Assembly (NCBI GenBank): GCA_017411385.1
Contig: JAFQQF010000015.1
Span: forward strand, 1 to 64,000
DNA from: Ruminococcus sp.
Lineage (GTDB): Bacteria; Bacillota; Clostridia; Oscillospirales; Acutalibacteraceae
Length of the DNA: 64,000 nucleotides
Direction: 5' to 3'
The first letter of the stretch is position 1; each line of letters begins with the position of its first letter. The notes beneath the pieces were generated by a model. That model searched no databases and was not told where the DNA came from. It saw only the letters and a program-made list of their open reading frames with translations. Shown here one piece after another: positions 1-64,000 of the stretch. Position numbers and translations under genes: made by a program.

Positions 1-26
1 AATTCTACAATTTTGAACGTATCAAT

Positions 27-71
27 TTAAAAGACGGCCTTACTCCGTTTGAAATTCGGAGTAAAGCCGCG
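27..71 (-). terminator. Rho-independent terminator downstream of tadA
   Basis: Arms at 35-47 and 57-69 pair over 13 positions with one G-U, around a 9-nt loop. On the minus strand the stem is followed by CTTTT. It lies about 105 nt past the tadA stop and would end the CPBP protease-tadA transcript. In the rest of 72-176 I see only a short CTGGA/TCCAG hairpin (around 120-135) and no gene. Confidence 0.6.
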
Positions 72-176
72 TAATTTAATGATATTCTACGATAGGGGTC
101 TTTTTTCTTTGTCTACTTTCCTGGATACTGTCCAGTAACTCTGACGGGGGTGTTTATATAGCTTTTTGCGGTTGTC

Positions 177-623
177 TTAATCTCTGATTTTCTTGAAGAA
201 GTCGGTTAGAATTTTACTGCAGGCATCTTCCATAATTCCGCCGTAGCATTCTGGGGTGTGAATGTTTTTTAGTGAAAACAGGTTTACGGCAGAGCCACAG
301 GCGCCAAAATTCAGATCAAATGCACCGAATACTACTTTTTGTATTTTAGCGTTAATAATAGCGCCTGCACACATGGGGCAGGGTTCAAGTGTTACGTAAA
401 GGTCGCAGTCGTTGAGGTTGGCTCGTTGTAGAAGCTTACTTGCTTTTTCGATAGCTATAATTTCAGCATGCCTTGTTGCTGTATTGTCTTGCAAAGTTTG
501 GTTGTGGCTTTCTGCTATAATTTTGCCGTTTCTTACAATGACACAGCCGACAGGCACTTCACCGAGTTTTGATGCTTCTTTTGCTAAAGCCAGTGCTCTT
601 TTCATATAATCGTATCTGTCCAT
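177..623 (-). CDS. tadA: tRNA-specific adenosine deaminase TadA
   Basis: This enzyme deaminates adenosine 34 in the tRNA-Arg(ACG) anticodon to inosine, which is needed to read CGC and CGA codons. The 148-residue protein has the cytidine-deaminase fold signature. The zinc ligand and proton-shuttle motif is HAEI (near residue 53), followed by the PCPMCAGA zinc motif (near residues 82-89). Length is normal for the family. The ATG follows the upstream CPBP protease stop by one base, so translation is probably coupled. A free cytidine or guanine deaminase is less likely because the whole sequence reads as TadA. Confidence 0.93.
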   Translation of the reverse strand: MDRYDYMKRALALAKEASKLGEVPVGCVIVRNGKIIAESHNQTLQDNTATRHAEIIAIEKASKLLQRANLNDCDLYVTLEPCPMCAGAIINAKIQKVVFGAFDLNFGACGSAVNLFSLKNIHTPECYGGIMEDACSKILTDFFKKIRD

Positions 624-624
624 A

Positions 625-1662
625 TTAAACCGAAAAATGAGTTGTAATCGATTCCAATAAAAGTAAGACTGTGGAAATGATTATTGTCGGGCTTGTAACA
701 AGCATTTTTGTTCTTGTTTTTCTGTCAAGAATGCCACTATAGTTTTTAGGTTTCGTAAAATTCTTATCTCTTTTTGAGAGCTTAATTACTGCTACAAGTG
801 CAATTACTGCTACACCGACTATTATGATTATTGAGAAGAAATCAATTATAGATTCATTAATGTTAAGTGTTTCTGCGTTGGTGTATAGTATGTCGCTCAG
901 TACGCTGAATCCGTTGTTTGCGGCGTGAATTATAATTGCGGGAAGCATAGAATTAGTGTAAACTACTGACCAAGCAAGCACAAGACCTACAATAAAAGTA
1001 AAGGGAATTTGAACAAAGTTTCCGTGAAAAAGTCCGAATACAGCTGAGGATACGAAGATTGCAAAGCCGTCACCATATTTTCTCATTGATGAAAGCACAG
1101 CACCTCTGAAGAGTATTTCTTCAGAAAAAGTGGGAACAATGGCGGTCGACAGAAAGTATACAAGAATTTCGATAAAGGAGTCAGATACAGGCATCTCTAT
1201 ATCGAAATTCAGATTAACTCCCAAGGAAGCGGTGATTTCTAGATAAAGACTTGTCATAATGTTTGAAATCATACAAACAGTAAAGCCTATTGCAACAACT
1301 GAAAACAGCTTTTTTGCTGAGATTTTTTTAAAAGGCAAAGCCGTAGATAAATCAATCTTGAAGAATTTAATAAATGCGAGTCCGCAAATGCCGATTGCAG
1401 CAACATTGCCCAGTCCGCTTATTATGTTGTCCGGTATGGAGTCAATGAAAGATGGTAAGGTTTTGTTTCCTGCGAAAATAGAATAAGAAATATAAACAAA
1501 CATGCTAAACAACATAAAAACAACAGTTGCTATAATTATCATAAGTCCCAGTTTGTTGCATGTGCTTCGCATTTCTTTCTTTTCGTTTTCAAATTGAATT
1601 TTCTGTGGATCTATAACAGATTCTGTTGCCACATACACAGTATCGAAATTATTAGCTTCCAT
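625..1662 (-). CDS. CPBP-family intramembrane glutamic endopeptidase
   Basis: This 345-residue polytopic membrane protein has the CPBP (CAAX protease/Abi) domain in its second half. Motif 1 is SEEILFRG, with paired glutamates and an arginine. Motif 2 is FGLFHGN with the catalytic-type histidine, and a later IIIHAANNG carries the further His and Asn. A cytosolic N-terminal tail of about 45 residues precedes the first membrane segment. In Gram-positives such proteases act in prenyl-protein processing, bacteriocin self-immunity or regulated proteolysis. The substrate cannot be told here. A GGGAGG ribosome site precedes the ATG, and it is co-transcribed with tadA. Confidence 0.85.
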   Translation of the reverse strand: MEANNFDTVYVATESVIDPQKIQFENEKKEMRSTCNKLGLMIIIATVVFMLFSMFVYISYSIFAGNKTLPSFIDSIPDNIISGLGNVAAIGICGLAFIKFFKIDLSTALPFKKISAKKLFSVVAIGFTVCMISNIMTSLYLEITASLGVNLNFDIEMPVSDSFIEILVYFLSTAIVPTFSEEILFRGAVLSSMRKYGDGFAIFVSSAVFGLFHGNFVQIPFTFIVGLVLAWSVVYTNSMLPAIIIHAANNGFSVLSDILYTNAETLNINESIIDFFSIIIIVGVAVIALVAVIKLSKRDKNFTKPKNYSGILDRKTRTKMLVTSPTIIISTVLLLLESITTHFSV

Positions 1663-1700
1663 CTTGCGCCTCCCGTATATTTATGATAGAATACATTCAG

Positions 1701-1729
1701 ATTATAGCATCTGAGTGTGATTATTTCAA
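1701..1729 (-). promoter_or_regulatory. Sigma-A-type promoter for the CPBP protease-tadA unit
   Basis: On the minus strand TTGAAA (1729-1724) is followed by a 17-nt spacer and TATAAT (1706-1701). A TGC just upstream of the -10 makes it an extended -10. It is back-to-back with the infC promoter, with about 28 bp between the two -35 boxes. Confidence 0.7.
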
Positions 1730-1757
1730 TAAGATTCGTAAATTTTGAGAAAAACTG

Positions 1758-1786
1758 TTGACAAATCATCTTTGATGGTTTATAAT
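1758..1786 (+). promoter_or_regulatory. Consensus sigma-A promoter of infC-rpmI-rplT
   Basis: A perfect TTGACA (1758-1763) and a perfect TATAAT (1781-1786) are separated by 17 bp. This fits a very strongly expressed ribosomal operon. Transcription should begin near 1793. Confidence 0.9.
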
Positions 1787-1789
1787 TTT

Positions 1790-1956
1790 TTGCGTACAAT
1801 AAAGCAAGGCATAAAGCTTTCACCTGTGGGGTGTCGTCTGCACGGGTCAATATTCAAGTTTTCTCTCACTTTGTGTGATGTGTGAATTTAGTATTGTTAT
1901 GCGGACGGAAGCTTTCTGTCCGCATTATTTTTACATCATTTTGGAGGTGCTTTAAC
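1790..1956 (+). ncRNA. infC operon 5' leader, L20-type attenuator
   Basis: An untranslated leader of about 165 nt lies between a consensus promoter and infC and contains an intrinsic terminator. In Bacillus the infC-rpmI-rplT leader is bound by L20, which causes premature termination. The same gene order and terminator position suggest the same control here. The palindrome AAAGCTTT (1813-1820) could pair with AAGCTTT in the terminator loop (1909-1915), a possible long-range contact. Assignment to the Rfam L20 leader family is from context, not from a model search. Confidence 0.65.
1899..1930 (+). terminator. Attenuator hairpin in the infC leader
   Basis: ATGCGGAC (1899-1906) pairs perfectly with GTCCGCAT (1918-1925), and a T-rich tract follows. 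It sits before the structural genes, so it acts as an attenuator rather than an operon end. Confidence 0.8.
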
Positions 1957-2484
1957 ATTAGCAAGAAAGAGAAAGAAACCCTCATTAATGAGGATATCAG
2001 ATGCGAAGAGCTCAGAGTAATCGGTTCTGATGGTGCACAGCTTGGCATTATGCCAACTGAAAATGCTCAGAAGCTTGCAGAGGAGCAGAATCTTGACCTT
2101 GTCCTTATTGCTGCACAGGCTCAGCCTCCCGTAGCAAAAATTATGGACTTTGGTAAGTATCGTTTCGAGCAGGCTAAACGTGAAAAGGAAGCCAGAAAGA
2201 ATCAGAAGGTTATCAATATCAAAGAGGTTCAGCTTTCGCTGAATATCGATACTCACGACTTTGAAACAAAGCTCAATGCTGCGATTAAATTTCTCAGCAA
2301 GGGTGATAAAGTTAAGGTTTCTATCCGCTTCCGCGGCAGAGAAATGGGTCACTCTCAGTACGGCTATGACCTGATGCAGAGATTTGCTGAAGGTTGTATG
2401 GAGGTTAGCAATATCGAAAAGCCTGCAAAGCTCGAAGGCCGTAACATGCTTATGTTCTTAGCCCCAAAACCCGTAAAATCATAA
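1957..2484 (+). CDS. infC: Translation initiation factor IF-3
   Basis: IF-3 binds the 30S subunit, prevents premature 50S joining and discriminates against non-canonical start codons. The protein opens [15 protein letters not shown] and continues into [13 protein letters not shown]. The C-terminal domain carries [14 protein letters not shown] and [13 protein letters not shown], and the length of 175 residues is normal. I place the start at ATT 1957. A strong GGAGGT (1943-1948) lies 8 nt upstream, and homologues begin exactly here. Starting at an in-frame ATG at 1882 would put the attenuator hairpin inside the coding region. An AUU start is the classic basis of IF-3 autoregulation. Confidence 0.93.
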
Positions 2485-2500
2485 CAGGAGGAATATTAAA

Positions 2501-2698
2501 ATGCCTAAAATCAAAACTCACAGTGGCGCAAAGAAGCGCTTCAAGCTTTCCAAGAACGGTAAGGTTATCCGTGCTCACGCTAACAAGAGCCACATCCTTA
2601 ACAAGAAGACCACAAAGCGTAAGAGAGGTCTTCGTAAGACAGCTGTTACTGATGTAACAAATGCACGTCAGGCAAAGCGTCTGATTCCCTACAAGTAA
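2501..2698 (+). CDS. rpmI: 50S ribosomal protein L35
   Basis: This 65-residue basic protein begins [15 protein letters not shown] and contains the conserved [13 protein letters not shown] segment. It is a large-subunit protein that binds 23S rRNA. An AGGAGG site precedes the ATG. It lies between infC and rplT as in nearly all bacteria, and expression should follow the leader attenuator upstream of infC. Confidence 0.98.
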
Positions 2699-2727
2699 TT
2701 AATCAAACGATTCGGAGGTAACATACA

Positions 2728-3078
2728 ATGGCAAGAGTAAAAGGCGCGATGATGACTCGCAAAAGAAGAAAAAAGGTATTAAAGCTTGCTAAGGGCTATT
2801 ATGGTGCTAAGTCAAGACATTTTAAAATGGCTAAACAGGCCGTTATGAAGTCCGGCAACTACGCTTATATCGGCAGAAAGCAGAGAAAGAGAGATTTCCG
2901 TCGTCTTTGGATTACCCGTATCTCTGCAGCTTGCAAGGCTAACGGTACAAACTATTCCACATTTATGAATGGCCTCAAGAAGGCTAACATCACTCTCAAC
3001 CGTAAGATGCTTGCTGAAATCGCAGTATCAGATGCTGCTGCTTTCACAAAGCTCGTTGAGCAGGTTGTTGCTAAATAA
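2728..3078 (+). CDS. rplT: 50S ribosomal protein L20
   Basis: L20 is an early-assembly 23S rRNA-binding protein and the likely autorepressor of this operon. The 116 residues begin [21 protein letters not shown] and include the family motif [19 protein letters not shown] site precedes the start. It is the last gene of the operon, with a strong terminator 13 nt after the stop. Confidence 0.98.
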
Positions 3079-3090
3079 AAATCTCGAGTT

Positions 3091-3120
3091 GCGTCTGGTT
3101 ATTAACCAGACGCACTTTTT
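3091..3120 (+). terminator. Terminator of the infC-rpmI-rplT operon
   Basis: GCGTCTGGTT (3091-3100) and AACCAGACGC (3104-3113) form a perfect 10-bp stem with a 3-nt loop, followed by ACTTTTT. Confidence 0.92.
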
Positions 3121-3165
3121 AATTCTCAAGTATATACACCTTATTTTAGAACTACAGGTGATTAA

Positions 3166-3942
3166 ATGAAAGAAATAACCAGCAAGGACAATAAGCTTAT
3201 AAAATATATTTCAAAGCTTCAGACAAGTGCAAAGTTTAGAAGGGAAGAAAAGCGCTTCGTTGCAGAAGGGCTTAGAGTTTGTGTCGAAGCGGCACTCAGC
3301 GGTGCCGATGTAGAAAGTCTTCTTGTTACAGAATATGCTCTTAATAAGCACAAAGATGATTTGAAGCCTCTTATGGATTGTGCAAAAGAAACCTATCTTA
3401 CAAGCGACAAGGCTATGTGTGCTGCATGCGATACTCAAACCCCTCAGGGTGTAATTTGTATTATAAAAACTCTTGACAATAATATTGATTTAGATACAAT
3501 TAATAATAAGTATATATTGGCGGAGAATGTTCAGGACCCCAGCAATCTCGGCACTATCCTCAGAACAGCTGATGCTCTGGGGCTTTCTGGCGTTATTATG
3601 ACTAAGGATTGCTGTGATGTTTACAGTCCAAAGGTTTGTCGCGGTGCTATGGGCGCACTTTATCGTGTACCCTTTATGATTGTTGATAATGCACCTGATT
3701 TTATAGCTGAGTTTAATAAAACAGGTGTTTCCTATGCGGCAGTTGTTCGTAATGCCGACTTGGTTACAGCTTGTGACTTTGAGGGCAACTGCCTTATTGC
3801 CATTGGTAATGAGGGCAACGGACTCACAGATGCTTGTGCAGCTGCCTGCAAAAAACGTATCACGATTCCCATGAACAGTCACGCCGAGTCCCTCAACGCC
3901 GCCATTGCGGCAGGAATTCTTATGTGGGAAATGATAAAATGA
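3166..3942 (+). CDS. TrmH/SpoU-family RNA 2'-O-methyltransferase
   Basis: This 258-residue SPOUT methyltransferase has an N-terminal substrate-binding domain (residues 1-100) and a C-terminal knotted SAM-binding domain. The three SpoU motifs are visible: NVQDPSNLGTILRTADALG, IAIGNEGNGL and IPMNSHAESLNAAIAAGI. Relatives methylate 23S rRNA or tRNA ribose, and the exact target cannot be read from sequence. Its stop overlaps the dprA start (ATGA), so it heads an operon running through topA, trmFO, plsX and rnc. An AGGTG site lies before the ATG. Confidence 0.88.
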   Translation: MKEITSKDNKLIKYISKLQTSAKFRREEKRFVAEGLRVCVEAALSGADVESLLVTEYALNKHKDDLKPLMDCAKETYLTSDKAMCAACDTQTPQGVICIIKTLDNNIDLDTINNKYILAENVQDPSNLGTILRTADALGLSGVIMTKDCCDVYSPKVCRGAMGALYRVPFMIVDNAPDFIAEFNKTGVSYAAVVRNADLVTACDFEGNCLIAIGNEGNGLTDACAAACKKRITIPMNSHAESLNAAIAAGILMWEMIK

Positions 3943-5117
3943 CAGACAGAACTCGCTATTGGATATGGCTGACTCAAGGTACAGGATATTGTAACCCCAA
4001 GCACAGGCACCTGTGCTCTGTTTATCCCGACATAAAAACACTTTATGAAGGTGGGGAAGCAGAGCTTCGATTGTGCGGTATTTTTACCGAGGGGGAGATT
4101 TCCCGTCTGCTAAAAACAGATATATCAGTTGCAGATAGGATTATTTCTCGATGTAATGAACTGGGCTATAAAATACTTTCCTTTGAGGATGAGGAATATC
4201 CGTCTTGTCTTGCCGACATTGATACTGCTCCCGCTGTTCTTTATATTCAAGGCAATTTTCCTGATTTTGATAGTATTAATTCTGTTTCCATTGTAGGTAC
4301 TCGTAAGGCAACAGTATACGGAGTCCGTACAGCCTTTGAGTTAGGTGCAAACCTTTCCGATGCAGGCTTTGCGGTTGTAAGTGGCGGTGCTTTAGGTATC
4401 GACTGTGCCGCTCACAGAGGTGTGCTTCAGCAAGGCGGAGTTACCGTTTGTGTTTTAGGCTGTGGCATTGATTATGATTACCTTAGAGAAAATAAAGGTA
4501 TGCGTCAGGCAATCACAGAAAGAGGTGCTGTGATTTCCGAGTATCCACCGGGCACACCGGCATCAAACAGAAACTTCCCACAACGTAACAGAATCATTTC
4601 AGCACTTACAAAAGGTCTTATTGTTGTAGAAGCACCCAAAGGCAGCGGTTCTATGATAACTGTAGGCTGTGCTCTCACACAAGGTAAGGATATATTTGCT
4701 GTTATGGGCAATGTAGACTCTCCTTATTCGGAGGGCTCAAACGCTCTTATTAAAGACGGAGCAGTGCCTGTAACCTCATACAGAGATGTGGCTGAGTACT
4801 ACTTAGGTGTAGGTTTTGATTATAAACCGTCACAAAAGTTTTCCGATGATGTTATATCGTCAGTTCCCACAAAGCTCAGAAATTCCACAGACCCCACTAA
4901 AAAAGACAATGCGCCTTTACCTTCCCACAAATCCGATGTTGATTTATCTGAGGAGGAAAAGGCTGTCTATTATTTGATAGGCAATACACCTATACACACA
5001 GATTCTATTGCAGAGCAGTCAGGCTTGCCTGTATACAAAGTGCTCAGAATCTTATCTGTACTTGAGATGAACAATCTTATAGAAGACATCTCAGGCAGAA
5101 ATTACGTCATAAAATAA
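3939..5117 (+). CDS. dprA: DNA-processing protein DprA (Smf)
   Basis: DprA protects incoming single-stranded DNA and loads RecA during transformation. The start is ATG 3939, which overlaps the previous stop as ATGA. Longer in-frame starts inside the upstream gene have no support. The 392-residue product has a helical N-terminal region, then a Rossmann-like core with SIVGTRKAT, VVSGGALGIDCAAHRG and the GSGSMITVGCALTQGK stretch. It ends in a winged-helix (DML1-like) domain around EEKAVYYLIGNTPIHTDSIA. No other competence genes are in the window, so competence itself is not shown. Confidence 0.93.
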   Translation: MTDRTRYWIWLTQGTGYCNPKHRHLCSVYPDIKTLYEGGEAELRLCGIFTEGEISRLLKTDISVADRIISRCNELGYKILSFEDEEYPSCLADIDTAPAVLYIQGNFPDFDSINSVSIVGTRKATVYGVRTAFELGANLSDAGFAVVSGGALGIDCAAHRGVLQQGGVTVCVLGCGIDYDYLRENKGMRQAITERGAVISEYPPGTPASNRNFPQRNRIISALTKGLIVVEAPKGSGSMITVGCALTQGKDIFAVMGNVDSPYSEGSNALIKDGAVPVTSYRDVAEYYLGVGFDYKPSQKFSDDVISSVPTKLRNSTDPTKKDNAPLPSHKSDVDLSEEEKAVYYLIGNTPIHTDSIAEQSGLPVYKVLRILSVLEMNNLIEDISGRNYVIK

Positions 5118-5133
5118 TCTTCGGAGGTATATT

Positions 5134-7209
5134 ATGTCAAATCTTGTAATCGTTGAGTCGCCGGCTAAGGCAAAAACGATAAAGAAATATCTTGGAAAAG
5201 GCTATGAAGTAGTGGCTTCAATGGGTCATGTACGCGACCTGCCTCAGGCAAGACTCAGCGTTGATATTAATAATAACTTCAATCCCAGATATGAGATTAT
5301 CAAGGGTAAAGAAAAGCTTGTGGATGAGCTTATAGCTCAGGCAAAAAAGTGCGATAAAGTATACCTCGCAACTGACCCTGACCGTGAGGGTGAGGCTATT
5401 TCGTGGCATCTTGCATACATTCTCAATCTTGACCTTGAAGATGCCAATCGCGTTGAATTCAACGAGATTACAAAATATGGTGTTGAAACAGGTATGAGCT
5501 CCCCCAGAGCCATAAACCTTGACCTTGTAAATGCACAGCAGGCAAGAAGAATTCTTGACCGCCTTGTAGGCTACAAGCTCAGTCCCTTTGTGTCTCAGAA
5601 AATCCGCCGCGGTCTTTCTGCAGGCAGAGTTCAGTCTGTAGCAGTCCGTATTATTGTTGACAGAGAAAATGAAATCCGTGCTTTCACTCCCGAGGAATAC
5701 TGGAGCATTGATGCAAAGTTCAATCCCAAGGGAAGCCGCAAAGTGTTCTCAGCATTTCTTTACGGCAATGCTGACGGCAAAATTGAGATTTCTAATAAAG
5801 AGCAGGCAGATAAAATACTTTCAGACCTTGAGGGTGCTGAATACACAGTAACTAAGGTTAAATCCGGCACAAGAAAGAAATCACCTGCACCTCCTTTTAT
5901 TACTTCTACACTTCAGCAGGAGGCTTCTCGTAAGCTTGGTTATCAGTCAAGACGTACAATGCGAATTGCACAGGAGCTTTACGAAGGTATCGACATCGAA
6001 GGAATCGGCCCCACCGGTCTTATTACTTATATGAGAACAGACTCCCTGCGTATTTCTACAGATGCTATGAATGAGGCTGCTTCATATATCAGAAACACCT
6101 TCGGCGACAATTATCTTCCTGCAAAACCCAGATACTTCAAATCCCGTTCAAATGCACAGGACGGACACGAGGCAATCAGACCTACATCCATTAACCTTAC
6201 TCCTGAAAGGGTAAAGGCTAATCTTACTACCGATCAGTATAAGCTCTATAAGCTTATCTGGGAGCGTTTTACTGCTTCACAGATGGCTGATTGCATTCAG
6301 AAGACAACACAGATTGATATCGAGGCTAACGGATATGTTTTCAAAGCTAACGGTTATCGTGTGGACTTTGATGGATTTACACAGCTTTACGTTGAGTCTA
6401 AGGATGAGGAAGAGGCAAAGGAAAGCTCACTGCCTCCCGTTGAAAAGGGTATGCCATTGAAACTCAAAGAGCTTTTGGGCAACCAGCACTTCACTCAGCC
6501 TCCTTCAAGATTTACAGAAGCATCTCTTATCAAGGCTCTTGAAGAATTCGGCATTGGCAGACCTTCCACTTATGCGGCTACAATTTCTACTATTGTTAAC
6601 CGTGAATATGTAAAGCGTGTAGGCAAGCTTCTCCATCCAACAGAGCTTGGTGAGGCAATGTCACAGCTTATGAAGGAACGCTTCCCAAAAATTGTAAATG
6701 TTAAATTTACGGCTCAGATGGAGCAGGATCTTGACACAGTTGAAAGCGGTAATGTTGAGTGGAGAGAGCTTTTAGGCGATTTTTACGCTGATTTTGAAAA
6801 GAACCTTAAAAAGGCGAAGGCAGATATGGAGGGCGTAAAAATACAGCTCAAGGAAGACGAAACCGACATTGTTTGCGAAAAATGCGGTCGTAAGATGGTT
6901 ATCAAAGTGGGTAGATTCGGCAAGTTTATTGCTTGCCCGGGATACCCCGAGTGTAAAAATGTTAAGAAGTACACTGAGAATATCGGTGTGAACTGTCCTG
7001 TTTGCGGTGCAGATGTAATTGTCCGCAAGACAAAGACAGGCAAGACCTTCTACGGCTGTGCTTCCTACCCCAACTGTAACTTTATGTCATGGAATGAGCC
7101 AACATCTGAGAAATGTCCTCAGTGCGGCGAAATCCTCTTCAAGAAAAAAGGCAAAAAGCCCACTCTGTACTGTGCTAAGGACGGATGCGGCTACGAGAAA
7201 AAACAATGA
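5134..7209 (+). CDS. topA: DNA topoisomerase I
   Basis: This type IA topoisomerase relaxes negative supercoils behind RNA polymerase and replication forks. The 691 residues start with the TOPRIM domain (LVIVESPAKAKTIKKYLG, then ATDPDREGEAISWHL with the acidic metal ligands). The catalytic tyrosine lies in TGLITYMRTDSLRIS near residue 300. Three four-cysteine zinc modules follow (CEKCGRKM.., CPVCGADV.., CPQCGEIL..). The GGAGGT site is good. The stop codon overlaps the trmFO start. Confidence 0.97.
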   Translation: MSNLVIVESPAKAKTIKKYLGKGYEVVASMGHVRDLPQARLSVDINNNFNPRYEIIKGKEKLVDELIAQAKKCDKVYLATDPDREGEAISWHLAYILNLDLEDANRVEFNEITKYGVETGMSSPRAINLDLVNAQQARRILDRLVGYKLSPFVSQKIRRGLSAGRVQSVAVRIIVDRENEIRAFTPEEYWSIDAKFNPKGSRKVFSAFLYGNADGKIEISNKEQADKILSDLEGAEYTVTKVKSGTRKKSPAPPFITSTLQQEASRKLGYQSRRTMRIAQELYEGIDIEGIGPTGLITYMRTDSLRISTDAMNEAASYIRNTFGDNYLPAKPRYFKSRSNAQDGHEAIRPTSINLTPERVKANLTTDQYKLYKLIWERFTASQMADCIQKTTQIDIEANGYVFKANGYRVDFDGFTQLYVESKDEEEAKESSLPPVEKGMPLKLKELLGNQHFTQPPSRFTEASLIKALEEFGIGRPSTYAATISTIVNREYVKRVGKLLHPTELGEAMSQLMKERFPKIVNVKFTAQMEQDLDTVESGNVEWRELLGDFYADFEKNLKKAKADMEGVKIQLKEDETDIVCEKCGRKMVIKVGRFGKFIACPGYPECKNVKKYTENIGVNCPVCGADVIVRKTKTGKTFYGCASYPNCNFMSWNEPTSEKCPQCGEILFKKKGKKPTLYCAKDGCGYEKKQ

Positions 7210-8534
7210 TAAGTACTTATGTTAATGTGGTTGGTGCAGGACTTGCAGGATGCGAAGCAGCATATCAGCTTGCAAAGCGCGGCATATCTGTTCGCCTTTA
7301 TGAGATGAAGCCTTCTAAAAAAACTCCTGCACACCATACAGATAAATTCGCTGAGCTTGTATGCTCAAATTCCTTGAAGGCTCAGCGTACATCATCAGCA
7401 GCAGGACTTCTAAAAGAAGAGATGCGCAGGCTTGACTCACTTCTGCTCAGATGTGCAGATAAATGCACAGTTCCGGCAGGAGGTGCCTTGGCAGTTGACA
7501 GAGATATTTTTGCTTCTCTTGTTACTGATGAAATCCGTTCAATGAGTAATATTGAGATTGTTTCAGAGGAAGTTTTGACTATCCCTGCAGATGCTCCTAC
7601 GATTATTGCCACAGGACCTTTAACTTCAGACTCTTTGTGCGAGGATATCATTGCACTAATGGGTACTTCGCTTTCATTCTTTGATGCGGCAGCACCTATT
7701 GTAACCGCAGAGAGCATCGACCCGGAAACCTCCTTTGCTCAGTCCAGATACGATAAAGGTGACGGTGATGATTATATCAACTGTCCCTTAAATAAAGAAG
7801 AATACGAGCTGTTCTACAAGGAGCTTGTAAATGCCGAGCGTGCACCTCTTCATGATTTTGATGTTTCAGACCCTAAGGTTTACGAAGGCTGTATGCCTAT
7901 TGAGGTTATGGCGCAAAGAGGCGAGGATACAATTCGATTCGGCCCTATGAAGCCTGTTGGACTTCGCGATCCCAGAACAGGTCATCGCCCTTGGGCTTGC
8001 CTACAGCTTCGCCGTGAAAATGCAGAGGGCTCAATGTATAACCTTGTAGGCTTTCAGACTAACCTTAAATTTCCTGAGCAGAAGAGAGTTTTCGGGCTTA
8101 TTCCTGCTCTTAGAAATGCCGAATTTGTACGATACGGTGTTATGCATCGCAACACATTCATTGACAGCCCTCGTGTACTCAATAGTGATTATTCAGCTAA
8201 GTACAGGGATGATCTCTTCTTTGCAGGTCAGCTCACAGGCGTTGAGGGCTATATGGAGTCTGCTTCATCAGGTCTTATGGCAGGTATTAATCTTGCATAT
8301 AAAGTATTAGGAAGAGATACCCTTACACTTCCTGCCGACACAATGATTGGTGCTCTGTCAAGGTATATAACAGATGAATCGGTTGTAAAATTTCAGCCCA
8401 TGGGTGCAAGCTTTGGTCTTTTGCCCGAACTTGAAAATCGTTCAAGAGATAAAAAAATCCGCGGTGAGCAGTATGCACAGCGTGCACTGTCTTCACTTGA
8501 AAACTTCAAAGCAGAAAGGATGATTAAGGTATGA
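7206..8534 (+). CDS. trmFO: Methylenetetrahydrofolate-tRNA-(uracil-5-)-methyltransferase TrmFO
   Basis: This FAD- and folate-dependent enzyme makes m5U54 in the T-loop of tRNA. The 442-residue protein starts at ATG 7206, overlapping the topA stop as ATGA. An N-terminal dinucleotide-binding motif, VVGAGLAGCEAAYQLAKRG, begins within 10 residues of that start. Further family signatures are FAELVCSNSLKA, PRTGHRPWACLQLRRENAEG and FAGQLTGVEGYMESASSG. topA-trmFO adjacency is common in Firmicutes. Confidence 0.96.
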   Translation: MISTYVNVVGAGLAGCEAAYQLAKRGISVRLYEMKPSKKTPAHHTDKFAELVCSNSLKAQRTSSAAGLLKEEMRRLDSLLLRCADKCTVPAGGALAVDRDIFASLVTDEIRSMSNIEIVSEEVLTIPADAPTIIATGPLTSDSLCEDIIALMGTSLSFFDAAAPIVTAESIDPETSFAQSRYDKGDGDDYINCPLNKEEYELFYKELVNAERAPLHDFDVSDPKVYEGCMPIEVMAQRGEDTIRFGPMKPVGLRDPRTGHRPWACLQLRRENAEGSMYNLVGFQTNLKFPEQKRVFGLIPALRNAEFVRYGVMHRNTFIDSPRVLNSDYSAKYRDDLFFAGQLTGVEGYMESASSGLMAGINLAYKVLGRDTLTLPADTMIGALSRYITDESVVKFQPMGASFGLLPELENRSRDKKIRGEQYAQRALSSLENFKAERMIKV

Positions 8535-9532
8535 GAATTATCGTAGATGCTTTTGGCGGAGATAACGCTCCCTTAGATATAATCAAAGGAAGTGCTGATG
8601 CCATAAAAGAACTTGGTGTAGACATTACACTGACAGGTGACGAAAATACAATCAAAAGAGTTTGTTCTGAGCAGGGGATAGATGCCGAGCAATTCACTAT
8701 TGTTCACGCTGACTCTGTTATAAGTCAGAACGAAGCCGGAACAGAAATTATGAAATCCAAGGCTGATTGCTCTATGGCTGTGGGCTTAAGACTTCTTGCC
8801 GCTGGTGAGGGCGATGCGTTCATTTCAGCAGGCAACAGCGGTGCCGTCTGTGTAGGAGCAACTCTCATCGTAAAGCGTATCAAAGGAATATCACGTCCCG
8901 GCTTTGCTCCAATAATTCCGGGTGTAAAGGGTCACTTTATGCTTATGGACAGTGGTGCTAATCTTCAGTGCAGACCCGAGATGCTCCGTCAGTTCGGTAT
9001 TATGGGTTCTGTTTATATGAACAAAGTAATAGGTGTAGAAAACCCAAGAGTCGGACTTGCAAATGTCGGTACAGAGGAGCACAAGGGTACAGAAATTCAA
9101 CAGGAGGCTTATGCTCTTTTGCAGAAGGCACCCGTGAACTTCATCGGTAATGTAGAAGGAAGAGATGTTCCTAACGATGTCTGTGACGTTCTTGTGTGTG
9201 ACGGTTTTACAGGTAACCTTATCCTCAAAACCTATGAGGGTGTTGCAATAGCCCTGATGAAGAAAATCAAGGGCATATTTATCAAGAATCTTAAGAATAA
9301 AATTGCAGCCGCATTGGTTATGAAGGATGTAAAGGGACTGAAAAAGCAGTTTGATTACAGCGAGCACGGCGGCGCACCTATCCTTGGTGTTAAAAAACCT
9401 GTGTTTAAGGCACACGGTAACGCAGACGCGGTTACCTTTAAGAATGCTATAAAGCTCACGGTTCAGTATGTGGAGCGTAATGTTATAGGTGAGATTTCAG
9501 ATGCACTCGAAAAAATCAAGACAGAGGATTGA
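8531..9532 (+). CDS. plsX: Phosphate acyltransferase PlsX
   Basis: PlsX converts acyl-ACP and phosphate to acyl-phosphate, the acyl donor for PlsY in phospholipid synthesis. The 333 residues begin MRIIVDAFGGDNAPLDIIKG and contain the conserved SAGNSGAV and VCDGFTGNLILKT segments. It overlaps the trmFO stop by ATGA and runs straight into rnc. The acpP gene often found between plsX and rnc is absent. It is probably membrane-associated, as in Bacillus. Confidence 0.96.
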   Translation: MRIIVDAFGGDNAPLDIIKGSADAIKELGVDITLTGDENTIKRVCSEQGIDAEQFTIVHADSVISQNEAGTEIMKSKADCSMAVGLRLLAAGEGDAFISAGNSGAVCVGATLIVKRIKGISRPGFAPIIPGVKGHFMLMDSGANLQCRPEMLRQFGIMGSVYMNKVIGVENPRVGLANVGTEEHKGTEIQQEAYALLQKAPVNFIGNVEGRDVPNDVCDVLVCDGFTGNLILKTYEGVAIALMKKIKGIFIKNLKNKIAAALVMKDVKGLKKQFDYSEHGGAPILGVKKPVFKAHGNADAVTFKNAIKLTVQYVERNVIGEISDALEKIKTED

Positions 9533-9537
9533 TGATT

Positions 9538-10212
9538 ATGACCGAACTTCAGCATAAAATCGGATATGAGTTCAAGGATATATCTCTGCTTTCAACAGCG
9601 CTCACTCATTCCTCGTATTCAAATGAGGTTGGAAAAAGCATTAAATGCAACGAAAGAATGGAGTTTTTAGGCGATTCAGTCCTTTCTTTGGTTGTTACCA
9701 ATTACATATATATGAACTTTACTCAGTTTCCCGAAGGAGATTTAACCCAGCTTCGCGCATCCCTTGTTTGTGAAAAATCTCTTTTCAAATTTGCAAAGCT
9801 TATTGATTTGGGTAAGTATATTAAACTCAGCCGTGGCGAACGACACGGAGGAGGAGCAGAAAGACCGTCAATTCTTTCCGATGCCTTTGAAGCTTTGATA
9901 GCGGCAATCTATCTTGACGGCGGTTACGAAGAAGCACGCAAATTTGTGATGGTGTTTATTGAACCCGAGGTTAAGAGCATCCGCAAGAAACCCCAGAAGG
10001 ATTACAAAACAACCTTGCAGGAGATAGTTCAGAAAAACCCGGGAGAAAAATTAGAATACCGCCTTGTAAGCGAGAGCGGTCCCGACCACAACAAACACTT
10101 TGTTTCTGAGGTTCTCCTTAATTCTAACTCCATCGGTAAGGGTGGCGGCAGAAGCAAAAAGGAAGCTGAACAGCAGGCGGCGCGTGCGGCATTGGAGTTG
10201 ATGGGCTATTAA
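9538..10212 (+). CDS. rnc: Ribonuclease III
   Basis: This double-strand-specific endoribonuclease processes rRNA precursors and structured mRNAs. The N-terminal nuclease domain contains the signature NERMEFLGDSVLSLVV with acidic catalytic residues. A C-terminal double-stranded RNA-binding domain (GPDHNKHFVSEVLLN to SKKEAEQQAARAAL) follows. I favour ATG 9538 (224 residues) because AGAGGA at 9523-9528 is 9 nt upstream. ATG 9532, overlapping the plsX stop, is the alternative. The TAA stop is embedded in ATTAA, where the next gene appears to begin. Confidence 0.95.
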   Translation: MTELQHKIGYEFKDISLLSTALTHSSYSNEVGKSIKCNERMEFLGDSVLSLVVTNYIYMNFTQFPEGDLTQLRASLVCEKSLFKFAKLIDLGKYIKLSRGERHGGGAERPSILSDAFEALIAAIYLDGGYEEARKFVMVFIEPEVKSIRKKPQKDYKTTLQEIVQKNPGEKLEYRLVSESGPDHNKHFVSEVLLNSNSIGKGGGRSKKEAEQQAARAALELMGY

Positions 10213-11206
10213 ACGCTCTAATGTTTCTATATTTGTTCCCTTTGCAGGCTGTCCGAACAGATGTAGCTTCTGTGACCAGCACAGAATCACAGGTGTGATA
10301 AAACCTACAACTGCAGAAGATGTAAGAGTTGCTGTTGCGACAGCTCTTTCCTCGGGTGGGATAGATTCTTCTCAATCAGAGATTGCGTTTTTTGGCGGTA
10401 GTTTTACAGCTGTTGACAGGGAATATATGATTTCACTGTTACAGGCTGCAAACGAATATATTGATGAATTCAAAGGAATCAGAATATCTACAAGACCTGA
10501 TTGTATAGATGAAGAAATTCTAACAGTACTCAAAGCATATAACGTCACTTCCATCGAGCTTGGTGCTCAGTCTATGAGTGATAAGGTGCTTGAGCTTAAT
10601 ACGAGAGGTCACAATAGTGATTGCGTAAGAAAAGCATCGTCACTTATAAAATCATTTGGCTTTTCTTTGGGACTTCAGATGATGACAGGTCTTTACGGGA
10701 GCTCAGAAGAACTTGATTTATATACTGCTGATGAGTTTATAAAGCTGTGTCCTCAGACTGTTCGTATTTATCCTACAGTAGTTCTTGAAGGCACAAAGCT
10801 TGCTGAGTATTTCCTAAGCGGTGTGTACACACCTCATACCACAGACTCGGCTGTAAAACTTTGTTCAAAGCTTATTCCAATGTTTGAAAATTCAGGAATC
10901 AAAGTAATAAGAGTTGGACTTCACAGTAGTGATACAATGGAAAACAGTATTATAGCAGGTGCGTATCACCCTGCATTCAGAGAATTATGTGACAATACAA
11001 TGTTCTTTGATAGAATTATAGAGTCGATTAATAATAATCATATTGCTCGCGGTGAGATTGTAATTAAAGTATCACCAAAGAGTGTTTCCAAGGTGATTGG
11101 ACAAAAAAAGAAAAACCTGATTGTTTTGGAGGAGATGGGATATAAGCCCTCTGTTGTTTCAGACAACAGTCTTTCACAGCGTCAGATAATAGTACAGGAA
11201 GGCTGA
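10208..11206 (+). CDS. Radical SAM protein (Elp3-like fold), apparent ATT start
   Basis: The product reads KRSNVSIFVPFAGCPNRCSFC after its first codon. It carries the three-cysteine radical SAM cluster motif (CPNRCSFC near residues 15-22) at the family's usual place. Further on are the SIELGAQSM region and a basic C-terminus. An in-frame TGA at 10199-10201 bars any start further upstream. No ATG, GTG or TTG occurs before the cysteines, so ATT 10208 is the only reasonable start. GGAG at 10194-10197 is well placed. The GTG at 10295 would remove the iron-sulfur motif. Homologues sit between rnc and smc in many Clostridia. The substrate is unknown, but similarity to tRNA-modifying Elp3-type proteins is likely. 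Confidence 0.82.
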   Translation: MKRSNVSIFVPFAGCPNRCSFCDQHRITGVIKPTTAEDVRVAVATALSSGGIDSSQSEIAFFGGSFTAVDREYMISLLQAANEYIDEFKGIRISTRPDCIDEEILTVLKAYNVTSIELGAQSMSDKVLELNTRGHNSDCVRKASSLIKSFGFSLGLQMMTGLYGSSEELDLYTADEFIKLCPQTVRIYPTVVLEGTKLAEYFLSGVYTPHTTDSAVKLCSKLIPMFENSGIKVIRVGLHSSDTMENSIIAGAYHPAFRELCDNTMFFDRIIESINNNHIARGEIVIKVSPKSVSKVIGQKKKNLIVLEEMGYKPSVVSDNSLSQRQIIVQEG

Positions 11207-11210
11207 ATTT

Positions 11211-14200
11211 ATGCTCCTTAAATCCTTAGAGCTTCAAGGCTTCAAAACTTTTCCCGATAAAACTAAATTAACTTTTAACACAGGTATTACCGCTGTTGTC
11301 GGTCCTAACGGCTCTGGCAAGAGTAACATCAGTGATGCCATTCGTTGGGTACTCGGTGAGCAGGCTCCCAAGAGCCTGCGTTGTTCCCGTATGGAGGATG
11401 TTGTTTTCAACGGTACCACTGGCAGAAAACAGCAAGGCTTCGCTGAGGTTACGCTCACTATCGACAACGCAGACAGAGCTTTGCGTTATGATGGGGATGT
11501 TGTGTCTGTTACACGCCGATTCTATCGTAGCGGCGAAAGTGAATACCTGATTAATAAAACTCAGGTGCGACTCAAAGACATAAACGAATTGTTTATGGAC
11601 ACAGGTCTTGGCAGAGATGGTTATTCTATGATTGGTCAGGGCAAAATCGACTCAATCGTATCATCTAAAAGCGACGACAGACGTGAAATTTTTGAGGAAG
11701 CCGCAGGAATTTCCAGATACAGATACAGAAAAATCGAGGCGGAACGTAAGCTTTCCCGCACCGAGGAAAACTTAGTTCGTCTACGCGATATTGTTTCTGA
11801 GCTTGAAAGCCGAATCGGTCCTTTGAAATCACAAGCAAAAAAAGCGCAAAGCTTCCTTGAGTATTCGGGTGAAAAGAGGGGACTTGAAATTGCCCTTTGG
11901 CTTGATACTTTGAACAAGTCATCAGGGGTTATCAGGGAATACGAGGATAAAATCGCTATTTGCGAAAATCAGTGTGCAGACGCAGACAAGATTCTTTCCG
12001 AAATTTCTGAGAAGACAGATTCTCTGTATGCAGAGCGCGGTCAGATGGCTGTGCTCTTAGAACAGCTTCGAAACCTTATTTCAGAGTGTGAAGCAGAAAT
12101 TTCTGAGAAACGTTCGGATATCTCTGTTGCGAATAACGATATACTTCATAACAATGAGAATATAAGCCGTATTCGTCAGAATTTACAGCAAATAGACGAG
12201 CAGGCTTTAGACATACAAAAAGAAATTGCTTACAAGCTGGGCTCTATCGAAAATATTAAGAAATCCATTGCTTTAAAGCAAAAAGAGTATGATGAGATTG
12301 CGGATGCTCTCAACAACATCAACGTTGATGCAAGCAGAAGCTCAGACACTCTGCAGGAGATTACAGCCTCAGTAGCGACACTCAGTGCTAAGCAGGCAGA
12401 TGCAAGAGTAACTCTTATGACCGGAGCATCATCCGTTGCAGAACTTGAAAGCCGAATTGCGGTGCTTTCTGATAATAAGCAGAAAAAGCAGGAACAGCTT
12501 TCAACTCTTTCCGAGATGCTTACAAATTACAAATCACAGCTCGAAAAAACACAGAAAACCATAACTCAGCTTACAAATTCAATAAAAGGTCTGGAAATGA
12601 AGCTTTCTTCTAAAGAAGAAAGACTTGCTCAGCTTAGAGATACTGCAGACAAGCTTTTGCTTGATGCAGGAGAAAAAGCAAGACGAGCCAAGGTTCTTCA
12701 GGACTTGGAACAGAATATGGATGGATTCAGCCAGCCAGTAAAAGCAGTTATGCAGGGTTCCAAGGCAGGTGCAGTCAAGGGAATACGCGGTCCCGTTTCA
12801 AGAGTTATCTCTGTGCCTTCAGAATATGCAGTTGCAATAGAAACCGCACTCGGTTATGCAATGCAGAATATTATCACAGCCACAGAGGAAGATGCAAAGC
12901 GTGCTATTTCCTATTTGAAACAGCACAACGCGGGCAGAGCTACTTTCCTGCCTGTGAACACAATTAAGGGTAAAAAGCTTGCCGAACAGGGACTGGATGA
13001 TTGCTACGGCTTTGTTGGTATAGCTGCCGAGCTTTGCTCTTGTGAAGAACAGTATAATCAGATTCTTCTCTCTCTTCTTGGCAGAATAGCTGTGTTTGAA
13101 GACTTAAACAGTGCAACCACAGCGGCTAAAAAGTTCGGATACAAATTCAAGGTTGTTACCCTTGATGGTCAGGTAGTAAACGCAGGCGGTTCACTTACAG
13201 GCGGTTCCTTTGCAAAAAATTCCGGTATTCTCAGCCGTTCTTCTGAGATAGCACGGATTCGACAGGAAGCAGACGAGCTAATGAAAAAAGCCGAAGCCGC
13301 AAAAGCAGACTATGCTAATGCACAGAGCGAAACTGCCTCAATAGAAGCAGAGCTTCTAGGTTATCGTGCTGACCTTTCAAAGGCTTCTCAGGAGCTTGTA
13401 CGACTTGAAGCTGAGTCAAAGGCTTGTGAAAATGAGCACTCAGGAACAGAGCTGTCTATTACAGAAATTGATACTGAGCTTAACACCTGCAGTACAAGAA
13501 TAGTTAATCTCAAAAACGAAATGGAACAGGCTCAGCTTGTTATATCTCAGTTTACAGAAGAAATCGCTTCTCTTGAGGAACGTGCCGCAGAAATCAGCGG
13601 CAGCCGTATGAGTTTGAAGGAAAAAAGAGAGGAATTCTCCTCAAAGCTTCAACAGCTCAGACTTGAGATTGTCACACTTGAAAAGGATATTGAGAATCTC
13701 ACCTCAGATATAAATACTGCTAAGGCACTCGAAAACAATCAAGAAGCACATAAGAACGAGCTTTTGAGTGAGATTGATGCCATTGAAAAAACAAACACCT
13801 TCATTACAGAGCGAATTACTTTGCTTGAAAATGAGGTTAAAGCTCTGGAAGAAAAGATTTCCTGCGCAAAATCAGATATTGAGAAATCTTCACTCCGTCG
13901 TGACGAGATTGAAGCTGAGTCAATCCGCTTAAGACAGCTTGAAAAAGACAAAATGTCTGAGCGTGAAACTGCATCCTCCGAGCTTGCAAGGCTTCAGGAG
14001 AGAAAGCTCAATATGCAGAGTAAGTATGATTCAATTATTCAAAAGCTCTGGGATGAATATGAGCTTACACGTCTTGAGGCTGATGCACATGCGGCTGAAA
14101 TTGAGGATATTAACGAAGCATCACGCAGACTTACTGAGCTTAAACAGAAAATCAAAGCTCTTGGTTCAGTTAACGTAGGTGCTATAGAGGAATACAAGGA

Positions 14201-14786
14201 AGTATCCGAGAGATATGAGTTTATGTCTAATCAGGTTGAGGATGTAGAGAAATCCAAGAAAGAAATTCTCAATTTGATTGGTGAGCTTACAAAGAAGATG
14301 AAGGAATCCTTCATTGAAAGCTTTGTGCTTATTAACAAGCACTTCGGTGCAACCTTCACAGAGCTTTTCGGTGGCGGTACAGCTAAGCTTGTGCTCACTG
14401 ACCCTGAGGACACACTCACAAGCGGAATTGATATTTCCGTTCATCCTCCCGGAAAGATTGTCACAAACCTAGACGCTCTTTCCGGCGGTGAGAAGGCACT
14501 GGTTGCTATTGCTCTGTACTTTGCAATTATGAAAGTCAGACCATCTATGTTCTGTGTAATGGACGAGATTGAAGCGGCTCTTGATGAGGTTAACGTTGAC
14601 AGATTTGCAAAGTATCTCAGGAACCTTACTGATTCTACTCAGTTTATTACCATTACTCACAGGCGTGGTACTATGGAAGAAGCAGACGTGCTCTATGGTG
14701 TCACAATGCAGGAGCAGGGTGTTTCAAAGCTTCTGGAGCTCAGAGCAACAGAGGTTGCTGAGAAGCTTCGTATGAATGCAACATAA
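11211..14786 (+). CDS. smc: Chromosome segregation protein SMC
   Basis: This condensin ATPase organises and segregates the chromosome with ScpA and ScpB. The 1191 residues show Walker A GPNGSGKSN (31-39), a long coiled coil, and a hinge around residues 510-660 (VKGIRGPVSRVISVP to GGSLTGGSF). A second coiled coil follows, then the ABC signature LSGGEKALVAIAL and Walker B FCVMDEIEAALDEVN. The length is typical of Firmicute SMC. It precedes ftsY as in Bacillus. Confidence 0.97.
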   Translation: MLLKSLELQGFKTFPDKTKLTFNTGITAVVGPNGSGKSNISDAIRWVLGEQAPKSLRCSRMEDVVFNGTTGRKQQGFAEVTLTIDNADRALRYDGDVVSVTRRFYRSGESEYLINKTQVRLKDINELFMDTGLGRDGYSMIGQGKIDSIVSSKSDDRREIFEEAAGISRYRYRKIEAERKLSRTEENLVRLRDIVSELESRIGPLKSQAKKAQSFLEYSGEKRGLEIALWLDTLNKSSGVIREYEDKIAICENQCADADKILSEISEKTDSLYAERGQMAVLLEQLRNLISECEAEISEKRSDISVANNDILHNNENISRIRQNLQQIDEQALDIQKEIAYKLGSIENIKKSIALKQKEYDEIADALNNINVDASRSSDTLQEITASVATLSAKQADARVTLMTGASSVAELESRIAVLSDNKQKKQEQLSTLSEMLTNYKSQLEKTQKTITQLTNSIKGLEMKLSSKEERLAQLRDTADKLLLDAGEKARRAKVLQDLEQNMDGFSQPVKAVMQGSKAGAVKGIRGPVSRVISVPSEYAVAIETALGYAMQNIITATEEDAKRAISYLKQHNAGRATFLPVNTIKGKKLAEQGLDDCYGFVGIAAELCSCEEQYNQILLSLLGRIAVFEDLNSATTAAKKFGYKFKVVTLDGQVVNAGGSLTGGSFAKNSGILSRSSEIARIRQEADELMKKAEAAKADYANAQSETASIEAELLGYRADLSKASQELVRLEAESKACENEHSGTELSITEIDTELNTCSTRIVNLKNEMEQAQLVISQFTEEIASLEERAAEISGSRMSLKEKREEFSSKLQQLRLEIVTLEKDIENLTSDINTAKALENNQEAHKNELLSEIDAIEKTNTFITERITLLENEVKALEEKISCAKSDIEKSSLRRDEIEAESIRLRQLEKDKMSERETASSELARLQERKLNMQSKYDSIIQKLWDEYELTRLEADAHAAEIEDINEASRRLTELKQKIKALGSVNVGAIEEYKEVSERYEFMSNQVEDVEKSKKEILNLIGELTKKMKESFIESFVLINKHFGATFTELFGGGTAKLVLTDPEDTLTSGIDISVHPPGKIVTNLDALSGGEKALVAIALYFAIMKVRPSMFCVMDEIEAALDEVNVDRFAKYLRNLTDSTQFITITHRRGTMEEADVLYGVTMQEQGVSKLLELRATEVAEKLRMNAT

Positions 14787-14813
14787 ATTGTTTTTTATTA
14801 AAGGAAGATATAT

Positions 14814-15737
14814 ATGGGATTTTTCAGTAAAATCAAAGCAGGACTCAAAAAAACACGCGATGCAGTAGCCGGTCAGATTGACAATATGCTCAAATCCTTC
14901 AAGAAGATTGACGAAGAGCTCTTTGAAGAGCTTGAGGAGCTTCTTGTTATGGGGGATGTAGGTGTGCCTACTGCAGAAAAAATCTGTGATGAGCTCAGAG
15001 AAAGAGTCAAAAAGGAAAAAATTACAGACCCTGCAGAGATTAATTCTCTTTTATGTGACATTACAGCTGAGCTTCTTCGTGGCAATCAGCAGCTTAACAT
15101 TTCCACAAAGCCTTCGGTTATTCTCGTAATCGGCGTTAACGGTGTAGGAAAAACAACAACAATCGGTAAGCTTGCAAACGACCTTAGAAGCCGTGACAAA
15201 CGTGTTACCCTTGCTGCTGCCGATACCTTCCGTGCCGCTGCCATAGACCAGCTCCAGATTTGGGCAGACAGAAGCGGTTCTGATATTGTCAAGCAGAACG
15301 AGGGCTCTGACCCCGCAGCTGTTGTGTATGATGCAATTTCTTCTGCAAAGGCCAAGGGCAGTGATGTGATCATCTGTGATACAGCAGGCAGACTTCATAA
15401 CAAAAAACACCTTATGGACGAGCTTGCAAAGATTAACAGAATTATTGACCGTGAGCTTCCCGATGCTGATAAGGAAATACTCCTTGTTCTGGATGCAACT
15501 ACAGGTCAGAATGCAGTTAATCAGGCAGTAGAGTTCAGAAAAGCAACAGGCATTACAGGTATAGTGCTCACAAAGCTTGACGGCACAGCCAAGGGCGGTG
15601 TAGTCCTTGCTATCCGCGACGGACTTGATATTCCCGTTAAGTACATTGGTGTAGGTGAGCAGATAGATGACCTACAACCCTTTGACCCCGATTCATTTGC
15701 AAAGGCTCTCTTTGACCGAGGTGAGGGTAATGACTGA
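14814..15737 (+). CDS. ftsY: Signal recognition particle receptor FtsY
   Basis: FtsY receives the SRP-ribosome complex at the membrane and acts as a paired GTPase with Ffh. The 307 residues have a short N domain, lacking the long acidic A domain of E. coli. The G domain shows GVNGVGKTTTIGKLA, DTFRAAAIDQL, DTAGRLHNK, and TKLDGTAKGG with the guanine-specificity motif. The last 8 nt overlap the rdgB start. Confidence 0.96.
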   Translation: MGFFSKIKAGLKKTRDAVAGQIDNMLKSFKKIDEELFEELEELLVMGDVGVPTAEKICDELRERVKKEKITDPAEINSLLCDITAELLRGNQQLNISTKPSVILVIGVNGVGKTTTIGKLANDLRSRDKRVTLAAADTFRAAAIDQLQIWADRSGSDIVKQNEGSDPAAVVYDAISSAKAKGSDVIICDTAGRLHNKKHLMDELAKINRIIDRELPDADKEILLVLDATTGQNAVNQAVEFRKATGITGIVLTKLDGTAKGGVVLAIRDGLDIPVKYIGVGEQIDDLQPFDPDSFAKALFDRGEGND

Positions 15738-16332
15738 TTTTCTCATTGCAACAAACAACACTCATAAGGTTGAGGAATTCAAAAGAATCCTTCTTCCGTT
15801 AGGCGTTAACGTGCTTTCTGCAAAAGAAGCAGGAATTGAACTTGGAGATGTAGTTGAAGACGGCAAAACTTTTGCAGAAAATGCAAAAATCAAAGCTTTA
15901 TCAGCGTTCAGAAAAGCGGGAATACCTTCTATTGCTGATGACTCAGGCTTGTGCGTAGATGCACTTATGGGTGCTCCCGGTATTTATTCTGCAAGGTACG
16001 GCGGTGAGGATATTCCTCAGTCAGAGCGCAATGCTCTTTTGCTTTCAGAAATGCTAAAAAGCGGAAAAGACACAAGGACCGCTCGCTTTGTCAGTAGTAT
16101 TTGCTGTGTGTTCAGCGAGGAAGATATCATCGCTCTTGAGGGTATTTGTGAAGGTACAATTGCACAAGCTCCTTGTGGCGATGGTGGTTTCGGTTACGAT
16201 CCACTCTTTATTTATGAAGACGGCAGATGCTTCGGTGCCATAGATGGTGACGAAAAAGACAAGGTCAGCCACCGTGGCAGAGCTTTACGCGCTCTGCGTG
16301 ATGAATTAATCAAAAGAAAGGATGTGCTGTGA
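15730..16332 (+). CDS. rdgB: dITP/XTP pyrophosphatase RdgB (Ham1 family)
   Basis: This enzyme hydrolyses non-canonical purine triphosphates (dITP, XTP) and so keeps deaminated bases out of DNA. The start is ATG 15730, just after a GAGGTGAGG site at the end of ftsY. The 200 residues begin MTDFLIATNNTHKVEEF (the family TxNxxK motif). They continue with ADDSGLCVDAL and GFGYDPLF, and end with the SHRGRAL motif. Earlier in-frame starts lie within ftsY and do not match the family start. Confidence 0.94.
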   Translation: MTDFLIATNNTHKVEEFKRILLPLGVNVLSAKEAGIELGDVVEDGKTFAENAKIKALSAFRKAGIPSIADDSGLCVDALMGAPGIYSARYGGEDIPQSERNALLLSEMLKSGKDTRTARFVSSICCVFSEEDIIALEGICEGTIAQAPCGDGGFGYDPLFIYEDGRCFGAIDGDEKDKVSHRGRALRALRDELIKRKDVL

Positions 16333-16637
16333 TGCTTACAAGTAAACAGCGTGCATATCTCAGAGGACTTGCCAATTCCTTCGATACTATTCTTATCGTA
16401 GGCAAAGGCGGTCTTACAGATACAATATACAAACAGGCTTCTGATGCCCTCAAGGCAAGAGAACTTATTAAAGGCAAGGTTCTTGAAACCTGCGAGTATA
16501 CCTCACGCGAGGCTGCAGATATTATCGCGGAGCAGGTTGGTGCAGACGTTGTACAGGTCATCGGATATAAGTTTATTCTTTATAAAGCTAATCCCGATGA
16601 GCCCAAAATTAAGCTCCCAAAAAATAACAAAAAATGA
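16332..16637 (+). CDS. yhbY: YhbY/CRM-domain RNA-binding protein
   Basis: This 101-residue single CRM-domain protein starts MLTSKQRAYLRGLANSFD. It includes the RNA-binding loop GKGGLTD and a VLETCEYTSREAADIIAEQ segment. Family members associate with pre-50S ribosomal particles. ATG 16332 overlaps the rdgB stop, and its own stop overlaps nadD by ATGA. Confidence 0.9.
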   Translation: MLTSKQRAYLRGLANSFDTILIVGKGGLTDTIYKQASDALKARELIKGKVLETCEYTSREAADIIAEQVGADVVQVIGYKFILYKANPDEPKIKLPKNNKK

Positions 16638-17245
16638 GCAGAGTTGCTATGTTCGGTGGAAGCTTCAATCCCGTGCACGAAGGTCATAAGGCTCTTGTGC
16701 GGAGAATGATTGAAGAATTTTCCCTTGATACGGTTTACGTTATCCCTACCTTTTGCACACCCTTAAAGGATAACACTCCGATGATAACCCCTTCACACAG
16801 GCTTAATATGTGCAAGCTTGCTTTTGCGGATGTATCTAGGGTAACAGTTAGCGAACTTGAGCTTCTCAGACAAGGAAATAGCTATACTGTGGATACTCTT
16901 GGTGAAATATCTAAGCTTCATCCGAACGACGAACTGTTTTTGATTGTCGGAGCAGACAGCTTTATGCAATTGCCCCTGTGGCACAAAGCTGAGGAGATTT
17001 TCCAAAAAGCAACAATCCTGACAATTGCAAGGGGAGAGGTTGACTGCCAAAAGCTTCTTGCTCAAAAAGCTTTACTGCAAAATGAATTCAATGCCAAGGC
17101 TTTTGTTTTAGAGGAACCTGTAGTGCAGGTATCTTCAACTCAGATAAGGAATCTTATAGCTACTGACGGCGATTTCAGCCGCTTGCTTTGTAAAGAGGTT
17201 TGTGAATATATAAGAAGAAACGGGTTGTATGGTTATGGAGATTAA
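16634..17245 (+). CDS. nadD: Nicotinate-nucleotide adenylyltransferase
   Basis: NadD adenylates nicotinate mononucleotide in NAD synthesis. The 203-residue nucleotidyltransferase has the N-terminal GGSFNPVHEGH motif and C-terminal VSSTQIRN (the SSTxIR motif), plus LIVGADSFMQLPLW in between. The order yhbY-nadD-yqeK-rsfS is conserved in Firmicutes, and the genes overlap or nearly touch. Confidence 0.96.
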   Translation: MSRVAMFGGSFNPVHEGHKALVRRMIEEFSLDTVYVIPTFCTPLKDNTPMITPSHRLNMCKLAFADVSRVTVSELELLRQGNSYTVDTLGEISKLHPNDELFLIVGADSFMQLPLWHKAEEIFQKATILTIARGEVDCQKLLAQKALLQNEFNAKAFVLEEPVVQVSSTQIRNLIATDGDFSRLLCKEVCEYIRRNGLYGYGD

Positions 17246-17798
17246 AGATTATTACGAGCTTGCAGAAAAACGCTTGGGAGAGCGTCGTTATACTCATAGC
17301 CGAAATGTAGCAAAAGCAGCCGTGAAACTTGCTTTAAAATACGGCGAAGACCCCATAAAGGCAGAAACAGCAGGAATTTTGCACGACATAACAAAAGAAG
17401 TAAATACTGAAAACCAGTTGCAAATAATCGGGTCGGGTGGTATAATACTTGACGATATTTGCAAAAAATCCCCACAACTTCTTCATGCAATTACGGGTAT
17501 GATATATTGCAGGGATACACTGGGTATTAACGATGATGATATACTCAACGCAATCCGCTATCATACTACAGGCAGAGCGAATATGTCTTTGCTTGAAAAA
17601 ATTATTTTCATCGCTGATTTTATCAGTGATGAGCGTGATTATCCCGATGTGGATATTATGCGTGCAGAGTGTGAAAAATCATTGGAAGACGGTATGCTCT
17701 ACGGTCTTGGATTTGTAATCCCTGACCTTGTAGACAGAAAACGAGCAGTTCATCCTGATGCTATAGCGGCCTACAATGAACTGGTACTTAATAAATAA
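17229..17798 (+). CDS. yqeK: HD-domain hydrolase YqeK (symmetrical Ap4A hydrolase family)
   Basis: This 189-residue HD-domain protein is of the YqeK type, whose characterised members hydrolyse diadenosine tetraphosphate to ADP. The metal-binding pattern is RRYTHSRNVAKAA, GILHDITKE (the HD pair), HAITGM and RYHTTG. The gene overlaps the end of nadD by 17 nt. ATG 17229 or the in-frame ATG 17235 could be the true start. Confidence 0.9.
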   Translation: MVMEIKDYYELAEKRLGERRYTHSRNVAKAAVKLALKYGEDPIKAETAGILHDITKEVNTENQLQIIGSGGIILDDICKKSPQLLHAITGMIYCRDTLGINDDDILNAIRYHTTGRANMSLLEKIIFIADFISDERDYPDVDIMRAECEKSLEDGMLYGLGFVIPDLVDRKRAVHPDAIAAYNELVLNK

Positions 17799-17813
17799 GA
17801 AAGGAAGAATAAT

Positions 17814-18173
17814 ATGACATCCTTTGAACAGGCAATAGAATCTGCAAAGATTTTATCTGATAAAAAAGCAAGAAACCTAAGCGTAATCAAGATAGGTGAG
17901 GTATCATCTCTTGCAGATTATATGGTTCTTGCTACTGGTAACAACTCAACCCACGTTAAAGCTCTTGCAGATGAGCTTGAATTTCAGCTCAAGGGCATGG
18001 GTCTGAGTGTTCATCACATTGAAGGTCACAGAAGCGAGTCTTGGATTCTCCTTGACTACACAGATGTGATTGTTCATGTGTTTTCTGATGAAGCAAGAGA
18101 ATACTACAGCCTTGACCGCCTCTGGCAGGACGGTGAAGCTGTTGACCTTTCTTCTTACATTACAGAGGATTAA
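17814..18173 (+). CDS. rsfS: Ribosomal silencing factor RsfS
   Basis: RsfS binds L14 on the 50S subunit and blocks subunit joining under nutrient stress. The 119 residues carry SLADYMVLATGNNSTHVKAL and EGHRSESWILLDYTDVIVHVF, both strong family signatures. An AAGGAAG site precedes the ATG. It is the penultimate gene of the rdgB-leuS run. Confidence 0.95.
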   Translation: MTSFEQAIESAKILSDKKARNLSVIKIGEVSSLADYMVLATGNNSTHVKALADELEFQLKGMGLSVHHIEGHRSESWILLDYTDVIVHVFSDEAREYYSLDRLWQDGEAVDLSSYITED

Positions 18174-18202
18174 TCAGTAAACTATTATGAGGAGGACTCA
18201 TT

Positions 18203-20614
18203 TTGAGATACGAACATAAAAACGTAGAACCCAAGTGGCAAAAGGTTTGGGAAGAAAAAGGTGTATTCGAAGCACAGGATAATTCTGAAAAAGAAAAATT
18301 CTATGCACTTGTAGAATTCCCTTATCCTTCAGGTGCTGGTATGCACGTAGGACATATCAAGGCTTATTCCGGTCTTGAGGTTGTTTCTCGTAAAAGAAGA
18401 ATGCAGGGATATAACGTTCTTTTTCCCATAGGCTTCGATGCATACGGACTTCCCACAGAAAACTATGCTATCAAAACCCGTATTCATCCCAGACAGGTTA
18501 CAGATACAAACATCGAAAAATTCACTAGCCAGCTCAAGAAGGTAGGTTTCTCTTTTGATTGGAAAAGAGTAATTGATACCACAGAGGAAGATTACTACAA
18601 GTGGACTCAGTGGATTTTCCTCAAAATGTTTGAAAACGGTCTTGCTTTCAGAGATAAAACTCTTGTTAACTATTGCCCCTCCTGCAAGGTTGTGCTTTCA
18701 AACGAGGACTCTCAGGGTGGTAAGTGCGACATCTGCCACAGCGACATTGTGCAGAAATCCAAGGATGTTTGGTATCTTCGTATTACCGAATACGCAGACA
18801 AGCTTCTTGAAGGTTTAAAGGATGTTGACTATCTTCCCAATGTAAAGCTCCAGCAGGAGAACTGGATTGGTAAATCCACAGGTGCCTTTGTAAACTTTAC
18901 CGTTAAGGATACCGAAGAAACCCTCAGAATTTACACAACACGTCCTGATACCTTGTTCGGTGTTACATTCATGGTTATGGCACCTGAGCACACTATGCTC
19001 GATAAGTATAAGGATATGATTGCAAACTTTGATGAGGTTGAAGCCTACAGAGCGGAGTGTGCAAAGAAGACTGAGTTTGAAAGAACTCAGCTTTTAAAGG
19101 ATAAGACAGGCGTTAAGCTTGACGGCTTTGTTGCTGTTAATCCTGTAAACGGAAAAGAAATCCCCATCTTCATTTCTGACTATGTAATGATGGGTTACGG
19201 TACAGGTGCAATTATGGCTGTGCCTGCTCACGACCAGCGTGACTACGACTTCGCTAAGAAGTTCGGTGTTGATATTATCGAGGTTATCAAGGGTGGCGAC
19301 ATTTCCAAGGAAGCCTACACAGGTGACGGCGAAATGGTTAACTCCGATTTTCTCAACGGCTTTACCGATAAAAAATCTTCAATCGCAAAAATGCTCGAGG
19401 AGCTTGAAAAGCTCGGCATAGGTGAAAAGGGTGTTCAGTACAAGATGAAGGACTGGGCGTTCAACCGTCAGCGTTATTGGGGTGAACCTATTCCCATTGT
19501 TCACTGTGAGCATTGCGGTATGGTTGCAGTTCCTTATGAGGAGCTTCCTTTGAAGCTTCCCAAGGTTGAAAACTTCGAACCCGGTCAGGATGGTGAAAGC
19601 CCTCTTGCAAAGATTGACGACTTTGTAAATTGTACTTGTCCCAAGTGCGGTGCAAAAGCTAAGCGTGAAACCGACACAATGCCCCAGTGGGCAGGTTCTT
19701 CATGGTACTTCCTGCGCTATATCGACCCTCACAATGACTCAGAGCTTGCAAACATGGAAAAGCTCAAGTACTGGATGCCTGTTGATTGGTACAACGGCGG
19801 TATGGAGCACGTAACCCGTCATATGATTTATTCCCGTTTCTGGCACAAGTTCCTTTACGATATAGGTGCAGTACCTTGTGAGGAGCCTTATGCTAAGAGA
19901 ACAGCACAGGGCCTTATCCTTGGTCCTGACGGTGTAAAGATGAGTAAATCCCGCGGAAACGTTGTTGATCCCAATGAAGTGGTTGATGTTTATGGTGCAG
20001 ACGTACTCCGTACATACGTACTGTTTATGGGCGATTACGAGCAGGCTGCTCCTTGGTCTGAAAACTCAATGAAGGGTTGCAAGAGATTTATTGACAGAAT
20101 CTGGAACCTTCAGGAAATTCTTACAGATGGTGACGAGTATTCCGATGACCTTTCTTCTGCTTTCCACAAGACTGTTAAAAAGGTAAGCGAAGATATCGAG
20201 AATATGAAGTTTAACACAGCTATCGCTGCGCTGATGACTCTTATAAATAATATCTATACAAAGGGCTCTATCAATAAGGCTGAGCTTAAGACCTTCATTC
20301 TCCTCGTTAACCCCTTTGCACCTCACGTTACCGAGGAAATAAACAGCGCTGTATTTGGTGCAGATACTCTTCTTGCAGAAACTCAGTGGCCAGAATATGA
20401 TGAGTCAAAGTGCAAGGATGAAACTATCGAGATTGCAGTTCAGGTTAACGGCAAAATCAAAGCAAGACTTAACGTGCCTGCTGATGCAGAGCAAGAGGCT
20501 GTGCTTGTGCTTTGCCATGAGGATGAGAACGTAAAGAAAGCAATCGGTGATATGAATGTCATCAAAGAGTTTTACGTTAAAGGTAAACTCGTGAATATCG
20601 TTGTTAAGCCTTAA
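18203..20614 (+). CDS. leuS: Leucine-tRNA ligase
   Basis: Class Ia synthetase charging tRNA-Leu, 803 residues. The HIGH-type motif lies in PSGAGMHVGHIKAYSG, and the KMSKS motif in VKMSKSRGNVVDP. A cysteine zinc module (CPSCKVVL..CDIC) precedes the editing domain, which shows YTTRPDTLFGVTFMV and the GTGAIMAVPAHDQRD threonine-editing region. A second CPKC module is present. The start is TTG 18203 with a strong GAGGAGG (18189-18195) 7 nt upstream. No T-box leader is visible: only 29 nt separate it from rsfS. Confidence 0.97.
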   Translation: MRYEHKNVEPKWQKVWEEKGVFEAQDNSEKEKFYALVEFPYPSGAGMHVGHIKAYSGLEVVSRKRRMQGYNVLFPIGFDAYGLPTENYAIKTRIHPRQVTDTNIEKFTSQLKKVGFSFDWKRVIDTTEEDYYKWTQWIFLKMFENGLAFRDKTLVNYCPSCKVVLSNEDSQGGKCDICHSDIVQKSKDVWYLRITEYADKLLEGLKDVDYLPNVKLQQENWIGKSTGAFVNFTVKDTEETLRIYTTRPDTLFGVTFMVMAPEHTMLDKYKDMIANFDEVEAYRAECAKKTEFERTQLLKDKTGVKLDGFVAVNPVNGKEIPIFISDYVMMGYGTGAIMAVPAHDQRDYDFAKKFGVDIIEVIKGGDISKEAYTGDGEMVNSDFLNGFTDKKSSIAKMLEELEKLGIGEKGVQYKMKDWAFNRQRYWGEPIPIVHCEHCGMVAVPYEELPLKLPKVENFEPGQDGESPLAKIDDFVNCTCPKCGAKAKRETDTMPQWAGSSWYFLRYIDPHNDSELANMEKLKYWMPVDWYNGGMEHVTRHMIYSRFWHKFLYDIGAVPCEEPYAKRTAQGLILGPDGVKMSKSRGNVVDPNEVVDVYGADVLRTYVLFMGDYEQAAPWSENSMKGCKRFIDRIWNLQEILTDGDEYSDDLSSAFHKTVKKVSEDIENMKFNTAIAALMTLINNIYTKGSINKAELKTFILLVNPFAPHVTEEINSAVFGADTLLAETQWPEYDESKCKDETIEIAVQVNGKIKARLNVPADAEQEAVLVLCHEDENVKKAIGDMNVIKEFYVKGKLVNIVVKP

Positions 20615-20657
20615 AAGGTGTTTTTCGACAAAAATTTATAATTCTTCTGTTTTTCTC

Positions 20658-20686
20658 TTGACATAACAGGGTTAATTATGTATACT
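20658..20686 (+). promoter_or_regulatory. Promoter of rpsU
   Basis: TTGACA (20658-20663), a 17-bp spacer and TATACT (20681-20686) lie about 50 nt before the rpsU start. This matches sigma-A closely. Confidence 0.8.
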
Positions 20687-20734
20687 TAATAAAGTATTTT
20701 GATAATCCCGTAATTCAGATGGGAGGGAAGAAAG

Positions 20735-20911
20735 ATGGCAGAAGTCAGATTAAAAGAGAATGAGTCCCTTGAAAATGCTTTAAGAAGATTCAAGAAGCAG
20801 TGTGCAAGAGCTGGTGTTATTGCCGAGGTACGTAAGAGAGAGGCTTATGAGAAGCCTTCCGTTAAGCGTAAGAAGAAATCCGAAGCAGCTCGCAAGCGCA
20901 AGTATAGGTAA
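20735..20911 (+). CDS. rpsU: 30S ribosomal protein S21
   Basis: This 58-residue, very basic protein begins [20 protein letters not shown] and ends in a lysine/arginine-rich tail ([15 protein letters not shown]). Both match Firmicute S21, which joins the 30S subunit late and helps mRNA binding. A GGGAGG site precedes the ATG. It has its own promoter and a perfect-stem terminator, so it is a monocistronic unit. Confidence 0.96.
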
Positions 20912-20917
20912 TCTCTT

Positions 20918-20948
20918 AGGCGGACAGCTTTGTACTGTCCGCCTTTTC
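20918..20948 (+). terminator. Terminator of rpsU
   Basis: AGGCGGACAG (20918-20927) pairs perfectly with CTGTCCGCCT (20935-20944) around a 7-nt loop and is followed by TTT. Confidence 0.88.
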
Positions 20949-20970
20949 ATTTTATCAAAGGAGAGTATTT

Positions 20971-22044
20971 ATGTCTGTTTTTATTCCGAGAATTGAAAAA
21001 ATTTCAAATATACTTAAAGACAAGGAAGCAGCTCTCGTTACCTCAGATATCAGCATAACCTATCTTACAGGTTTTCAGCATTCTGAGGGTTATGTTTTCA
21101 TAACAGAGGACAAGAGCTATTTCCTCATTGATTTTCGTTATGCTGAAGCTGTGCAGAAGGCAGTAAACCACATGGAAATTGTAATGTTCAGCAATGCTTT
21201 CGAGTCAATCAATGAGCTTATTGCTAAGCACAACATAACTTCAATACTTGTTGAGGACTGTTCAGTAACTCTTTCTGCATATACTGGTTTTAACGAAAAG
21301 CTTAATGCTGAGATTCAGAACACATCAGAACTTTCAAAGATTATTTCTGAGTCAAGAATTATAAAAACTGCAGATGAAATTGAGAAACTCCGTACTGCAC
21401 AGAAGATAGCAGAAAAAGCATATCTTGAGGTTCTCAACTTTGTAAAACCCGGTATTACCGAGCGAGAGATTTCTGCAAGACTTGAATTTCTTATGAAAAT
21501 GAACGGGGCTGAGCGTGTAGCCTTTGAGCTTATAACAGTAACAGGTAAGAAGACTTCATTGCCTCATGGTGTGCCCGGTGATGTAGAGGTTCAGGCAGGT
21601 GATTTTGTAACTTTCGATATCGGTGCTGTTTACGATGGCTATCACAGCGATATGACACGTACAGTTGCAGTAGGCTCTGTTTCTGATGGGCAGAAGAAGA
21701 TTTACGATATCGTTCTGAAGGCTCACCTTGCAGGTATGGATGCTGTCAAGGCTGGTGTTTCCGGCTTTGATGTGGACAAGGTTTGCCGTGACATTATCAC
21801 TGAAGCAGGCTACGGTCAGTATTTTGGCCACTCCACAGGTCACGGTGTAGGTCTTGAAATCCACGAAGCACCCAACGCAAGTCAGAAGTCAGAACATATT
21901 CTTAAAGAGAATATGACTTTGACAGTGGAGCCCGGTATTTATCTGCCCGACAAATTCGGTGTCAGAATAGAGGATACCGTATTAGTAACTAAAGAAGGCT
22001 TTGAAACATTTGCATCTATGCCGAAGGAATTAATAATTCTTTAA
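20971..22044 (+). CDS. Xaa-Pro peptidase (M24B metallopeptidase)
   Basis: This 357-residue pita-bread metallopeptidase is of the aminopeptidase P type and probably releases an N-terminal residue before proline in the cytoplasm. The N-terminal creatinase-like domain spans about 1-125. Metal ligands are visible: two Asp in FDIGAVYDGYHSDMTRT, His in GHSTGHGVGLEIHE, Glu in TVEPGIYLP and Glu in GVRIEDTV. GGAGAG precedes the ATG. In Firmicutes it commonly precedes efp, as here, though efp has its own promoter. Confidence 0.9.
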   Translation: MSVFIPRIEKISNILKDKEAALVTSDISITYLTGFQHSEGYVFITEDKSYFLIDFRYAEAVQKAVNHMEIVMFSNAFESINELIAKHNITSILVEDCSVTLSAYTGFNEKLNAEIQNTSELSKIISESRIIKTADEIEKLRTAQKIAEKAYLEVLNFVKPGITEREISARLEFLMKMNGAERVAFELITVTGKKTSLPHGVPGDVEVQAGDFVTFDIGAVYDGYHSDMTRTVAVGSVSDGQKKIYDIVLKAHLAGMDAVKAGVSGFDVDKVCRDIITEAGYGQYFGHSTGHGVGLEIHEAPNASQKSEHILKENMTLTVEPGIYLPDKFGVRIEDTVLVTKEGFETFASMPKELIIL

Positions 22045-22050
22045 TTACTA

Positions 22051-22080
22051 TTGACAATATATCGGTATTTTTTGTATAAT
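22051..22080 (+). promoter_or_regulatory. Promoter of efp
   Basis: TTGACA (22051-22056) and TATAAT (22075-22080) are both consensus, with an 18-bp spacer, 54 nt before the efp ATG. Confidence 0.82.
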
Positions 22081-22134
22081 GTTTAAGGAAATTTGCGAAT
22101 TACCGCATAATCAATACATTTGGAGGAATCATTT

Positions 22135-22692
22135 ATGATATCTGCAGGCGATTTTAGAAATGGCGTAACATTTGAAATGGATGGCCAGGTTGTTTCTATC
22201 GTTGAGTTCCAGCACGTTAAGCCCGGCAAAGGTGCCGCTTTCGTAAGAACCAAGATCAGAAACGTTATCACAGGTTCTGTTGTTGAGAAGACTTTCAACC
22301 CCAACGACAAGTATCCCACAGCATTTATTGAGAGAAGAGATATGGAGTACAGCTACAACGACGGCGACCTCTATTACTTCATGGACACAGAAACATGGGA
22401 GCAGGTTCCTATCGGTAAAGACATCCTTGGCGATAACTTCAAGTTTGTTAAAGAGAACATGGTTTGTAAGGTTCTTTCTTACAAGGGCAATGTATTTGGC
22501 GTAGAGCCCCCCAACTTTGTTGAGCTCGTTGTTGCTCAGACCGACCCCGGCTTTGCAGGCAACACAGCTACAAATGCTCTCAAGCCCGCTACTCTCGAAA
22601 CAGGTGCTGAGATTAAAGTTCCCCTCTTCATCGAGGAAGGCGAGCTTCTCCAGATTGATACCCGTACCGGTGAGTATATCGGCCGTGCATAA
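22135..22692 (+). CDS. efp: Translation elongation factor P
   Basis: EF-P relieves ribosome stalling at polyproline stretches. The 185 residues comprise a KOW-like domain and two OB domains. The tip of domain I reads [17 protein letters not shown], where the lysine is the position modified in some species. The C-terminal signature [24 protein letters not shown] is complete. ATG 22135 follows GGAGGAA, and the in-frame TTG at 22120 lies within that site. Confidence 0.97.
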
Positions 22693-22713
22693 TCAGAGAG
22701 GTAGGTTTTTACT

Positions 22714-23181
22714 ATGACATTAACCGAGAAAATTGCTTACATCCGCGGTCTTGCTGACGGACTCAAGCTTGACGAGTCTAAGGATGAGGTTAAAGTTATC
22801 AACGCAATGATCGAGCTTCTTGAAGATATGGCAGTTTCTGTTGCAGACCTTGAGGAGTTTGTTGATGAAATGAGCTTACAGCTTGATGAAGTTGACGAGG
22901 ACCTCGCAACTCTCGAGGATGAGTTCTTCGAGGATTGCGATTGCTGTGACTGCTGTGATGATGACTGCGACTGCTACGATTGCGATGACGACTGTGACTG
23001 CGATTGCGTTTACTATGAGGTTACTTGCCCTCAGTGCAACGAAACCATCTGCGTAGACGAAGACCACCTCCTTGAAGGTGAGGTTCAGTGTCCCGAGTGC
23101 GGTGAAATCCTTGAGTTTGATTTCAGCGAGCTCGAGCTTGAAGATGATTGCTGTTGTTGCGGTTGTGAGGATGAGGATTAA
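22714..23181 (+). CDS. Acidic Cys/Asp-rich zinc-ribbon protein (CD1247 N-terminal-like)
   Basis: This 155-residue, strongly acidic protein has three parts. The N-terminal helical domain (1-65, MTLTEKIAYIRGLADGLKLD) resembles one seen in Clostridium proteins of unknown function. Residues about 74-98 alternate Asp with single or paired Cys. A zinc-ribbon-like unit, CPQC ... CPEC (about 106-130), follows, and the tail repeats DDCCCCGCEDED. It may bind metal, but function is unknown. It follows efp by 21 nt with an AGAGGT site and so is probably co-transcribed. Confidence 0.8.
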   Translation: MTLTEKIAYIRGLADGLKLDESKDEVKVINAMIELLEDMAVSVADLEEFVDEMSLQLDEVDEDLATLEDEFFEDCDCCDCCDDDCDCYDCDDDCDCDCVYYEVTCPQCNETICVDEDHLLEGEVQCPECGEILEFDFSELELEDDCCCCGCEDED

Positions 23182-23213
23182 TTCTCGTTTTTGCAGAAAT
23201 TAATATCAAGGAC

Positions 23214-23251
23214 AACACCTCTTGTGTATTATACACAGGGGGTGTTTTTTT
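23214..23251 (+). terminator. Terminator after the efp operon, overlapping the yunB start
   Basis: Arms at 23214-23228 and 23232-23246 pair over 15 positions (G-U included) with a 3-nt loop and a T-run to 23251. The GGGGGTG in its 3' arm is also the ribosome site of the following gene. Confidence 0.8.
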
Positions 23252-23888
23252 GTTAGCACGAAAGAAGCACAGTAAATTGCGAAAAAGAATGATTGTTCTA
23301 ATTACAATTCTATTAATTATTTCTGTTCTCTTTTTTTGCCTATTCGAATACAAGGCAAGGGATTTAATACATAACCTTGTGGATAACGAACTTGAAATTC
23401 AAGCGATGAATGCAATTGATGAAGCTGTGCTTTCTGTGCTTGAAGAAACGCATATTGATTATAATACCATCATCAACACTAATTTATCTGAAACAGGTAG
23501 TATTAATTCATTGCAAACAGACACTCTTGCCGTGAACAAACTCAAATCTGAATTATCCTTAAAAATTACTGATAATATCAGACAAGAAAAGAAAACGCGG
23601 GTGGGTTTGCCTGCTGGTGCTTTCACAGGTTTGGTGCTTTTGTCAAATATCGGTCCGGATATATATGTAAGCCTTTCATTAGGTGGAAGTGTAACTACGT
23701 GCATAAAATCTGAATTTGCCTCTGCAGGGATTAATCAGACTGTTCACAGAATATACCTTGAGGTTGATGCTGATGTAAGCTTGACCTGTCCTATTATATT
23801 TTATGAAACTCAATTTGTAACTGTATATGAGCTTTGTCACACTGTCATAGTGGGAGCTACCCCTCAGTTTTTTGCAAATGCGAGATAG
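23250..23888 (+). CDS. yunB: Sporulation protein YunB
   Basis: This 212-residue protein has a basic N-terminus and one membrane segment (about residues 14-33, MIVLITILLIISVLFFCLF). A soluble domain follows with GLVLLSNIGPDIYVSLSLGG and a YETQFVTVYELCHTVIVG end that identify YunB. In Bacillus, yunB is a mother-cell (sigma-E) sporulation gene. The start is TTG 23250, with its ribosome site inside the terminator stem upstream, so translation may depend on that hairpin being open. Confidence 0.85.
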   Translation: MLARKKHSKLRKRMIVLITILLIISVLFFCLFEYKARDLIHNLVDNELEIQAMNAIDEAVLSVLEETHIDYNTIINTNLSETGSINSLQTDTLAVNKLKSELSLKITDNIRQEKKTRVGLPAGAFTGLVLLSNIGPDIYVSLSLGGSVTTCIKSEFASAGINQTVHRIYLEVDADVSLTCPIIFYETQFVTVYELCHTVIVGATPQFFANAR

Positions 23889-23944
23889 CCTTGTGTCAGT
23901 TTTATTTCGATTCTATATATTGTATTAATTCTTGTCATAAACAC

Positions 23945-23973
23945 TTGAATTTAATAAGATGTTGTGGTATGAT
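23945..23973 (+). promoter_or_regulatory. Probable promoter of miaB
   Basis: TTGAAT (23945-23950), a 17-bp spacer and TATGAT (23968-23973) precede the GGGGGAG ribosome site of miaB. Confidence 0.55.
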
Positions 23974-24008
23974 ATACTAATCAAACTATAACATTGGGGG
24001 AGTATGCC

Positions 24009-25415
24009 CTGAATAATTTTTATCAATATAAGGAAATGCCTGAAAGCAGAAGTGAGTATATAAAACTCATTGCTGAAATAATGGAAATACGTAAGCGTTC
24101 AGATAAGCCAATGGCTTGCATCCATACATACGGTTGTCAGCAGAATGTAGCGGACAGCGAAAAAATTAAAGGTGTGCTTTATCTTGCGGGCTTTGATTTC
24201 ACAGAGGATGCTGAAGAGGCTGACTTTATCCTCTTCAACACCTGTGCTATCAGAGAGCACGCCGAGGACAGAGTTTTCGGTAACGTGGGTGCTTTGAAAA
24301 ATATCAAGCGACGCCATCCATCCGTTACAATCGCCTTGTGCGGCTGTATGATGGAGCAGAAGAGTGTAGCTGACAGAATTTATAAAAGCTATCCTTTTGT
24401 AAATATCGTTTTTGGCACTCATTCGATTTCAAGATTTCCTGAGCTTTATTATAATCAGCTTGTAAATGGAAAGCGTATCTTTGATACCTGTGATGATAAC
24501 ACTATATACGAGGATGTACCAACGCTCAGGGATAAAGAGTTCAAGGGCTGGCTTCCTGTTATGTATGGCTGTGACAATTTCTGTTCTTATTGCATCGTTC
24601 CTTACGTCAGAGGCAGAGAACGCTCTCGTTCGAGCGAGGCTGTAATATCAGAAGCAAGAGCAATGATTGAAGCTGGATATAAGGAAATCACACTTCTCGG
24701 TCAGAATGTTAATTCCTACGGCAAAGGTCTTGATGAGGATATTTCTTTCTCTGAGTTACTCCGTAAAATTGATGCAATCGATGGCGACTATATTCTCAGG
24801 TTTATGACTTCACACCCGAAGGATTGCACACATGAGCTTATAGATACTATTGCTGAGTCTAAGCACATCTCTAAGCATCTACATCTGCCATTCCAGTCGG
24901 GAAGCAACAAGATTTTGAAAGCTATGAACAGACGTTATACTCGTGAGAAGTACCTTGATATTATTGCTTACGCAAAAAGCAGAATTCCTGATGTGTCACT
25001 TACAAGCGATATTATTGTAGGCTTCCCCGGCGAAACCTATGAAGATTTCTGTGAAACTCTTTCTTTGATAAAGGAAGTTGGCTTTACTTCGCTCTTTACC
25101 TTCATTTATTCACGTCGACCTGGCACTCCTGCTGCAAAGCTTCCCGATGTTGCAACAGAGGAAGAAAAAGGCAAGTGGTTCACAGAGCTTTTAAAGACTC
25201 AGGAGGAAATTGCGGCAAGCAGATGCAGGTCTATGGTGGGTTCTACTGAGCGTGTGTTGGTTGAAGAGGTAAATGAAAAGAACGGTCTTCTTTCCTGCAG
25301 AACCTCCGGTAACATTATTGTTGAGGCTCAGGGCGATGACTCATTAATTGGCACTTTCTGTGATGTTAAGGTTACCGAGGCACGTAACTGGATACTTCGC
25401 GGTGAATTTATATAA
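24009..25415 (+). CDS. miaB: tRNA-2-methylthio-N6-isopentenyladenosine synthase MiaB
   Basis: This radical SAM methylthiotransferase acts on i6A37 made by MiaA, which is encoded 5 kb downstream. The N-terminal MTTase domain has the cluster cysteines in IHTYGCQQNVADSEK, FNTCAIRE and ALCGCMM. The radical SAM motif is CDNFCSYCIVPYVRGRERSR, and a C-terminal TRAM domain ends the protein. The start is unclear. GGGGGAG (23996-24002) favours CTG 24009. TTG 23994 and ATG 24036 are in frame, and no catalytic residue depends on the choice. ylbF follows. Confidence 0.93.
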   Translation: MNNFYQYKEMPESRSEYIKLIAEIMEIRKRSDKPMACIHTYGCQQNVADSEKIKGVLYLAGFDFTEDAEEADFILFNTCAIREHAEDRVFGNVGALKNIKRRHPSVTIALCGCMMEQKSVADRIYKSYPFVNIVFGTHSISRFPELYYNQLVNGKRIFDTCDDNTIYEDVPTLRDKEFKGWLPVMYGCDNFCSYCIVPYVRGRERSRSSEAVISEARAMIEAGYKEITLLGQNVNSYGKGLDEDISFSELLRKIDAIDGDYILRFMTSHPKDCTHELIDTIAESKHISKHLHLPFQSGSNKILKAMNRRYTREKYLDIIAYAKSRIPDVSLTSDIIVGFPGETYEDFCETLSLIKEVGFTSLFTFIYSRRPGTPAAKLPDVATEEEKGKWFTELLKTQEEIAASRCRSMVGSTERVLVEEVNEKNGLLSCRTSGNIIVEAQGDDSLIGTFCDVKVTEARNWILRGEFI

Positions 25416-25450
25416 TCAAAATATTTAGTAAAATAAAAGGAGAAATTAAA

Positions 25451-25852
25451 ATGGATATTATTGAACTTTCAAGAGAGCTTGGCAGAAAAATTCAGCAGGA
25501 AGAGTCTTACGTAGCTCTTCAGGAAGCAAACAAAGCAGTTGAAGCTGACGAAGCTCTGCAGGCACTTATCGGTGAGTTTAATCTTTTTAAGCTTCAGCTC
25601 AACGAGAAGCTCACAGCAGCAGAGCGTGACGAGGAAGCTATTAAGGAGCTTAACACAAAGATGCGTACACTGTATGCAGACATTATGTCTAACGAGTCTA
25701 TGATTAAGCTTAACGAAGCAAAGAATACATTCGACGGAATTATTCAACGTGTTTTCGCTATTGTATCTAATTCCGCAAACGGTGAGGACCCCAACACTAC
25801 AGATTACCATGCTTGCACCGGCAGCTGTGAGTCCTGCGGTGGTTGTCATTAA
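25451..25852 (+). CDS. YlbF/YmcA-family protein with C-terminal cysteine cluster
   Basis: This 133-residue, mostly helical protein matches the YlbF/YmcA family (LGRKIQQEESYVALQEANKAV, then helices to about 110). In Bacillus, YlbF, YmcA and YaaT form a complex that assists RNase Y and carries iron-sulfur clusters. Here the tail, CTGSCESCGGCH, packs four cysteines into 12 residues, which would suit cluster or zinc binding. It lies between miaB and mutS with short spacers. Which family paralogue it represents is not clear. Confidence 0.82.
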   Translation: MDIIELSRELGRKIQQEESYVALQEANKAVEADEALQALIGEFNLFKLQLNEKLTAAERDEEAIKELNTKMRTLYADIMSNESMIKLNEAKNTFDGIIQRVFAIVSNSANGEDPNTTDYHACTGSCESCGGCH

Positions 25853-25888
25853 TTATAATTATTACTAAATTACAAGGAGTGGGGAAAA

Positions 25889-28492
25889 GTGGCAGAGCTG
25901 TCTCCTATGATGAAGCAGTATTTTGAAATTAAAGAACGTAATAAGGACAGCATTCTTTTCTTCAGACTTGGTGACTTTTACGAAATGTTCTTTGAGGATG
26001 CAAAGCTTGCATCCAGAGAACTTGACCTGACACTCACAGGCAGAGATTGCGGACAAGCTGAGCGTGCACCTATGTGCGGTGTTCCTTTTCACAGCTGTGA
26101 AGGATATATTGCAAAGCTCGTTTCAAAAGGCTACAAGGTTGCAATCTGTGAACAGACAGAAGACCCGGCACAAGCAAAAGGGCTTGTAACACGCGATGTT
26201 ATCCGTGTTATCACACCCGGTACTGTTGTAGAGTCAACTATGCTTGACGAGAGTAAGAACAACTATATTTGCTGTGCCTATTATCACGACAAAACCATTG
26301 GAGTTTGTTTTTGCGATGTGTCCACAGGTCAGCTTTATGCTACTGAGCTTTCAGGTAAGAATAGCATTGAAAGTTTTAAAGATCAGCTTGTTAGCTTTAA
26401 TCCTCACGAAGTGCTTATAGGCGGCTTTGGCTCTTATAGCGCTTCGCTTGAAAAATTCATAAGAGAGCGGCTTGTCTGCAGTCTTGAAAAACTTTCTGAT
26501 GAAACCTTTTCTTATCTTGATTGTCTTGATGCTATAATGGTTCAGTTTCCGCAAACTCAGTATGAAGCTGTGAAGGAATCATCAGAGCTCGTTTGTTCCT
26601 TAGGTGCTCTGCTGTTTTATCTCAGAAAGACTCAGATGACGGGTCTTGAAAGAATCAGCAACATTGAGCTTTATAAAGACAATCAGTTTATGCGACTTGA
26701 TTTTAACACAAGACGCAATTTAGAGCTTACCCAGACTATGATTTCCAAGGAGAAACGCGGTTCTCTTCTTTGGGTTCTTGACAAAACAAAAACTGCAATG
26801 GGTAAGCGTTTGCTAAGAAATTGGATTGAAAATCCTCTGATGAATGTGGCTTCAATTATTAGGCGTCAATCTGCTGTTGCAGAGCTTGTTGATGATACCG
26901 TCAAAAGGCTTGAACTTGTTTCGGTGCTTTCAGGTATTCTCGATATTAAGAGAATTATGACAAAAATTGTCTATGGAAGTGCAAACGCCAGAGAGCTACG
27001 TTCTCTTAGCAGTGCAACTATTAATTTGCCTCAGATTAAAGCTTTGTTGTCTGACAGTACATCACCTTATCTCAAAGACTTATTTACCTCCATAGATACT
27101 TTGGAGGATATACATACGCTTATTGATTCAGCAATTGTTGAGGAACCGCCCTTTACTGTCCGTGAAGGCGGAATGATTAAACGTGGATATAATGAGGAGC
27201 TAGACCGTATTACCTCTGATATGACTGACTCTACCTCTTTGCTCGCACAAATTGAAAGTGCCGAGAGAGATAGAACTGGTATTCCCAAGCTTAAGGTGGG
27301 TTATAGTCGTGTGTTCGGTTATTTTATCGAGGTTACCAATTCTTACAAAAATATGGTGCCCGATTACTATATCCGCAAGCAAACACTTACTAACTGCGAG
27401 CGTTATATTGTTCCTGAGCTTAAAGAGCTTGAGGGCAGGATTCTTGGTGCTAAGGATAAGGCAACGGCACTTGAGTATGAAATTTTTAATACAGTTCGTA
27501 CACAGATTGCAGAAAACTTGCAGAGAATCGAGCGCACGGCTGATGCTATAGCACAGCTTGATGTTCTTTGCTCTCTGGCTTCTGTTGCATCTGATAACAG
27601 ATATGTTCGCCCTGAGGTTGATCTTTCTTCCGTAATTTGCCTCAAGGCTTCCCGTCACCCTGTTGTAGAGGAGCTTCTTGATTCTTCTCGCTTTGTTTCA
27701 AATGATGTGTACCTTGATAATTCTGAAAACAGAGTAGCTATCATCACAGGCCCCAATATGGCAGGTAAATCCACTTATATGCGCCAGACTGCTATAATTG
27801 TTATTATGGCTCAGATAGGTTCTTTTGTACCTTGTGATTCAGCTCGCATAGGCATTGTGGATGCTGTTTATACCCGTGTTGGTGCATCTGATGATTTAGC
27901 CTCCGGTCAGTCAACCTTTATGGTTGAGATGAGTGAGGTTGCTAATATTGTCAAAACCGCAACCTCAAAGAGCCTGCTGGTGTTTGATGAGATAGGCAGG
28001 GGTACCTCAACCTATGACGGTATGAGTATCGCCAGGGCAGTGCTTGAATATGTAGCTGATAAAAAACGCCTTGGCGCAAAATCTCTGTTTGCTACCCATT
28101 ACCACGAATTAACAGTTCTGGAAGAGCTTATTGACGGAGTAAAAAACTACAATATAGCAGTCAAAAAACGCGGCGACGACATTACCTTCCTCAGAAGGAT
28201 TGTTCCCGGAGGTGCTGATGACAGCTACGGTATTGAAGTTGCAAAGCTTGCAGGTGTACCTGATTCAATAATCACACGTGCAAAGCAGATTCTAAAAGAG
28301 CTTACGGAGTATTCAGATGTTGATAAACGTGAAAATCTGAGAAATGTTCCGATAGAGGCTGATGATTTACAGCTTTCGCTTATGCCTTCGGCTGACTCTG
28401 CAGTAGCTGAAAAACTCAGAGGTACAGACATTGACACACTGACTCCCATTGAAGCGATAAATCTTTTGTATGAATTAAAAAAACTGTTATAA
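25889..28492 (+). CDS. mutS: DNA mismatch repair protein MutS
   Basis: MutS recognises mismatches and recruits MutL. The 867 residues start at GTG 25889, with AAGGAG (25874-25879) upstream. The mismatch-contacting motif is in FRLGDFYEMFFEDA. The ATPase domain has Walker A GPNMAGKSTYMRQTA and Walker B LLVFDEIGRGTSTYDG, and the ATHYHEL switch is present. The mutS-mutL-miaA order is conserved. Confidence 0.97.
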   Translation: MAELSPMMKQYFEIKERNKDSILFFRLGDFYEMFFEDAKLASRELDLTLTGRDCGQAERAPMCGVPFHSCEGYIAKLVSKGYKVAICEQTEDPAQAKGLVTRDVIRVITPGTVVESTMLDESKNNYICCAYYHDKTIGVCFCDVSTGQLYATELSGKNSIESFKDQLVSFNPHEVLIGGFGSYSASLEKFIRERLVCSLEKLSDETFSYLDCLDAIMVQFPQTQYEAVKESSELVCSLGALLFYLRKTQMTGLERISNIELYKDNQFMRLDFNTRRNLELTQTMISKEKRGSLLWVLDKTKTAMGKRLLRNWIENPLMNVASIIRRQSAVAELVDDTVKRLELVSVLSGILDIKRIMTKIVYGSANARELRSLSSATINLPQIKALLSDSTSPYLKDLFTSIDTLEDIHTLIDSAIVEEPPFTVREGGMIKRGYNEELDRITSDMTDSTSLLAQIESAERDRTGIPKLKVGYSRVFGYFIEVTNSYKNMVPDYYIRKQTLTNCERYIVPELKELEGRILGAKDKATALEYEIFNTVRTQIAENLQRIERTADAIAQLDVLCSLASVASDNRYVRPEVDLSSVICLKASRHPVVEELLDSSRFVSNDVYLDNSENRVAIITGPNMAGKSTYMRQTAIIVIMAQIGSFVPCDSARIGIVDAVYTRVGASDDLASGQSTFMVEMSEVANIVKTATSKSLLVFDEIGRGTSTYDGMSIARAVLEYVADKKRLGAKSLFATHYHELTVLEELIDGVKNYNIAVKKRGDDITFLRRIVPGGADDSYGIEVAKLAGVPDSIITRAKQILKELTEYSDVDKRENLRNVPIEADDLQLSLMPSADSAVAEKLRGTDIDTLTPIEAINLLYELKKLL

Positions 28493-28525
28493 GTTTTGTT
28501 TAACTATATTTAGGAGGTGATTTGT

Positions 28526-30568
28526 ATGGGTAGAATTAATGTTCTTGACAAGCATGTAGCCGAACTTATCGCAGCCGGTGAGGTTGTTGAAAGACCTTCT
28601 TCAGTTATAAAAGAGCTTGTGGAGAATTCCATTGATGCAGGGGCAAAGTCCGTAACAGTTGAGATTAAGAACGGCGGTACTACCTTTATGCGAGTCACCG
28701 ATGACGGCGTAGGAATTATGCGTGATGATATCCGCAACGCTTTTCTTCGTCACGCTACAAGTAAGGTTTGCGTTGAAAGTGACCTTGATTCTATTGCAAC
28801 TCTTGGTTTTAGAGGTGAAGCACTTGCTTCTGTATCCGCAGTGGCTAAGGTTGAGCTTATTACCTGTGCAGACTGTGAAGAAGTTGGCACAAGCTATGTA
28901 ATTGAAGGTGGAGAAGAGGTCGCCTTCAATGATGCAGGTTGCCCTATTGGCACTACAATCGTTGTTAGAGATTTGTTTTATAACATTCCTGCACGTCAAA
29001 AATTTCTCAAAAAGGATGTAGCTGAAGGTAATGCTGTTGCTCTTGTAATCGACAGAATCGCTCTTTCACATCCTGAGATAGCATTTACTTTTATCAGAGA
29101 TTCTAAGCAGGTCCTGAAAACAGCAGGCGATGGTAAGCTTCGTTCAGCGATTTACGCTGTTTTCGGACGAGAGTTTTCTAATTCTTTGATTGAAGTGGAC
29201 TACGAGTTAGATGGCATTAAGGTCCAAGGCTATATTTCACGACCTGAATTTTCTCGACCTAACCGAAATATGCAGACCTTCTTTGTAAACAACAGGTATG
29301 TCAGAAGCCGTACAGCAGGTGCTGCTGTTGACGAAGCCGCAAAGGGTTCCGTTATGGTCGGTAAGTTCCTGTGCTGTGTTCTTAATATATCTATGTCTTT
29401 TTCTGCAGTTGATGTTAATGTTCATCCTGCAAAAATAGAAGTTCGTTTTGTTAACGAACGACCTTTGTTTAATGCGGTGTATCACGCTGTTAAGTCTGCT
29501 TTGATGAAAGGTGATAAGCGAAAAGAAGCAGTCCTTTCTGATGCTTCTGTAAAAAAGCAGGATCCTTTTGCTCAGTTTGATTTAAGAGCGCGTGATGTTG
29601 CAAAATCTGTATCCGCCCCTGTATTAAATCCTGTTAACACAGAGCAAAAGCCATTATATATACCCGATATTCCTAAAACTCCTGAGGCAACAACTCAACC
29701 TGCTGATGACAAAAAGCTCACACCTTTTTATATGCGTAAAATTGAAGTTGCTGACAGAAGCAAGGTAGATGACTATCTGTCCGCTCTTGATGTTATTGCA
29801 GGCAATAAAGATGGGGAGCAGATTGTAACTGCTTCTAAGAATCAGGAGTCTGCAGCTGTAGAGTCTGAACCTTTGATTACAGATATTAAGCCTATGGTTT
29901 CAGATATTACTGATTCTGACTCAAAAGGAACAACCGAAACAGTAAATAAAGAATCAATAGATACTCCCGAGCCTCAGTCACTTCTGAATGAAGTTTCAGA
30001 TGCAAATGCTTTTAAATATATCGGAGAGGCTTTCCGCACGTACATAATAATCGAAGTGGATAAAGAGCTGATACTCATAGATAAACACGCACTCCATGAG
30101 CGTATGATTTATGAACAGCTAAAAAATGAAGTCGATTCCTGTAGCCAGCTTCTTCTTGTACCCGTTGCGGTTACGTTAGACAAAGCTGTCTATACAAGTG
30201 CTGTCGAAAACCTCGATATGTTTAGTGAGTGCGGTTTTGAAGTAGAAGACTTTGGTTTTCCCACACTTCTTGTGCGAAGTGCACCGCAGTATATAACAGG
30301 CGAGGATATTTCCGATACCATAATTGAAATGGCTGACTATATCGCACAAAACAAAAAGGACATTCGGTCTGATAAAATGGATTGGATTTTCCACAATGTT
30401 GCGTGCCGAGCTGCAATCAAAGCAGGTAACAGAAGTACTGACTTGGAGCTTATGGATTTAGCAAGAAAAATGCTTTTAGATGACTCACTTAGGTATTGTC
30501 CCCATGGCAGACCGGTGTGTATTTCACTAAAAAAATCAGAAATAGAAAAACAGTTTGGCAGGGCGTGA
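28526..30568 (+). CDS. mutL: DNA mismatch repair protein MutL
   Basis: The start is ATG 28526 (680 residues) after AGGAGGTGA. The N-terminal GHKL ATPase domain shows IAAGEVVERPSSVIKELVEN, DDGVGI and GFRGEALASVSAV. A Pro/Ser-rich linker of about 130 residues follows. The C-terminal domain has DKHALHERMIYE, the metal-dependent endonuclease motif with Lys where Gln is usual. ACRAAIKAG and CPHGRPV are also present. This is the nicking type of MutL found in bacteria without MutH. miaA overlaps or abuts its end. Confidence 0.96.
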   Translation: MGRINVLDKHVAELIAAGEVVERPSSVIKELVENSIDAGAKSVTVEIKNGGTTFMRVTDDGVGIMRDDIRNAFLRHATSKVCVESDLDSIATLGFRGEALASVSAVAKVELITCADCEEVGTSYVIEGGEEVAFNDAGCPIGTTIVVRDLFYNIPARQKFLKKDVAEGNAVALVIDRIALSHPEIAFTFIRDSKQVLKTAGDGKLRSAIYAVFGREFSNSLIEVDYELDGIKVQGYISRPEFSRPNRNMQTFFVNNRYVRSRTAGAAVDEAAKGSVMVGKFLCCVLNISMSFSAVDVNVHPAKIEVRFVNERPLFNAVYHAVKSALMKGDKRKEAVLSDASVKKQDPFAQFDLRARDVAKSVSAPVLNPVNTEQKPLYIPDIPKTPEATTQPADDKKLTPFYMRKIEVADRSKVDDYLSALDVIAGNKDGEQIVTASKNQESAAVESEPLITDIKPMVSDITDSDSKGTTETVNKESIDTPEPQSLLNEVSDANAFKYIGEAFRTYIIIEVDKELILIDKHALHERMIYEQLKNEVDSCSQLLLVPVAVTLDKAVYTSAVENLDMFSECGFEVEDFGFPTLLVRSAPQYITGEDISDTIIEMADYIAQNKKDIRSDKMDWIFHNVACRAAIKAGNRSTDLELMDLARKMLLDDSLRYCPHGRPVCISLKKSEIEKQFGRA

Positions 30569-30572
30569 TATT

Positions 30573-31529
30573 TTGTCAGATAACAAAATAAAAGTGGTGT
30601 CATTGGCTGGTCCTACGGCATCGGGTAAAACCGCTCTTTCGGTTATGCTTGCGCATAGGTTCAACGGAGAAATCGTGTCTGCCGATTCTATGCAGATTTA
30701 TAAAGGTATGGATATTGCAACGGCAAAGCCTACGAAAGAAGAAATGTGTTCAATTAGGCATCACCTTATGGATTATGTTGAGGTTACAGAGTCCTACAGT
30801 GTAGCTAGATATATCGAAGATGCTAAGGTTGCCATTGCAGACATTCATAAGCGAAACAAACTGCCAATAATCACAGGCGGTACCGGATTATATATTGATT
30901 CTTTACTTTCAGGTGTAAGCTTCTCTGAGGGTGAGGCGGATATATCACTCAGACAAGAGCTCCAACATCGTCTTGAAGCTGAAGGTATTGATGCTATGCT
31001 TTCGTTACTTTCAGAGTTTGACCGTGATAGTGCTCAGAGGTTAAGTGTTGAGCGTAATCCAAAGAGAATTATCCGTGCTATAGAGGTATACTACACAACA
31101 GGAGTTACAATGACTGAGCAAAATCTTCGTTCTAAGGTGAATGGCTCTGATTATTTGCCTGTTAAGCTTGCTTTGAATTTCAGAGATAGACAAAAGTTAT
31201 ACGATAGAATTAATCTAAGAGTCGACCTTATGCTGGAACAGGGGCTTTTAAAAGAAGCTGAGCATCATTTTTCATGCAATCATGCAAACACTTCTGTTCA
31301 AGCTATAGGCTATAAAGAGCTAAAACCATATTTTGACGGAGCTTTATCTCTTAATGAATGCATCGAAATTCTGAAACGCTCAACAAGGCGTTATGCAAAA
31401 CGTCAGCTTACTTGGTTTATGCGTGATAATCAGATTAAGTGGTTTTATGTTGATGATTATAACAACAGTAATATGCTCTTTGAGGCAGTATCAGAATACC
31501 TGATTCAAGAAGGATTTGAAGTAGAATGA
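30573..31529 (+). CDS. miaA: tRNA dimethylallyltransferase MiaA
   Basis: MiaA adds the isopentenyl group to A37 of tRNAs reading UNN codons and supplies the substrate for MiaB. The P-loop GPTASGKT lies near the N-terminus. SADSMQIYKGMDIATAKPT and GGTGLYIDSLL follow, as does the conserved RRYAKRQLTWFMRD near the C-terminus. I favour TTG 30573 (318 residues), just after the mutL stop and a GGCAGGG stretch. An upstream TTG at 30555 would lie inside mutL. Confidence 0.94.
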   Translation: MSDNKIKVVSLAGPTASGKTALSVMLAHRFNGEIVSADSMQIYKGMDIATAKPTKEEMCSIRHHLMDYVEVTESYSVARYIEDAKVAIADIHKRNKLPIITGGTGLYIDSLLSGVSFSEGEADISLRQELQHRLEAEGIDAMLSLLSEFDRDSAQRLSVERNPKRIIRAIEVYYTTGVTMTEQNLRSKVNGSDYLPVKLALNFRDRQKLYDRINLRVDLMLEQGLLKEAEHHFSCNHANTSVQAIGYKELKPYFDGALSLNECIEILKRSTRRYAKRQLTWFMRDNQIKWFYVDDYNNSNMLFEAVSEYLIQEGFEVE

Positions 31530-32836
31530 AACGTTCTGGAAATAAGAAATCAAATACTAAAAACAGAAATAAAATCACAGCTGTAGTTGTTTTATTGTGT
31601 GTACTTGTTGGTGCTGTCTTTGTTTTTTCGCTTATTAACGCTGATATAAGCACAACTAATATTGTAGATACTGAAATTGCCAAACGATATACATATCGTG
31701 AGAACATAACAGTACCGTCATTTGTTGTCAGAAATGAAACATTACTAAGTTATAATGGAAGCAAGGTTCTATATTATACAGTTAATGACGGTGATATTGT
31801 TAGTGCAGGCTCAGAGGTTGCATTGGTCTTTGCTAACGAAACGGATGCGCTCAATTACAACCGAATTGCTGAGATAGATAAGAAAATTAAAACCCTTGAA
31901 AGTCTTAACACATCTCATGAAAACGTAAACACAGACTTTTCTGCAGTTGATAAGCAGATTGAACTGAATTTGAAGAATATGCTTCTTGCAGTAAACAGAA
32001 ACTCAACTGCTGAAATATTAGCAAACGGAGATAATTTGATACATTCAGTGAATCAGCGTCAGGTTATCACCGGTGTTGTAACAGGCTTTGATGAACAGAT
32101 TGCAGCACTGAAAAACGAAAAACTTACTTATGAGCAAAATGGCGGCACTTATATTGATGCAATCAAAACAAACAAGGGTGGCTATTTTGTAGCATCAGCC
32201 GATGGATACGAAGGTCTTATTGATTATAATACTGTATCTGAACTGACGATCGAGGATTATAAAAACGAAATCAAACCGGCTTCTGTTAGTGAAAACACCA
32301 TAGGAAAAATAGTCAGCGGTTTGAATTGGTATGTGGTTTGTAAACTGTCAGCTGACGATGCCCTTACTTTATCTCACTCTAATATGTATCCTATGCTTAC
32401 TTTTCCAAATACTACCTGTAAAGATATTCCTGCGGATTTGGTTGCTCTTAATCAAACAAGCAAGCAGTCAGAAGCTGTTGCTGTATTTTGCTGTAATTAT
32501 ATGAACACCCCCATAAGCCACTTGAGGAACGAAACTGTTCAGATTACCGTTAATTCATATACCGGACTCAGAATTAGTAAAGAAGCTCTTCACGATGATT
32601 ATGTTGAGGTTTATTCTAGTGACACGGGAGAACAGAAGAAAGTTCAGGGTGTTTATGTAAGACACGGTAACCAATTGGAATTCAGAGAAGTGTCCATTCT
32701 TTATGCAGGACCGGATTTTCTGATAATTGATGAGGCGCCAGAAGACGGTGTATTAATAAGCGGCGAAACAGTAAAGCTAAACGATGAGGTTGTTGTAAAG
32801 GGGGATGATTTATTTGAAGGAAAAGATGTTCAGTGA
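31526..32836 (+). CDS. HlyD-like membrane-anchored protein of unknown role
   Basis: This 436-residue protein has a Lys/Asn-rich cytosolic start, one transmembrane segment (about residues 18-38) and a large extracytoplasmic region. A biotinyl/lipoyl-like hairpin segment (VLYYTVNDGDIVSAGSEVAL) precedes helical regions and a C-terminal beta-rich part, as in HlyD-type adaptors. No transporter or outer-membrane partner is nearby, and a Gram-positive cell needs no outer-membrane channel. It overlaps miaA (ATGA) and yggS. A cell-envelope or division-related role is only suggested by its place before sepF. Confidence 0.65.
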   Translation: MKRSGNKKSNTKNRNKITAVVVLLCVLVGAVFVFSLINADISTTNIVDTEIAKRYTYRENITVPSFVVRNETLLSYNGSKVLYYTVNDGDIVSAGSEVALVFANETDALNYNRIAEIDKKIKTLESLNTSHENVNTDFSAVDKQIELNLKNMLLAVNRNSTAEILANGDNLIHSVNQRQVITGVVTGFDEQIAALKNEKLTYEQNGGTYIDAIKTNKGGYFVASADGYEGLIDYNTVSELTIEDYKNEIKPASVSENTIGKIVSGLNWYVVCKLSADDALTLSHSNMYPMLTFPNTTCKDIPADLVALNQTSKQSEAVAVFCCNYMNTPISHLRNETVQITVNSYTGLRISKEALHDDYVEVYSSDTGEQKKVQGVYVRHGNQLEFREVSILYAGPDFLIIDEAPEDGVLISGETVKLNDEVVVKGDDLFEGKDVQ

Positions 32837-33527
32837 TATTAAGACCAACTATGAAGCTATAGTTCGGAATATTGCTGATGCTGCTGTTCAGAGCGGAAGA
32901 CGTGCAGAGGATATTACCTTTCTTGCAGCAACGAAAACCGTTGAGCCTGAGTTTATTAATTACGCTATATCTTTAGGGCTCAGGTTTATTGGTGAGAATA
33001 AAGTTCAGGAACTGCTCTCTAAATACGATAGCTACGACTTGGATAATTCTCAGCTTCATTTTATTGGTCATCTTCAAAGCAACAAGGTTCGTCAGATTGT
33101 AGGCAAGGTTAGTATGATTCAATCTGTTGATTCGCTCAAGCTTGCTCAGGAAATCTCACGGCAAAGCATAAAGCAGGGGATAAATACCGATATTCTTATT
33201 GAGGTCAATGTCGGCAGAGAAGAAAACAAGTCAGGTGTTATGCCTGAAAATTTGGAAGAATTGCTTTATCAGATTGCCCCACTTGATAATATTTCCGTGC
33301 AGGGTTTGATGGCTATTCCGCCAATTTGTGAAAATGAACAGAAAATTCGAGGATATTTTCAAAATATGCGTAATATGTTTCTTGACATATCGTCAAAAAA
33401 GATAGATAATATTAAAATGGGTACTCTGTCTATGGGTATGTCCGGTGATTATCGAGAAGCTATTCTTGAGGGTGCAAACCTTGTGAGAATCGGTTCATCA
33501 CTTTTTGGTGCAAGAAATTATAATTAA
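32826..33527 (+). CDS. yggS: YggS-family pyridoxal phosphate homeostasis protein
   Basis: This 233-residue, single-domain alanine-racemase-fold protein binds PLP through the lysine in LAATKTVEP. Further motifs are FIGENKVQEL, HFIGHLQSNKVR, VNVGREENKSG and the phosphate-binding SMGMSGDYREAI. ATG 32826 is preceded by AAGGA, while the in-frame ATG at 32805 is deep inside the upstream gene. It precedes sepF-ylmH-divIVA, as in most Firmicutes. Confidence 0.93.
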   Translation: MFSDIKTNYEAIVRNIADAAVQSGRRAEDITFLAATKTVEPEFINYAISLGLRFIGENKVQELLSKYDSYDLDNSQLHFIGHLQSNKVRQIVGKVSMIQSVDSLKLAQEISRQSIKQGINTDILIEVNVGREENKSGVMPENLEELLYQIAPLDNISVQGLMAIPPICENEQKIRGYFQNMRNMFLDISSKKIDNIKMGTLSMGMSGDYREAILEGANLVRIGSSLFGARNYN

Positions 33528-33551
33528 AATATTTTATTGGAGGTATTTATT

Positions 33552-34001
33552 ATGGCAGGTTTTGTAGATAAGTTTAAGCGTATGTGGGATGCTCCTGATG
33601 ATGAGTATCAGTATGACGAGTATGGATACGGCGAAGAAGAAGCAGAGGATTTTGAAGAGGATGTTACAATTCGCGATAACGCATCCAAGAAGAGTAAGGT
33701 AGTTAATATTAATGCAACAGCTAAGCTTGCAGTTGCTCTTTTCAAGCCTGAGCGTTTTGGTGAGGAAACCAGAGCTATTGCTGATGAGCTTATTAAGACA
33801 CACACAGTTGTTTTAAATCTTGAGAATACTAACAAGGATATGTCCAGAAGAATCATTGACTTCCTTTCAGGTGTTGCTTATGCTAACCGTGGCAAAATCA
33901 AAAAGGTTGCTTCTAGCACATTTATTATCATTCCAAATCATGTTGACCTTACAGGTGACGATTTACTTGACGAGCTTGAAAATAGTGGCGTTTATTTCTG
34001 A
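33552..34001 (+). CDS. sepF: Cell division protein SepF
   Basis: SepF tethers FtsZ to the membrane and shapes the septum. The 149 residues start MAGFVDKFKRMWD, an amphipathic membrane-targeting helix. An acidic linker (DEYQYDEYGYGEEEAEDFEED) follows, then the SepF core with VNINATAKLAVALFKPERFGE and RIIDFLSGVAYANRGKIKKV. GGAGGT precedes ATG 33552. Confidence 0.95.
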   Translation: MAGFVDKFKRMWDAPDDEYQYDEYGYGEEEAEDFEEDVTIRDNASKKSKVVNINATAKLAVALFKPERFGEETRAIADELIKTHTVVLNLENTNKDMSRRIIDFLSGVAYANRGKIKKVASSTFIIIPNHVDLTGDDLLDELENSGVYF

Positions 34002-34003
34002 TA

Positions 34004-34738
34004 ATGGATGAAACAAAGCTTCTTTTATCAAGACTTGACGATTTGATTTATTTGAGTACCCGTGAAGGTTGTGCTTCAATGGGGTTTCTCAATGAAAGAG
34101 AATGTGCGGTAGCTATCGGTTATCTTAACAACACAGGTGTCAAGTTTTCTGTTGATGGCGGCTACCGTAACGCAAATCGTATTTATATTTGTGTTCATAA
34201 TGATTTAACTGAACCTTATTTTCCGATTAAGGCACTAAAAGTATCTTCAAGAGGAAAAAGAGAACTTACACACCGTGATTATCTCGGCTCTTTGATGGGA
34301 CTGGGAATTAAACGGGAGTGTATAGGCGATATTATAAGACTTAATGATAAAGAAGCTGTAGTCTTTGTTCGTGATGAAATAGCAGAACATATAGTCAGAG
34401 ATTTAGACAGGATTGGCAGAGAGTCTGTGGATATATGTGGGTTTGATGGTAATAAGGATTCTCTTTGCTCAATTACAGAGAATTTAAAATTTATTGTAAC
34501 TTCAATGAGGGTTGATAATTTTGTATCCTCATGTATCAACTCATCACGCGCTGAAGCTGAAAGATTAATAGCAGGCGATATGGTGTTTGTTAATTATCTT
34601 CAAGTGAAAAAGCCGTCACAGATGATTAAGCAAAACGATGTAATCAGCATCAGAGGCTATGGTAAGTACATAGTTGGTTCTACAATAGGGAAAACAAAGC
34701 GTGAGCGACTAGTGATTAATGTAATGCATTATATATAA
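34004..34738 (+). CDS. ylmH: YlmH-family S4-domain RNA-binding protein
   Basis: This 244-residue protein has a C-terminal S4 domain (MRVDNFVSSCINSSRAEAERLIAGDMVFVNY). The N-terminal domain, seen in YlmH, contains REDYLGSLMGLGIKRE-like sequence (here HRDYLGSLMGLGIKRE). YlmH has been linked to rescue of stalled large ribosomal subunits in Bacillus. It starts 3 nt after sepF and ends 12 nt before divIVA. Confidence 0.92.
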   Translation: MDETKLLLSRLDDLIYLSTREGCASMGFLNERECAVAIGYLNNTGVKFSVDGGYRNANRIYICVHNDLTEPYFPIKALKVSSRGKRELTHRDYLGSLMGLGIKRECIGDIIRLNDKEAVVFVRDEIAEHIVRDLDRIGRESVDICGFDGNKDSLCSITENLKFIVTSMRVDNFVSSCINSSRAEAERLIAGDMVFVNYLQVKKPSQMIKQNDVISIRGYGKYIVGSTIGKTKRERLVINVMHYI

Positions 34739-34750
34739 GGGGGACACAGA

Positions 34751-35587
34751 ATGCTGACAATTGATGAAATCAAAAATGTAAGCTTTAGAAAGGCAGGCAT
34801 TGGTGGCTATAAGCCAGAAGATGTGGATGCTTTTATTGATCAGGTGCTCATTACTTTTGAGCAGCTCAGAAAAGAAAAATCTGATTTAATCAAAAAGATG
34901 GATATTCTTGCAACAAGAGTAGAAGAGTATAGAGCAGATGAGGATTCTGTTCGTAATGCAATGCTTTCTGCTCAGAGAGTTGCAGATTCGACCATTAAAG
35001 AAGCTAGAGCTAAGGCTGCACGTATTCTTGAAGAATCAGAGAATATGGCTAAAGCAAAGCTTTATGACCTTAATATGCAGATTAAACAACAGAAGAAGCA
35101 GTATACTTTGCTTCTCGCTGAGTGCAACAGACTCAGAGATGATATTGTTAATCATTGCAACAAGCATATTGCGGTTGTTAAGGAGCTGCCAAGCCTTCAG
35201 CGTACACAGTCTATGGAGGCATCATTAGAGGAGAGGTTCCCCACAGATAATTCTGCTGATTTCGAGCGTGCCAATGAGGTTGCTGCTGTGAAGGCGGAGC
35301 CCCTACCAAAGACTGCACAAGAGATTCTCCCTGAGGTTGAGATTAACAGTGAGCCTGAAGCAGTTTCATCTGCTCAAGCAGAACCTGTTGTGTCAGCTTC
35401 TGCTACTGTTGCAGCTGAGGATTTGTTTGACATCAGCATTGTTAGTGATATAAGTGATAGCTCTGATGATGTAACAGTTCACGAGCCTGCTAAAAAGCGT
35501 AGCAAAAACTTTGCAAACCTTAAATTCGGCGATAATTATAACATAGAAAATGACGGCGACACCGCTGATGTTGCTGATTCAGAATAA
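34751..35587 (+). CDS. divIVA: Cell division/polarity protein DivIVA
   Basis: This 278-residue curvature-sensing coiled-coil protein opens with the lipid-binding segment (MLTIDEIKNVSFRKAGIGGYKPEDVDAFID; note RKAG and GYKPEDVD). A coiled coil of about 120 residues follows. The C-terminal half is low-complexity and acidic, longer than in Bacillus DivIVA. GGGGGG precedes the ATG, and ileS follows. Confidence 0.93.
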   Translation: MLTIDEIKNVSFRKAGIGGYKPEDVDAFIDQVLITFEQLRKEKSDLIKKMDILATRVEEYRADEDSVRNAMLSAQRVADSTIKEARAKAARILEESENMAKAKLYDLNMQIKQQKKQYTLLLAECNRLRDDIVNHCNKHIAVVKELPSLQRTQSMEASLEERFPTDNSADFERANEVAAVKAEPLPKTAQEILPEVEINSEPEAVSSAQAEPVVSASATVAAEDLFDISIVSDISDSSDDVTVHEPAKKRSKNFANLKFGDNYNIENDGDTADVADSE

Positions 35588-35614
35588 TACATGATATTTG
35601 GAGAGTAGATAATT

Positions 35615-38380
35615 ATGTCCCAGGATTACAACAAAACACTAAATCTTCCTAATACCGAGTTTCCTATGAGAGCAGGTCTTCCTCAGAGTGAGCCTATAAC
35701 CCTTAAAAAGTGGGATGACAACGACATTTACGGAAAGCTTATGGAGAAAAACGCAGGCAAGCCCATGTTTATTCTTCATGATGGCCCTCCTTATGCTAAC
35801 GGAAACATTCATCTTGGAACAGCTCTTAATAAAGTGCTTAAGGATTTCATTGTAAGATATAAGAATATGTCCGGCTTCTGTGCACCCTTTGTACCCGGTT
35901 GGGATACTCACGGACTGCCCACAGAGCTTAAAGCAAGAGCAAAAGCTGGTGTTTCCAGCTCTGATGCAATTTCCGATGTTGAGCTTCGTCAGATTTGCCG
36001 TGATTTTGCACTCGGTTATCTTGATGACCAGCGTAACCAGTTCAGACGTCTTGGTGCAATCGGAGATTGGAGCAACCCATATATTACACTTACTAAGGAT
36101 TTTGAGGCAACTCAGATTGAGATTTTCTCCGAGATGGCTCAGAAAGGCTATATTTACAAGGGACTTAAGCCTGTTTACTGGTGTCCCGAGTGCAAGACAG
36201 CTCTTGCAGAAGCTGAGATTGAATATGCAGAAGATCCCTGTTTCTCAATTTATGTAAAGTTCCCCGTATGCGATGACCTTGGTAAGATTTCAGCACTTGG
36301 TGTTGACCCTGCAAAAACATACTTTGTTATTTGGACTACAACCACTTGGACACTTCCCGGTAACGTTGCTGTTTGCGTGGGTCCTGAGTTTAATTATTGT
36401 GTAATTAAGTCAGGCGATGAATTCTATATTATGGCAGAAGAGCTCTACAAGAGCGCTTTTGAAGCAGCAGGCATTGAGGATTATGAGGTAGTTGCTGAAA
36501 TTAAGGGCAGTGAGCTTGAATACATCAAGACTCGTCATCCCTTCCTTGACCGCGAATCTCTTGTAATCGTCGGCGACCATGTAACCCTCGAAAGCGGTAC
36601 AGGTTGTGTTCATACTGCTCCCGGTCACGGTGTAGAGGACTATGACGTATGCCGCAATTATCCCGAAATTCCCATCATTGTTCCCGTTGATGCTGACGGC
36701 AGACTCACAGAGGAAGCCGGACAGTTTGCAGGACTCCTCACAGATGATGCCAATAAACCCATTGCACAGCATCTTGAGAGCCTTGGTCTCCTTTTCGGAC
36801 TTAAGAAAATTATTCACCAGTATCCTCATTGCTGGAGATGTAAGAAGCCTGTACTTTTCAGAGCTACCAATCAGTGGTTCTGCTCTGTTGATGACTTCAA
36901 GGCTGACGCAGTGAAGGCTATCAATGATGTAGAGTGGATTCCCGGTTGGGGTAAGGATAGAATTACCTCTATGGTTCAAGACCGTAAGGACTGGTGTATT
37001 TCTCGTCAGCGCAGATGGGGTGTTCCCATTCCCATCTTCTTCTGCAAAGAATGCGGCGAGCCCTATATTGACAAAGCCGCTATGGATGCTGTTGCAGCTC
37101 TCTTCCGTGAAGAAGGTTCTGATGCTTGGTTTACTCATAGTGCTGAGGAAATCCTTCCTGAAGGAGCTAAATGCTCAAAGTGCGGTCACACCTCTTTTGA
37201 AAAAGAAAGAGATATTATGGACGTTTGGTTTGACAGCGGTGTAACTCACGCTGCTGTTTGCAAGGCAAGACCTAACCTTACATGGCCTGCAGACCTTTAT
37301 CTGGAGGGCGCTGACCAGTATCGTGGTTGGTTCCAGTCTTCACTGCTCACTTCTGTAGCTGTATTCGGTCAGGCTCCCTACAAGAGTGTTCTTACTCATG
37401 GTTGGGTTGTTGACGGCGAAGGCAAGAAGATGAGTAAATCCCTTGGTAACGGTATTGACCCTCAGGAGGTTGTTGACCAGTACGGTGCAGATGTTCTCCG
37501 TCTTTGGGTTGCATCTTCCGACTATCATGTGGATATCAGAATTTCCAAAGAGATTCTTAAACAGCTTTCCGAGGCTTACAGAAAAATCCGTAATACAGCA
37601 AGATACATTCTTGGATGTATTAATGACTTTAATCCTGACACAGATTCAGTTGCTATCGACGAGCTTATGCCTATTGACAAGTGGGCTATCAATAAGCTCA
37701 ACGAGCTTATGGCAAAGGTTAAAGCAGGGTATGACTCTTATGAGTTCCATCAGGTATACCATGCAATTCACAACTTCTGCGTTGTTGATATGTCTAACTT
37801 CTACCTTGATGTTCTCAAAGACAGACTCTATACAGAAAAAGCTGATTCCAAGGCACGCCGTGCAGCTCAGACAACTATCTACATCATTCTTGATTCTATG
37901 ACAAGAATGATTGCACCTATCCTTGCATACACTTCCGATGAAATCTGGAAGTATATGCCTCATCGTGCAGACGCAGATGCTGAGTGTGTACTCTTCAATG
38001 AGATGCCTGCACCCGTTGAAATTTCACTTGATGCAGACTTCATTGCTAACTGGGATAAGATTCATGAGCTTCGTGATACAGTTAAGAAACAGCTTGAGGT
38101 TGCTATCAAAGATAAGATGATTAAGGCTTCTCTCGAAGCTTCTGTTACACTTAAAGCATCCGGTGCTGAGTACGAGTTCATCAAATCTGTAGAGAATGAG
38201 CTTGCCGCTGCATTCATCGTATCCGAGGTTGTTGTAGAGCAAGCAGAGGGTGAGCTTACAGTTACAGTTAATAAGGCACAGGGCGAAAAGTGTGAGCGTT
38301 GCTGGGCATACAGCAAGACTGTTGGTGAAAATGCCGACCATCCCACACTCTGTGCAAGATGTGCTGCTGTAATTGAATAA
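35615..38380 (+). CDS. ileS: Isoleucine-tRNA ligase
   Basis: Class Ia synthetase, 921 residues. The HIGH motif lies in GPPYANGNIHLGTALNK, the KMSKS motif in KKMSKSLGNGIDPQEV. The editing domain includes TTTWTLPGNVAVCVGP and TGCVHTAPGHGVEDY. A C-terminal zinc finger (CERCWAYSKTV ... CARC) shows the standard eubacterial form. No T-box leader fits in the 27 nt upstream, so it seems expressed with divIVA. Confidence 0.97.
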   Translation: MSQDYNKTLNLPNTEFPMRAGLPQSEPITLKKWDDNDIYGKLMEKNAGKPMFILHDGPPYANGNIHLGTALNKVLKDFIVRYKNMSGFCAPFVPGWDTHGLPTELKARAKAGVSSSDAISDVELRQICRDFALGYLDDQRNQFRRLGAIGDWSNPYITLTKDFEATQIEIFSEMAQKGYIYKGLKPVYWCPECKTALAEAEIEYAEDPCFSIYVKFPVCDDLGKISALGVDPAKTYFVIWTTTTWTLPGNVAVCVGPEFNYCVIKSGDEFYIMAEELYKSAFEAAGIEDYEVVAEIKGSELEYIKTRHPFLDRESLVIVGDHVTLESGTGCVHTAPGHGVEDYDVCRNYPEIPIIVPVDADGRLTEEAGQFAGLLTDDANKPIAQHLESLGLLFGLKKIIHQYPHCWRCKKPVLFRATNQWFCSVDDFKADAVKAINDVEWIPGWGKDRITSMVQDRKDWCISRQRRWGVPIPIFFCKECGEPYIDKAAMDAVAALFREEGSDAWFTHSAEEILPEGAKCSKCGHTSFEKERDIMDVWFDSGVTHAAVCKARPNLTWPADLYLEGADQYRGWFQSSLLTSVAVFGQAPYKSVLTHGWVVDGEGKKMSKSLGNGIDPQEVVDQYGADVLRLWVASSDYHVDIRISKEILKQLSEAYRKIRNTARYILGCINDFNPDTDSVAIDELMPIDKWAINKLNELMAKVKAGYDSYEFHQVYHAIHNFCVVDMSNFYLDVLKDRLYTEKADSKARRAAQTTIYIILDSMTRMIAPILAYTSDEIWKYMPHRADADAECVLFNEMPAPVEISLDADFIANWDKIHELRDTVKKQLEVAIKDKMIKASLEASVTLKASGAEYEFIKSVENELAAAFIVSEVVVEQAEGELTVTVNKAQGEKCERCWAYSKTVGENADHPTLCARCAAVIE

Positions 38381-38399
38381 TTGTTTAAGTTTATTGCCA

Positions 38400-38426
38400 A
38401 AGCGGTGTATTCAAAATGCACCGCTT
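38400..38426 (+). terminator. Stem-loop between ileS and lspA, possible weak terminator
   Basis: AAGCGGTGTAT (38400-38410) pairs with ATGCACCGCTT (38416-38426) over 11 positions including one T-G. The following tract is not a clean T-run, so it may reduce rather than stop read-through into lspA. Confidence 0.4.
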
Positions 38427-38451
38427 GTGCTTTATTAAGGAGGCAGTTGTA

Positions 38452-38934
38452 ATGATAATTGCAATTATCGTTGCTGTTGTGCTTGTTGCTTTTGACCAGA
38501 TTACAAAATATCTTATTGTTCAAAATATGGAGTTAGGGGAGTCTGTCCCTGTAATTCCCGGACTTTTAGATTTTACTTATACTCACAACGATGGAATGGC
38601 TTTCGGCTTAGGCTCTGAAAGCTTCAGATGGATTTTTATTGCTGTTACCCTGTTGGTGTGCGGAATACTAATTTATATGATGACAAAATCAGATTTTAAG
38701 TCGAAGCTGTATTATGCAGCCGCAACCTGCATAGTAGCAGGCGGTATCGGAAATCTGATTGACAGAGTACTCAACGGATATGTTGTAGATTTTCTGGCAT
38801 TATCTTTCTTTCCGCCTGTCTGTAACATTGCCGATTATTGTGTAACTATAGGAACAGTTCTTCTTTTGGTTTTTATTGTTTTTTATTATGGAAAAACCAA
38901 AAAGGTGTCTGAACCTACAGAAAAATCCAATTGA
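38452..38934 (+). CDS. lspA: Lipoprotein signal peptidase II
   Basis: This membrane aspartyl protease cleaves prolipoprotein signal peptides. The 160 residues have four membrane segments. The catalytic aspartates lie in GGIGNLIDRVLNGYVVDF and CNIADYCVTIG, and the conserved HNDGMAFG turn is present. ATG 38452 follows AAGGAGG. An upstream in-frame ATG falls in the ileS-lspA hairpin region and is unlikely. rluD follows immediately. Confidence 0.95.
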   Translation: MIIAIIVAVVLVAFDQITKYLIVQNMELGESVPVIPGLLDFTYTHNDGMAFGLGSESFRWIFIAVTLLVCGILIYMMTKSDFKSKLYYAAATCIVAGGIGNLIDRVLNGYVVDFLALSFFPPVCNIADYCVTIGTVLLLVFIVFYYGKTKKVSEPTEKSN

Positions 38935-38935
38935 T

Positions 38936-39850
38936 ATGGAATACAGAATTATTGTTGAAGAGAGTCAGAAAGGATTTCGAATTGATAAATTTCTTTCTGA
39001 CAGTATTGAAGGAAAATCCAGAAGCTTTATTGCTTCGGTTATAGAAAACGGCGAGGCTACTGTTAACGGTAAGATTGTTACTAAAAGCTATAAGGTTTCT
39101 GCAGGTGACGAGGTAGTTGTTACTCTTTCAGAGGCAACAGAGCTTGAAGCAATCCCACAAGATATACCCTTGGATATTGTTTATGAGGATGAAGATATAA
39201 TCGTTGTAAACAAACCAAAGGGAATGGTGGTGCATCCTGCCGCTGGTAATCCTGATTCGACCCTTGTTAATGCCTTGCTTTTTCATTGTAAAGGTCAGCT
39301 TTCAGGAATCAATGGTGTTATGCGTCCGGGCATAGTTCACCGTATCGATAAGAACACAAGCGGTCTTTTGGTTGTTGCAAAATCAGACAGAGCACATATT
39401 TCTTTGTCAGAGCAAATTAAAGAGCACAGTATGACCCGCGAGTACAGAGCCATAATTTACGGTCATCTTAAAGATGCTGAAGGCTCGATAGACGCACCCA
39501 TAGGTCGTTCTGCGACTGATAGAAAACGCATGTGTGTTACTGATAAAAACTCAAAAAATGCGATAACTCACTATACGGTTCTCGAAGAAATGAAGGACTT
39601 CTCCTATATCAGTTGTAAGCTTGAAACAGGACGCACTCATCAAATTCGTGTACATATGTCATACGTAGGGCACCCTCTTGCCGGCGATGATGTTTATGGT
39701 CCTAAGAAGGTGATAACTGAACTGTCAGGACAATGTCTGCATGCAAAAAGACTTGGATTTTTACATCCTGTAACAGGTCAGTATTTGGAGTTTGATTCTG
39801 ATTTGCCTGAGTATTTTATCAGTTTCCTTGATAAAATCAGAAAGCGCTGA
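38936..39850 (+). CDS. rluD: RluD-family 23S rRNA pseudouridine synthase
   Basis: This 304-residue protein has an N-terminal S4 domain (RIDKFLSDSIEGKSRSFIASVIENGEATVNG) and the RluA/RluD catalytic domain. HRIDKNTSGLLVVAKS contains the catalytic aspartate, and GRTHQIRVHMSYVGHPLAGDD is also present. It starts 1 nt after the lspA stop. The lspA-rluD pairing is typical of Firmicutes. The exact uridine target is inferred. Confidence 0.92.
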   Translation: MEYRIIVEESQKGFRIDKFLSDSIEGKSRSFIASVIENGEATVNGKIVTKSYKVSAGDEVVVTLSEATELEAIPQDIPLDIVYEDEDIIVVNKPKGMVVHPAAGNPDSTLVNALLFHCKGQLSGINGVMRPGIVHRIDKNTSGLLVVAKSDRAHISLSEQIKEHSMTREYRAIIYGHLKDAEGSIDAPIGRSATDRKRMCVTDKNSKNAITHYTVLEEMKDFSYISCKLETGRTHQIRVHMSYVGHPLAGDDVYGPKKVITELSGQCLHAKRLGFLHPVTGQYLEFDSDLPEYFISFLDKIRKR

Positions 39851-39880
39851 TAATTATTTTTCCAAATCAGCAAAAAACAC

Positions 39881-39909
39881 TTGCATTTTCCTAAACAATG
39901 TGTTATTAT
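39881..39909 (+). promoter_or_regulatory. Promoter of rplS
   Basis: TTGCAT (39881-39886), a 17-bp spacer and TATTAT (39904-39909) lie just before the structured leader. Confidence 0.65.
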
Positions 39910-39915
39910 ACTGTA

Positions 39916-40036
39916 GTGTTTGAAATTCCGTCGTTCTCAGCGACGAGTTCAATCAAGCGGTAACACCGCAATATTGATATGGATAGTCCTCTGCCGAAAG
40001 GTATGAATTTCCGAAAAATAAATGGAGGTCATAAAA
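39916..40036 (+). ncRNA. rplS leader RNA, L19-type multibranched structure
   Basis: The leader folds into a closed multibranch. The outer stem is GAAATTC (39922-39928) with GAATTTC (40005-40011). Inside are hairpins CGTCG/CGACG, and TCAAT/ATTGA enclosing GCGGT-aac-ACCGC, plus a CCT/AGG arm. Low-GC Gram-positives are known to carry an autoregulatory L19 leader upstream of rplS. Position and compact multi-stem shape fit, but no covariance model was run. Confidence 0.6.
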
Positions 40037-40384
40037 ATGGACGCAATCAAAGCAATTTCCGCAAGCTCAATCAAGGCAGAGAAGCCTCAGTTTTCTATCG
40101 GTGATACAGTAAGAGTTGCTGTTAACATCCGTGAAGGCGAGAGAGAAAGAATTCAGATGTTCGAGGGTACTGTTATCGCAAAGCGCGGCAGCGGTGTTTC
40201 CGAAACATTCACAGTAAGACGTGTTTCTTACGGTGTTGGTGTTGAAAGAGTATTCCCTGTTAACTCTCCCAACGTAACTGATGTACAGATTATCAGATAC
40301 GGTAAGGTTCGCAGAAGCAAGCTCTACTATCTCCGTGATAGAGTGGGTAAGGCTGCTAAGGTTAAGGAAGCTATCAAAAAGTAA
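40037..40384 (+). CDS. rplS: 50S ribosomal protein L19
   Basis: The 115 residues include [26 protein letters not shown] and the C-terminal [17 protein letters not shown], both diagnostic. L19 sits at the 30S-50S interface. ATG 40037 follows GGAGGT, and the in-frame ATG 40022 overlaps that site. Expression is probably controlled by the structured leader. A strong terminator follows the gene. Confidence 0.97.
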
Positions 40385-40400
40385 TTTGAAATAATTTTGA

Positions 40401-40427
40401 AAAAAGGGACATTCCGTCCCTTTTTTT
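40401..40427 (+). terminator. Terminator of rplS
   Basis: AAAAAGGGAC (40401-40410) pairs with GTCCCTTTTT (40416-40425), with a 5-nt loop and a T-run to 40427. Confidence 0.9.
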
Positions 40428-40447
40428 ACTATCATTCAGGTGTTAAT

Positions 40448-41065
40448 ATGAGAAAAATCGATCTTGATGAATATGATATTGATATTCAGGATGAATCCTT
40501 TGGTATTGATGAAAGTCAGATGACAAAGGTTACTCCAAACAGCTCTACAGCTACAAACACCCTCTATGAGTGGATTCACTCTATAGTTGTGGCTATTGTA
40601 ATTGTTGTGCTTTTGCTTACCTTTGTTTTCCGTTTGATTAATATTGACGGTACATCTATGGAAAATACTTTGAAGCATAGCGATAAGGTAATCCTTACTA
40701 ACTTCTTTTACGAGCCTGAGGTTGGAGATATTGTTGTTATTCCTGCAGGTAAGTATTACGACAAGCCTATCATCAAGCGTATTATCGCTTTGGAGGGTCA
40801 GGAGGTTTATATCAACTATATAACCCATGAGGTTTTTGTTGATGGTATTCTTCTTGAAGAGGATTATATTTCTACCGAAACAATATCCAAAGAGGGTGAG
40901 CTTGAATACTCAATAACAGTCGGCAAGGGTGAGGCTTTTATCCTTGGTGATAATCGTGATGTATCTTTTGACAGCCGTTATTTTGACTGTGTAAGTGTTG
41001 ATGATATTATCGGTAAAGCTCAGTTTGTAATTTTTCCTTTCAACCATTTCGGTTACTTATATTAA
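40448..41065 (+). CDS. lepB: Signal peptidase I
   Basis: This type I signal peptidase removes signal peptides at the outer membrane face. The 205 residues have one N-terminal membrane segment (WIHSIVVAIVIVVLLLTFVF), as is usual in Gram-positives. The catalytic serine is in GTSMENTL, the general-base lysine in KPIIKRIIALEGQEV, and the LGDNRDVSFDSRYF box is present. ATG 40448 follows CAGGTG. A terminator after the gene makes it a short unit of its own. Confidence 0.94.
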   Translation: MRKIDLDEYDIDIQDESFGIDESQMTKVTPNSSTATNTLYEWIHSIVVAIVIVVLLLTFVFRLINIDGTSMENTLKHSDKVILTNFFYEPEVGDIVVIPAGKYYDKPIIKRIIALEGQEVYINYITHEVFVDGILLEEDYISTETISKEGELEYSITVGKGEAFILGDNRDVSFDSRYFDCVSVDDIIGKAQFVIFPFNHFGYLY

Positions 41066-41075
41066 GAGCAAATCA

Positions 41076-41106
41076 AAAGCTTACATCATCTGATGTAGGC
41101 TTTTTT
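41076..41106 (+). terminator. Terminator of lepB
   Basis: AAAGCTTACATCA (41076-41088) pairs with TGATGTAGGCTTT (41091-41103), with one G-U, followed by a T-run. Confidence 0.85.
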
Positions 41107-41122
41107 GTTTTGAGGTGATTTT

Positions 41123-42001
41123 ATGGGTACAAATCAGAATATCCAATGGTTCCCCGGTCATATGACCAAAACCAAGAGAATGATCGAAGCATCTCTGAAA
41201 CTTGTAGATGCTGTTGTGGAGATTAAGGATGCAAGAATTCCTGTATCGTCCACAAACCCTGACATCGATTCTCTTGTAGGCAACAAACCTAGACTAATTC
41301 TTTTGAATAAATGTGATATGGCAGACCCGTCTGCTACTGCAAGGTGGATTGAGTATTACAGTAAAAAGGGAATTCGTGCACTTGCTATTGACTGCAGAAG
41401 TGGAAAAGGTCTTTCAAGCGTTGTGCCTGAATGCAGAAAACTGCTTAAGGCTTATATTGAGAAAAAGCAAGCAAGAGGCATTAAGAATCCATCTGTTCGA
41501 GTTATGATTGTGGGAATTCCTAATGTAGGTAAGTCTTCGTTTATTAATAAAGTAGTAAAGCAAAACAGAGCTAAGGTAGAAGACAGACCCGGTGTAACCC
41601 GCGGTAACCAGTGGTTTACTCTTGACAGAGGGTTTGAGCTTCTGGATACTCCCGGTGTTTTGTGGCCTAAGTTTGAGGACCAGCTTGTAGGTGAGCGCCT
41701 TGCTTTTACAGGTGCTGTAAAAGACCAGATACTTGATACCGAGCTGTTAGCTGTCAGACTTCTTGATTTACTTAAAGAGATTAAACCGCAGAAGTTTATC
41801 GAGCGTTTTTCACTTGATACAGCAACAGTATCGGATACAGATTCGTATGAGCTTCTTGAAACAATTGGCAGAAAACGCGGAATGCTTATTTCAGGCGGCG
41901 AAGTTAATACTGAGCGTGCGTCTGTGATGCTTCTTGATGAATTTCGTGAAGCAAAGCTTGGAAGGATTACTTTGGAACTTCCTCCTGTTTGTGAGGTGTA
42001 A
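41123..42001 (+). CDS. rbgA: Ribosome biogenesis GTPase RbgA (YlqF)
   Basis: This circularly permuted GTPase is required for late 50S assembly. The 292 residues begin IQWFPGHMTKTKRMIEASLKLVDAVVEIKDARIPVSS. The permuted motif order is NKCD (G4), then GIPNVGKSS (G1), then DTPGVLWP (G3). The ANTAR-like C-terminal tail is present. GAGGTG precedes the ATG. rnhB, yraN and a dipeptidase follow within a few bases, suggesting one operon. Confidence 0.95.
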   Translation: MGTNQNIQWFPGHMTKTKRMIEASLKLVDAVVEIKDARIPVSSTNPDIDSLVGNKPRLILLNKCDMADPSATARWIEYYSKKGIRALAIDCRSGKGLSSVVPECRKLLKAYIEKKQARGIKNPSVRVMIVGIPNVGKSSFINKVVKQNRAKVEDRPGVTRGNQWFTLDRGFELLDTPGVLWPKFEDQLVGERLAFTGAVKDQILDTELLAVRLLDLLKEIKPQKFIERFSLDTATVSDTDSYELLETIGRKRGMLISGGEVNTERASVMLLDEFREAKLGRITLELPPVCEV

Positions 42002-42003
42002 TT

Positions 42004-42603
42004 ATGGATTGGTTAGAATTTGAAAACCTTGCATATGAAAAAGGATATAAATATGTATGCGGTGTTGATGAAGCAGGCAGAGGTCCTCTTGCAGGACCTG
42101 TTTGTGCTGCAGCTGTAATTCTTCCAAAAGGCATTATACTTGAGGGTGTAAACGACTCCAAGAAACTTACTGAAAAGAAACGTGAAAAGCTGTTCGACAT
42201 AATTACAGAGTCTGCAGTATCCTATAACATTGCTTTTGCTACAGTTGAAGAAATAGAAGAAATCAACATTCTTAATGCAACAATGCTTGCAATGAAGCGT
42301 GCTGTAGAAGGACTTGATGTTCCCGCGGATTTTGCATATATCGACGGCAATCGTACACCAAATCTTGACATACCTTCTGAATATATCATCAAAGGAGATG
42401 CTCGTTCTATGTCTGTTGCGGCGGCATCAATACTTGCAAAGGTTTCGAGGGACAGATTGCTACTTGAGTATGCAAAGTTATATCCCGAGTATTGCTTTGA
42501 AAAGCATAAGGGATATGGCACAAAGCTGCATACGGATATGATAAAAGAGCACGGACCCAGTCCTGTTCACAGAATGAGCTTTCTCAAAAATATACTGAAA
42601 TAA
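42004..42603 (+). CDS. rnhB: Ribonuclease HII
   Basis: RNase HII removes RNA from RNA-DNA hybrids and single ribonucleotides from DNA. The 199 residues show the active-site start YVCGVDEAGRGPLAGPV with the Asp-Glu pair. AYIDGNRTP and SVAAASILAKVSRDRLL follow, along with HKGYGT. The GAGGTG ribosome site is within the end of rbgA. Family length is normal. Confidence 0.96.
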   Translation: MDWLEFENLAYEKGYKYVCGVDEAGRGPLAGPVCAAAVILPKGIILEGVNDSKKLTEKKREKLFDIITESAVSYNIAFATVEEIEEINILNATMLAMKRAVEGLDVPADFAYIDGNRTPNLDIPSEYIIKGDARSMSVAAASILAKVSRDRLLLEYAKLYPEYCFEKHKGYGTKLHTDMIKEHGPSPVHRMSFLKNILK

Positions 42604-42604
42604 T

Positions 42605-42997
42605 ATGAAGCTGTTTACACATATATCAAAAGGCGAAACAGGTGAGGATTTTACTGCTAAGTTTCTTAGAAAGAACAAATGTAAAATTCTTGACCGTAAT
42701 ATGCGCAATAAGTATTCCGAGATAGACATCATAGCAGAGGATAAAGAGTATATTATCTTTGTTGAGGTTAAAACGCGTACAGGTGAAGGTATAATTCGTC
42801 CTGCTGAAGCGGTTAATCTTCATAAACAACAAATGATTATCAGAGCAGCAAAGCACTATCTTACCTACAATAACCCCACAACTAAACAGCCAAGGTTTGA
42901 TGTTTCTGAAGTGTTTCTTACTGAAAAAGGCAAACCTTATAAAATCAATTACATAAAAAACGCATTTTTTCAGGGAGGAAGCTATGCGGTATTTTGA
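42605..42997 (+). CDS. UPF0102 (YraN) family endonuclease-like protein
   Basis: This 130-residue protein has a restriction-endonuclease-like fold. GETGEDFTAKFLRKNKCKILDRN and the putative active-site core EIDIIAEDKEYIIFVEVKTR (Asp, Glu-Val-Lys) are intact. The biological role of YraN is unresolved. rnhB-yraN adjacency is widespread. Its final codons overlap the next gene, which has GGGAGG inside this reading frame. Confidence 0.9.
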   Translation: MKLFTHISKGETGEDFTAKFLRKNKCKILDRNMRNKYSEIDIIAEDKEYIIFVEVKTRTGEGIIRPAEAVNLHKQQMIIRAAKHYLTYNNPTTKQPRFDVSEVFLTEKGKPYKINYIKNAFFQGGSYAVF

Positions 42998-43877
42998 CCT
43001 GCATTGTGATACTTTGTTTAAAGCCGTAAATGACAAAAGAGGAATTAATAGTCCGTCTTATGAGGTTACATTGGATAAAGGTCGTGTGTTTGATGAGTGG
43101 ACACAATGTATGGCAATTTGGATTCCCGATGAGCTTGATTGTGCTTCTCAGATGGAGCTCTTTTGCAATGGAGCAAAGTACCTGAAGGATGAATGTGCAA
43201 AACTCAATATTTCCGATAAAAATTCGGACAATAACGTGAGGTTTCTGTTTACTGTAGAAAACGGCTCTTTCCTAAACAATGACATTCGAAATATTGAATT
43301 GCTGAAGAAACACGGTGTCAGGATGCTGACATTAACGTGGAATGCAGAGAATTGCATTGGTGGCGGTGCAGATGCACAAGGTGTTGGTCTTTCTCTTTTT
43401 GGTGCAGAATGTATTAAAACTCTTGAAGAAAACTCAATTGTAGTTGATGTGTCCCACGCAAGTGATAAGTTGTTTTTTGATGTTGCAGAGAGAGCAACCA
43501 AACCCTTTGTGGCTTCACATTCAAATTCTCGTAGCATTTGTCCTCACAGACGTAATCTTACCAACGAACAATTTGAAATTATTAAGAACAAAGGCGGTAT
43601 AGTTGGATTGAATTTTCATCGAGATTTTCTGTCAACTTACCCTGAAAAAGCATCAATTACTGATGTTATAAAGCACGCGGAATATTTTCTTTCCTTGGGA
43701 GGAGAAAATGTTCTTTCTATCGGTTCTGATTTTGATGGAAGCAACCCGCCGCAAAGCCTAAAAGGTATAGAAAAAATCCCTGTTTTATACGAAGAACTCC
43801 TTAAAATAGGATATACTGAGCAACTTGTACAAAAAATTATGTACTATAATGCTCATAATTTCTTTAGTAGATTTTGA
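42984..43877 (+). CDS. Membrane-dipeptidase-type peptidase (M19)
   Basis: This 297-residue metallopeptidase of the renal dipeptidase family is predicted to cleave dipeptides. Zinc-ligand motifs are DLHCDTL at the N-terminus, TVENG (bridging Glu), VVDVSHASDK, VASHSNSRSICPHRRN, and the SIGSDFDGSNPP loop with the catalytic-site Asp. No signal peptide is seen, so it is probably cytoplasmic. It overlaps yraN by 14 nt. The thrC promoter overlaps its stop. Confidence 0.9.
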   Translation: MRYFDLHCDTLFKAVNDKRGINSPSYEVTLDKGRVFDEWTQCMAIWIPDELDCASQMELFCNGAKYLKDECAKLNISDKNSDNNVRFLFTVENGSFLNNDIRNIELLKKHGVRMLTLTWNAENCIGGGADAQGVGLSLFGAECIKTLEENSIVVDVSHASDKLFFDVAERATKPFVASHSNSRSICPHRRNLTNEQFEIIKNKGGIVGLNFHRDFLSTYPEKASITDVIKHAEYFLSLGGENVLSIGSDFDGSNPPQSLKGIEKIPVLYEELLKIGYTEQLVQKIMYYNAHNFFSRF

Positions 43878-43902
43878 CTTTTACTATAAAATAGTGTAAA
43901 AT
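43874..43902 (+). promoter_or_regulatory. Probable promoter of thrC
   Basis: TTGACT (43874-43879), a 17-bp spacer and TAAAAT (43897-43902) overlap the stop of the upstream dipeptidase. Confidence 0.6.
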
Positions 43903-43940
43903 AATATATTATTCGCGATGAAAGGGTGGTTTGGTTAAAA

Positions 43941-45449
43941 ATGCTTTATACCAGCACACAGAATAATAAAGAATCAGTTTCTTCGGCACAGGCTATCGCA
44001 CAGGGAATTTCCCGTGACGGCGGTCTTTTTGTGCCTGAAACATTCCCCAAATACGATGGGATTACATTTGAAGCTTTATTAAAGCTTGATTACAGAGAAA
44101 GAGCAAAGAAGATTCTTTCTGATTATCTCACAGATTTTACTGAGGAAGAGATTGCAGATTGCGTTGACAATGCTTACACAGCCGAAAAATTCGGTGGCGA
44201 CAATCCTGCTCCTATAGTTTCTGTTAATCACAATGGGGCAGAGCTTAACATTATGGAGCTTTGGCATGGTCCTACCTGTGCTTTTAAGGATATGGCACTT
44301 CAGATTCTTCCTCATCTGCTCACAAAATCTCTCAAGAAAACAGCAGATGGCAAAAAAGCAGTAATCCTTGTTGCAACCTCCGGTGATACAGGTAAGGCTG
44401 CTCTTGAGGGCTTCAAGGATGTTGATAACACAGAGATTATCGTATTCTATCCCTCAGACGGTGTAAGTCCCATGCAGAAGCATCAGATGAATACCACAAG
44501 CGGTGAAAACGTAGGTGTGTGTGCAATCAAGGGTAACTTTGATGATGCTCAGACAGGCGTTAAGAAAATTTTCACAACAGAAGAAGTAATCAACGCTCTT
44601 GAAAGCAACGGTCTTATGTTCTCCAGTGCTAACTCAATCAACTGGGGCAGACTCCTTCCTCAGATTGTTTACTATATTTCAGCCTACTGTGATATGGTAA
44701 ATGCAGAAAAGATTAAGCTTGGAGATAAAATCAACGTTGTTGTTCCCACAGGTAACTTTGGTAACATTCTTGCCGCTTACTTTGCCGGCTGTATGGGTAT
44801 GCCTCTGAATAAGTTAATCTGTGCCTCCAACTCAAACAACGTGCTCACAGATTTCATCAACACAGGTGTGTATAACAAGAACAGAGAATTTATCACAACT
44901 GTTTCTCCTTCTATGGATATTCTGGTTTCTTCTAACCTTGAAAGACTTCTCTATGTGCTCTCAGACAGAAACGATGCCCAAACAAAAGAGTATATGATGT
45001 CCCTCAAAACAGATGGTGTTTACGAGGTAAGCGAAGATATCAAGAAGGTTGTTACTGATTTATTCAGCGGTGGATTCTGTTCTGAGGAGGAAACTCTTGA
45101 CACAATTTCTGCTCTTTATAAAGACACAAAATATCTCTGCGATACACACACTGCAGTTGCTGTTAATGTATATGAGAAGTATCTCAATGAAACAGGCGAT
45201 AACACTCCCGCGGTGATTGCTTCTACTGCAAGTCCCTATAAATTCTCTCGTGCAGTTCTTTCTGCAGTAATGGGACAGGAAATCACAGATGAAGATGAGT
45301 TTGCTGTTGTCGATAAGCTTACAGCTCTTACATGCGTTGAGATTCCTGAACCGCTTGAAGCAACAAGAACTATGGCAGACCGCTTCTCTGATGTTATCGA
45401 ATCCGACACAATGCCTGAGTATGTGCTCGGTGCACTGGGTCTTAAGTAA
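43941..45449 (+). CDS. thrC: Threonine synthase
   Basis: This PLP enzyme converts O-phosphohomoserine to threonine. The 502 residues are of the longer (thrC type I) class, beginning MLYTSTQNNKESVSSAQAIAQGISRDGGLFVPE. The PLP lysine is in PTCAFKDMALQ, and the phosphate-binding TSGDTGKAALEG is present. ATG 43941 is the best start, although the AAGGGTGG stretch is 12 nt upstream. The in-frame GTG at 43926 is possible. No other threonine genes are in the window. Confidence 0.94.
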   Translation: MLYTSTQNNKESVSSAQAIAQGISRDGGLFVPETFPKYDGITFEALLKLDYRERAKKILSDYLTDFTEEEIADCVDNAYTAEKFGGDNPAPIVSVNHNGAELNIMELWHGPTCAFKDMALQILPHLLTKSLKKTADGKKAVILVATSGDTGKAALEGFKDVDNTEIIVFYPSDGVSPMQKHQMNTTSGENVGVCAIKGNFDDAQTGVKKIFTTEEVINALESNGLMFSSANSINWGRLLPQIVYYISAYCDMVNAEKIKLGDKINVVVPTGNFGNILAAYFAGCMGMPLNKLICASNSNNVLTDFINTGVYNKNREFITTVSPSMDILVSSNLERLLYVLSDRNDAQTKEYMMSLKTDGVYEVSEDIKKVVTDLFSGGFCSEEETLDTISALYKDTKYLCDTHTAVAVNVYEKYLNETGDNTPAVIASTASPYKFSRAVLSAVMGQEITDEDEFAVVDKLTALTCVEIPEPLEATRTMADRFSDVIESDTMPEYVLGALGLK

Positions 45450-46138
45450 TGTCAGTTTATGCAATAGCCGACCTGCACCTTTCTCTTGGTACCGACAAAC
45501 CAATGGATATATTCAGCGGTTGGAGTGATTACGTACAAAGACTTGAAAATAACTGGCAAAAGCTTGTTACAGAGAAAGATACGGTTGTAATTGCAGGGGA
45601 TATATCATGGGCGATGAAGCTTGAAGAATGCGACAAGGATTTCGAATTCATTAACTCCTTACCCGGCAAAAAGCTCCTTGTAAAAGGCAATCATGATTAT
45701 TGGTGGGCAACTAAAAAGAAAATTGATGAGTATCTTGCTGACAGAGGCTTTGATACAATAAGCATTATATTCAACAATGCCTATGTTGCTGATAATCTTG
45801 CAATCTGCGGTACCCGCGGTTGGAACTATGAGTCTTCGGGTGAAAAGGATATGAGGATACTTCAAAGAGAAGTAGGCCGCCTTGAAGCATCAATCAAAGA
45901 AGCTGAAAAGACAGGACTTGAGCCTGTAGTTTTTCTTCATTATCCTCCTGTGTATGATACAATCGTCTGCGAGGAAATTATAAACACCTTGAAATCTCAC
46001 GGTATAAAACGGTGTTATTATGGTCATTTGCATGGTGCGAATACTCATAAGCACGCAATCATCGGTGATTTTGAAGGTATCAAACTAAATCTGATTTCAT
46101 GCGACTTCACAGGTTTTTATCCCGTGCCGGTCGTTTGA
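45449..46138 (+). CDS. Calcineurin-like metallophosphoesterase
   Basis: This 229-residue phosphoesterase has the full metal-binding series: IADLHLS, VIAGDISWAM, KGNHDYWW, VVFLHYPPVY and YYGHLHGANTHKH. Substrate unknown. Its ATG shares one base with the thrC stop, and tig follows 36 nt later. Adjacency to thrC and tig gives no strong functional hint. Confidence 0.88.
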   Translation: MSVYAIADLHLSLGTDKPMDIFSGWSDYVQRLENNWQKLVTEKDTVVIAGDISWAMKLEECDKDFEFINSLPGKKLLVKGNHDYWWATKKKIDEYLADRGFDTISIIFNNAYVADNLAICGTRGWNYESSGEKDMRILQREVGRLEASIKEAEKTGLEPVVFLHYPPVYDTIVCEEIINTLKSHGIKRCYYGHLHGANTHKHAIIGDFEGIKLNLISCDFTGFYPVPVV

Positions 46139-46174
46139 ATATACCAAAAAACCATTATATGGAGGAATTTCAAA

Positions 46175-47449
46175 ATGGCACTTAAATCATCTACACTTAA
46201 AGAAACAAACAAGTACGAGTTGGAAGTAACTGTTGATGCAGCTACTTTCGAAGCAGCAGTACAGAAGTCCTACAAAAAGAACATCGGCCAGGTTTCTATC
46301 CCCGGTTTCCGCAAGGGTAAGGCTCCCAGACAGATGGTAGAGAAGCTCTACGGTAAGGATGTGTTCTATCCTGATGCAATCGAGTTTTGCTATCCCGAAG
46401 CTCTTGAAGCAGCTATCAAGGAGGCAGGCCTTAAGGTTGTTGCTGTTGAGTCTGTAGAAGAAGTAAGCACAGAGAATGGCTTTGAGTTCAAGGCTGTAGT
46501 TGTTGTTGAGCCCGAGGTTACAATTGACGGCTACAAGGATATCGAGGTAAAAGCAAAGGCTGTTCGTGTTACCGAGAAAATGATTAACGAAGAAATCGAC
46601 AAAATCCGCGATAGAAACAGCCGTATGATTACTGTTGAGGACAGAGCTGCAGCTGACGGCGATACAGCTGTTATTGACTTTGAGGGCTTCCTTGGTGATG
46701 TTGCATTCGAAGGCGGTAAGGCTGAGAATTACAACCTTGCACTTGGCAGCGGTTCTTTCATCCCCGGCTTTGAGGAGCAGATTATCGGTCACAATGCTGG
46801 CGAGGAGTTCACTATCACTGTAACTTTCCCCGAAGATTATCAGGCTGAAGAGCTTAAGGGTCAGGATGCACAGTTCAATATTAAGCTTCATGAAATCAAG
46901 ACAAAGGAACTTCCTGAGCTTGACGATGAGTTCGTTAAGGATGTAAGTGACAAAGAAACTGTTGAGGACTACAAGAAGGAAGTTAAAGAAACAATTTCTA
47001 AAAGACTCAAAGAAGAGAGAGAGAACGACATCGCAAACCAGATTACCGACAAGCTTATTGAGCTTGTAGAGGGTGAGATTCCCGAGGTAATGTATGATAA
47101 CGAAGTTAACTCCATGATTCGTGATTTCGATGCACGTCTTCGTTCACAGGGTATGGATATGACAACATATCTCGGCTATATGGGTATGGATGCTGATGCT
47201 CTCAAGTCAATGTACCGTAAGGATGCAGAGCGCAGAGTAAAGCTCAGACTTGCTCTCAAGAAAATTGCTCAGCTTGAGAACATCGTTGTAACTGACGAAG
47301 AGGTTGATGCTGAGTTTGCTAGACTTGCTGAAACATACGGTGTAGAAGTAGACCGCATTAAAATGCTTGTTGACGTTGAAGACCAGCGTGATGATATTGC
47401 TGTTCAGCGTGCAATGGATGTTGTAAAAAGCGCAGCAGCAGTAAAGTGA
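46175..47449 (+). CDS. tig: Trigger factor
   Basis: This ribosome-bound chaperone has prolyl isomerase activity. The 424 residues comprise the ribosome-binding domain with the GFRKGKAPRQMVEK loop. The FKBP-like PPIase domain spans about 150-245 (DGDTAVIDFEGFLGD to EELKGQDAQFNIKLHEI). A helical C-terminal domain follows. GGAGGA precedes the ATG. The tig-clpP-clpX-lon order is classic. Confidence 0.96.
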   Translation: MALKSSTLKETNKYELEVTVDAATFEAAVQKSYKKNIGQVSIPGFRKGKAPRQMVEKLYGKDVFYPDAIEFCYPEALEAAIKEAGLKVVAVESVEEVSTENGFEFKAVVVVEPEVTIDGYKDIEVKAKAVRVTEKMINEEIDKIRDRNSRMITVEDRAAADGDTAVIDFEGFLGDVAFEGGKAENYNLALGSGSFIPGFEEQIIGHNAGEEFTITVTFPEDYQAEELKGQDAQFNIKLHEIKTKELPELDDEFVKDVSDKETVEDYKKEVKETISKRLKEERENDIANQITDKLIELVEGEIPEVMYDNEVNSMIRDFDARLRSQGMDMTTYLGYMGMDADALKSMYRKDAERRVKLRLALKKIAQLENIVVTDEEVDAEFARLAETYGVEVDRIKMLVDVEDQRDDIAVQRAMDVVKSAAAVK

Positions 47450-47519
47450 TATAAATTTTAGAACATTTGCATATCTCTCACTGATTTTGTTAAGTATTAT
47501 TCTGAAAGGATGATTTTTA

Positions 47520-48101
47520 ATGAGCGTAATACCTTATGTTGTTGAACAGACAAGTCGCGGAGAACGTTCCTATGATATCTTCTCTCGTCTTCTCAACGAT
47601 AGAATAATTATACTCAACGATGAGGTGAATTCTGTTTCTGCAGGCCTCGTAGTTGCACAGCTTCTTTACCTTGAGGGTCAGGACCCTTCTAAGGATATCA
47701 GTCTTTACATCAACAGCCCCGGCGGCTCAGTAACAGACGGTATGGCAATTTACGACACAATGCAGTACATCAAGTGTGATGTTTCCACAATCTGTATGGG
47801 TATGGCAGCATCAATGGGTGCATTCCTGCTTTCTGCAGGCGCAAAGGGCAAGAGATACGCTCTGCCCAATGCAGACATTATGATTCATCAGCCCAGCGGC
47901 GGTGCAAAAGGTCAGGCTACAGACATCGAAATTCACACAAAGCATATTCTTCACACTAAGAAGAAGCTTAATGAGATTTTAGCTCAGAACACAGGTCAGT
48001 CCATTGAAGTTATCACAAGAGATACTGAAAGAGATAACTTTATGACTGCTCAGCAAGCTCTTGAGTACGGACTCATTGATAAGGTAATCGAAAGAAGATA
48101 A
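47520..48101 (+). CDS. clpP: ATP-dependent Clp protease proteolytic subunit
   Basis: The serine peptidase chamber of ClpXP, 193 residues. The catalytic serine lies in [17 protein letters not shown], the histidine in [13 protein letters not shown] and the aspartate in [10 protein letters not shown]. The start [25 protein letters not shown] is typical. clpX lies 10 nt downstream. AAAGGATG precedes the ATG. Confidence 0.97.
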
Positions 48102-48111
48102 GAGGAATATT

Positions 48112-49377
48112 ATGCCTAACAACAAAGACAACAATGATGTTTGCTGTTCTTTTTGCGGCAAAACTCAGGGTATGGTTGGTAAGCTCATAGCCGGCAACGG
48201 AGTTTATATCTGCGATAATTGCGTTGAGCTGTGTATGTCTATACTTGATGAAGGTGACCTAATTAAGCCTGTTGCATCTGCTGACGCGATTGATGCTTCA
48301 CAGCTTCTTAAGCCTCACGAAATCAAGGCTATTCTTGATGAGTACGTAATCGGACAGGATAAAGCTAAAATCACTCTCAGCGTAGCTGTGTATAACCATT
48401 ACAAGCGTGTGTTTAATGAGGATGACGATGTGGAGTTTTCTAAGAGTAATGTTTTACTCTTGGGTCCTACCGGCGTTGGTAAAACTCTTCTTGCACAGAC
48501 ATTGGCAAAAGCTCTTGATGTGCCTTTTGCCATCGCGGATGCCACTACTCTTACCGAGGCAGGTTATGTTGGAGAAGATGTTGAAAACATACTTCTGAAA
48601 CTTATTCAAGCAGCAGATTATGACATTGAAAAGGCTCAGACCGGTATCATCTATATTGATGAGATTGATAAGATTTCACGTAAATCTGAGAATCCTTCAA
48701 TTACCAGAGATGTAAGCGGCGAGGGTGTTCAGCAGGCACTTCTGAAAATGATAGAGGGTACCGTTGCTAACGTACCTCCTCAGGGCGGCAGAAAGCACCC
48801 TCAGCAGGAGTTTATCAGCATTGACACAAGCAATATTCTCTTTATTTGCGGCGGTGCTTTTGACGGGCTTGAAAAGGTTGTAGAGAAGCGTACTGACTCA
48901 TCTTCTCTTGGTTTTGAAGCAAATGTGATAGATAAGAAAACTCTCAATAAATCCTTCTGGATGGAAAAGGTTGTTTCTCATGACCTTGTTAAATTCGGAT
49001 TGATACCTGAGCTTGTAGGCAGACTTCCTGTAATTACAGCTTTGTCAGGGCTTGATTCTGATGCTCTTGTTAGAATACTTACTGAGCCAAAGAATTCCTT
49101 AATGAAGCAGTATAAAAAACTTTTTGCCTATGATGATGTTCTTTTGGAATTTACAGATGACGCTCTTTTGGCGGTAGCTGAGAAAGCTTTGGAGCAGCAG
49201 ACTGGTGCCAGAGGATTGAGAGGAATTATGGAGCAGACACTTACTCAGCTTATGTTTGATGTGCCTGCGGATAAAACAATTAACAAAGTTATTATCACCG
49301 CTAAGGTGATAACAGATGGAGCTGAACCTACTGTTATCCGTGGTGAGGACTCTGTTTTGGATGCGTCTGCATCCTGA
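48112..49377 (+). CDS. clpX: Clp protease ATPase subunit ClpX
   Basis: This AAA+ unfoldase feeds ClpP. The 421 residues start with the four-cysteine zinc-binding domain (CSFCGKTQ ... CDNCVELC). Walker [16 protein letters not shown] and Walker [11 protein letters not shown] follow, then the [10 protein letters not shown]-like pore region (here [12 protein letters not shown]). An LGF tripeptide (SSLGFEAN) stands at the ClpP-docking loop where IGF is usual. A hairpin follows the gene. Confidence 0.97.
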
Positions 49378-49397
49378 TATGATGTAAGTATTAATTA

Positions 49398-49440
49398 TGC
49401 CGTACGCTGATTTTTCGGCGTACGGCAGTTGCAATTTTTA
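49398..49440 (+). terminator. Hairpin between clpX and lon, probable terminator
   Basis: TGCCGTACGC (49398-49407) pairs perfectly with GCGTACGGCA (49418-49427) around a 10-nt loop. The T-run is displaced by 8 nt, so termination may be partial. Confidence 0.6.
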
Positions 49441-49455
49441 TCTACGAGGTATTTT

Positions 49456-51843
49456 ATGTTAGAAAACGACGCTTTGATTTGTAACGTTCCTGTTCTGCCT
49501 CTGCGTGGAATAGTCGTTTTCCCTAAGATGATGCTTCATCTTGATGTGGGCAGAAAGAAATCGATTAGTGCAATCAATCACGCTATGCAGGGGGAACAGT
49601 TGATTTTCGCATCTGCACAGTTTGATGCATCGGAAGGTAATCCCGAAGTTTCTGACCTGTATCAGATGGGTGTTATGTGTCGTGTTGTGCAGGTTATTAA
49701 ACAGCCTGAAGGGGTATTGCGAGTTATATTAGAGGGACTTTACAGAGCAGATATCAAATACATCGTTGAAAACGATAGCTTCCTTAGTGCAGACCTGATG
49801 AAGATTAAGGAAGAAAAATGTTCAGATAAAACAGTCGAGCAGGCTTATGTTCGTGCACTAAAAAACAGCTTTGAAAAATATATGGAGTTTAATTCAAAAC
49901 TCCCATCAGATATAATGTTCAAGGTCGGACTTTGCCATAAATGTGGAGAGTTGAGTGACTATATCGCGGGACATATTCCTCTTGAGTATCATAACAAGCA
50001 AGCTATTTTGGAGTTCACTGATGTTGTAGAGCGTACCGAAAATTTAATTGGTATGCTGAATGAGGAGCTTCAAATTATATCAATAGAACAAGAGATTTCT
50101 GACAGAACTAAAGTAAATCTTGACAGAGCTCAGCGTGAGATGTTCCTCAGAGAAGAAATCCGTGCTATTCAGGAAGAATTGGGTGACGCTGAGGACCCCG
50201 ATATGGAGGGGGAAAATCTCAGAGAAGCTATAAGAAAAAAGAATATGGGGGAGGAAATAGAAAAGCTTCTCCTCAAAGAATGCGCAAAGCTTGAACGCCT
50301 TCCTTATGGCAGTCAGGAAGCCGCACTTATTCGTACATATATAGACACTTGCCTTGAGCTTCCGTGGCACGTATACACAGAAGAAAACATCAATCTGAAA
50401 AAGGTGCGAGCTGCTCTTGATAAAAATCACTATGGATTAGATAAAGTCAAGGACAGAATTATTGAATCCTTGGCTGTGAGAAAGCTTAATCCTGATTCAA
50501 AGGGTAACATTATTTGTCTTGTAGGTCCGCCCGGCGTTGGTAAAACATCAATCGCTTTGTCTGTAGCTGAGGATATCGGCAGAAATTCAGTTCGCATTTC
50601 TCTTGGCGGCGTTAAGGATGAAGCTGAAATCAGAGGACACAGAAGAACATACATAGGTTCAATGCCCGGTCGAATTATGTCAGGTATGAAGCGTGCAGGT
50701 TCGATGAATCCTTTGATGGTTCTCGATGAGATTGATAAGCTGTCAAATGATTATAAGGGTGACCCTACTTCTGCGCTTCTTGAAGTTTTGGATTCTGAGC
50801 AAAACTTTGCTTTTGTTGACCATTACCTTGATATTCCTTTTGATTTATCAAGCGTGATGTTTATAACAACCGCTAACGATTTAAGCGCGATTCCTGAGCC
50901 TCTTCGGGATCGTATGGATGTTATTGAACTGTCAAGCTATACACGTGAAGAGAAGTTTAATATTGCAAAGAAGCATCTTGTAAAGAAGCAGCTTGCTAAT
51001 AACGGACTTGATACTAAACGTTTCAAACTCACCGACAGTGCTATTTATGCTTTGATTGACAGATATACAAGAGAAGCGGGAGTCCGTTCGCTTGAAAGAA
51101 TTATATCAAAGCTTATGCGTAAAGCGGCAGTAGAAGTAGTCACTAACGACAGCGTTGTTCGTATTAACGCGTCTGATTTGCTTGAGTATCTGGGCCCTGC
51201 AAAGTTTACAAATGACTATTACTCTACCAAGAATCAGATTGGTGTTGCCAACGGTCTTGCTTGGACTTCGGTGGGCGGAGAAATTCTTCCTATAGAAGTT
51301 GCAGTAATGGACGGAAGTGGTAAAATTGAGCTAACAGGCTCACTTGGTGATGTTATGCAGGAGTCTGCAAAAACTGCTATCACTTGTATCAGAAGCCGTG
51401 CAAATGAATATGGTATTGATGCTGACTTCTATAAGAACAAAGATATTCATATCCATGCTCCCGAGGGAGCTGTTCCTAAAGACGGTCCCTCTGCCGGCGT
51501 AACTATGGCAACAGCCGTATGTTCAGCACTAACAGGGTTACGTGTCAGATACGATGTAGCCATGACAGGAGAAATAACGCTTCGAGGCAGGGTGCTTCCT
51601 ATTGGCGGACTTAAAGAAAAAGCAATGGCAGCATACAAATCTGGCATTAAAAAGGTTATAATTCCTGAGCAAAATCTGCCGGATGTGTATGAGATTGACC
51701 CTGTAGTTAAGGATAATGTGGAGTTTATCCCTGTTGATACTGTAGATAAGGTTCTTGATGTTATGCTTATAAAAGCGGAAGCTGTAAAGAAGACTCAAAC
51801 AAAAGCGAAATCTGTGTCAAGACAGCGAGCAGTAACAAATTAA
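49456..51843 (+). CDS. lon: ATP-dependent protease La (Lon)
   Basis: This cytoplasmic AAA+ protease degrades misfolded and regulatory proteins. The 795 residues comprise the Lon N-domain (VPVLPLRGIVVFPKMMLHLD), a coiled middle region and AAA+ (Walker A GPPGVGKTSIALSVA). The protease domain has its catalytic serine in PKDGPSAGVTMATA and lysine in GGLKEKAMAAYKSGIKK. ATG 49456 follows GAGGT. A start at 49429 would lie inside the preceding hairpin. Confidence 0.97.
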   Translation: MLENDALICNVPVLPLRGIVVFPKMMLHLDVGRKKSISAINHAMQGEQLIFASAQFDASEGNPEVSDLYQMGVMCRVVQVIKQPEGVLRVILEGLYRADIKYIVENDSFLSADLMKIKEEKCSDKTVEQAYVRALKNSFEKYMEFNSKLPSDIMFKVGLCHKCGELSDYIAGHIPLEYHNKQAILEFTDVVERTENLIGMLNEELQIISIEQEISDRTKVNLDRAQREMFLREEIRAIQEELGDAEDPDMEGENLREAIRKKNMGEEIEKLLLKECAKLERLPYGSQEAALIRTYIDTCLELPWHVYTEENINLKKVRAALDKNHYGLDKVKDRIIESLAVRKLNPDSKGNIICLVGPPGVGKTSIALSVAEDIGRNSVRISLGGVKDEAEIRGHRRTYIGSMPGRIMSGMKRAGSMNPLMVLDEIDKLSNDYKGDPTSALLEVLDSEQNFAFVDHYLDIPFDLSSVMFITTANDLSAIPEPLRDRMDVIELSSYTREEKFNIAKKHLVKKQLANNGLDTKRFKLTDSAIYALIDRYTREAGVRSLERIISKLMRKAAVEVVTNDSVVRINASDLLEYLGPAKFTNDYYSTKNQIGVANGLAWTSVGGEILPIEVAVMDGSGKIELTGSLGDVMQESAKTAITCIRSRANEYGIDADFYKNKDIHIHAPEGAVPKDGPSAGVTMATAVCSALTGLRVRYDVAMTGEITLRGRVLPIGGLKEKAMAAYKSGIKKVIIPEQNLPDVYEIDPVVKDNVEFIPVDTVDKVLDVMLIKAEAVKKTQTKAKSVSRQRAVTN

Positions 51844-51861
51844 CCTCTTAGGGAGGCTACT

Positions 51862-52455
51862 ATGGATATTAATAATGTAAAATTTGAAATCGCCTGCGGA
51901 GTTTCATCTCAGCTACCCGAATCAACTCTTCCTGAGGTTGTGTTTTCCGGTAGGTCAAACGTGGGTAAATCATCACTTATTAATAAAATTACTAACAGAA
52001 AAAATCTTGCACGCGTAAGTGCGACACCCGGAAAAACAGCTACAATCAATTTCTTTTCCCTTAAGGAGTTTATGCTTGTGGATTTACCCGGATACGGCTA
52101 TGCTAAGGTTTCCCGCGATGAAAAAGAGCGTTGGGGAGAGTTGGTTGAAGGTTATTTTGCTGATGAACGCAAGTTTGCTCTTGTTATTCAGATTTGCGAT
52201 ATCAGGCATAAACCGTCTGCAGACGATATGCAGATGATAGAATACCTTTCTGAGCTTGGTTTTCCTTTTGCTGTTGTACTTACTAAAAAGGACAAGCTAA
52301 ATAAATCAGAGCTTGCTAACCAGCTTGCCTATTACTCTGACTTGCTTTCAGATTATAACGCGGATTTTGTAGCGTTTTCTGCACTGAACGGCGATGGTAC
52401 AGAGGATGTCAGAGCTCTTATTGATAAATATTTAGAGAGGGGAGAGTGGAGCTGA
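51862..52455 (+). CDS. engB: Ribosome biogenesis GTPase EngB (YsxC/YihA)
   Basis: This GTPase acts in large-subunit assembly. The 197 residues show GRSNVGKSSLINKITNRK (G1), ATPGKTATINFF (G2), DLPGYGYAKVS (G3), TKKDK (G4) and a SALNGDG end (G5). It directly follows lon, as in Bacillus. GGGAGG precedes the ATG. The stop overlaps the lysA start. Confidence 0.95.
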   Translation: MDINNVKFEIACGVSSQLPESTLPEVVFSGRSNVGKSSLINKITNRKNLARVSATPGKTATINFFSLKEFMLVDLPGYGYAKVSRDEKERWGELVEGYFADERKFALVIQICDIRHKPSADDMQMIEYLSELGFPFAVVLTKKDKLNKSELANQLAYYSDLLSDYNADFVAFSALNGDGTEDVRALIDKYLERGEWS

Positions 52456-53750
52456 TGTTAACTCCCGGACTTGAATTTGGTGACAACGGACATCTGTATG
52501 TAGAGGGATGTGATACAATCGCTCTTGCACAGAAGTACGGCACACCATTATACGTGATGAACGAAAATCTCATAAGACGCAACTGTAAAAGATATACGTC
52601 TTTTATTTCTGAAAATTTTAATAAAGGCAGTTTCCCTTGCTATGCCAGTAAGGCTTTATCGTGCCTTGAAATTTACAGGATTATGGCTGAAGAAAAAATG
52701 GGTGTAGATGTTGTGTCAGGCGGCGAGCTTTACACAGCTCTGAAGGCGGAGTTTCCCGCTGAAAGGATATTCTTTCACGGTAACAATAAAACTTATGACG
52801 AGCTTAAAATGGCCGTTGAGTGCGGTGTAGGACGCATTATCGTTGATAACCTCACTGAGCTTCATAATCTTCAGAAAATCGCAACAGAAGCACATAAATA
52901 TGTTAAAATAGGTCTTCGCATCAAACCGGGTATAGAAGCACACACTCACGATTATATTCGCACAGGGCAAATTGACTCAAAGTTTGGCTTTTCGATTGAG
53001 AATGGTGAAGCTATGCAGGCTGTAAAGGAAGCATTGTTGTGTGAAAATCTTGAGCTTTGTCAGCTACATTGCCACATAGGCTCTCAAATATTTGACACAC
53101 AACCTTTCTGCGATGCCACAAAAGTTATGCTTGAGTTCTTTGTTACGATTCATAAAGAAACCGGCTTGTGGATTAAGGAGTTAAATCTTGGTGGTGGCTT
53201 GGGTGCAAGCTATACAGATACGGATTCTCCTCTTGAAATAGAAGAGTACTTAACACCTGTGGCAAAAACTCTGAAGGACGTATGTGATGAGTTTAGAATC
53301 CCTGAACCTGAGTTTCATATAGAGCCGGGTCGTTCTATAGTTGGTGAAGCGGGTACAACGCTTTATACTTTGGGTAATGTTAAGGAAATCAAGGGTATCA
53401 GAACCTATATCTCTGTTGATGGCGGCATGTCTGATAACATCAGATACGCTTTGTATAAAGCTGAATATACAGTACTAAATGCATCTAAATCACAGGGTGA
53501 AACAATTGATAACGCAACTCTTGCAGGCAAGTGTTGTGAAAGTGGCGACCTGATTCAGGAGAATATTTCTATAGTGAATCCTGAGGTGGGGGATATTATT
53601 GCAGTGCTCACAACAGGAGCATACAATTACTCAATGGCTTCCAATTACAACAGAATCCTCAGACCTGCTATGGTTATGGTCAAAGACGGCAGAAGCCGAG
53701 TTGTGATTCAGCGCGAATCCTATGAAGACCTTCTGAATAACGATATATAA
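52455..53750 (+). CDS. lysA: Diaminopimelate decarboxylase
   Basis: This PLP enzyme makes lysine from meso-diaminopimelate. The 431 residues start at ATG 52455. The PLP lysine is in PCYASKALSCLE. HIGSQIFD, LNLGGGLGASYTD, EPGRSIVGEAGTTLYT and the CESGDLIQEN cysteine (contributed across the dimer) are all intact. The start overlaps the engB stop by one base. A long perfect terminator follows. Confidence 0.95.
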   Translation: MLTPGLEFGDNGHLYVEGCDTIALAQKYGTPLYVMNENLIRRNCKRYTSFISENFNKGSFPCYASKALSCLEIYRIMAEEKMGVDVVSGGELYTALKAEFPAERIFFHGNNKTYDELKMAVECGVGRIIVDNLTELHNLQKIATEAHKYVKIGLRIKPGIEAHTHDYIRTGQIDSKFGFSIENGEAMQAVKEALLCENLELCQLHCHIGSQIFDTQPFCDATKVMLEFFVTIHKETGLWIKELNLGGGLGASYTDTDSPLEIEEYLTPVAKTLKDVCDEFRIPEPEFHIEPGRSIVGEAGTTLYTLGNVKEIKGIRTYISVDGGMSDNIRYALYKAEYTVLNASKSQGETIDNATLAGKCCESGDLIQENISIVNPEVGDIIAVLTTGAYNYSMASNYNRILRPAMVMVKDGRSRVVIQRESYEDLLNNDI

Positions 53751-53789
53751 AACGCAAACTCCCATCGATGCTGATGGGAGTTTGCGTTT
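53750..53789. terminator. Bidirectional terminator between lysA and the Xer-like gene
   Basis: A 17-bp perfect stem (53750-53766 with 53773-53789) and a 6-nt loop are flanked by A/T runs in both directions. It separates convergent transcripts, exactly where gene orientation in the window switches. Confidence 0.93.
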
Positions 53790-53790
53790 A

Positions 53791-54771
53791 TTATGAATCT
53801 TTTTTTATATTTGCAAGTGGATTTGATTTTGCTGCATCTTCTTTTTGCTTAGTGTTTAAGTGTGTGTATATTTGAGTTGTACCCAAGTTTGCGTGTCCCA
53901 GTATATCCTGTAGCACCAACACATCTACATTACCATGCTGATACATAAGCGTTGCCGCTGTGTGCCTCAGCTTATGACAAGAATAGCCTTGGGAATCTAA
54001 GCCGATTCTTTCCAAATATTTATATACGAGTTTCTGAACCGTAACAGGACTCATTCTTTTAGCCTGATTGCTGATAAAAAGTGCTTTTCTGTCCTTAAGA
54101 CCATCTACAGGACGGACCTTGAGATAATCATTTATAGCGTTTATGCAGGCATCGTTTAGGTACACAATACGTTCTTTATTGCCTTTGCCGAGCACTCGTA
54201 TGTAATTGTCAGGGCTGATGTCAGTCACATTTAGTCCAACCAATTCGGATAATCTCAACCCGCAATTAAGAAACAGAGTAAGAATACAATAATCTCGTTC
54301 TTTGTGTTTGCCTTCTACTGCATTCAATAGTTGAATTGATTGGTCTAATGTAAGAAATTTAGGTTTTTGCTTAACTTGCTGTGGTGTTTCAAGGTCTTTT
54401 AAAGGGTTTTCATCGAGTACTTGTTTTTTTACGCAAAGATAATTAAAGAAACCGCGCAGGGCAGAGGTCTTTCTGAGCCTCGTAGAACTGTTATTACCAC
54501 GCTCATCAGTGAGATACAACATAAAGTCGTATGCATCGCTTAAGGTAACAGAACGAATTAAATCAAGGTTAACGTCGTCAATAGGGATTTCATCAAATGG
54601 TATATCTGAAGAAACTAAACCTCTGTGAGTTTTCAGAAATCTAAAAAAAGTACGAATATCTATATAGTATTCTTCAATGGTTTTTTCAGATTTCGCCTTT
54701 ATAACTCGCAGGTGAATCAGATAATCGCGAACCAGTGGCGGTGCACCGTCTTTATAATTTTTCGACAGCAT
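53791..54771 (-). CDS. Xer-like tyrosine recombinase
   Basis: This 326-residue recombinase has a SAM-like core-binding domain (about 10-120) and a catalytic domain. The catalytic set is complete: Arg173 (CGLRLSELVGL), Lys196 or Lys199 (GKGNKERIV), His266 and Arg269 (CHKLRHTAAT), His293 (LGHANLGTTQ) and Tyr302 (IYTHLN). The protein looks like the conserved chromosomal XerC/D/S type rather than a phage integrase. AAGGAG precedes the ATG. A dif-like palindrome lies 82 nt upstream of its start, recalling the xerS-difSL arrangement of streptococci. Its role in dimer resolution is inferred. Confidence 0.88.
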   Translation of the reverse strand: MLSKNYKDGAPPLVRDYLIHLRVIKAKSEKTIEEYYIDIRTFFRFLKTHRGLVSSDIPFDEIPIDDVNLDLIRSVTLSDAYDFMLYLTDERGNNSSTRLRKTSALRGFFNYLCVKKQVLDENPLKDLETPQQVKQKPKFLTLDQSIQLLNAVEGKHKERDYCILTLFLNCGLRLSELVGLNVTDISPDNYIRVLGKGNKERIVYLNDACINAINDYLKVRPVDGLKDRKALFISNQAKRMSPVTVQKLVYKYLERIGLDSQGYSCHKLRHTAATLMYQHGNVDVLVLQDILGHANLGTTQIYTHLNTKQKEDAAKSNPLANIKKDS

Positions 54772-54813
54772 TTAATCACTCCTTAAAAACGCCGAGTTAA
54801 TTAATTTACTAGT

Positions 54814-54841
54814 ATTATAACACATAAAATAGGGGTGTAAA
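54814..54841 (-). promoter_or_regulatory. Promoter of the Xer-like gene
   Basis: On the minus strand TTTACA (54841-54836), a 16-bp spacer and TATAAT (54819-54814) lie 43 nt from the ATG. The adjacent palindrome would sit just upstream of the -35, so a bound recombinase could affect expression. Confidence 0.7.
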
Positions 54842-54852
54842 TTCTTATACAG

Positions 54853-54889
54853 AAAATTACACAAAATGAAAATAGTTTTGTGTAATTTT
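54853..54889. repeat. Left palindromic repeat, dif-like arms with 9-nt centre
   Basis: AAAATTACACAAAA (54853-54866) pairs with TTTTGTGTAATTTT (54876-54889), 14 bp perfect, around the centre TGAAAATAG. Sixteen bases of it (54855-54870) recur exactly at 57739-57754. A half-site, TACACAAAATGA, lies at 54947-54958. It is probably the left boundary (attL-like) of the element. Confidence 0.75.
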
Positions 54890-54961
54890 GCGGAGGGCAT
54901 AAGTTGCGGAGAATACTGGTGGATCTGCTTTCGGCTGTGCAGAAAGTACACAAAATGAGAG

Positions 54962-55022
54962 GGCACAAAAAGGGTGCAAGGGTGCTTGCACTTGTCTTGC
55001 CCTTGCACCTCTTTTTTGTGCC
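54962..55022. repeat. Long stem-loop inside the left end of the element
   Basis: Arms 54962-54982 and 55000-55022 pair over about 20 positions (GGCACAAAAA ... and GGTGCAAGGG with their complements), with a small internal mismatch and a 17-nt loop. The T-rich 3' arm could terminate transcription entering from the right or left. Confidence 0.6.
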
Positions 55023-55590
55023 TTATATGCTTTTTAAAAGGTGTGCTCTGCACACCCTTGCCAACCTAAAAGCAAACCTCTAAAACAAACCTTTCGGCTG
55101 ACAAACCCCCGAGGGGCGAGGAACGCGCCCCCCGAAGGTGGCACCCGAAGGGTGCCACCGTAGAGCCCCGAGGGGGCGAGCGAAGAAGGGTAGGGCACCA
55201 AAGGTGCCCCGAGGCTGGGGGGCACCGCGACGGGCACAAACCGAAAAAAATGCAAGGGTGCCCTTTGGGCACTTGCGAAGCCCTTGCATTTTGTTGAGGT
55301 TTTGTGCAACCGCGAGGAGTGGGCGGGAGCCCCGACGAGGAGCGGGGGGCTGCCGAGCCGTACGGAGCGAGAGGAGCAGGCACGGTGCCCGCAAAGCGGG
55401 CAGGCACGCGACCAACGGAAGCTGTGCCAGATGCAACTGCGACGACAACCGAGATTAGTGAGGGAGTAGCGAGCGAGCTTGCGAGTCCGCGTTAGGACCG
55501 AACAGGCACTTTTGCGAACTGGGGGCTTTGCTCCCCACTGAGCAAAGTGCTCCTATGCAACGTGTCCTCTCTCTGCAAGGTTTCTTTTGT
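55023..55590. other. GC-rich non-coding block of short triloop hairpins
   Basis: This 570-nt stretch is far more GC-rich than anything else in the window. It holds many tiny perfect hairpins, mostly built on GGGCACC/GGTGCCC. Arms and loops are: 55040-55046 with 55050-55056 (loop TCT); 55137-55146 with 55150-55159 (GAA); 55193-55199 with 55203-55209 (AAA); 55258-55263 with 55267-55272 (TTT), nested inside 55249-55258 with 55281-55290; and 55387-55392 with 55396-55401 (AAA). A GCACTTTTGC/GCAAAGTGC stem lies near 55505-55550. Open frames exist on both strands, but they overlap one another and match nothing recognisable, so I read this as structured DNA or RNA. Confidence 0.7.
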
Positions 55591-55592
55591 GA

Positions 55593-55676
55593 GTGCTGTG
55601 TTTTTCCGATTGGGGAGTGGGGGTTTGAATGGGTGCACCCTAAAACCCCCACCCACAGCGGAAAACACAACAGCAC
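55593..55676. repeat. Large two-tier stem-loop upstream of rep
   Basis: The outer arms are GTGCTG (55593-55598) and CAGCAC (55671-55676), continuing imperfectly through TTTTCCG and CGGAAAA. The inner arm is GTGGGGGTTT (55617-55626) with AAACCCCCAC (55643-55652). The apex holds the palindrome GGGTGCACCC (55631-55640). Placed 96 nt before the Rep start, it is a candidate double-strand origin or Rep nick region. Confidence 0.6.
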
Positions 55677-55771
55677 AGAAACAGGGGGAGTGCTCGGCTT
55701 TGGGTTTCCTCTCTCTGATAGGTTTTTGGGAAAATCTCTACTTGATATAACGGACATTATTCCGTCAAATA

Positions 55772-56644
55772 ATGAATAATCTATTACACATCAATGCTCG
55801 GGAAGGACTCTGCAACTGCAGAATTAAGCTCTACCCTGATGAGGGTGGAGCCTGGGTTCCCGTTGAAATGATGATTTCGGAAAGGAAGATTTTTAACCCC
55901 TCGGGGTTGGAGTCTGAGGGTTGGAAGAGTTTTGAAAAATATGATGATAATTCCCGCGTGGAAACTGACATTAAATCGTCACAATCAACTTCAGATAGAG
56001 CCGTTAAGCGTGCACGTGCAAAGGTGCTCGACATTATCAGATGTAACACCGATTTCAAGTATTTCTGCACACTTACTTATAACGGGGAGTCTTTTGCAAG
56101 GGATGATTACAAGTCCGTTGTTGCATCGTTCAGTATGTGGTGTGACAATCGTGTCCGACGTAAAGGGCTTAAGTACCTTGCAGTAATTGAACGGCATAAG
56201 GATAAAAAGGGATTACACTTTCATGTGCTTTGTAATGATGTGCTTAAACTGGTTGATAGTGGGACTGTTAAAGTGCCCGATAGAAAGAAACCTATAAAGG
56301 TTACTACTGCTGATAGGTACAAAGTACCTGAAGCAGATAGAAAGACGGTCTATAATATATCTGACTGGTGTTATGGCTTTAGTACTGCTATTGAGATTAC
56401 TGGTGATGCAGGTCTTGTAAAAGTTTCTGCATATCTGCAGAAGTATCTTACAAAGGAGAGTGAGAAAGTCGGTGGCAGGTGGTATTACTCAGGTGGAGTT
56501 CTCCTTCGCCCTGTTTATCGTTATTGTGACAACGATTATTATTCTGCAGATTATGATTACCAAATAGATATCCCTGGCAATTCTCTGCGTGTTCTTCGCT
56601 TTGAAAATGGCTCTCACGAATTTTTAGGCAAAACTCTGAGTTGA
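55772..56644 (+). CDS. HUH-type rolling-circle replication initiator (ORF2/G2P-like)
   Basis: The 290-residue protein shows the three HUH Rep motifs in order. Motif I is FCTLTYN (98-104), the HUH motif is HFH within GLHFHVLCN (149-151), and a two-tyrosine motif is AYLQKYLTKE (Tyr221 and Tyr225). This set and the ERHKDKKGLHFH context resemble filamentous-phage and related Rep proteins that nick one strand to begin rolling-circle replication. No helicase domain is present. The first ATG has no clear ribosome site. A small hairpin, ACGGA/TCCGT (55750-55765), lies just before it. ATG 55867 is an alternative start that keeps all motifs. A terminator follows the gene. Confidence 0.8.
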   Translation: MNNLLHINAREGLCNCRIKLYPDEGGAWVPVEMMISERKIFNPSGLESEGWKSFEKYDDNSRVETDIKSSQSTSDRAVKRARAKVLDIIRCNTDFKYFCTLTYNGESFARDDYKSVVASFSMWCDNRVRRKGLKYLAVIERHKDKKGLHFHVLCNDVLKLVDSGTVKVPDRKKPIKVTTADRYKVPEADRKTVYNISDWCYGFSTAIEITGDAGLVKVSAYLQKYLTKESEKVGGRWYYSGGVLLRPVYRYCDNDYYSADYDYQIDIPGNSLRVLRFENGSHEFLGKTLS

Positions 56645-56684
56645 CATATTCTGGAATGTAAAATCGCAATACAGGCAAAATATA

Positions 56685-56711
56685 AGGCAGTCTACTCAGA
56701 CTGCCTTTTTT
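56685..56711 (+). terminator. Terminator of rep
   Basis: AGGCAGTCT (56685-56693) pairs with AGACTGCCT (56698-56706) with a 4-nt loop and a T-run to 56711. The promoter of the next gene begins immediately after it. Confidence 0.88.
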
Positions 56712-56712
56712 G

Positions 56713-56721
56713 TGCTATAAT
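56713..56721 (+). promoter_or_regulatory. Extended -10 promoter of the element recombinase
   Basis: TGCTATAAT (56713-56721) is a perfect extended -10. No -35 is recognisable because the rep terminator occupies that position. The expected transcription start (about 56728-56730) coincides with the ATG at 56730, so the mRNA may be leaderless. Confidence 0.6.
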
Positions 56722-56729
56722 TGAAGTGT

Positions 56730-57332
56730 ATGAAAACTGATTATATTAAACCGAGCATATACAAGAAAATATACCAAGTTATGGAGTACGAGAACGCTTT
56801 AGCTCTGAGGGTTTCTCTTGAAACAGGACTCAGAATAGGGGATGTGCTTGCACTGACTCCTGCAGACTTGGTAGGAAATACAATAAAGTACACAGCACAG
56901 AAAACAGGAAAAAAGGGCAAAAAGGTAATTTCTGCTGAGCTTTCTAAGAGATTACGACAGATTTCCAGTAAAAAGTTTATTTTCCCAGGTCGTTTTGGTG
57001 ATAAACCGCGAACACGGCAAACTGTATGGAAAGATGTTAAGAAGGCAACAAAGCACTTGAAGATAACCGACAATGTGGGTTGTCATTCTGCAAGGAAAAC
57101 TTATGCTGTGGACTTGTTCCATGAAAAAGGTTTGCCCGAGGTTCAGAAAGAATTACAGCACGACAGAATGGATACAACAATGATTTATGCATTTTCTGAT
57201 ATGCTGTCCAATAATCGTGACTCTGCTCCTGGGAACCTGGATTATGACTTGCTTTCTGAAATGATAGCCGACCGAGTATACAGAAGATTGTTACCTTTGT
57301 TCGAACAATGTTCGATTGACAAAAGTAAATAG
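56730..57332 (+). CDS. Minimal tyrosine recombinase (catalytic domain only)
   Basis: The product from ATG 56730 is 200 residues. It has the recombinase catalytic set: Arg35 (TGLRIGDVL), a lysine in the beta-hairpin (TAQKTGKKGKK), His119 and Arg122 (HSARKTYAVDL), His144 (LQHDRMDTT) and Tyr153 (IYAF). The usual N-terminal core-binding domain is missing. The protein instead has about 45 residues after the tyrosine. Family relatives integrate or excise mobile DNA, and here it probably acts on the flanking palindromes. No ribosome site precedes the ATG, which fits a leaderless message. Confidence 0.85.
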   Translation: MKTDYIKPSIYKKIYQVMEYENALALRVSLETGLRIGDVLALTPADLVGNTIKYTAQKTGKKGKKVISAELSKRLRQISSKKFIFPGRFGDKPRTRQTVWKDVKKATKHLKITDNVGCHSARKTYAVDLFHEKGLPEVQKELQHDRMDTTMIYAFSDMLSNNRDSAPGNLDYDLLSEMIADRVYRRLLPLFEQCSIDKSK

Positions 57333-57420
57333 CCGTGGTATTTTGGAGAAGAAAGGAGGAACAGGAACAACGGCTTACACACAATCGGTGTCCGCGGGCC
57401 CCTTTTGGGGCGGTGGGGCA

Positions 57421-57548
57421 AAAAGAAAAGCACCGCATTACTGCAGTGCTTTCCTGTGCGAAATGTGGCTTGTCGTCGGCACAGATACATTATATCTCTG
57501 AGCGACACGGCAATACTGACAAGCTATGTATACAATCGTATACCCTCT
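57421..57548 (-). ncRNA. Putative structured small RNA of the element
   Basis: Between a consensus minus-strand promoter and a minus-strand terminator lies a sequence of about 125 nt with no convincing reading frame but clear pairing. GCTTGTC (57468-57474) pairs with GACAAGC (57518-57524), GTCG (57475-57478) with CGAC (57503-57506), and 57480-57487 with 57493-57500 (one mismatch). Near the 5' end GTATAC (57538-57543) pairs with GTATAC (57528-57533). The 3' end is the stem 57427-57433 with 57446-57452, followed by TTTTCTTTTT on the minus strand. It may be a copy-number or regulatory RNA, but no known family was recognised. Confidence 0.7.
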
Positions 57549-57554
57549 GTGTTT

Positions 57555-57583
57555 ATTATAATGCCGTTGTCTGATTATGTCAA
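57555..57583 (-). promoter_or_regulatory. Consensus promoter driving the small RNA
   Basis: On the minus strand a perfect TTGACA (57583-57578) and a perfect TATAAT (57560-57555) are separated by 17 bp. It matches the strongest promoters in the window. Confidence 0.85.
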
Positions 57584-57619
57584 GTAGTAGCAACTAACCG
57601 CATACGCGTAGCGAAAATA

Positions 57620-57639
57620 CACAAAACGGTCATTTTGTG
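57620..57639. repeat. Internal palindrome of the flanking-repeat family
   Basis: CACAAAA (57620-57626), CGGTCA, then TTTTGTG (57633-57639). The arms and 6-nt centre length match the right flanking repeat, but the outer arm bases and the centre differ. It may be an accessory recombinase or Rep binding site. Confidence 0.55.
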
Positions 57640-57695
57640 AGGAGCGGTGCTTTCGGTTACAGATGTTGTGAATAGCGGGGAACACACCGCACCGA

Positions 57696-57744
57696 GTAAT
57701 TACCACACCACATAGGTGTATTTTTTTGATAGTGTGGTAATTAC
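57696..57744. repeat. 13-bp inverted repeat overlapping the right dif-like site
   Basis: GTAATTACCACAC (57696-57708) is the perfect complement of GTGTGGTAATTAC (57732-57744). The right arm shares bases with the dif-like palindrome, so the two hairpins are mutually exclusive in single-stranded form. Confidence 0.7.
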
Positions 57745-57767
57745 ACAAAATGAATATTTTGTGTAAT
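57740..57767. repeat. Right dif-like site, 11-6-11 palindrome
   Basis: ATTACACAAAA (57740-57750), then TGAATA, then TTTTGTGTAAT (57757-57767). This is a 28-bp site with two 11-bp arms and a 6-bp centre, the geometry of bacterial dif. The centre differs from the E. coli dif centre TGTATA at one base, and the right arm shares TT-TGT with dif XerD arms. The flanking base on each side extends the palindrome to 12 bp. It is the probable right boundary of the element. Confidence 0.65.
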
Positions 57768-57768
57768 T

Positions 57769-58044
57769 TGGGGGAGGAGAAATTATTACATTTCGTAGAA
57801 TTCGCTTTGTTGTTATGATTGATGTCTTATTTTGTTCGGCTCGCATATTTACTGATTATTTCTGCGTTCTTTATCATTATCTATAATATAAGCCTGTTTT
57901 TTTATACAATATTTTTTATTTCTTAATTGTTGTTATATTTTATATTTCTACATTATTCTTTAAGACTCTGTGTTATAACTTCTATGTCAGTTCAGTCATA
58001 ATTTCATATGTCTGTTTGATAATAAATTCTAGGTGTGATATTTT
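57769..58044. other. AT-rich gene-free stretch
   Basis: These 276 nt are strongly A/T-rich, with several TATAAT-like strings and no reading frame I can support. An AGGTG ribosome site at its end serves the small XRE gene. I see no repeat or RNA structure of note. Confidence 0.6.
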
Positions 58045-58245
58045 ATGAAGCATTTGTATTGTTTACGGTTAAAGCAACTAAGAGCTATACATTCTTACAC
58101 ACAGTCCGATATTGCATATATACTTTGTATACGTCAAGAACAATACTCCAGATATGAATCAGGTGCTCGTGAGCTTCCTCTTCATCTGCTTATAAAGCTA
58201 TGTAAAATTTACAAGGTGTCCTCTGATTATATATTAGGATTATAG
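58045..58245 (+). CDS. Small XRE-family helix-turn-helix regulator
   Basis: The 66-residue protein is a single HTH domain. LRLKQLRAIHSYTQSDIAYIL carries the first helices, IRQEQYSRYESGARELPLHLL the recognition helix and following turn, and KICKIYKVSSDYILGL-like residues end the fold (here KLCKIYKVSSDYILGL). It has no ligand or dimerisation domain. It lies just outside the right dif-like repeat. It could be a cargo remnant of a related element or an independent regulator, and the target is unknown. A terminator follows. Confidence 0.8.
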   Translation: MKHLYCLRLKQLRAIHSYTQSDIAYILCIRQEQYSRYESGARELPLHLLIKLCKIYKVSSDYILGL

Positions 58246-58275
58246 AGTACAAACGTTCGAATTGTTTGAAATAAA

Positions 58276-58301
58276 AAAAGCAAGTATAGAAACTTGCTTT
58301 T
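58276..58301. terminator. Bidirectional terminator between the XRE gene and the DUF6873-like gene
   Basis: AAAAGCAAGT (58276-58285) pairs with ACTTGCTTTT (58292-58301) with a 6-nt loop. A-runs and T-runs on the two sides suit both convergent transcripts. Confidence 0.82.
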
Positions 58302-58335
58302 AGAACACATATGTTCGATTGTTGGGCGTTTAGTT

Positions 58336-59043
58336 TTATCGCAATAATACAAATCCGCCTATATCTTTTAGTTCAGAATCACCTAGGCAAACATATTTCA
58401 TATTGTGATTTGCTAAGAAATTGATTATCTCTAATGAATCTTTGTGTTTTGATATATCTCCGAAAAAATATACAGTATCATTAATAACACCGCTGCATCC
58501 ACCGATAAATCCGTATTCTGCCCCTTCAAGCTGAATGTCCCCTGACGAAATCCTAAGTGCCTCTATTCCCTGTTTTAACGCTGTGTCATATATTGTGGGA
58601 TCTGCAGTAATAATCGCATTATCATTTAATATAAGTGTTGAACATTTTGTATAGCCTTGATTCACGTTGATAATATCTAAATTCTCTGTTTTAGTGTAGT
58701 CCATTATTTTATTGTCAAGAGCTGAACTTTTACAGAACAATCTGTTGCCGATTAATGCAATGTTCAACGAAACATTATGCGGATAAACCTTTGATAATGA
58801 GCTACAAACCACAACATCATATCCGCATTCAGTTAATTTGTTTTCAATGCTTCTGCAGCACTCAGGAATAAAAGCTTTATTTTTGATTATACACAGCTGC
58901 ATATCAGCGTGTTGCCTTTCGTTTTCACGCAAATGCAGCAAATTTAAGCTTGGTAGAACCTCAATGCTTTCGGACTTTAATGCTTTGCATAAATCATCAT
59001 CCCAAGCCATATATACTAGGTGTTTTTCTTTATGTAAGTGCAT
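58336..59043 (-). CDS. DUF6873-like GME-fold protein of unknown function
   Basis: This 235-residue protein appears to belong to an uncharacterised family with a guanidino-modifying-enzyme (pentein) type fold. That assignment rests on remembered family naming and on the GGCSGVI and ITADPTIYDTAL segments, so it is tentative. An EGAEYGFIGGCSGVIND stretch near residue 185 and a paired Cys late in the protein could be active-site parts. ATG 59043 follows GAGG and overlaps the end of radA, so the two are co-expressed. No substrate is suggested. Confidence 0.6.
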   Translation of the reverse strand: MHLHKEKHLVYMAWDDDLCKALKSESIEVLPSLNLLHLRENERQHADMQLCIIKNKAFIPECCRSIENKLTECGYDVVVCSSLSKVYPHNVSLNIALIGNRLFCKSSALDNKIMDYTKTENLDIINVNQGYTKCSTLILNDNAIITADPTIYDTALKQGIEALRISSGDIQLEGAEYGFIGGCSGVINDTVYFFGDISKHKDSLEIINFLANHNMKYVCLGDSELKDIGGFVLLR

Positions 59044-60388
59044 CGAAAGCCTCACGAATGTTTTTTACACCAATTATCTGAACATCATCAGGCGTCTTGA
59101 TGTTTTTAAGATTATTGTAAGGAATAATTATTCTGTTAAAACCAAGTCGTGAAGCTTCGTTAATCCTCTCTTGTGCGTGAGATACGCTTCTGATTTCACC
59201 TGCAAGTCCGATTTCACCGAAAGCAATTGCGTTATCTGCTATCGCCACATCCTTTAAGCTTGATACAAGTGCCATCGCAACTGCTAAATCTGTTGCAGGC
59301 TCATCAAGCCGTAATCCACCGATAACATTTATATAAACATCTGAGTTAGAAAAATAGTAGCCTGCACGTTTTTCAAGAACCGCAACAATAAGCGACATAC
59401 GGCTGTAATCAAAGCCTGTTGCCATTCTTCTGGGAGTACCGAATGCTGATGCGGAAACTAGTCCTTGTACCTCTGCCAATATCGGGCGTGTGCCTTCCAT
59501 TGTGCATGCAACACAGGTGCCTGATACATTCTTTGGTCTGCCGGAAAGAAGCATCATTGAAGGGTTCTGCACCTCTTCAAGTCCGCTTTCTGACATTTGA
59601 AAAACACCGATTTCGTTTGTAGAACCGAATCTGTTTTTTACCGCACGCAGTATTCTGTACGACATCTGTTTATCGCCTTCAAAATACAGCACAGCATCCA
59701 CTATGTGTTCAAGTACTTTAGGACCGGCAATTGATCCCTCTTTGTTAACATGTCCTACAATAAACATCGGTATATCAAGGCTTTTTGCAACTCTCATAAG
59801 GAAATTTGTGCATTCTCTGACTTGAGTTACACTACCCGGAGATGAGCTTAACTCAGAAATCGACATTGTCTGTATTGAATCAATCATAACCATATCGGGC
59901 TTATCTTCTCTGATAACTTCTGCCACTACCTGCGCGTCAGTTTCAGTAAGAACCATAAGATTATCATTTTCAGCATCAAGCCTTGCTGCACGAAGTTTAA
60001 GCTGGCGCTTAGATTCTTCACCTGATACATACAGAATTTTCATTTCAGCTGTGAGCTGTCTGCATATCTGCAGAAGTATTGTAGATTTACCTATACCCGG
60101 GTCACCGCCAAGTAGTATAAGACTTCCCTTAACAATACCGCCGCCCAAAACTCTGTCTAATTCAGATATTCCTGTAACGTATCTGTGTTCGTCGGTAGTG
60201 GAAATTTCTGTGATACTGACAGGCTTGGTGTAAACTGCCTGCCTTTTAAGTGCTGAGGGTGTATCTGTTTTGCTTACGACTTCTTCATTCATTGTGTTCC
60301 AGTTACCGCAGGAGGGGCACTTTCCGTACCATTTTGGTGACTCATATCCACAGTCAGAGCAGATATACACACTTTTGATTTTAGCCAT
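59030..60388 (-). CDS. radA: DNA repair protein RadA (Sms)
   Basis: This RecA-like helicase acts in recombination and branch migration. The 452 residues start at ATG 60388 with AGGA upstream. The N-terminal zinc finger is CSDCGYESPKWYGKCPSC. Walker A GGDPGIGKSTILLQ, the KNRFGSTNEIGVF RadA motif and a C-terminal Lon-protease-like domain (GGLRLDEPATDLAVAMALVSS) follow. An in-frame start 135 nt upstream would overlap the preceding gene's tail and lacks support. It lies between cwlD and a DUF6873-like gene. Confidence 0.95.
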   Translation of the reverse strand: MAKIKSVYICSDCGYESPKWYGKCPSCGNWNTMNEEVVSKTDTPSALKRQAVYTKPVSITEISTTDEHRYVTGISELDRVLGGGIVKGSLILLGGDPGIGKSTILLQICRQLTAEMKILYVSGEESKRQLKLRAARLDAENDNLMVLTETDAQVVAEVIREDKPDMVMIDSIQTMSISELSSSPGSVTQVRECTNFLMRVAKSLDIPMFIVGHVNKEGSIAGPKVLEHIVDAVLYFEGDKQMSYRILRAVKNRFGSTNEIGVFQMSESGLEEVQNPSMMLLSGRPKNVSGTCVACTMEGTRPILAEVQGLVSASAFGTPRRMATGFDYSRMSLIVAVLEKRAGYYFSNSDVYINVIGGLRLDEPATDLAVAMALVSSLKDVAIADNAIAFGEIGLAGEIRSVSHAQERINEASRLGFNRIIIPYNNLKNIKTPDDVQIIGVKNIREAFDALT

Positions 60389-60407
60389 TATATCACGTCC
60401 TGTTTTA

Positions 60408-61130
60408 TTAGTAGTATTGATAATAAAACTCAAGAAAGCCTGAGTAAATTGCAAAAGCAAGCTTGTTTTGGTATTCCTGTGTTGACAATAATTCTGTTTC
60501 ACGTGGGTTGGATAAAAAACCACACTCTACAAGCACAGCAGGAACTGTTGCTTTTTTTAGAATATAGACATTATCATCTGTTGTCTTGCATTGTCTATTG
60601 TTATCAGGTTGAAGCAAACCGCTAACAGATGAACGTATGCATTCTGCTAAAGATTTACTGAGAGGGTTGTTTTCTGAATAAAACACTTGAGTTCCGCTGT
60701 ATTTGCTCTGCTCAAACTTGTTTTGATGTATACTTATAAGTATGTTGTTAGGGTTATTGTTGCAAATATCAGCTCTGTTGTGAATGTCTGAAACTTTCTT
60801 TTCTCTTAAGGTTACAGCATCGTCTGAATATACTGCATAATCCCCCGTTCGAATCATATTAACTTCAAACCCGCTTTGAAGAAACAGTTTTTGTAAAGTA
60901 CAAGCTATTAATAAATTTACATCCTTTTCAATTAGACCTGAGTCGGATACAGCACCGCCATCCTCTCCGCCGTGACCGGCATCAATTACAATAACAGGCT
61001 TTTCTTTGAGTTCAGAATTTGCTGCTTCAATAAATTTACTGCCGGCTAAGGTCCAAGTTGATAATAAACAACTGAGTAAGAGCATAACGCACATGCATAT
61101 TAATAATCTGTTTTTGTTCACACATATCAC
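60408..61130 (-). CDS. cwlD: N-acetylmuramoyl-L-alanine amidase CwlD-type
   Basis: The 240-residue protein has an N-terminal signal or anchor segment (LLICMCVMLLLSCLLSTWTLAG). An Amidase_3 domain follows with zinc-site motifs VIDAGHGGEDGGA, ISIHQNKFEQ and VPAVLVECGFLSNPRE. In spore formers, CwlD begins muramic-delta-lactam formation in cortex peptidoglycan. The GLIEKDVNLLIA signature and single-domain size fit CwlD. The start is uncertain: GTG 61130 gives 240 residues and GTG 61121 is in frame. TATAAT on the minus strand (61163-61158) marks a likely promoter. Confidence 0.86.
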   Translation of the reverse strand: MICVNKNRLLICMCVMLLLSCLLSTWTLAGSKFIEAANSELKEKPVIVIDAGHGGEDGGAVSDSGLIEKDVNLLIACTLQKLFLQSGFEVNMIRTGDYAVYSDDAVTLREKKVSDIHNRADICNNNPNNILISIHQNKFEQSKYSGTQVFYSENNPLSKSLAECIRSSVSGLLQPDNNRQCKTTDDNVYILKKATVPAVLVECGFLSNPRETELLSTQEYQNKLAFAIYSGFLEFYYQYY

Positions 61131-61198
61131 CGATTAATTATATGCTTTATTTAATACATTATATCACAGATTTAAGTTAAAGAAAAGGTGTTGTTCAC

Positions 61199-61237
61199 GT
61201 GGTTTAAAAATTTACATAGTATATAGTGTAAAACCAC
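61199..61237 (+). promoter_or_regulatory. Inverted repeat upstream of feoA, possible operator
   Basis: GTGGTTT (61199-61205) is complementary to AAACCAC (61231-61237), and TTTACA (61211-61216) to TGTAAA (61227-61232). The two pairings overlap. TATAGT (61222-61227) could be a -10. Iron regulators usually control feo, but I cannot match this to a known Fur or DtxR box. Confidence 0.35.
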
Positions 61238-61260
61238 CTTGAAAAGAGAGATAGATACCA

Positions 61261-61491
61261 ATGAACCAATCAACTCTTAAAGAGCTTGAAAAAGGCAATG
61301 AAGCCACAATTGCCGGCATAGATTGTAAGTGTAAAAATAAACTCAGATTATTGGATATGGGTTTTACGAAAGGTACTATTGTAAAACCATTATGGCAAGC
61401 ACGTAATATGCACATAACAGCATATAGAATTAAGGGAACTTTAATAGGTATAAGATCTGAAGAAGCACGGTATATTAACATAATTCTGTAG
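61261..61491 (+). CDS. feoA: Ferrous iron transport protein A
   Basis: This 76-residue SH3-like cytosolic partner of FeoB carries the family core KNKLRLLDMGFTKGTIVKPLWQA and ends in IGIRSEEARYINI. AGAGAG precedes the ATG. It lies 12 nt before feoB, as expected for a feoAB operon. No feoC is present. Confidence 0.92.
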   Translation: MNQSTLKELEKGNEATIAGIDCKCKNKLRLLDMGFTKGTIVKPLWQARNMHITAYRIKGTLIGIRSEEARYINIIL

Positions 61492-61503
61492 AACGGTGAC
61501 TGT

Positions 61504-63417
61504 ATGCACAAACTAAAATCAAGCAATATTGATAACACGGAGAAAGTTGTTGTTGCTTTAGCAGGAAACCCGAATGTTGGAAAAACTACATTGTTCAATC
61601 AGTTAACAGGAATGAAGCAACACACAGGTAACTGGGCGGGTAAAACAGTTTCCCTTTCATCAGGCGAATTTGTAAAAAATGAAAGGTCTTTTTCGGTGAT
61701 TGATTTGCCCGGCACCTATTCTCTGCTTTCAGATTCTCCTGAAGAAAAAATAGCAAAAGACTATATTGAAGAGAAAAACTACTCCTGTGTAATAATTGTT
61801 GCTGATGCTACCGCTCTTGAAAGAAATATGAATTTGGCTCTTCAAATCCTTAACATAACGCAAAAAGTTGTATTGTGTCTTAACTTCTCAGATGAGCTAA
61901 AAAAGAAAGGCGTAGAGATTGATGTTGATGAGCTGTCGTTGCAGCTGGGTGTTCCGGTTGTATCGGTATCGGCATCAAAAAACAAGGGCATTGACAACTT
62001 GATAAGCGTAGCAACAAAAGTATCTGACGGAGCAATTAAGACCTATAACACAATAAGAAACAAGGCTATATTCAACAATGATGAAAGTGATTATGTCGGT
62101 GTATCAGAAGAAATATCAAGGGAAAGCAAAAGAATAGCAAAGCTATGTGTAACAAGTTCTAAAGACACATACGGAGATTTTGACAGAAAAATGGATAGAT
62201 TGCTACTATCCCCTATCACCGGTATTCCTGCTATGGTTTTAGTGTTTGCTGTTGTGTTCTGGCTTACAGCAATCGGTGCTAATTATCCGGGAGAGATTCT
62301 TAGTATGCTGTTTGGATGGATAAAAACAGGTTTGATTGAGGTTTTGGACGCATTGAGGATTAACGAAACGTTTTCATCCCTGATTGTTGACGGAATTTTT
62401 GTTACAGCTTCGTGGGTTGTAACAGTAATGCTTCCTCCTGCTATTGTTTTTTTTCCGCTGTTTGCCATATTGGAGGACACAGGGATACTTCCCAGATTTG
62501 CTTTTAATCTTGACAGAATATTTGCGAAGGCAGGCAGTAACGGAAAACAGGCTTTAACAATGCTGATGGGATTCGGTTGTAACGCATGCGGAGTTATGGG
62601 GTGCAGAATTATCAGCAACAAGAGAGAACGTATATGCGCAGTAGTGACTAACAGCTTTATTCCTTGTAACGGTAGATTACCCACCTTGATAGCTCTGATT
62701 TCGATTTTCTTTTGCAGTAATGTGAGCAATCCGTTTTTGAATTCTGTTTGCACTACAGTAATTTTGCTTGCTTTACTTTTTATTTCTGTGGTTGTTACAC
62801 TTGTTGTTACTAAAGTAATCTCTAAAACCATTAAAGATAAAAGTAATAACGGTTTTTTACTGGAGCTTCCTCCCTACAGAAAGCCACAAATAATCAAAGT
62901 AGTGCTTCTCTCTATCAAAGAAAAGGTATTATATGTTTTATCTCGTGCTGTTGCTGTAGCTGTTCCCGCAGGTGCTCTTATCTGGATTTTAGCAAATGTT
63001 GAAATCAATCAGGTGTCATTGCTAAGTCGGTTATGTGTTGCCTTAGACCCGTTTGCATCTATGTTGGGCATTGATGGTGTTATTATGTCTGCTATACTTC
63101 TCAGCTTTCCTGCTAACGAAATCCTCATCCCAATAATATTAATGGCGTATTCCTCGGGAAATACACTCACAGAATATTCATCGCTTAATGAATTGGGAGT
63201 AATTCTGGCCGATAACGGATGGGTAATGCTGACAGCTGTTTGCACAATGATACTCTGCTTATTTCATTTTCCGTGTTCAACAACTTGTTTGTCAATTAAG
63301 AAAGAAACCGGCAGTATGTTCTGGACACTGCTTTCGGTGTTAATACCCTTTGCAACCGGAGTAATTTTGTGCTTGTGCATAAATATGATTTCAGCTTTTT
63401 TCGTATCGTTTTCTTAA
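61504..63417 (+). CDS. feoB: Ferrous iron transporter B
   Basis: This membrane Fe2+ transporter has an N-terminal GTPase domain. The 637 residues show G1 GNPNVGKTT, G2 with NWAGKTV, G3 DLPGTYSL, G4 NFSD (where NMxD is common) and G5 SASKNKG. The G domain is followed by a helical insert and about eight membrane segments with the gate motifs MGFGCNACGVMG and PCNGRLPTL, plus LSFPANEIL and FHFPCSTTCLS. The last 27 nt overlap the end of the convergent sigK gene. Confidence 0.94.
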   Translation: MHKLKSSNIDNTEKVVVALAGNPNVGKTTLFNQLTGMKQHTGNWAGKTVSLSSGEFVKNERSFSVIDLPGTYSLLSDSPEEKIAKDYIEEKNYSCVIIVADATALERNMNLALQILNITQKVVLCLNFSDELKKKGVEIDVDELSLQLGVPVVSVSASKNKGIDNLISVATKVSDGAIKTYNTIRNKAIFNNDESDYVGVSEEISRESKRIAKLCVTSSKDTYGDFDRKMDRLLLSPITGIPAMVLVFAVVFWLTAIGANYPGEILSMLFGWIKTGLIEVLDALRINETFSSLIVDGIFVTASWVVTVMLPPAIVFFPLFAILEDTGILPRFAFNLDRIFAKAGSNGKQALTMLMGFGCNACGVMGCRIISNKRERICAVVTNSFIPCNGRLPTLIALISIFFCSNVSNPFLNSVCTTVILLALLFISVVVTLVVTKVISKTIKDKSNNGFLLELPPYRKPQIIKVVLLSIKEKVLYVLSRAVAVAVPAGALIWILANVEINQVSLLSRLCVALDPFASMLGIDGVIMSAILLSFPANEILIPIILMAYSSGNTLTEYSSLNELGVILADNGWVMLTAVCTMILCLFHFPCSTTCLSIKKETGSMFWTLLSVLIPFATGVILCLCINMISAFFVSFS

Positions 63418-64000
63418 GCTCTGTAAGGCTTTCTTTTCTATCCTTGATATATATGAACGTGAAATTCCCAGAACCTTTGCAACCTCTCTTTGCGTCATGG
63501 GCTCTTTGCCGCTCAAACCGTATCTTAATATAATTATCTTTTTCTCTCTGGAGTTTAGTTCGCTGTTTATATACTCCTTAAGCTTAGAGGATTTAATTTT
63601 AAAATCCAAATCTTCTGCAAATGTTTCTTCAACAGATAACACATCCATCAGAGTTAATGGATTGCCTTCTTTATCTGTATCAATTGCATCGTTTAAGGAT
63701 ATGTCCTGAGAAGCTTTTCTTCCGCCTCTGAAATACATTAGGATTTCATTTTCGATGCATCTGGAGGCGTAACTAGATAACCTAATCTGCTTATCGGGGT
63801 CGAAAGTGTTGATTGCTTTTATAAGACCTATTGTACCAATGGAAACCAGGTCATCATGTTCACTTTGAATAGCATAGTATTTCTTTATTATGTGAACTAC
63901 CAATCTCAGATTATGTTCTACCAGCTTGTTTCTGGCTTCAATGTCACCTTCTTTGCTTCTTTTCAGATATTCAGCCTCTTCGATTGCAGATAGTGGTCTT
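63391..64000 (-). CDS. sigK: Sporulation sigma factor SigK (5' end outside window)
   Basis: About 200 C-terminal residues are visible, and the gene continues past 64000. Upstream of the longest ATG/TTG-initiated frame the reading continues as PLSAIEEAEYLKRSKEGDIEARNKLVEHNLRLVVHIIKKY, covering region 1.2-2.1. Region 2 shows DDLVSIGTIGLIKAINTF and SSYASRCIENEILMYFRG. DTDKEGNPLTLMDVL and the region 4 helix-turn-helix MTQREVAKVLGISRSYISRIEKKA follow. The KEGN and ISRSYISRIEK features favour sigma-K over sigma-E. Sigma-K drives late mother-cell genes. No intervening element interrupts the visible part. An upstream region beyond the window must be checked for the pro-sequence. Confidence 0.88.
   Translation of the reverse strand, partial: RPLSAIEEAEYLKRSKEGDIEARNKLVEHNLRLVVHIIKKYYAIQSEHDDLVSIGTIGLIKAINTFDPDKQIRLSSYASRCIENEILMYFRGGRKASQDISLNDAIDTDKEGNPLTLMDVLSVEETFAEDLDFKIKSSKLKEYINSELNSREKKIIILRYGLSGKEPMTQREVAKVLGISRSYISRIEKKALQSLRKRYEKS

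What the first reader, a model, noticed from the sequence alone, without database searches (positions are those of the whole stretch)
54855..57768. Compact HUH-Rep plus tyrosine-recombinase element bounded by dif-like repeats
Two genes (HUH Rep and a catalytic-domain-only recombinase), a structured small RNA and a GC-rich hairpin block sit in about 2.9 kb between near-identical palindromes. Elements that integrate at dif and encode HUH Reps are known from Gram-negative filamentous phages and their satellites. A Clostridial version with its own minimal recombinase and no structural genes would be unusual and may be undescribed.
Basis: partly seen in the sequence, partly recalled or inferred. 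Interest (0 to 1): 0.82.

Follow-up and report, generated by a model that had tools for sequence, protein, structure and literature searches.

The report
Tiny mobile element in chromosome dif
A 2.9-kb two-gene mobile element of gut Clostridia sits in the site where the bacterium unlinks its sister chromosomes, and its ends look as if it entered as folded single-stranded DNA, much as the cholera phage does; the same design recurs in many related species.

Summary
A 2.9-kb insert (54855-57768) carries an HUH Rep (PF23343) and a 200-aa tyrosine recombinase with only the catalytic domain. It lies in a conserved palindrome beside a core xer gene. That palindrome occurs once per genome in 71 of 161 congeners and lies opposite dnaA in one complete genome, so it is very probably dif. 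Three relatives lack the insert; the joined window flanks align to them with no break at the join. A GTDB scan gave 62 loci with related recombinases; three exact tandem arrays and three circular-looking contigs were seen. The anatomy follows CTXphi/VGJphi rules: the site 5' of rep usually has a longer spacer, the site 3' of int is an intact dif, and the two spacers share their first 2 or more bases in 23 of 24 elements. In 24 of 25 elements attP folds in silico with a second site into one hairpin (0 of 100 with shuffled flanks). Best reading: a rolling-circle element entering dif as folded ssDNA by one strand exchange, using host Xer, its own mini-recombinase, or both. Shown: target, empty sites, recurrence, polarity. 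Inferred: ssDNA substrate, enzyme, transfer. No coat or Zot gene was recognised. My literature searches found no earlier report.

The parts
53791..54771 (-). Host xer gene (326 aa), neighbour of the dif site; not part of the element
   Evidence: Strong match (E 2.4e-91 or better) in 78 of 100 drawn congeners; PF00589 and XerC/XerA-like NCBIfam models below their cut-offs
54855..54887 (+). 5' boundary site: dif-type arms with 9-nt spacer TGAAAATAG (attP-type spacer)
   Evidence: same position and longer spacer in most related elements
54888..55737 (+). GC-rich leader with hairpins, probably replication/priming region (function inferred)
   Evidence: GC 0.57; leader richer than the rest in 17 of 19 elements
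54947..54955 (+). Extra dif half-site TACACAAAA 60 nt right of attP
55738..55767 (+). Conserved CTACTTGATATAACGGACATTATTCCGTCA block; candidate Rep nick site (CTTGATA 55741-55747)
   Evidence: CTTGATA upstream of rep in 32 of 48 loci scanned (31 as TACTTGATA) vs 2.8% of shuffles; likeness to the phiX174/pC194 nick site is recalled
55772..56644 (+). rep: HUH rolling-circle initiator (HFH motif; conserved Y221/Y225)
   Evidence: PF23343 E 7.9e-13; H149, H151, Y221, K224 invariant in 11 aligned Reps
56684..56711 (+). Terminator-like hairpin plus T run between rep and int
   Evidence: seen by eye; no scan run
56730..57332 (+). int: catalytic-domain-only tyrosine recombinase, 200 aa
   Evidence: PF00589 E 2.7e-19; R34, K60, H118, R121, H143, Y152 invariant in 55 aligned homologues
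57615..57644 (+). Second, imperfect dif-like site (attP2-like), partner of attP in the predicted ssDNA hairpin
57739..57768 (+). 3' boundary: intact dif (6-nt spacer TGAATA), as in empty relatives
58045..58245 (+). HTH gene outside the element: chromosomal flank
   Evidence: 80% identical beside the empty sites L093 and L094

Best explanation
This is an integrated rolling-circle mobile element that uses the host's dif/Xer site. Proposed cycle: Rep nicks the conserved CTTGATA motif and makes circular single-stranded DNA of the rep-sense strand. attP and a nearby second dif-like site pair on that strand into one hairpin that imitates a duplex dif with a mismatched centre. Host Xer, with or replaced by the element's mini-recombinase, cuts both partners 3' of the shared left arm and exchanges one strand, helped by the shared first bases of the spacer; host replication completes the insertion. 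The product has an attP-type site 5' of rep and an intact dif 3' of int, so the host keeps a dif and further copies can stack. Shown by sequence: dif target, junction, many insertions, polarity, spacer rule, predicted fold, tandem and circular-looking forms. Inferred: ssDNA substrate, which enzyme cuts, nicking at CTTGATA, transfer between cells.
For: Target: xer core; site once per genome in 71 of 161 congeners, 0 in the reversed control; 50.2% of the circle from dnaA in G264. Junction: flanks joined after the left arm align to L093 (95.3%, 85 nt), L094 (89.7%, 87 nt), L092 (82.9%, 82 nt) with no break at the join. Rule: attP and dif spacers share 2 or more first bases in 23 of 24; the orientation used fits better in 23, tied in 1; attP spacer longer in 21, equal in 3. 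Polarity: intact dif 3' of int in 36 of 40 loci, 5' in 1 (L153, rearranged int), none under the strict definition in 3. Fold: two-site hairpin 24 of 25; shuffled flanks 0 of 100; empty dif with natural flanks 1 of 54 strand readings. Tandem arrays and a circular-looking contig identical over 140 nt to the element end in G268. CTXphi attP1/attP2 anatomy from PMC3089051 (passages).
Against: All evidence is sequence only. Swapping in flanks of other elements still gave 10 of 60 two-site folds, and the fold persists at the integrated 3' site in 6 of 23 and at the 5' site in 10 of 23; the complementary strand folds two-site in 19 of 23, so the fold does not choose the strand. Complementarity beyond the arms is better than in mismatched pairs in only 5 of 25 elements and not in the window. 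Circular-looking contigs could come from tandem arrays. The 24 and 25 element sets contain only elements whose two left arms matched. A Zot-bearing prophage at a dif of this type follows the prefix rule without the fold and without int.
Confidence: 0.72

Rival explanations
1. VGJphi-like route: the element integrates as a double-stranded circle by one strand exchange at a single dif-like attP; the second site is an accessory binding site and the hairpin is a by-product of dif-like repeats.
For: VGJphi has one dif-like attP with a 7-nt centre and homology on the XerC side only (PMC3089051 and PMC4246890, passages). In the window attP is itself a perfect duplex palindrome. The G034 prophage shows the prefix rule without a two-site fold.
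Against: Both arms of attP pair with a second site in 24 of 25 elements against 0 of 100 shuffles, and host-specific half-sites cluster near attP (33 vs 2.2 expected, 21 of 23 elements). Polarity always follows the rep strand where it could be judged, which a duplex route does not predict.
Confidence: 0.2
2. The mini-recombinase alone is a dedicated integrase that has captured dif as its target; host Xer plays no part.
For: Int is kept with all six catalytic residues in 55 aligned homologues and is co-oriented with rep in 47 of 47 loci where both were found.
Against: It lacks the domain that clamps core DNA in Xer-type enzymes; attP left arms track each host's own dif even where dif differs, as expected if host Xer binds it; the G034 prophage at a dif of this type has no such int.
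Confidence: 0.15
3. It is a decayed inovirus prophage or a fixed chromosomal remnant.
For: Rep is related to gut inovirus initiators; Int matches in G445 contain stops, so some copies decay.
Against: The same two-gene plan recurs in many genera at 30-67% Int identity to the window with catalytic residues kept; exact tandem copies and circular-looking contigs; three relatives have clean empty sites.
Confidence: 0.03

Closest known systems
CTXphi attP(+) integration, Vibrio cholerae
   Same: Two dif-like sites near each other, extended centre in attP1, shared first bases with dif, predicted ssDNA hairpin, one new dif left after insertion (PMC3089051, PMC4246890: passages)
   Different: Host has one xer beside dif; element is 2.9 kb, lacks phage genes and encodes a mini-recombinase; ssDNA route inferred only
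VGJphi and TLCphi-type IMEX
   Same: dif-mimicking attP; TLCphi also lacks virion genes (PMC4246890, passages)
   Different: They are described as using XerC/XerD without an own recombinase; a second site is not reported for VGJphi
Legionella LME-1 at dif/XerL
   Same: Mobile element at the dif of a single-recombinase system, one intact and one modified site (PMC9765430, passages)
   Different: Its att is 22 bp of identical dif sequence; no folded attP is mentioned in the passages I saw
xerS/difSL and xerH/difH single-recombinase modules
   Same: One xer gene next to its dif (PMC5357621, passages)
   Different: Here the host protein scores best to XerC and archaeal XerA models and the dif has 12-bp arms with a 6-nt centre
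Gut inoviruses (bajarodino, Dulem viruses)
   Same: Related Rep (23 phage records, 27-37% identity in the rows listed)
   Different: The one record opened (PQ006119) has Zot and is 8.8 kb

Membership tests
[quoted passage not shown]
[quoted passage not shown]
   circles L095 and L105
[quoted passage not shown]
   needs an assay
[quoted passage not shown]
   int 56730-57332
CTXphi-type ssDNA integration | Two dif-like sites that pair on one strand | tested here: met
   24 of 25 elements incl. the window, in silico; controls
CTXphi-type ssDNA integration | Homology to dif only next to one cleavage point | tested here: met
   mean shared prefix 3.0, suffix 0.6 nt
CTXphi-type ssDNA integration | ssDNA is the substrate | not testable with these tools
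   needs an assay
Inoviridae | Zot/pI assembly ATPase | tested here: not met
   no Zot in the own genome or among 61 extra element ORFs
Inoviridae | Coat proteins | tested here: inconclusive
   none recognised, but such small proteins are often missed by profiles, as in L090
Xer-type simple tyrosine recombinases | Core-binding plus catalytic domain | tested here: not met
   only the catalytic domain aligns; 166-223 aa in 54 homologues

The most novel reading that the evidence does not exclude
An undescribed, order-wide group of two-gene rolling-circle elements has arrived at the CTXphi trick in Firmicutes and added a dedicated mini-recombinase: a catalytic-domain-only enzyme that works on the folded single-stranded attP, perhaps on its degenerate arm in a mixed synapse with host Xer. 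The attP hairpin plus mini-Int is the constant module; the Rep is exchangeable (G2P-type or Rep_1).
Probability: 0.4. Interest if true: 0.88.

Novelty: new variant of a known kind. Interest (0 to 1): 0.8.

Why it matters
It would extend ssDNA-type integration at dif, known in detail from Vibrio phages, to a large group of gut Clostridia with xer beside dif, in a very small integrating replicon. It supplies a candidate dif for a whole genus. The natural set of attP/dif pairs lets rules of strand exchange be read from sequence (spacer prefix goes with orientation; a second pairing site is retained). The mini-recombinase raises the question of how a tyrosine recombinase works without its DNA-clamping domain.

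Tried and rejected
Structured small RNA: no Rfam gathering match; three sub-threshold matches treated as chance. HTH at 58045 as the element's RstR-like repressor: rejected, it is chromosomal. Full inovirus: rejected for lack of Zot. Viral contigs: a scan with the single Rep confirmed 0 of 3 stretches; the Int alignment gave 3 loci, the Rep alignment 10; only presence of int, rep, xer and CAAAA-type sites was checked in these, plus the nick motif in L160 and L161. Complementarity beyond the arms as a general rule: not supported, 5 of 25.

Rows dropped or replaced. The automatic end search chose wrong places in some loci: for L100 (same locus as L082) and L096 (same as L078) I used the sites; 5' candidates in L141 and L144 and the GC-rich palindromes of L136 were not used; L147 is in the spacer count (24) but not in the folds (23 elements plus circles L095 and L105). 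The attP of L124 was not located. Loci without both ends, many cut by contig ends, are in neither set, so these counts are selected for matching left arms. Loci L101, L107 and L157 were left out of the nick-motif count because rep lies within 150 nt of the contig start; one of the 32 hits (L124) is CTTGATA without the wider block. L156 (Dysgonomonas, E 4e-4) is probably no relative. L153 looked like an exception to polarity; its int matches lie in pieces on both strands, so I call it rearranged.

Structure prediction could not be run. Literature: (all ten searches); none lists a paper on such elements in Clostridia. The library is open-access PMC only; no supplement was read; six papers were seen in passages, none in full.
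Full report
What is there. The window belongs to a 2,105,440-bp, 62-contig, 93%-complete genome. Between 54855 and 57768 lie, in order: a palindrome with a 9-nt spacer, a GC-rich leader, a conserved CTTGATA block, rep, a terminator-like hairpin (by eye), int, a second imperfect dif-like site and a palindrome with a 6-nt spacer. Rep is an HUH initiator (PF23343, E 7.9e-13) and Int a catalytic-domain-only tyrosine recombinase (PF00589, E 2.7e-19).

The target is very probably dif. Of 100 congeners drawn, 78 have a strong match to the flanking xer (E 2.4e-91 or better), 15 only a weak match to some recombinase and 7 none; of the 50 that are at least 90% complete, 47 have the strong match. The palindrome stands upstream of xer: 54 strand readings, about 27 sites, in 32 locus entries, three of which are second fetches of the same genomes. 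A strict form of the site occurs in 71 of 161 congeners, once in each, and in none with the reversed pattern; the other 90 were not examined one by one. In the one-contig genome G264 (2,440,231 bp) it lies 1,224,488 bp from dnaA, 50.2% of the circle. In G298 xer lies about 1.04 Mb from dnaA in about 2.4 Mb, which is less exact.

The insert is an insertion. L092, L093 and L094 have xer, dif, DUF6873 and radA in the same order without it. The window flanks, joined after the left arm, align to them with no break at the join: 82.9% over 82 nt, 95.3% over 85 nt (one gap elsewhere) and 89.7% over 87 nt.

The group. Strong Int matches (E below 1e-50) occur in 7 of 161 congeners and the same 7 have strong Rep matches; an eighth genome, G201, has only a weak one. 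G268 shows the left end of an element at a contig edge. In an order-wide draw 14 of 394 genomes have Int matches with E below 1e-20; most of the 212 with E 0.001 or better look like ordinary recombinases. The GTDB scan gave 62 loci. In 47 of 62 both G2P-type Rep and Int were found by profile, co-oriented in all 47; in 15 no such Rep was found, some being cut by contig ends, and two (L113, L148) carry a Rep_1 initiator instead. Int homologues measure 166-223 aa (54 loci, some starts guessed), are 30-67% identical to the window's and keep R, K, H, R, H and Y in 55 of 55. The 26 elements or circles measured span 2.4-4.4 kb, median 3.2 kb. Of 61 further or alternative ORFs scanned, the informative family matches were Reps, one sigma-70 region 4 and one HTH; no coat, Zot or relaxase.

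A rule for the ends. Read in the direction of rep, the 5' site has the attP spacer and the 3' site the host dif spacer. In 24 elements with both ends the attP spacer is longer in 21 and equal in 3. The first 2 or more bases agree with dif in 23. Agreement is better with the orientation used than with the opposite one in 23, tied in 1 and never worse. Shuffling attP among elements never reached the observed mean (0 of 20,000). An intact dif was found 3' of int in 36 of 40 loci, 5' in 1 (L153, rearranged) and under the strict definition not at all in 3. The left arm of attP follows the local dif even where that differs, for example ACTTGCACAAAA, AACGCAACAAAA or AATTCGGCATAA.

Circles and arrays. 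L083 (same contig as L105), L095 and L124 end in direct overlaps of 97, 141 and 141 nt, as circular or tandem DNA would after assembly. L095 holds one attP with the 8-nt spacer TGAAAATG, and the element end in G268 is identical to it over 140 nt. G276 (L078), L122 and L104 hold exact tandem copies.

A folded attachment site. Extra dif half-sites lie within 220 nt of attP in 21 of 23 elements: 33 in all, against 2.2 by shuffling and 4.4 at the rate of the element interior. In minimum-energy DNA folds attP pairs with this second site in 24 of 25 elements (16 upstream, 8 downstream, the window included); with shuffled flanks 0 of 100 did so and 89 folded on themselves. Empty dif sites with natural flanks gave 51 self, 1 two-site and 2 mixed of 54. 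Flanks of other elements gave 10 two-site of 60. The integrated 3' site is two-site in 6 of 23 and the 5' site in 10 of 23, so integration weakens but does not always abolish the fold. The complementary strand is two-site in 19 of 23. Complementarity beyond the arms stands out in only 5 of 25 and not in the window.

Replication. CTTGATA lies upstream of rep in 32 of 48 loci, 31 of them as TACTTGATA in a conserved block, against 2.8% of shuffles. I recall the same core from phiX174 and pC194 nick sites; nicking here is inferred.

How it most likely works. CTXphi has an attP1 with a 12-nt centre and an attP2 with a 6-7-nt centre; attP1 shares its first bases with dif; the two pair on ssDNA, XerC exchanges one strand, and one functional dif plus two non-functional sites remain (PMC3089051 and PMC4246890, passages). 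These features have counterparts here. I therefore think that the element enters as folded rep-sense ssDNA; the duplex VGJphi route is the main rival. A Zot-bearing prophage at a dif of this type in G034 (6,927 bp between its sites; no mini-Int among its ORFs) shows the prefix rule but no two-site fold. That one case hints that mini-Int and the folded attP go together.

Status. It works like a CTXphi-type IMEX. I do not file it as a plain IMEX, because it encodes a recombinase and host Xer use is untested, nor as an inovirus, because it lacks Zot. An element at a single-recombinase dif has precedent in Legionella LME-1 (PMC9765430, passages). I found no report of such elements in Clostridia (open-access PMC only).

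Changes on rechecking: the xer count is now split into strong and weak matches; a claim that one rep is interrupted was removed, since the ORF is open; the decay evidence now rests on G445. The odds given here are for this mended text.

Noticed in passing
L090 (G034:C59) 5972-12928: A Zot-bearing, inovirus-like prophage of about 6.9 kb lies at a dif of this type beside xer, without a recombinase gene; its site pair obeys the spacer-prefix rule.
   Followed up: partly
L113 4942-5967; L148 4357-5652: Same Int and site plan but a pC194-type Rep_1 initiator: the Rep appears exchangeable.
   Followed up: partly
L153 5390-9164: In an isolate (Clostridium sp. D33t1) int matches lie in pieces on both strands between the two sites, suggesting an internal inversion or an assembly fault.
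   Followed up: partly
L095 and L103 (3.0-kb contigs): Element-sized contigs binned into Paludibacteraceae and Fibrobacter MAGs; probably misbinned, since L095 matches the Ruminococcus-like G268.
   Followed up: partly
L078 10025-10252, L079 2365-2616, L084 5476-5670: Short ORFs beyond int in some elements look alike by eye; function unknown.
   Followed up: no
window 58336-59055 (-): DUF6873 gene between dif and radA, kept in the empty relatives.
   Followed up: no
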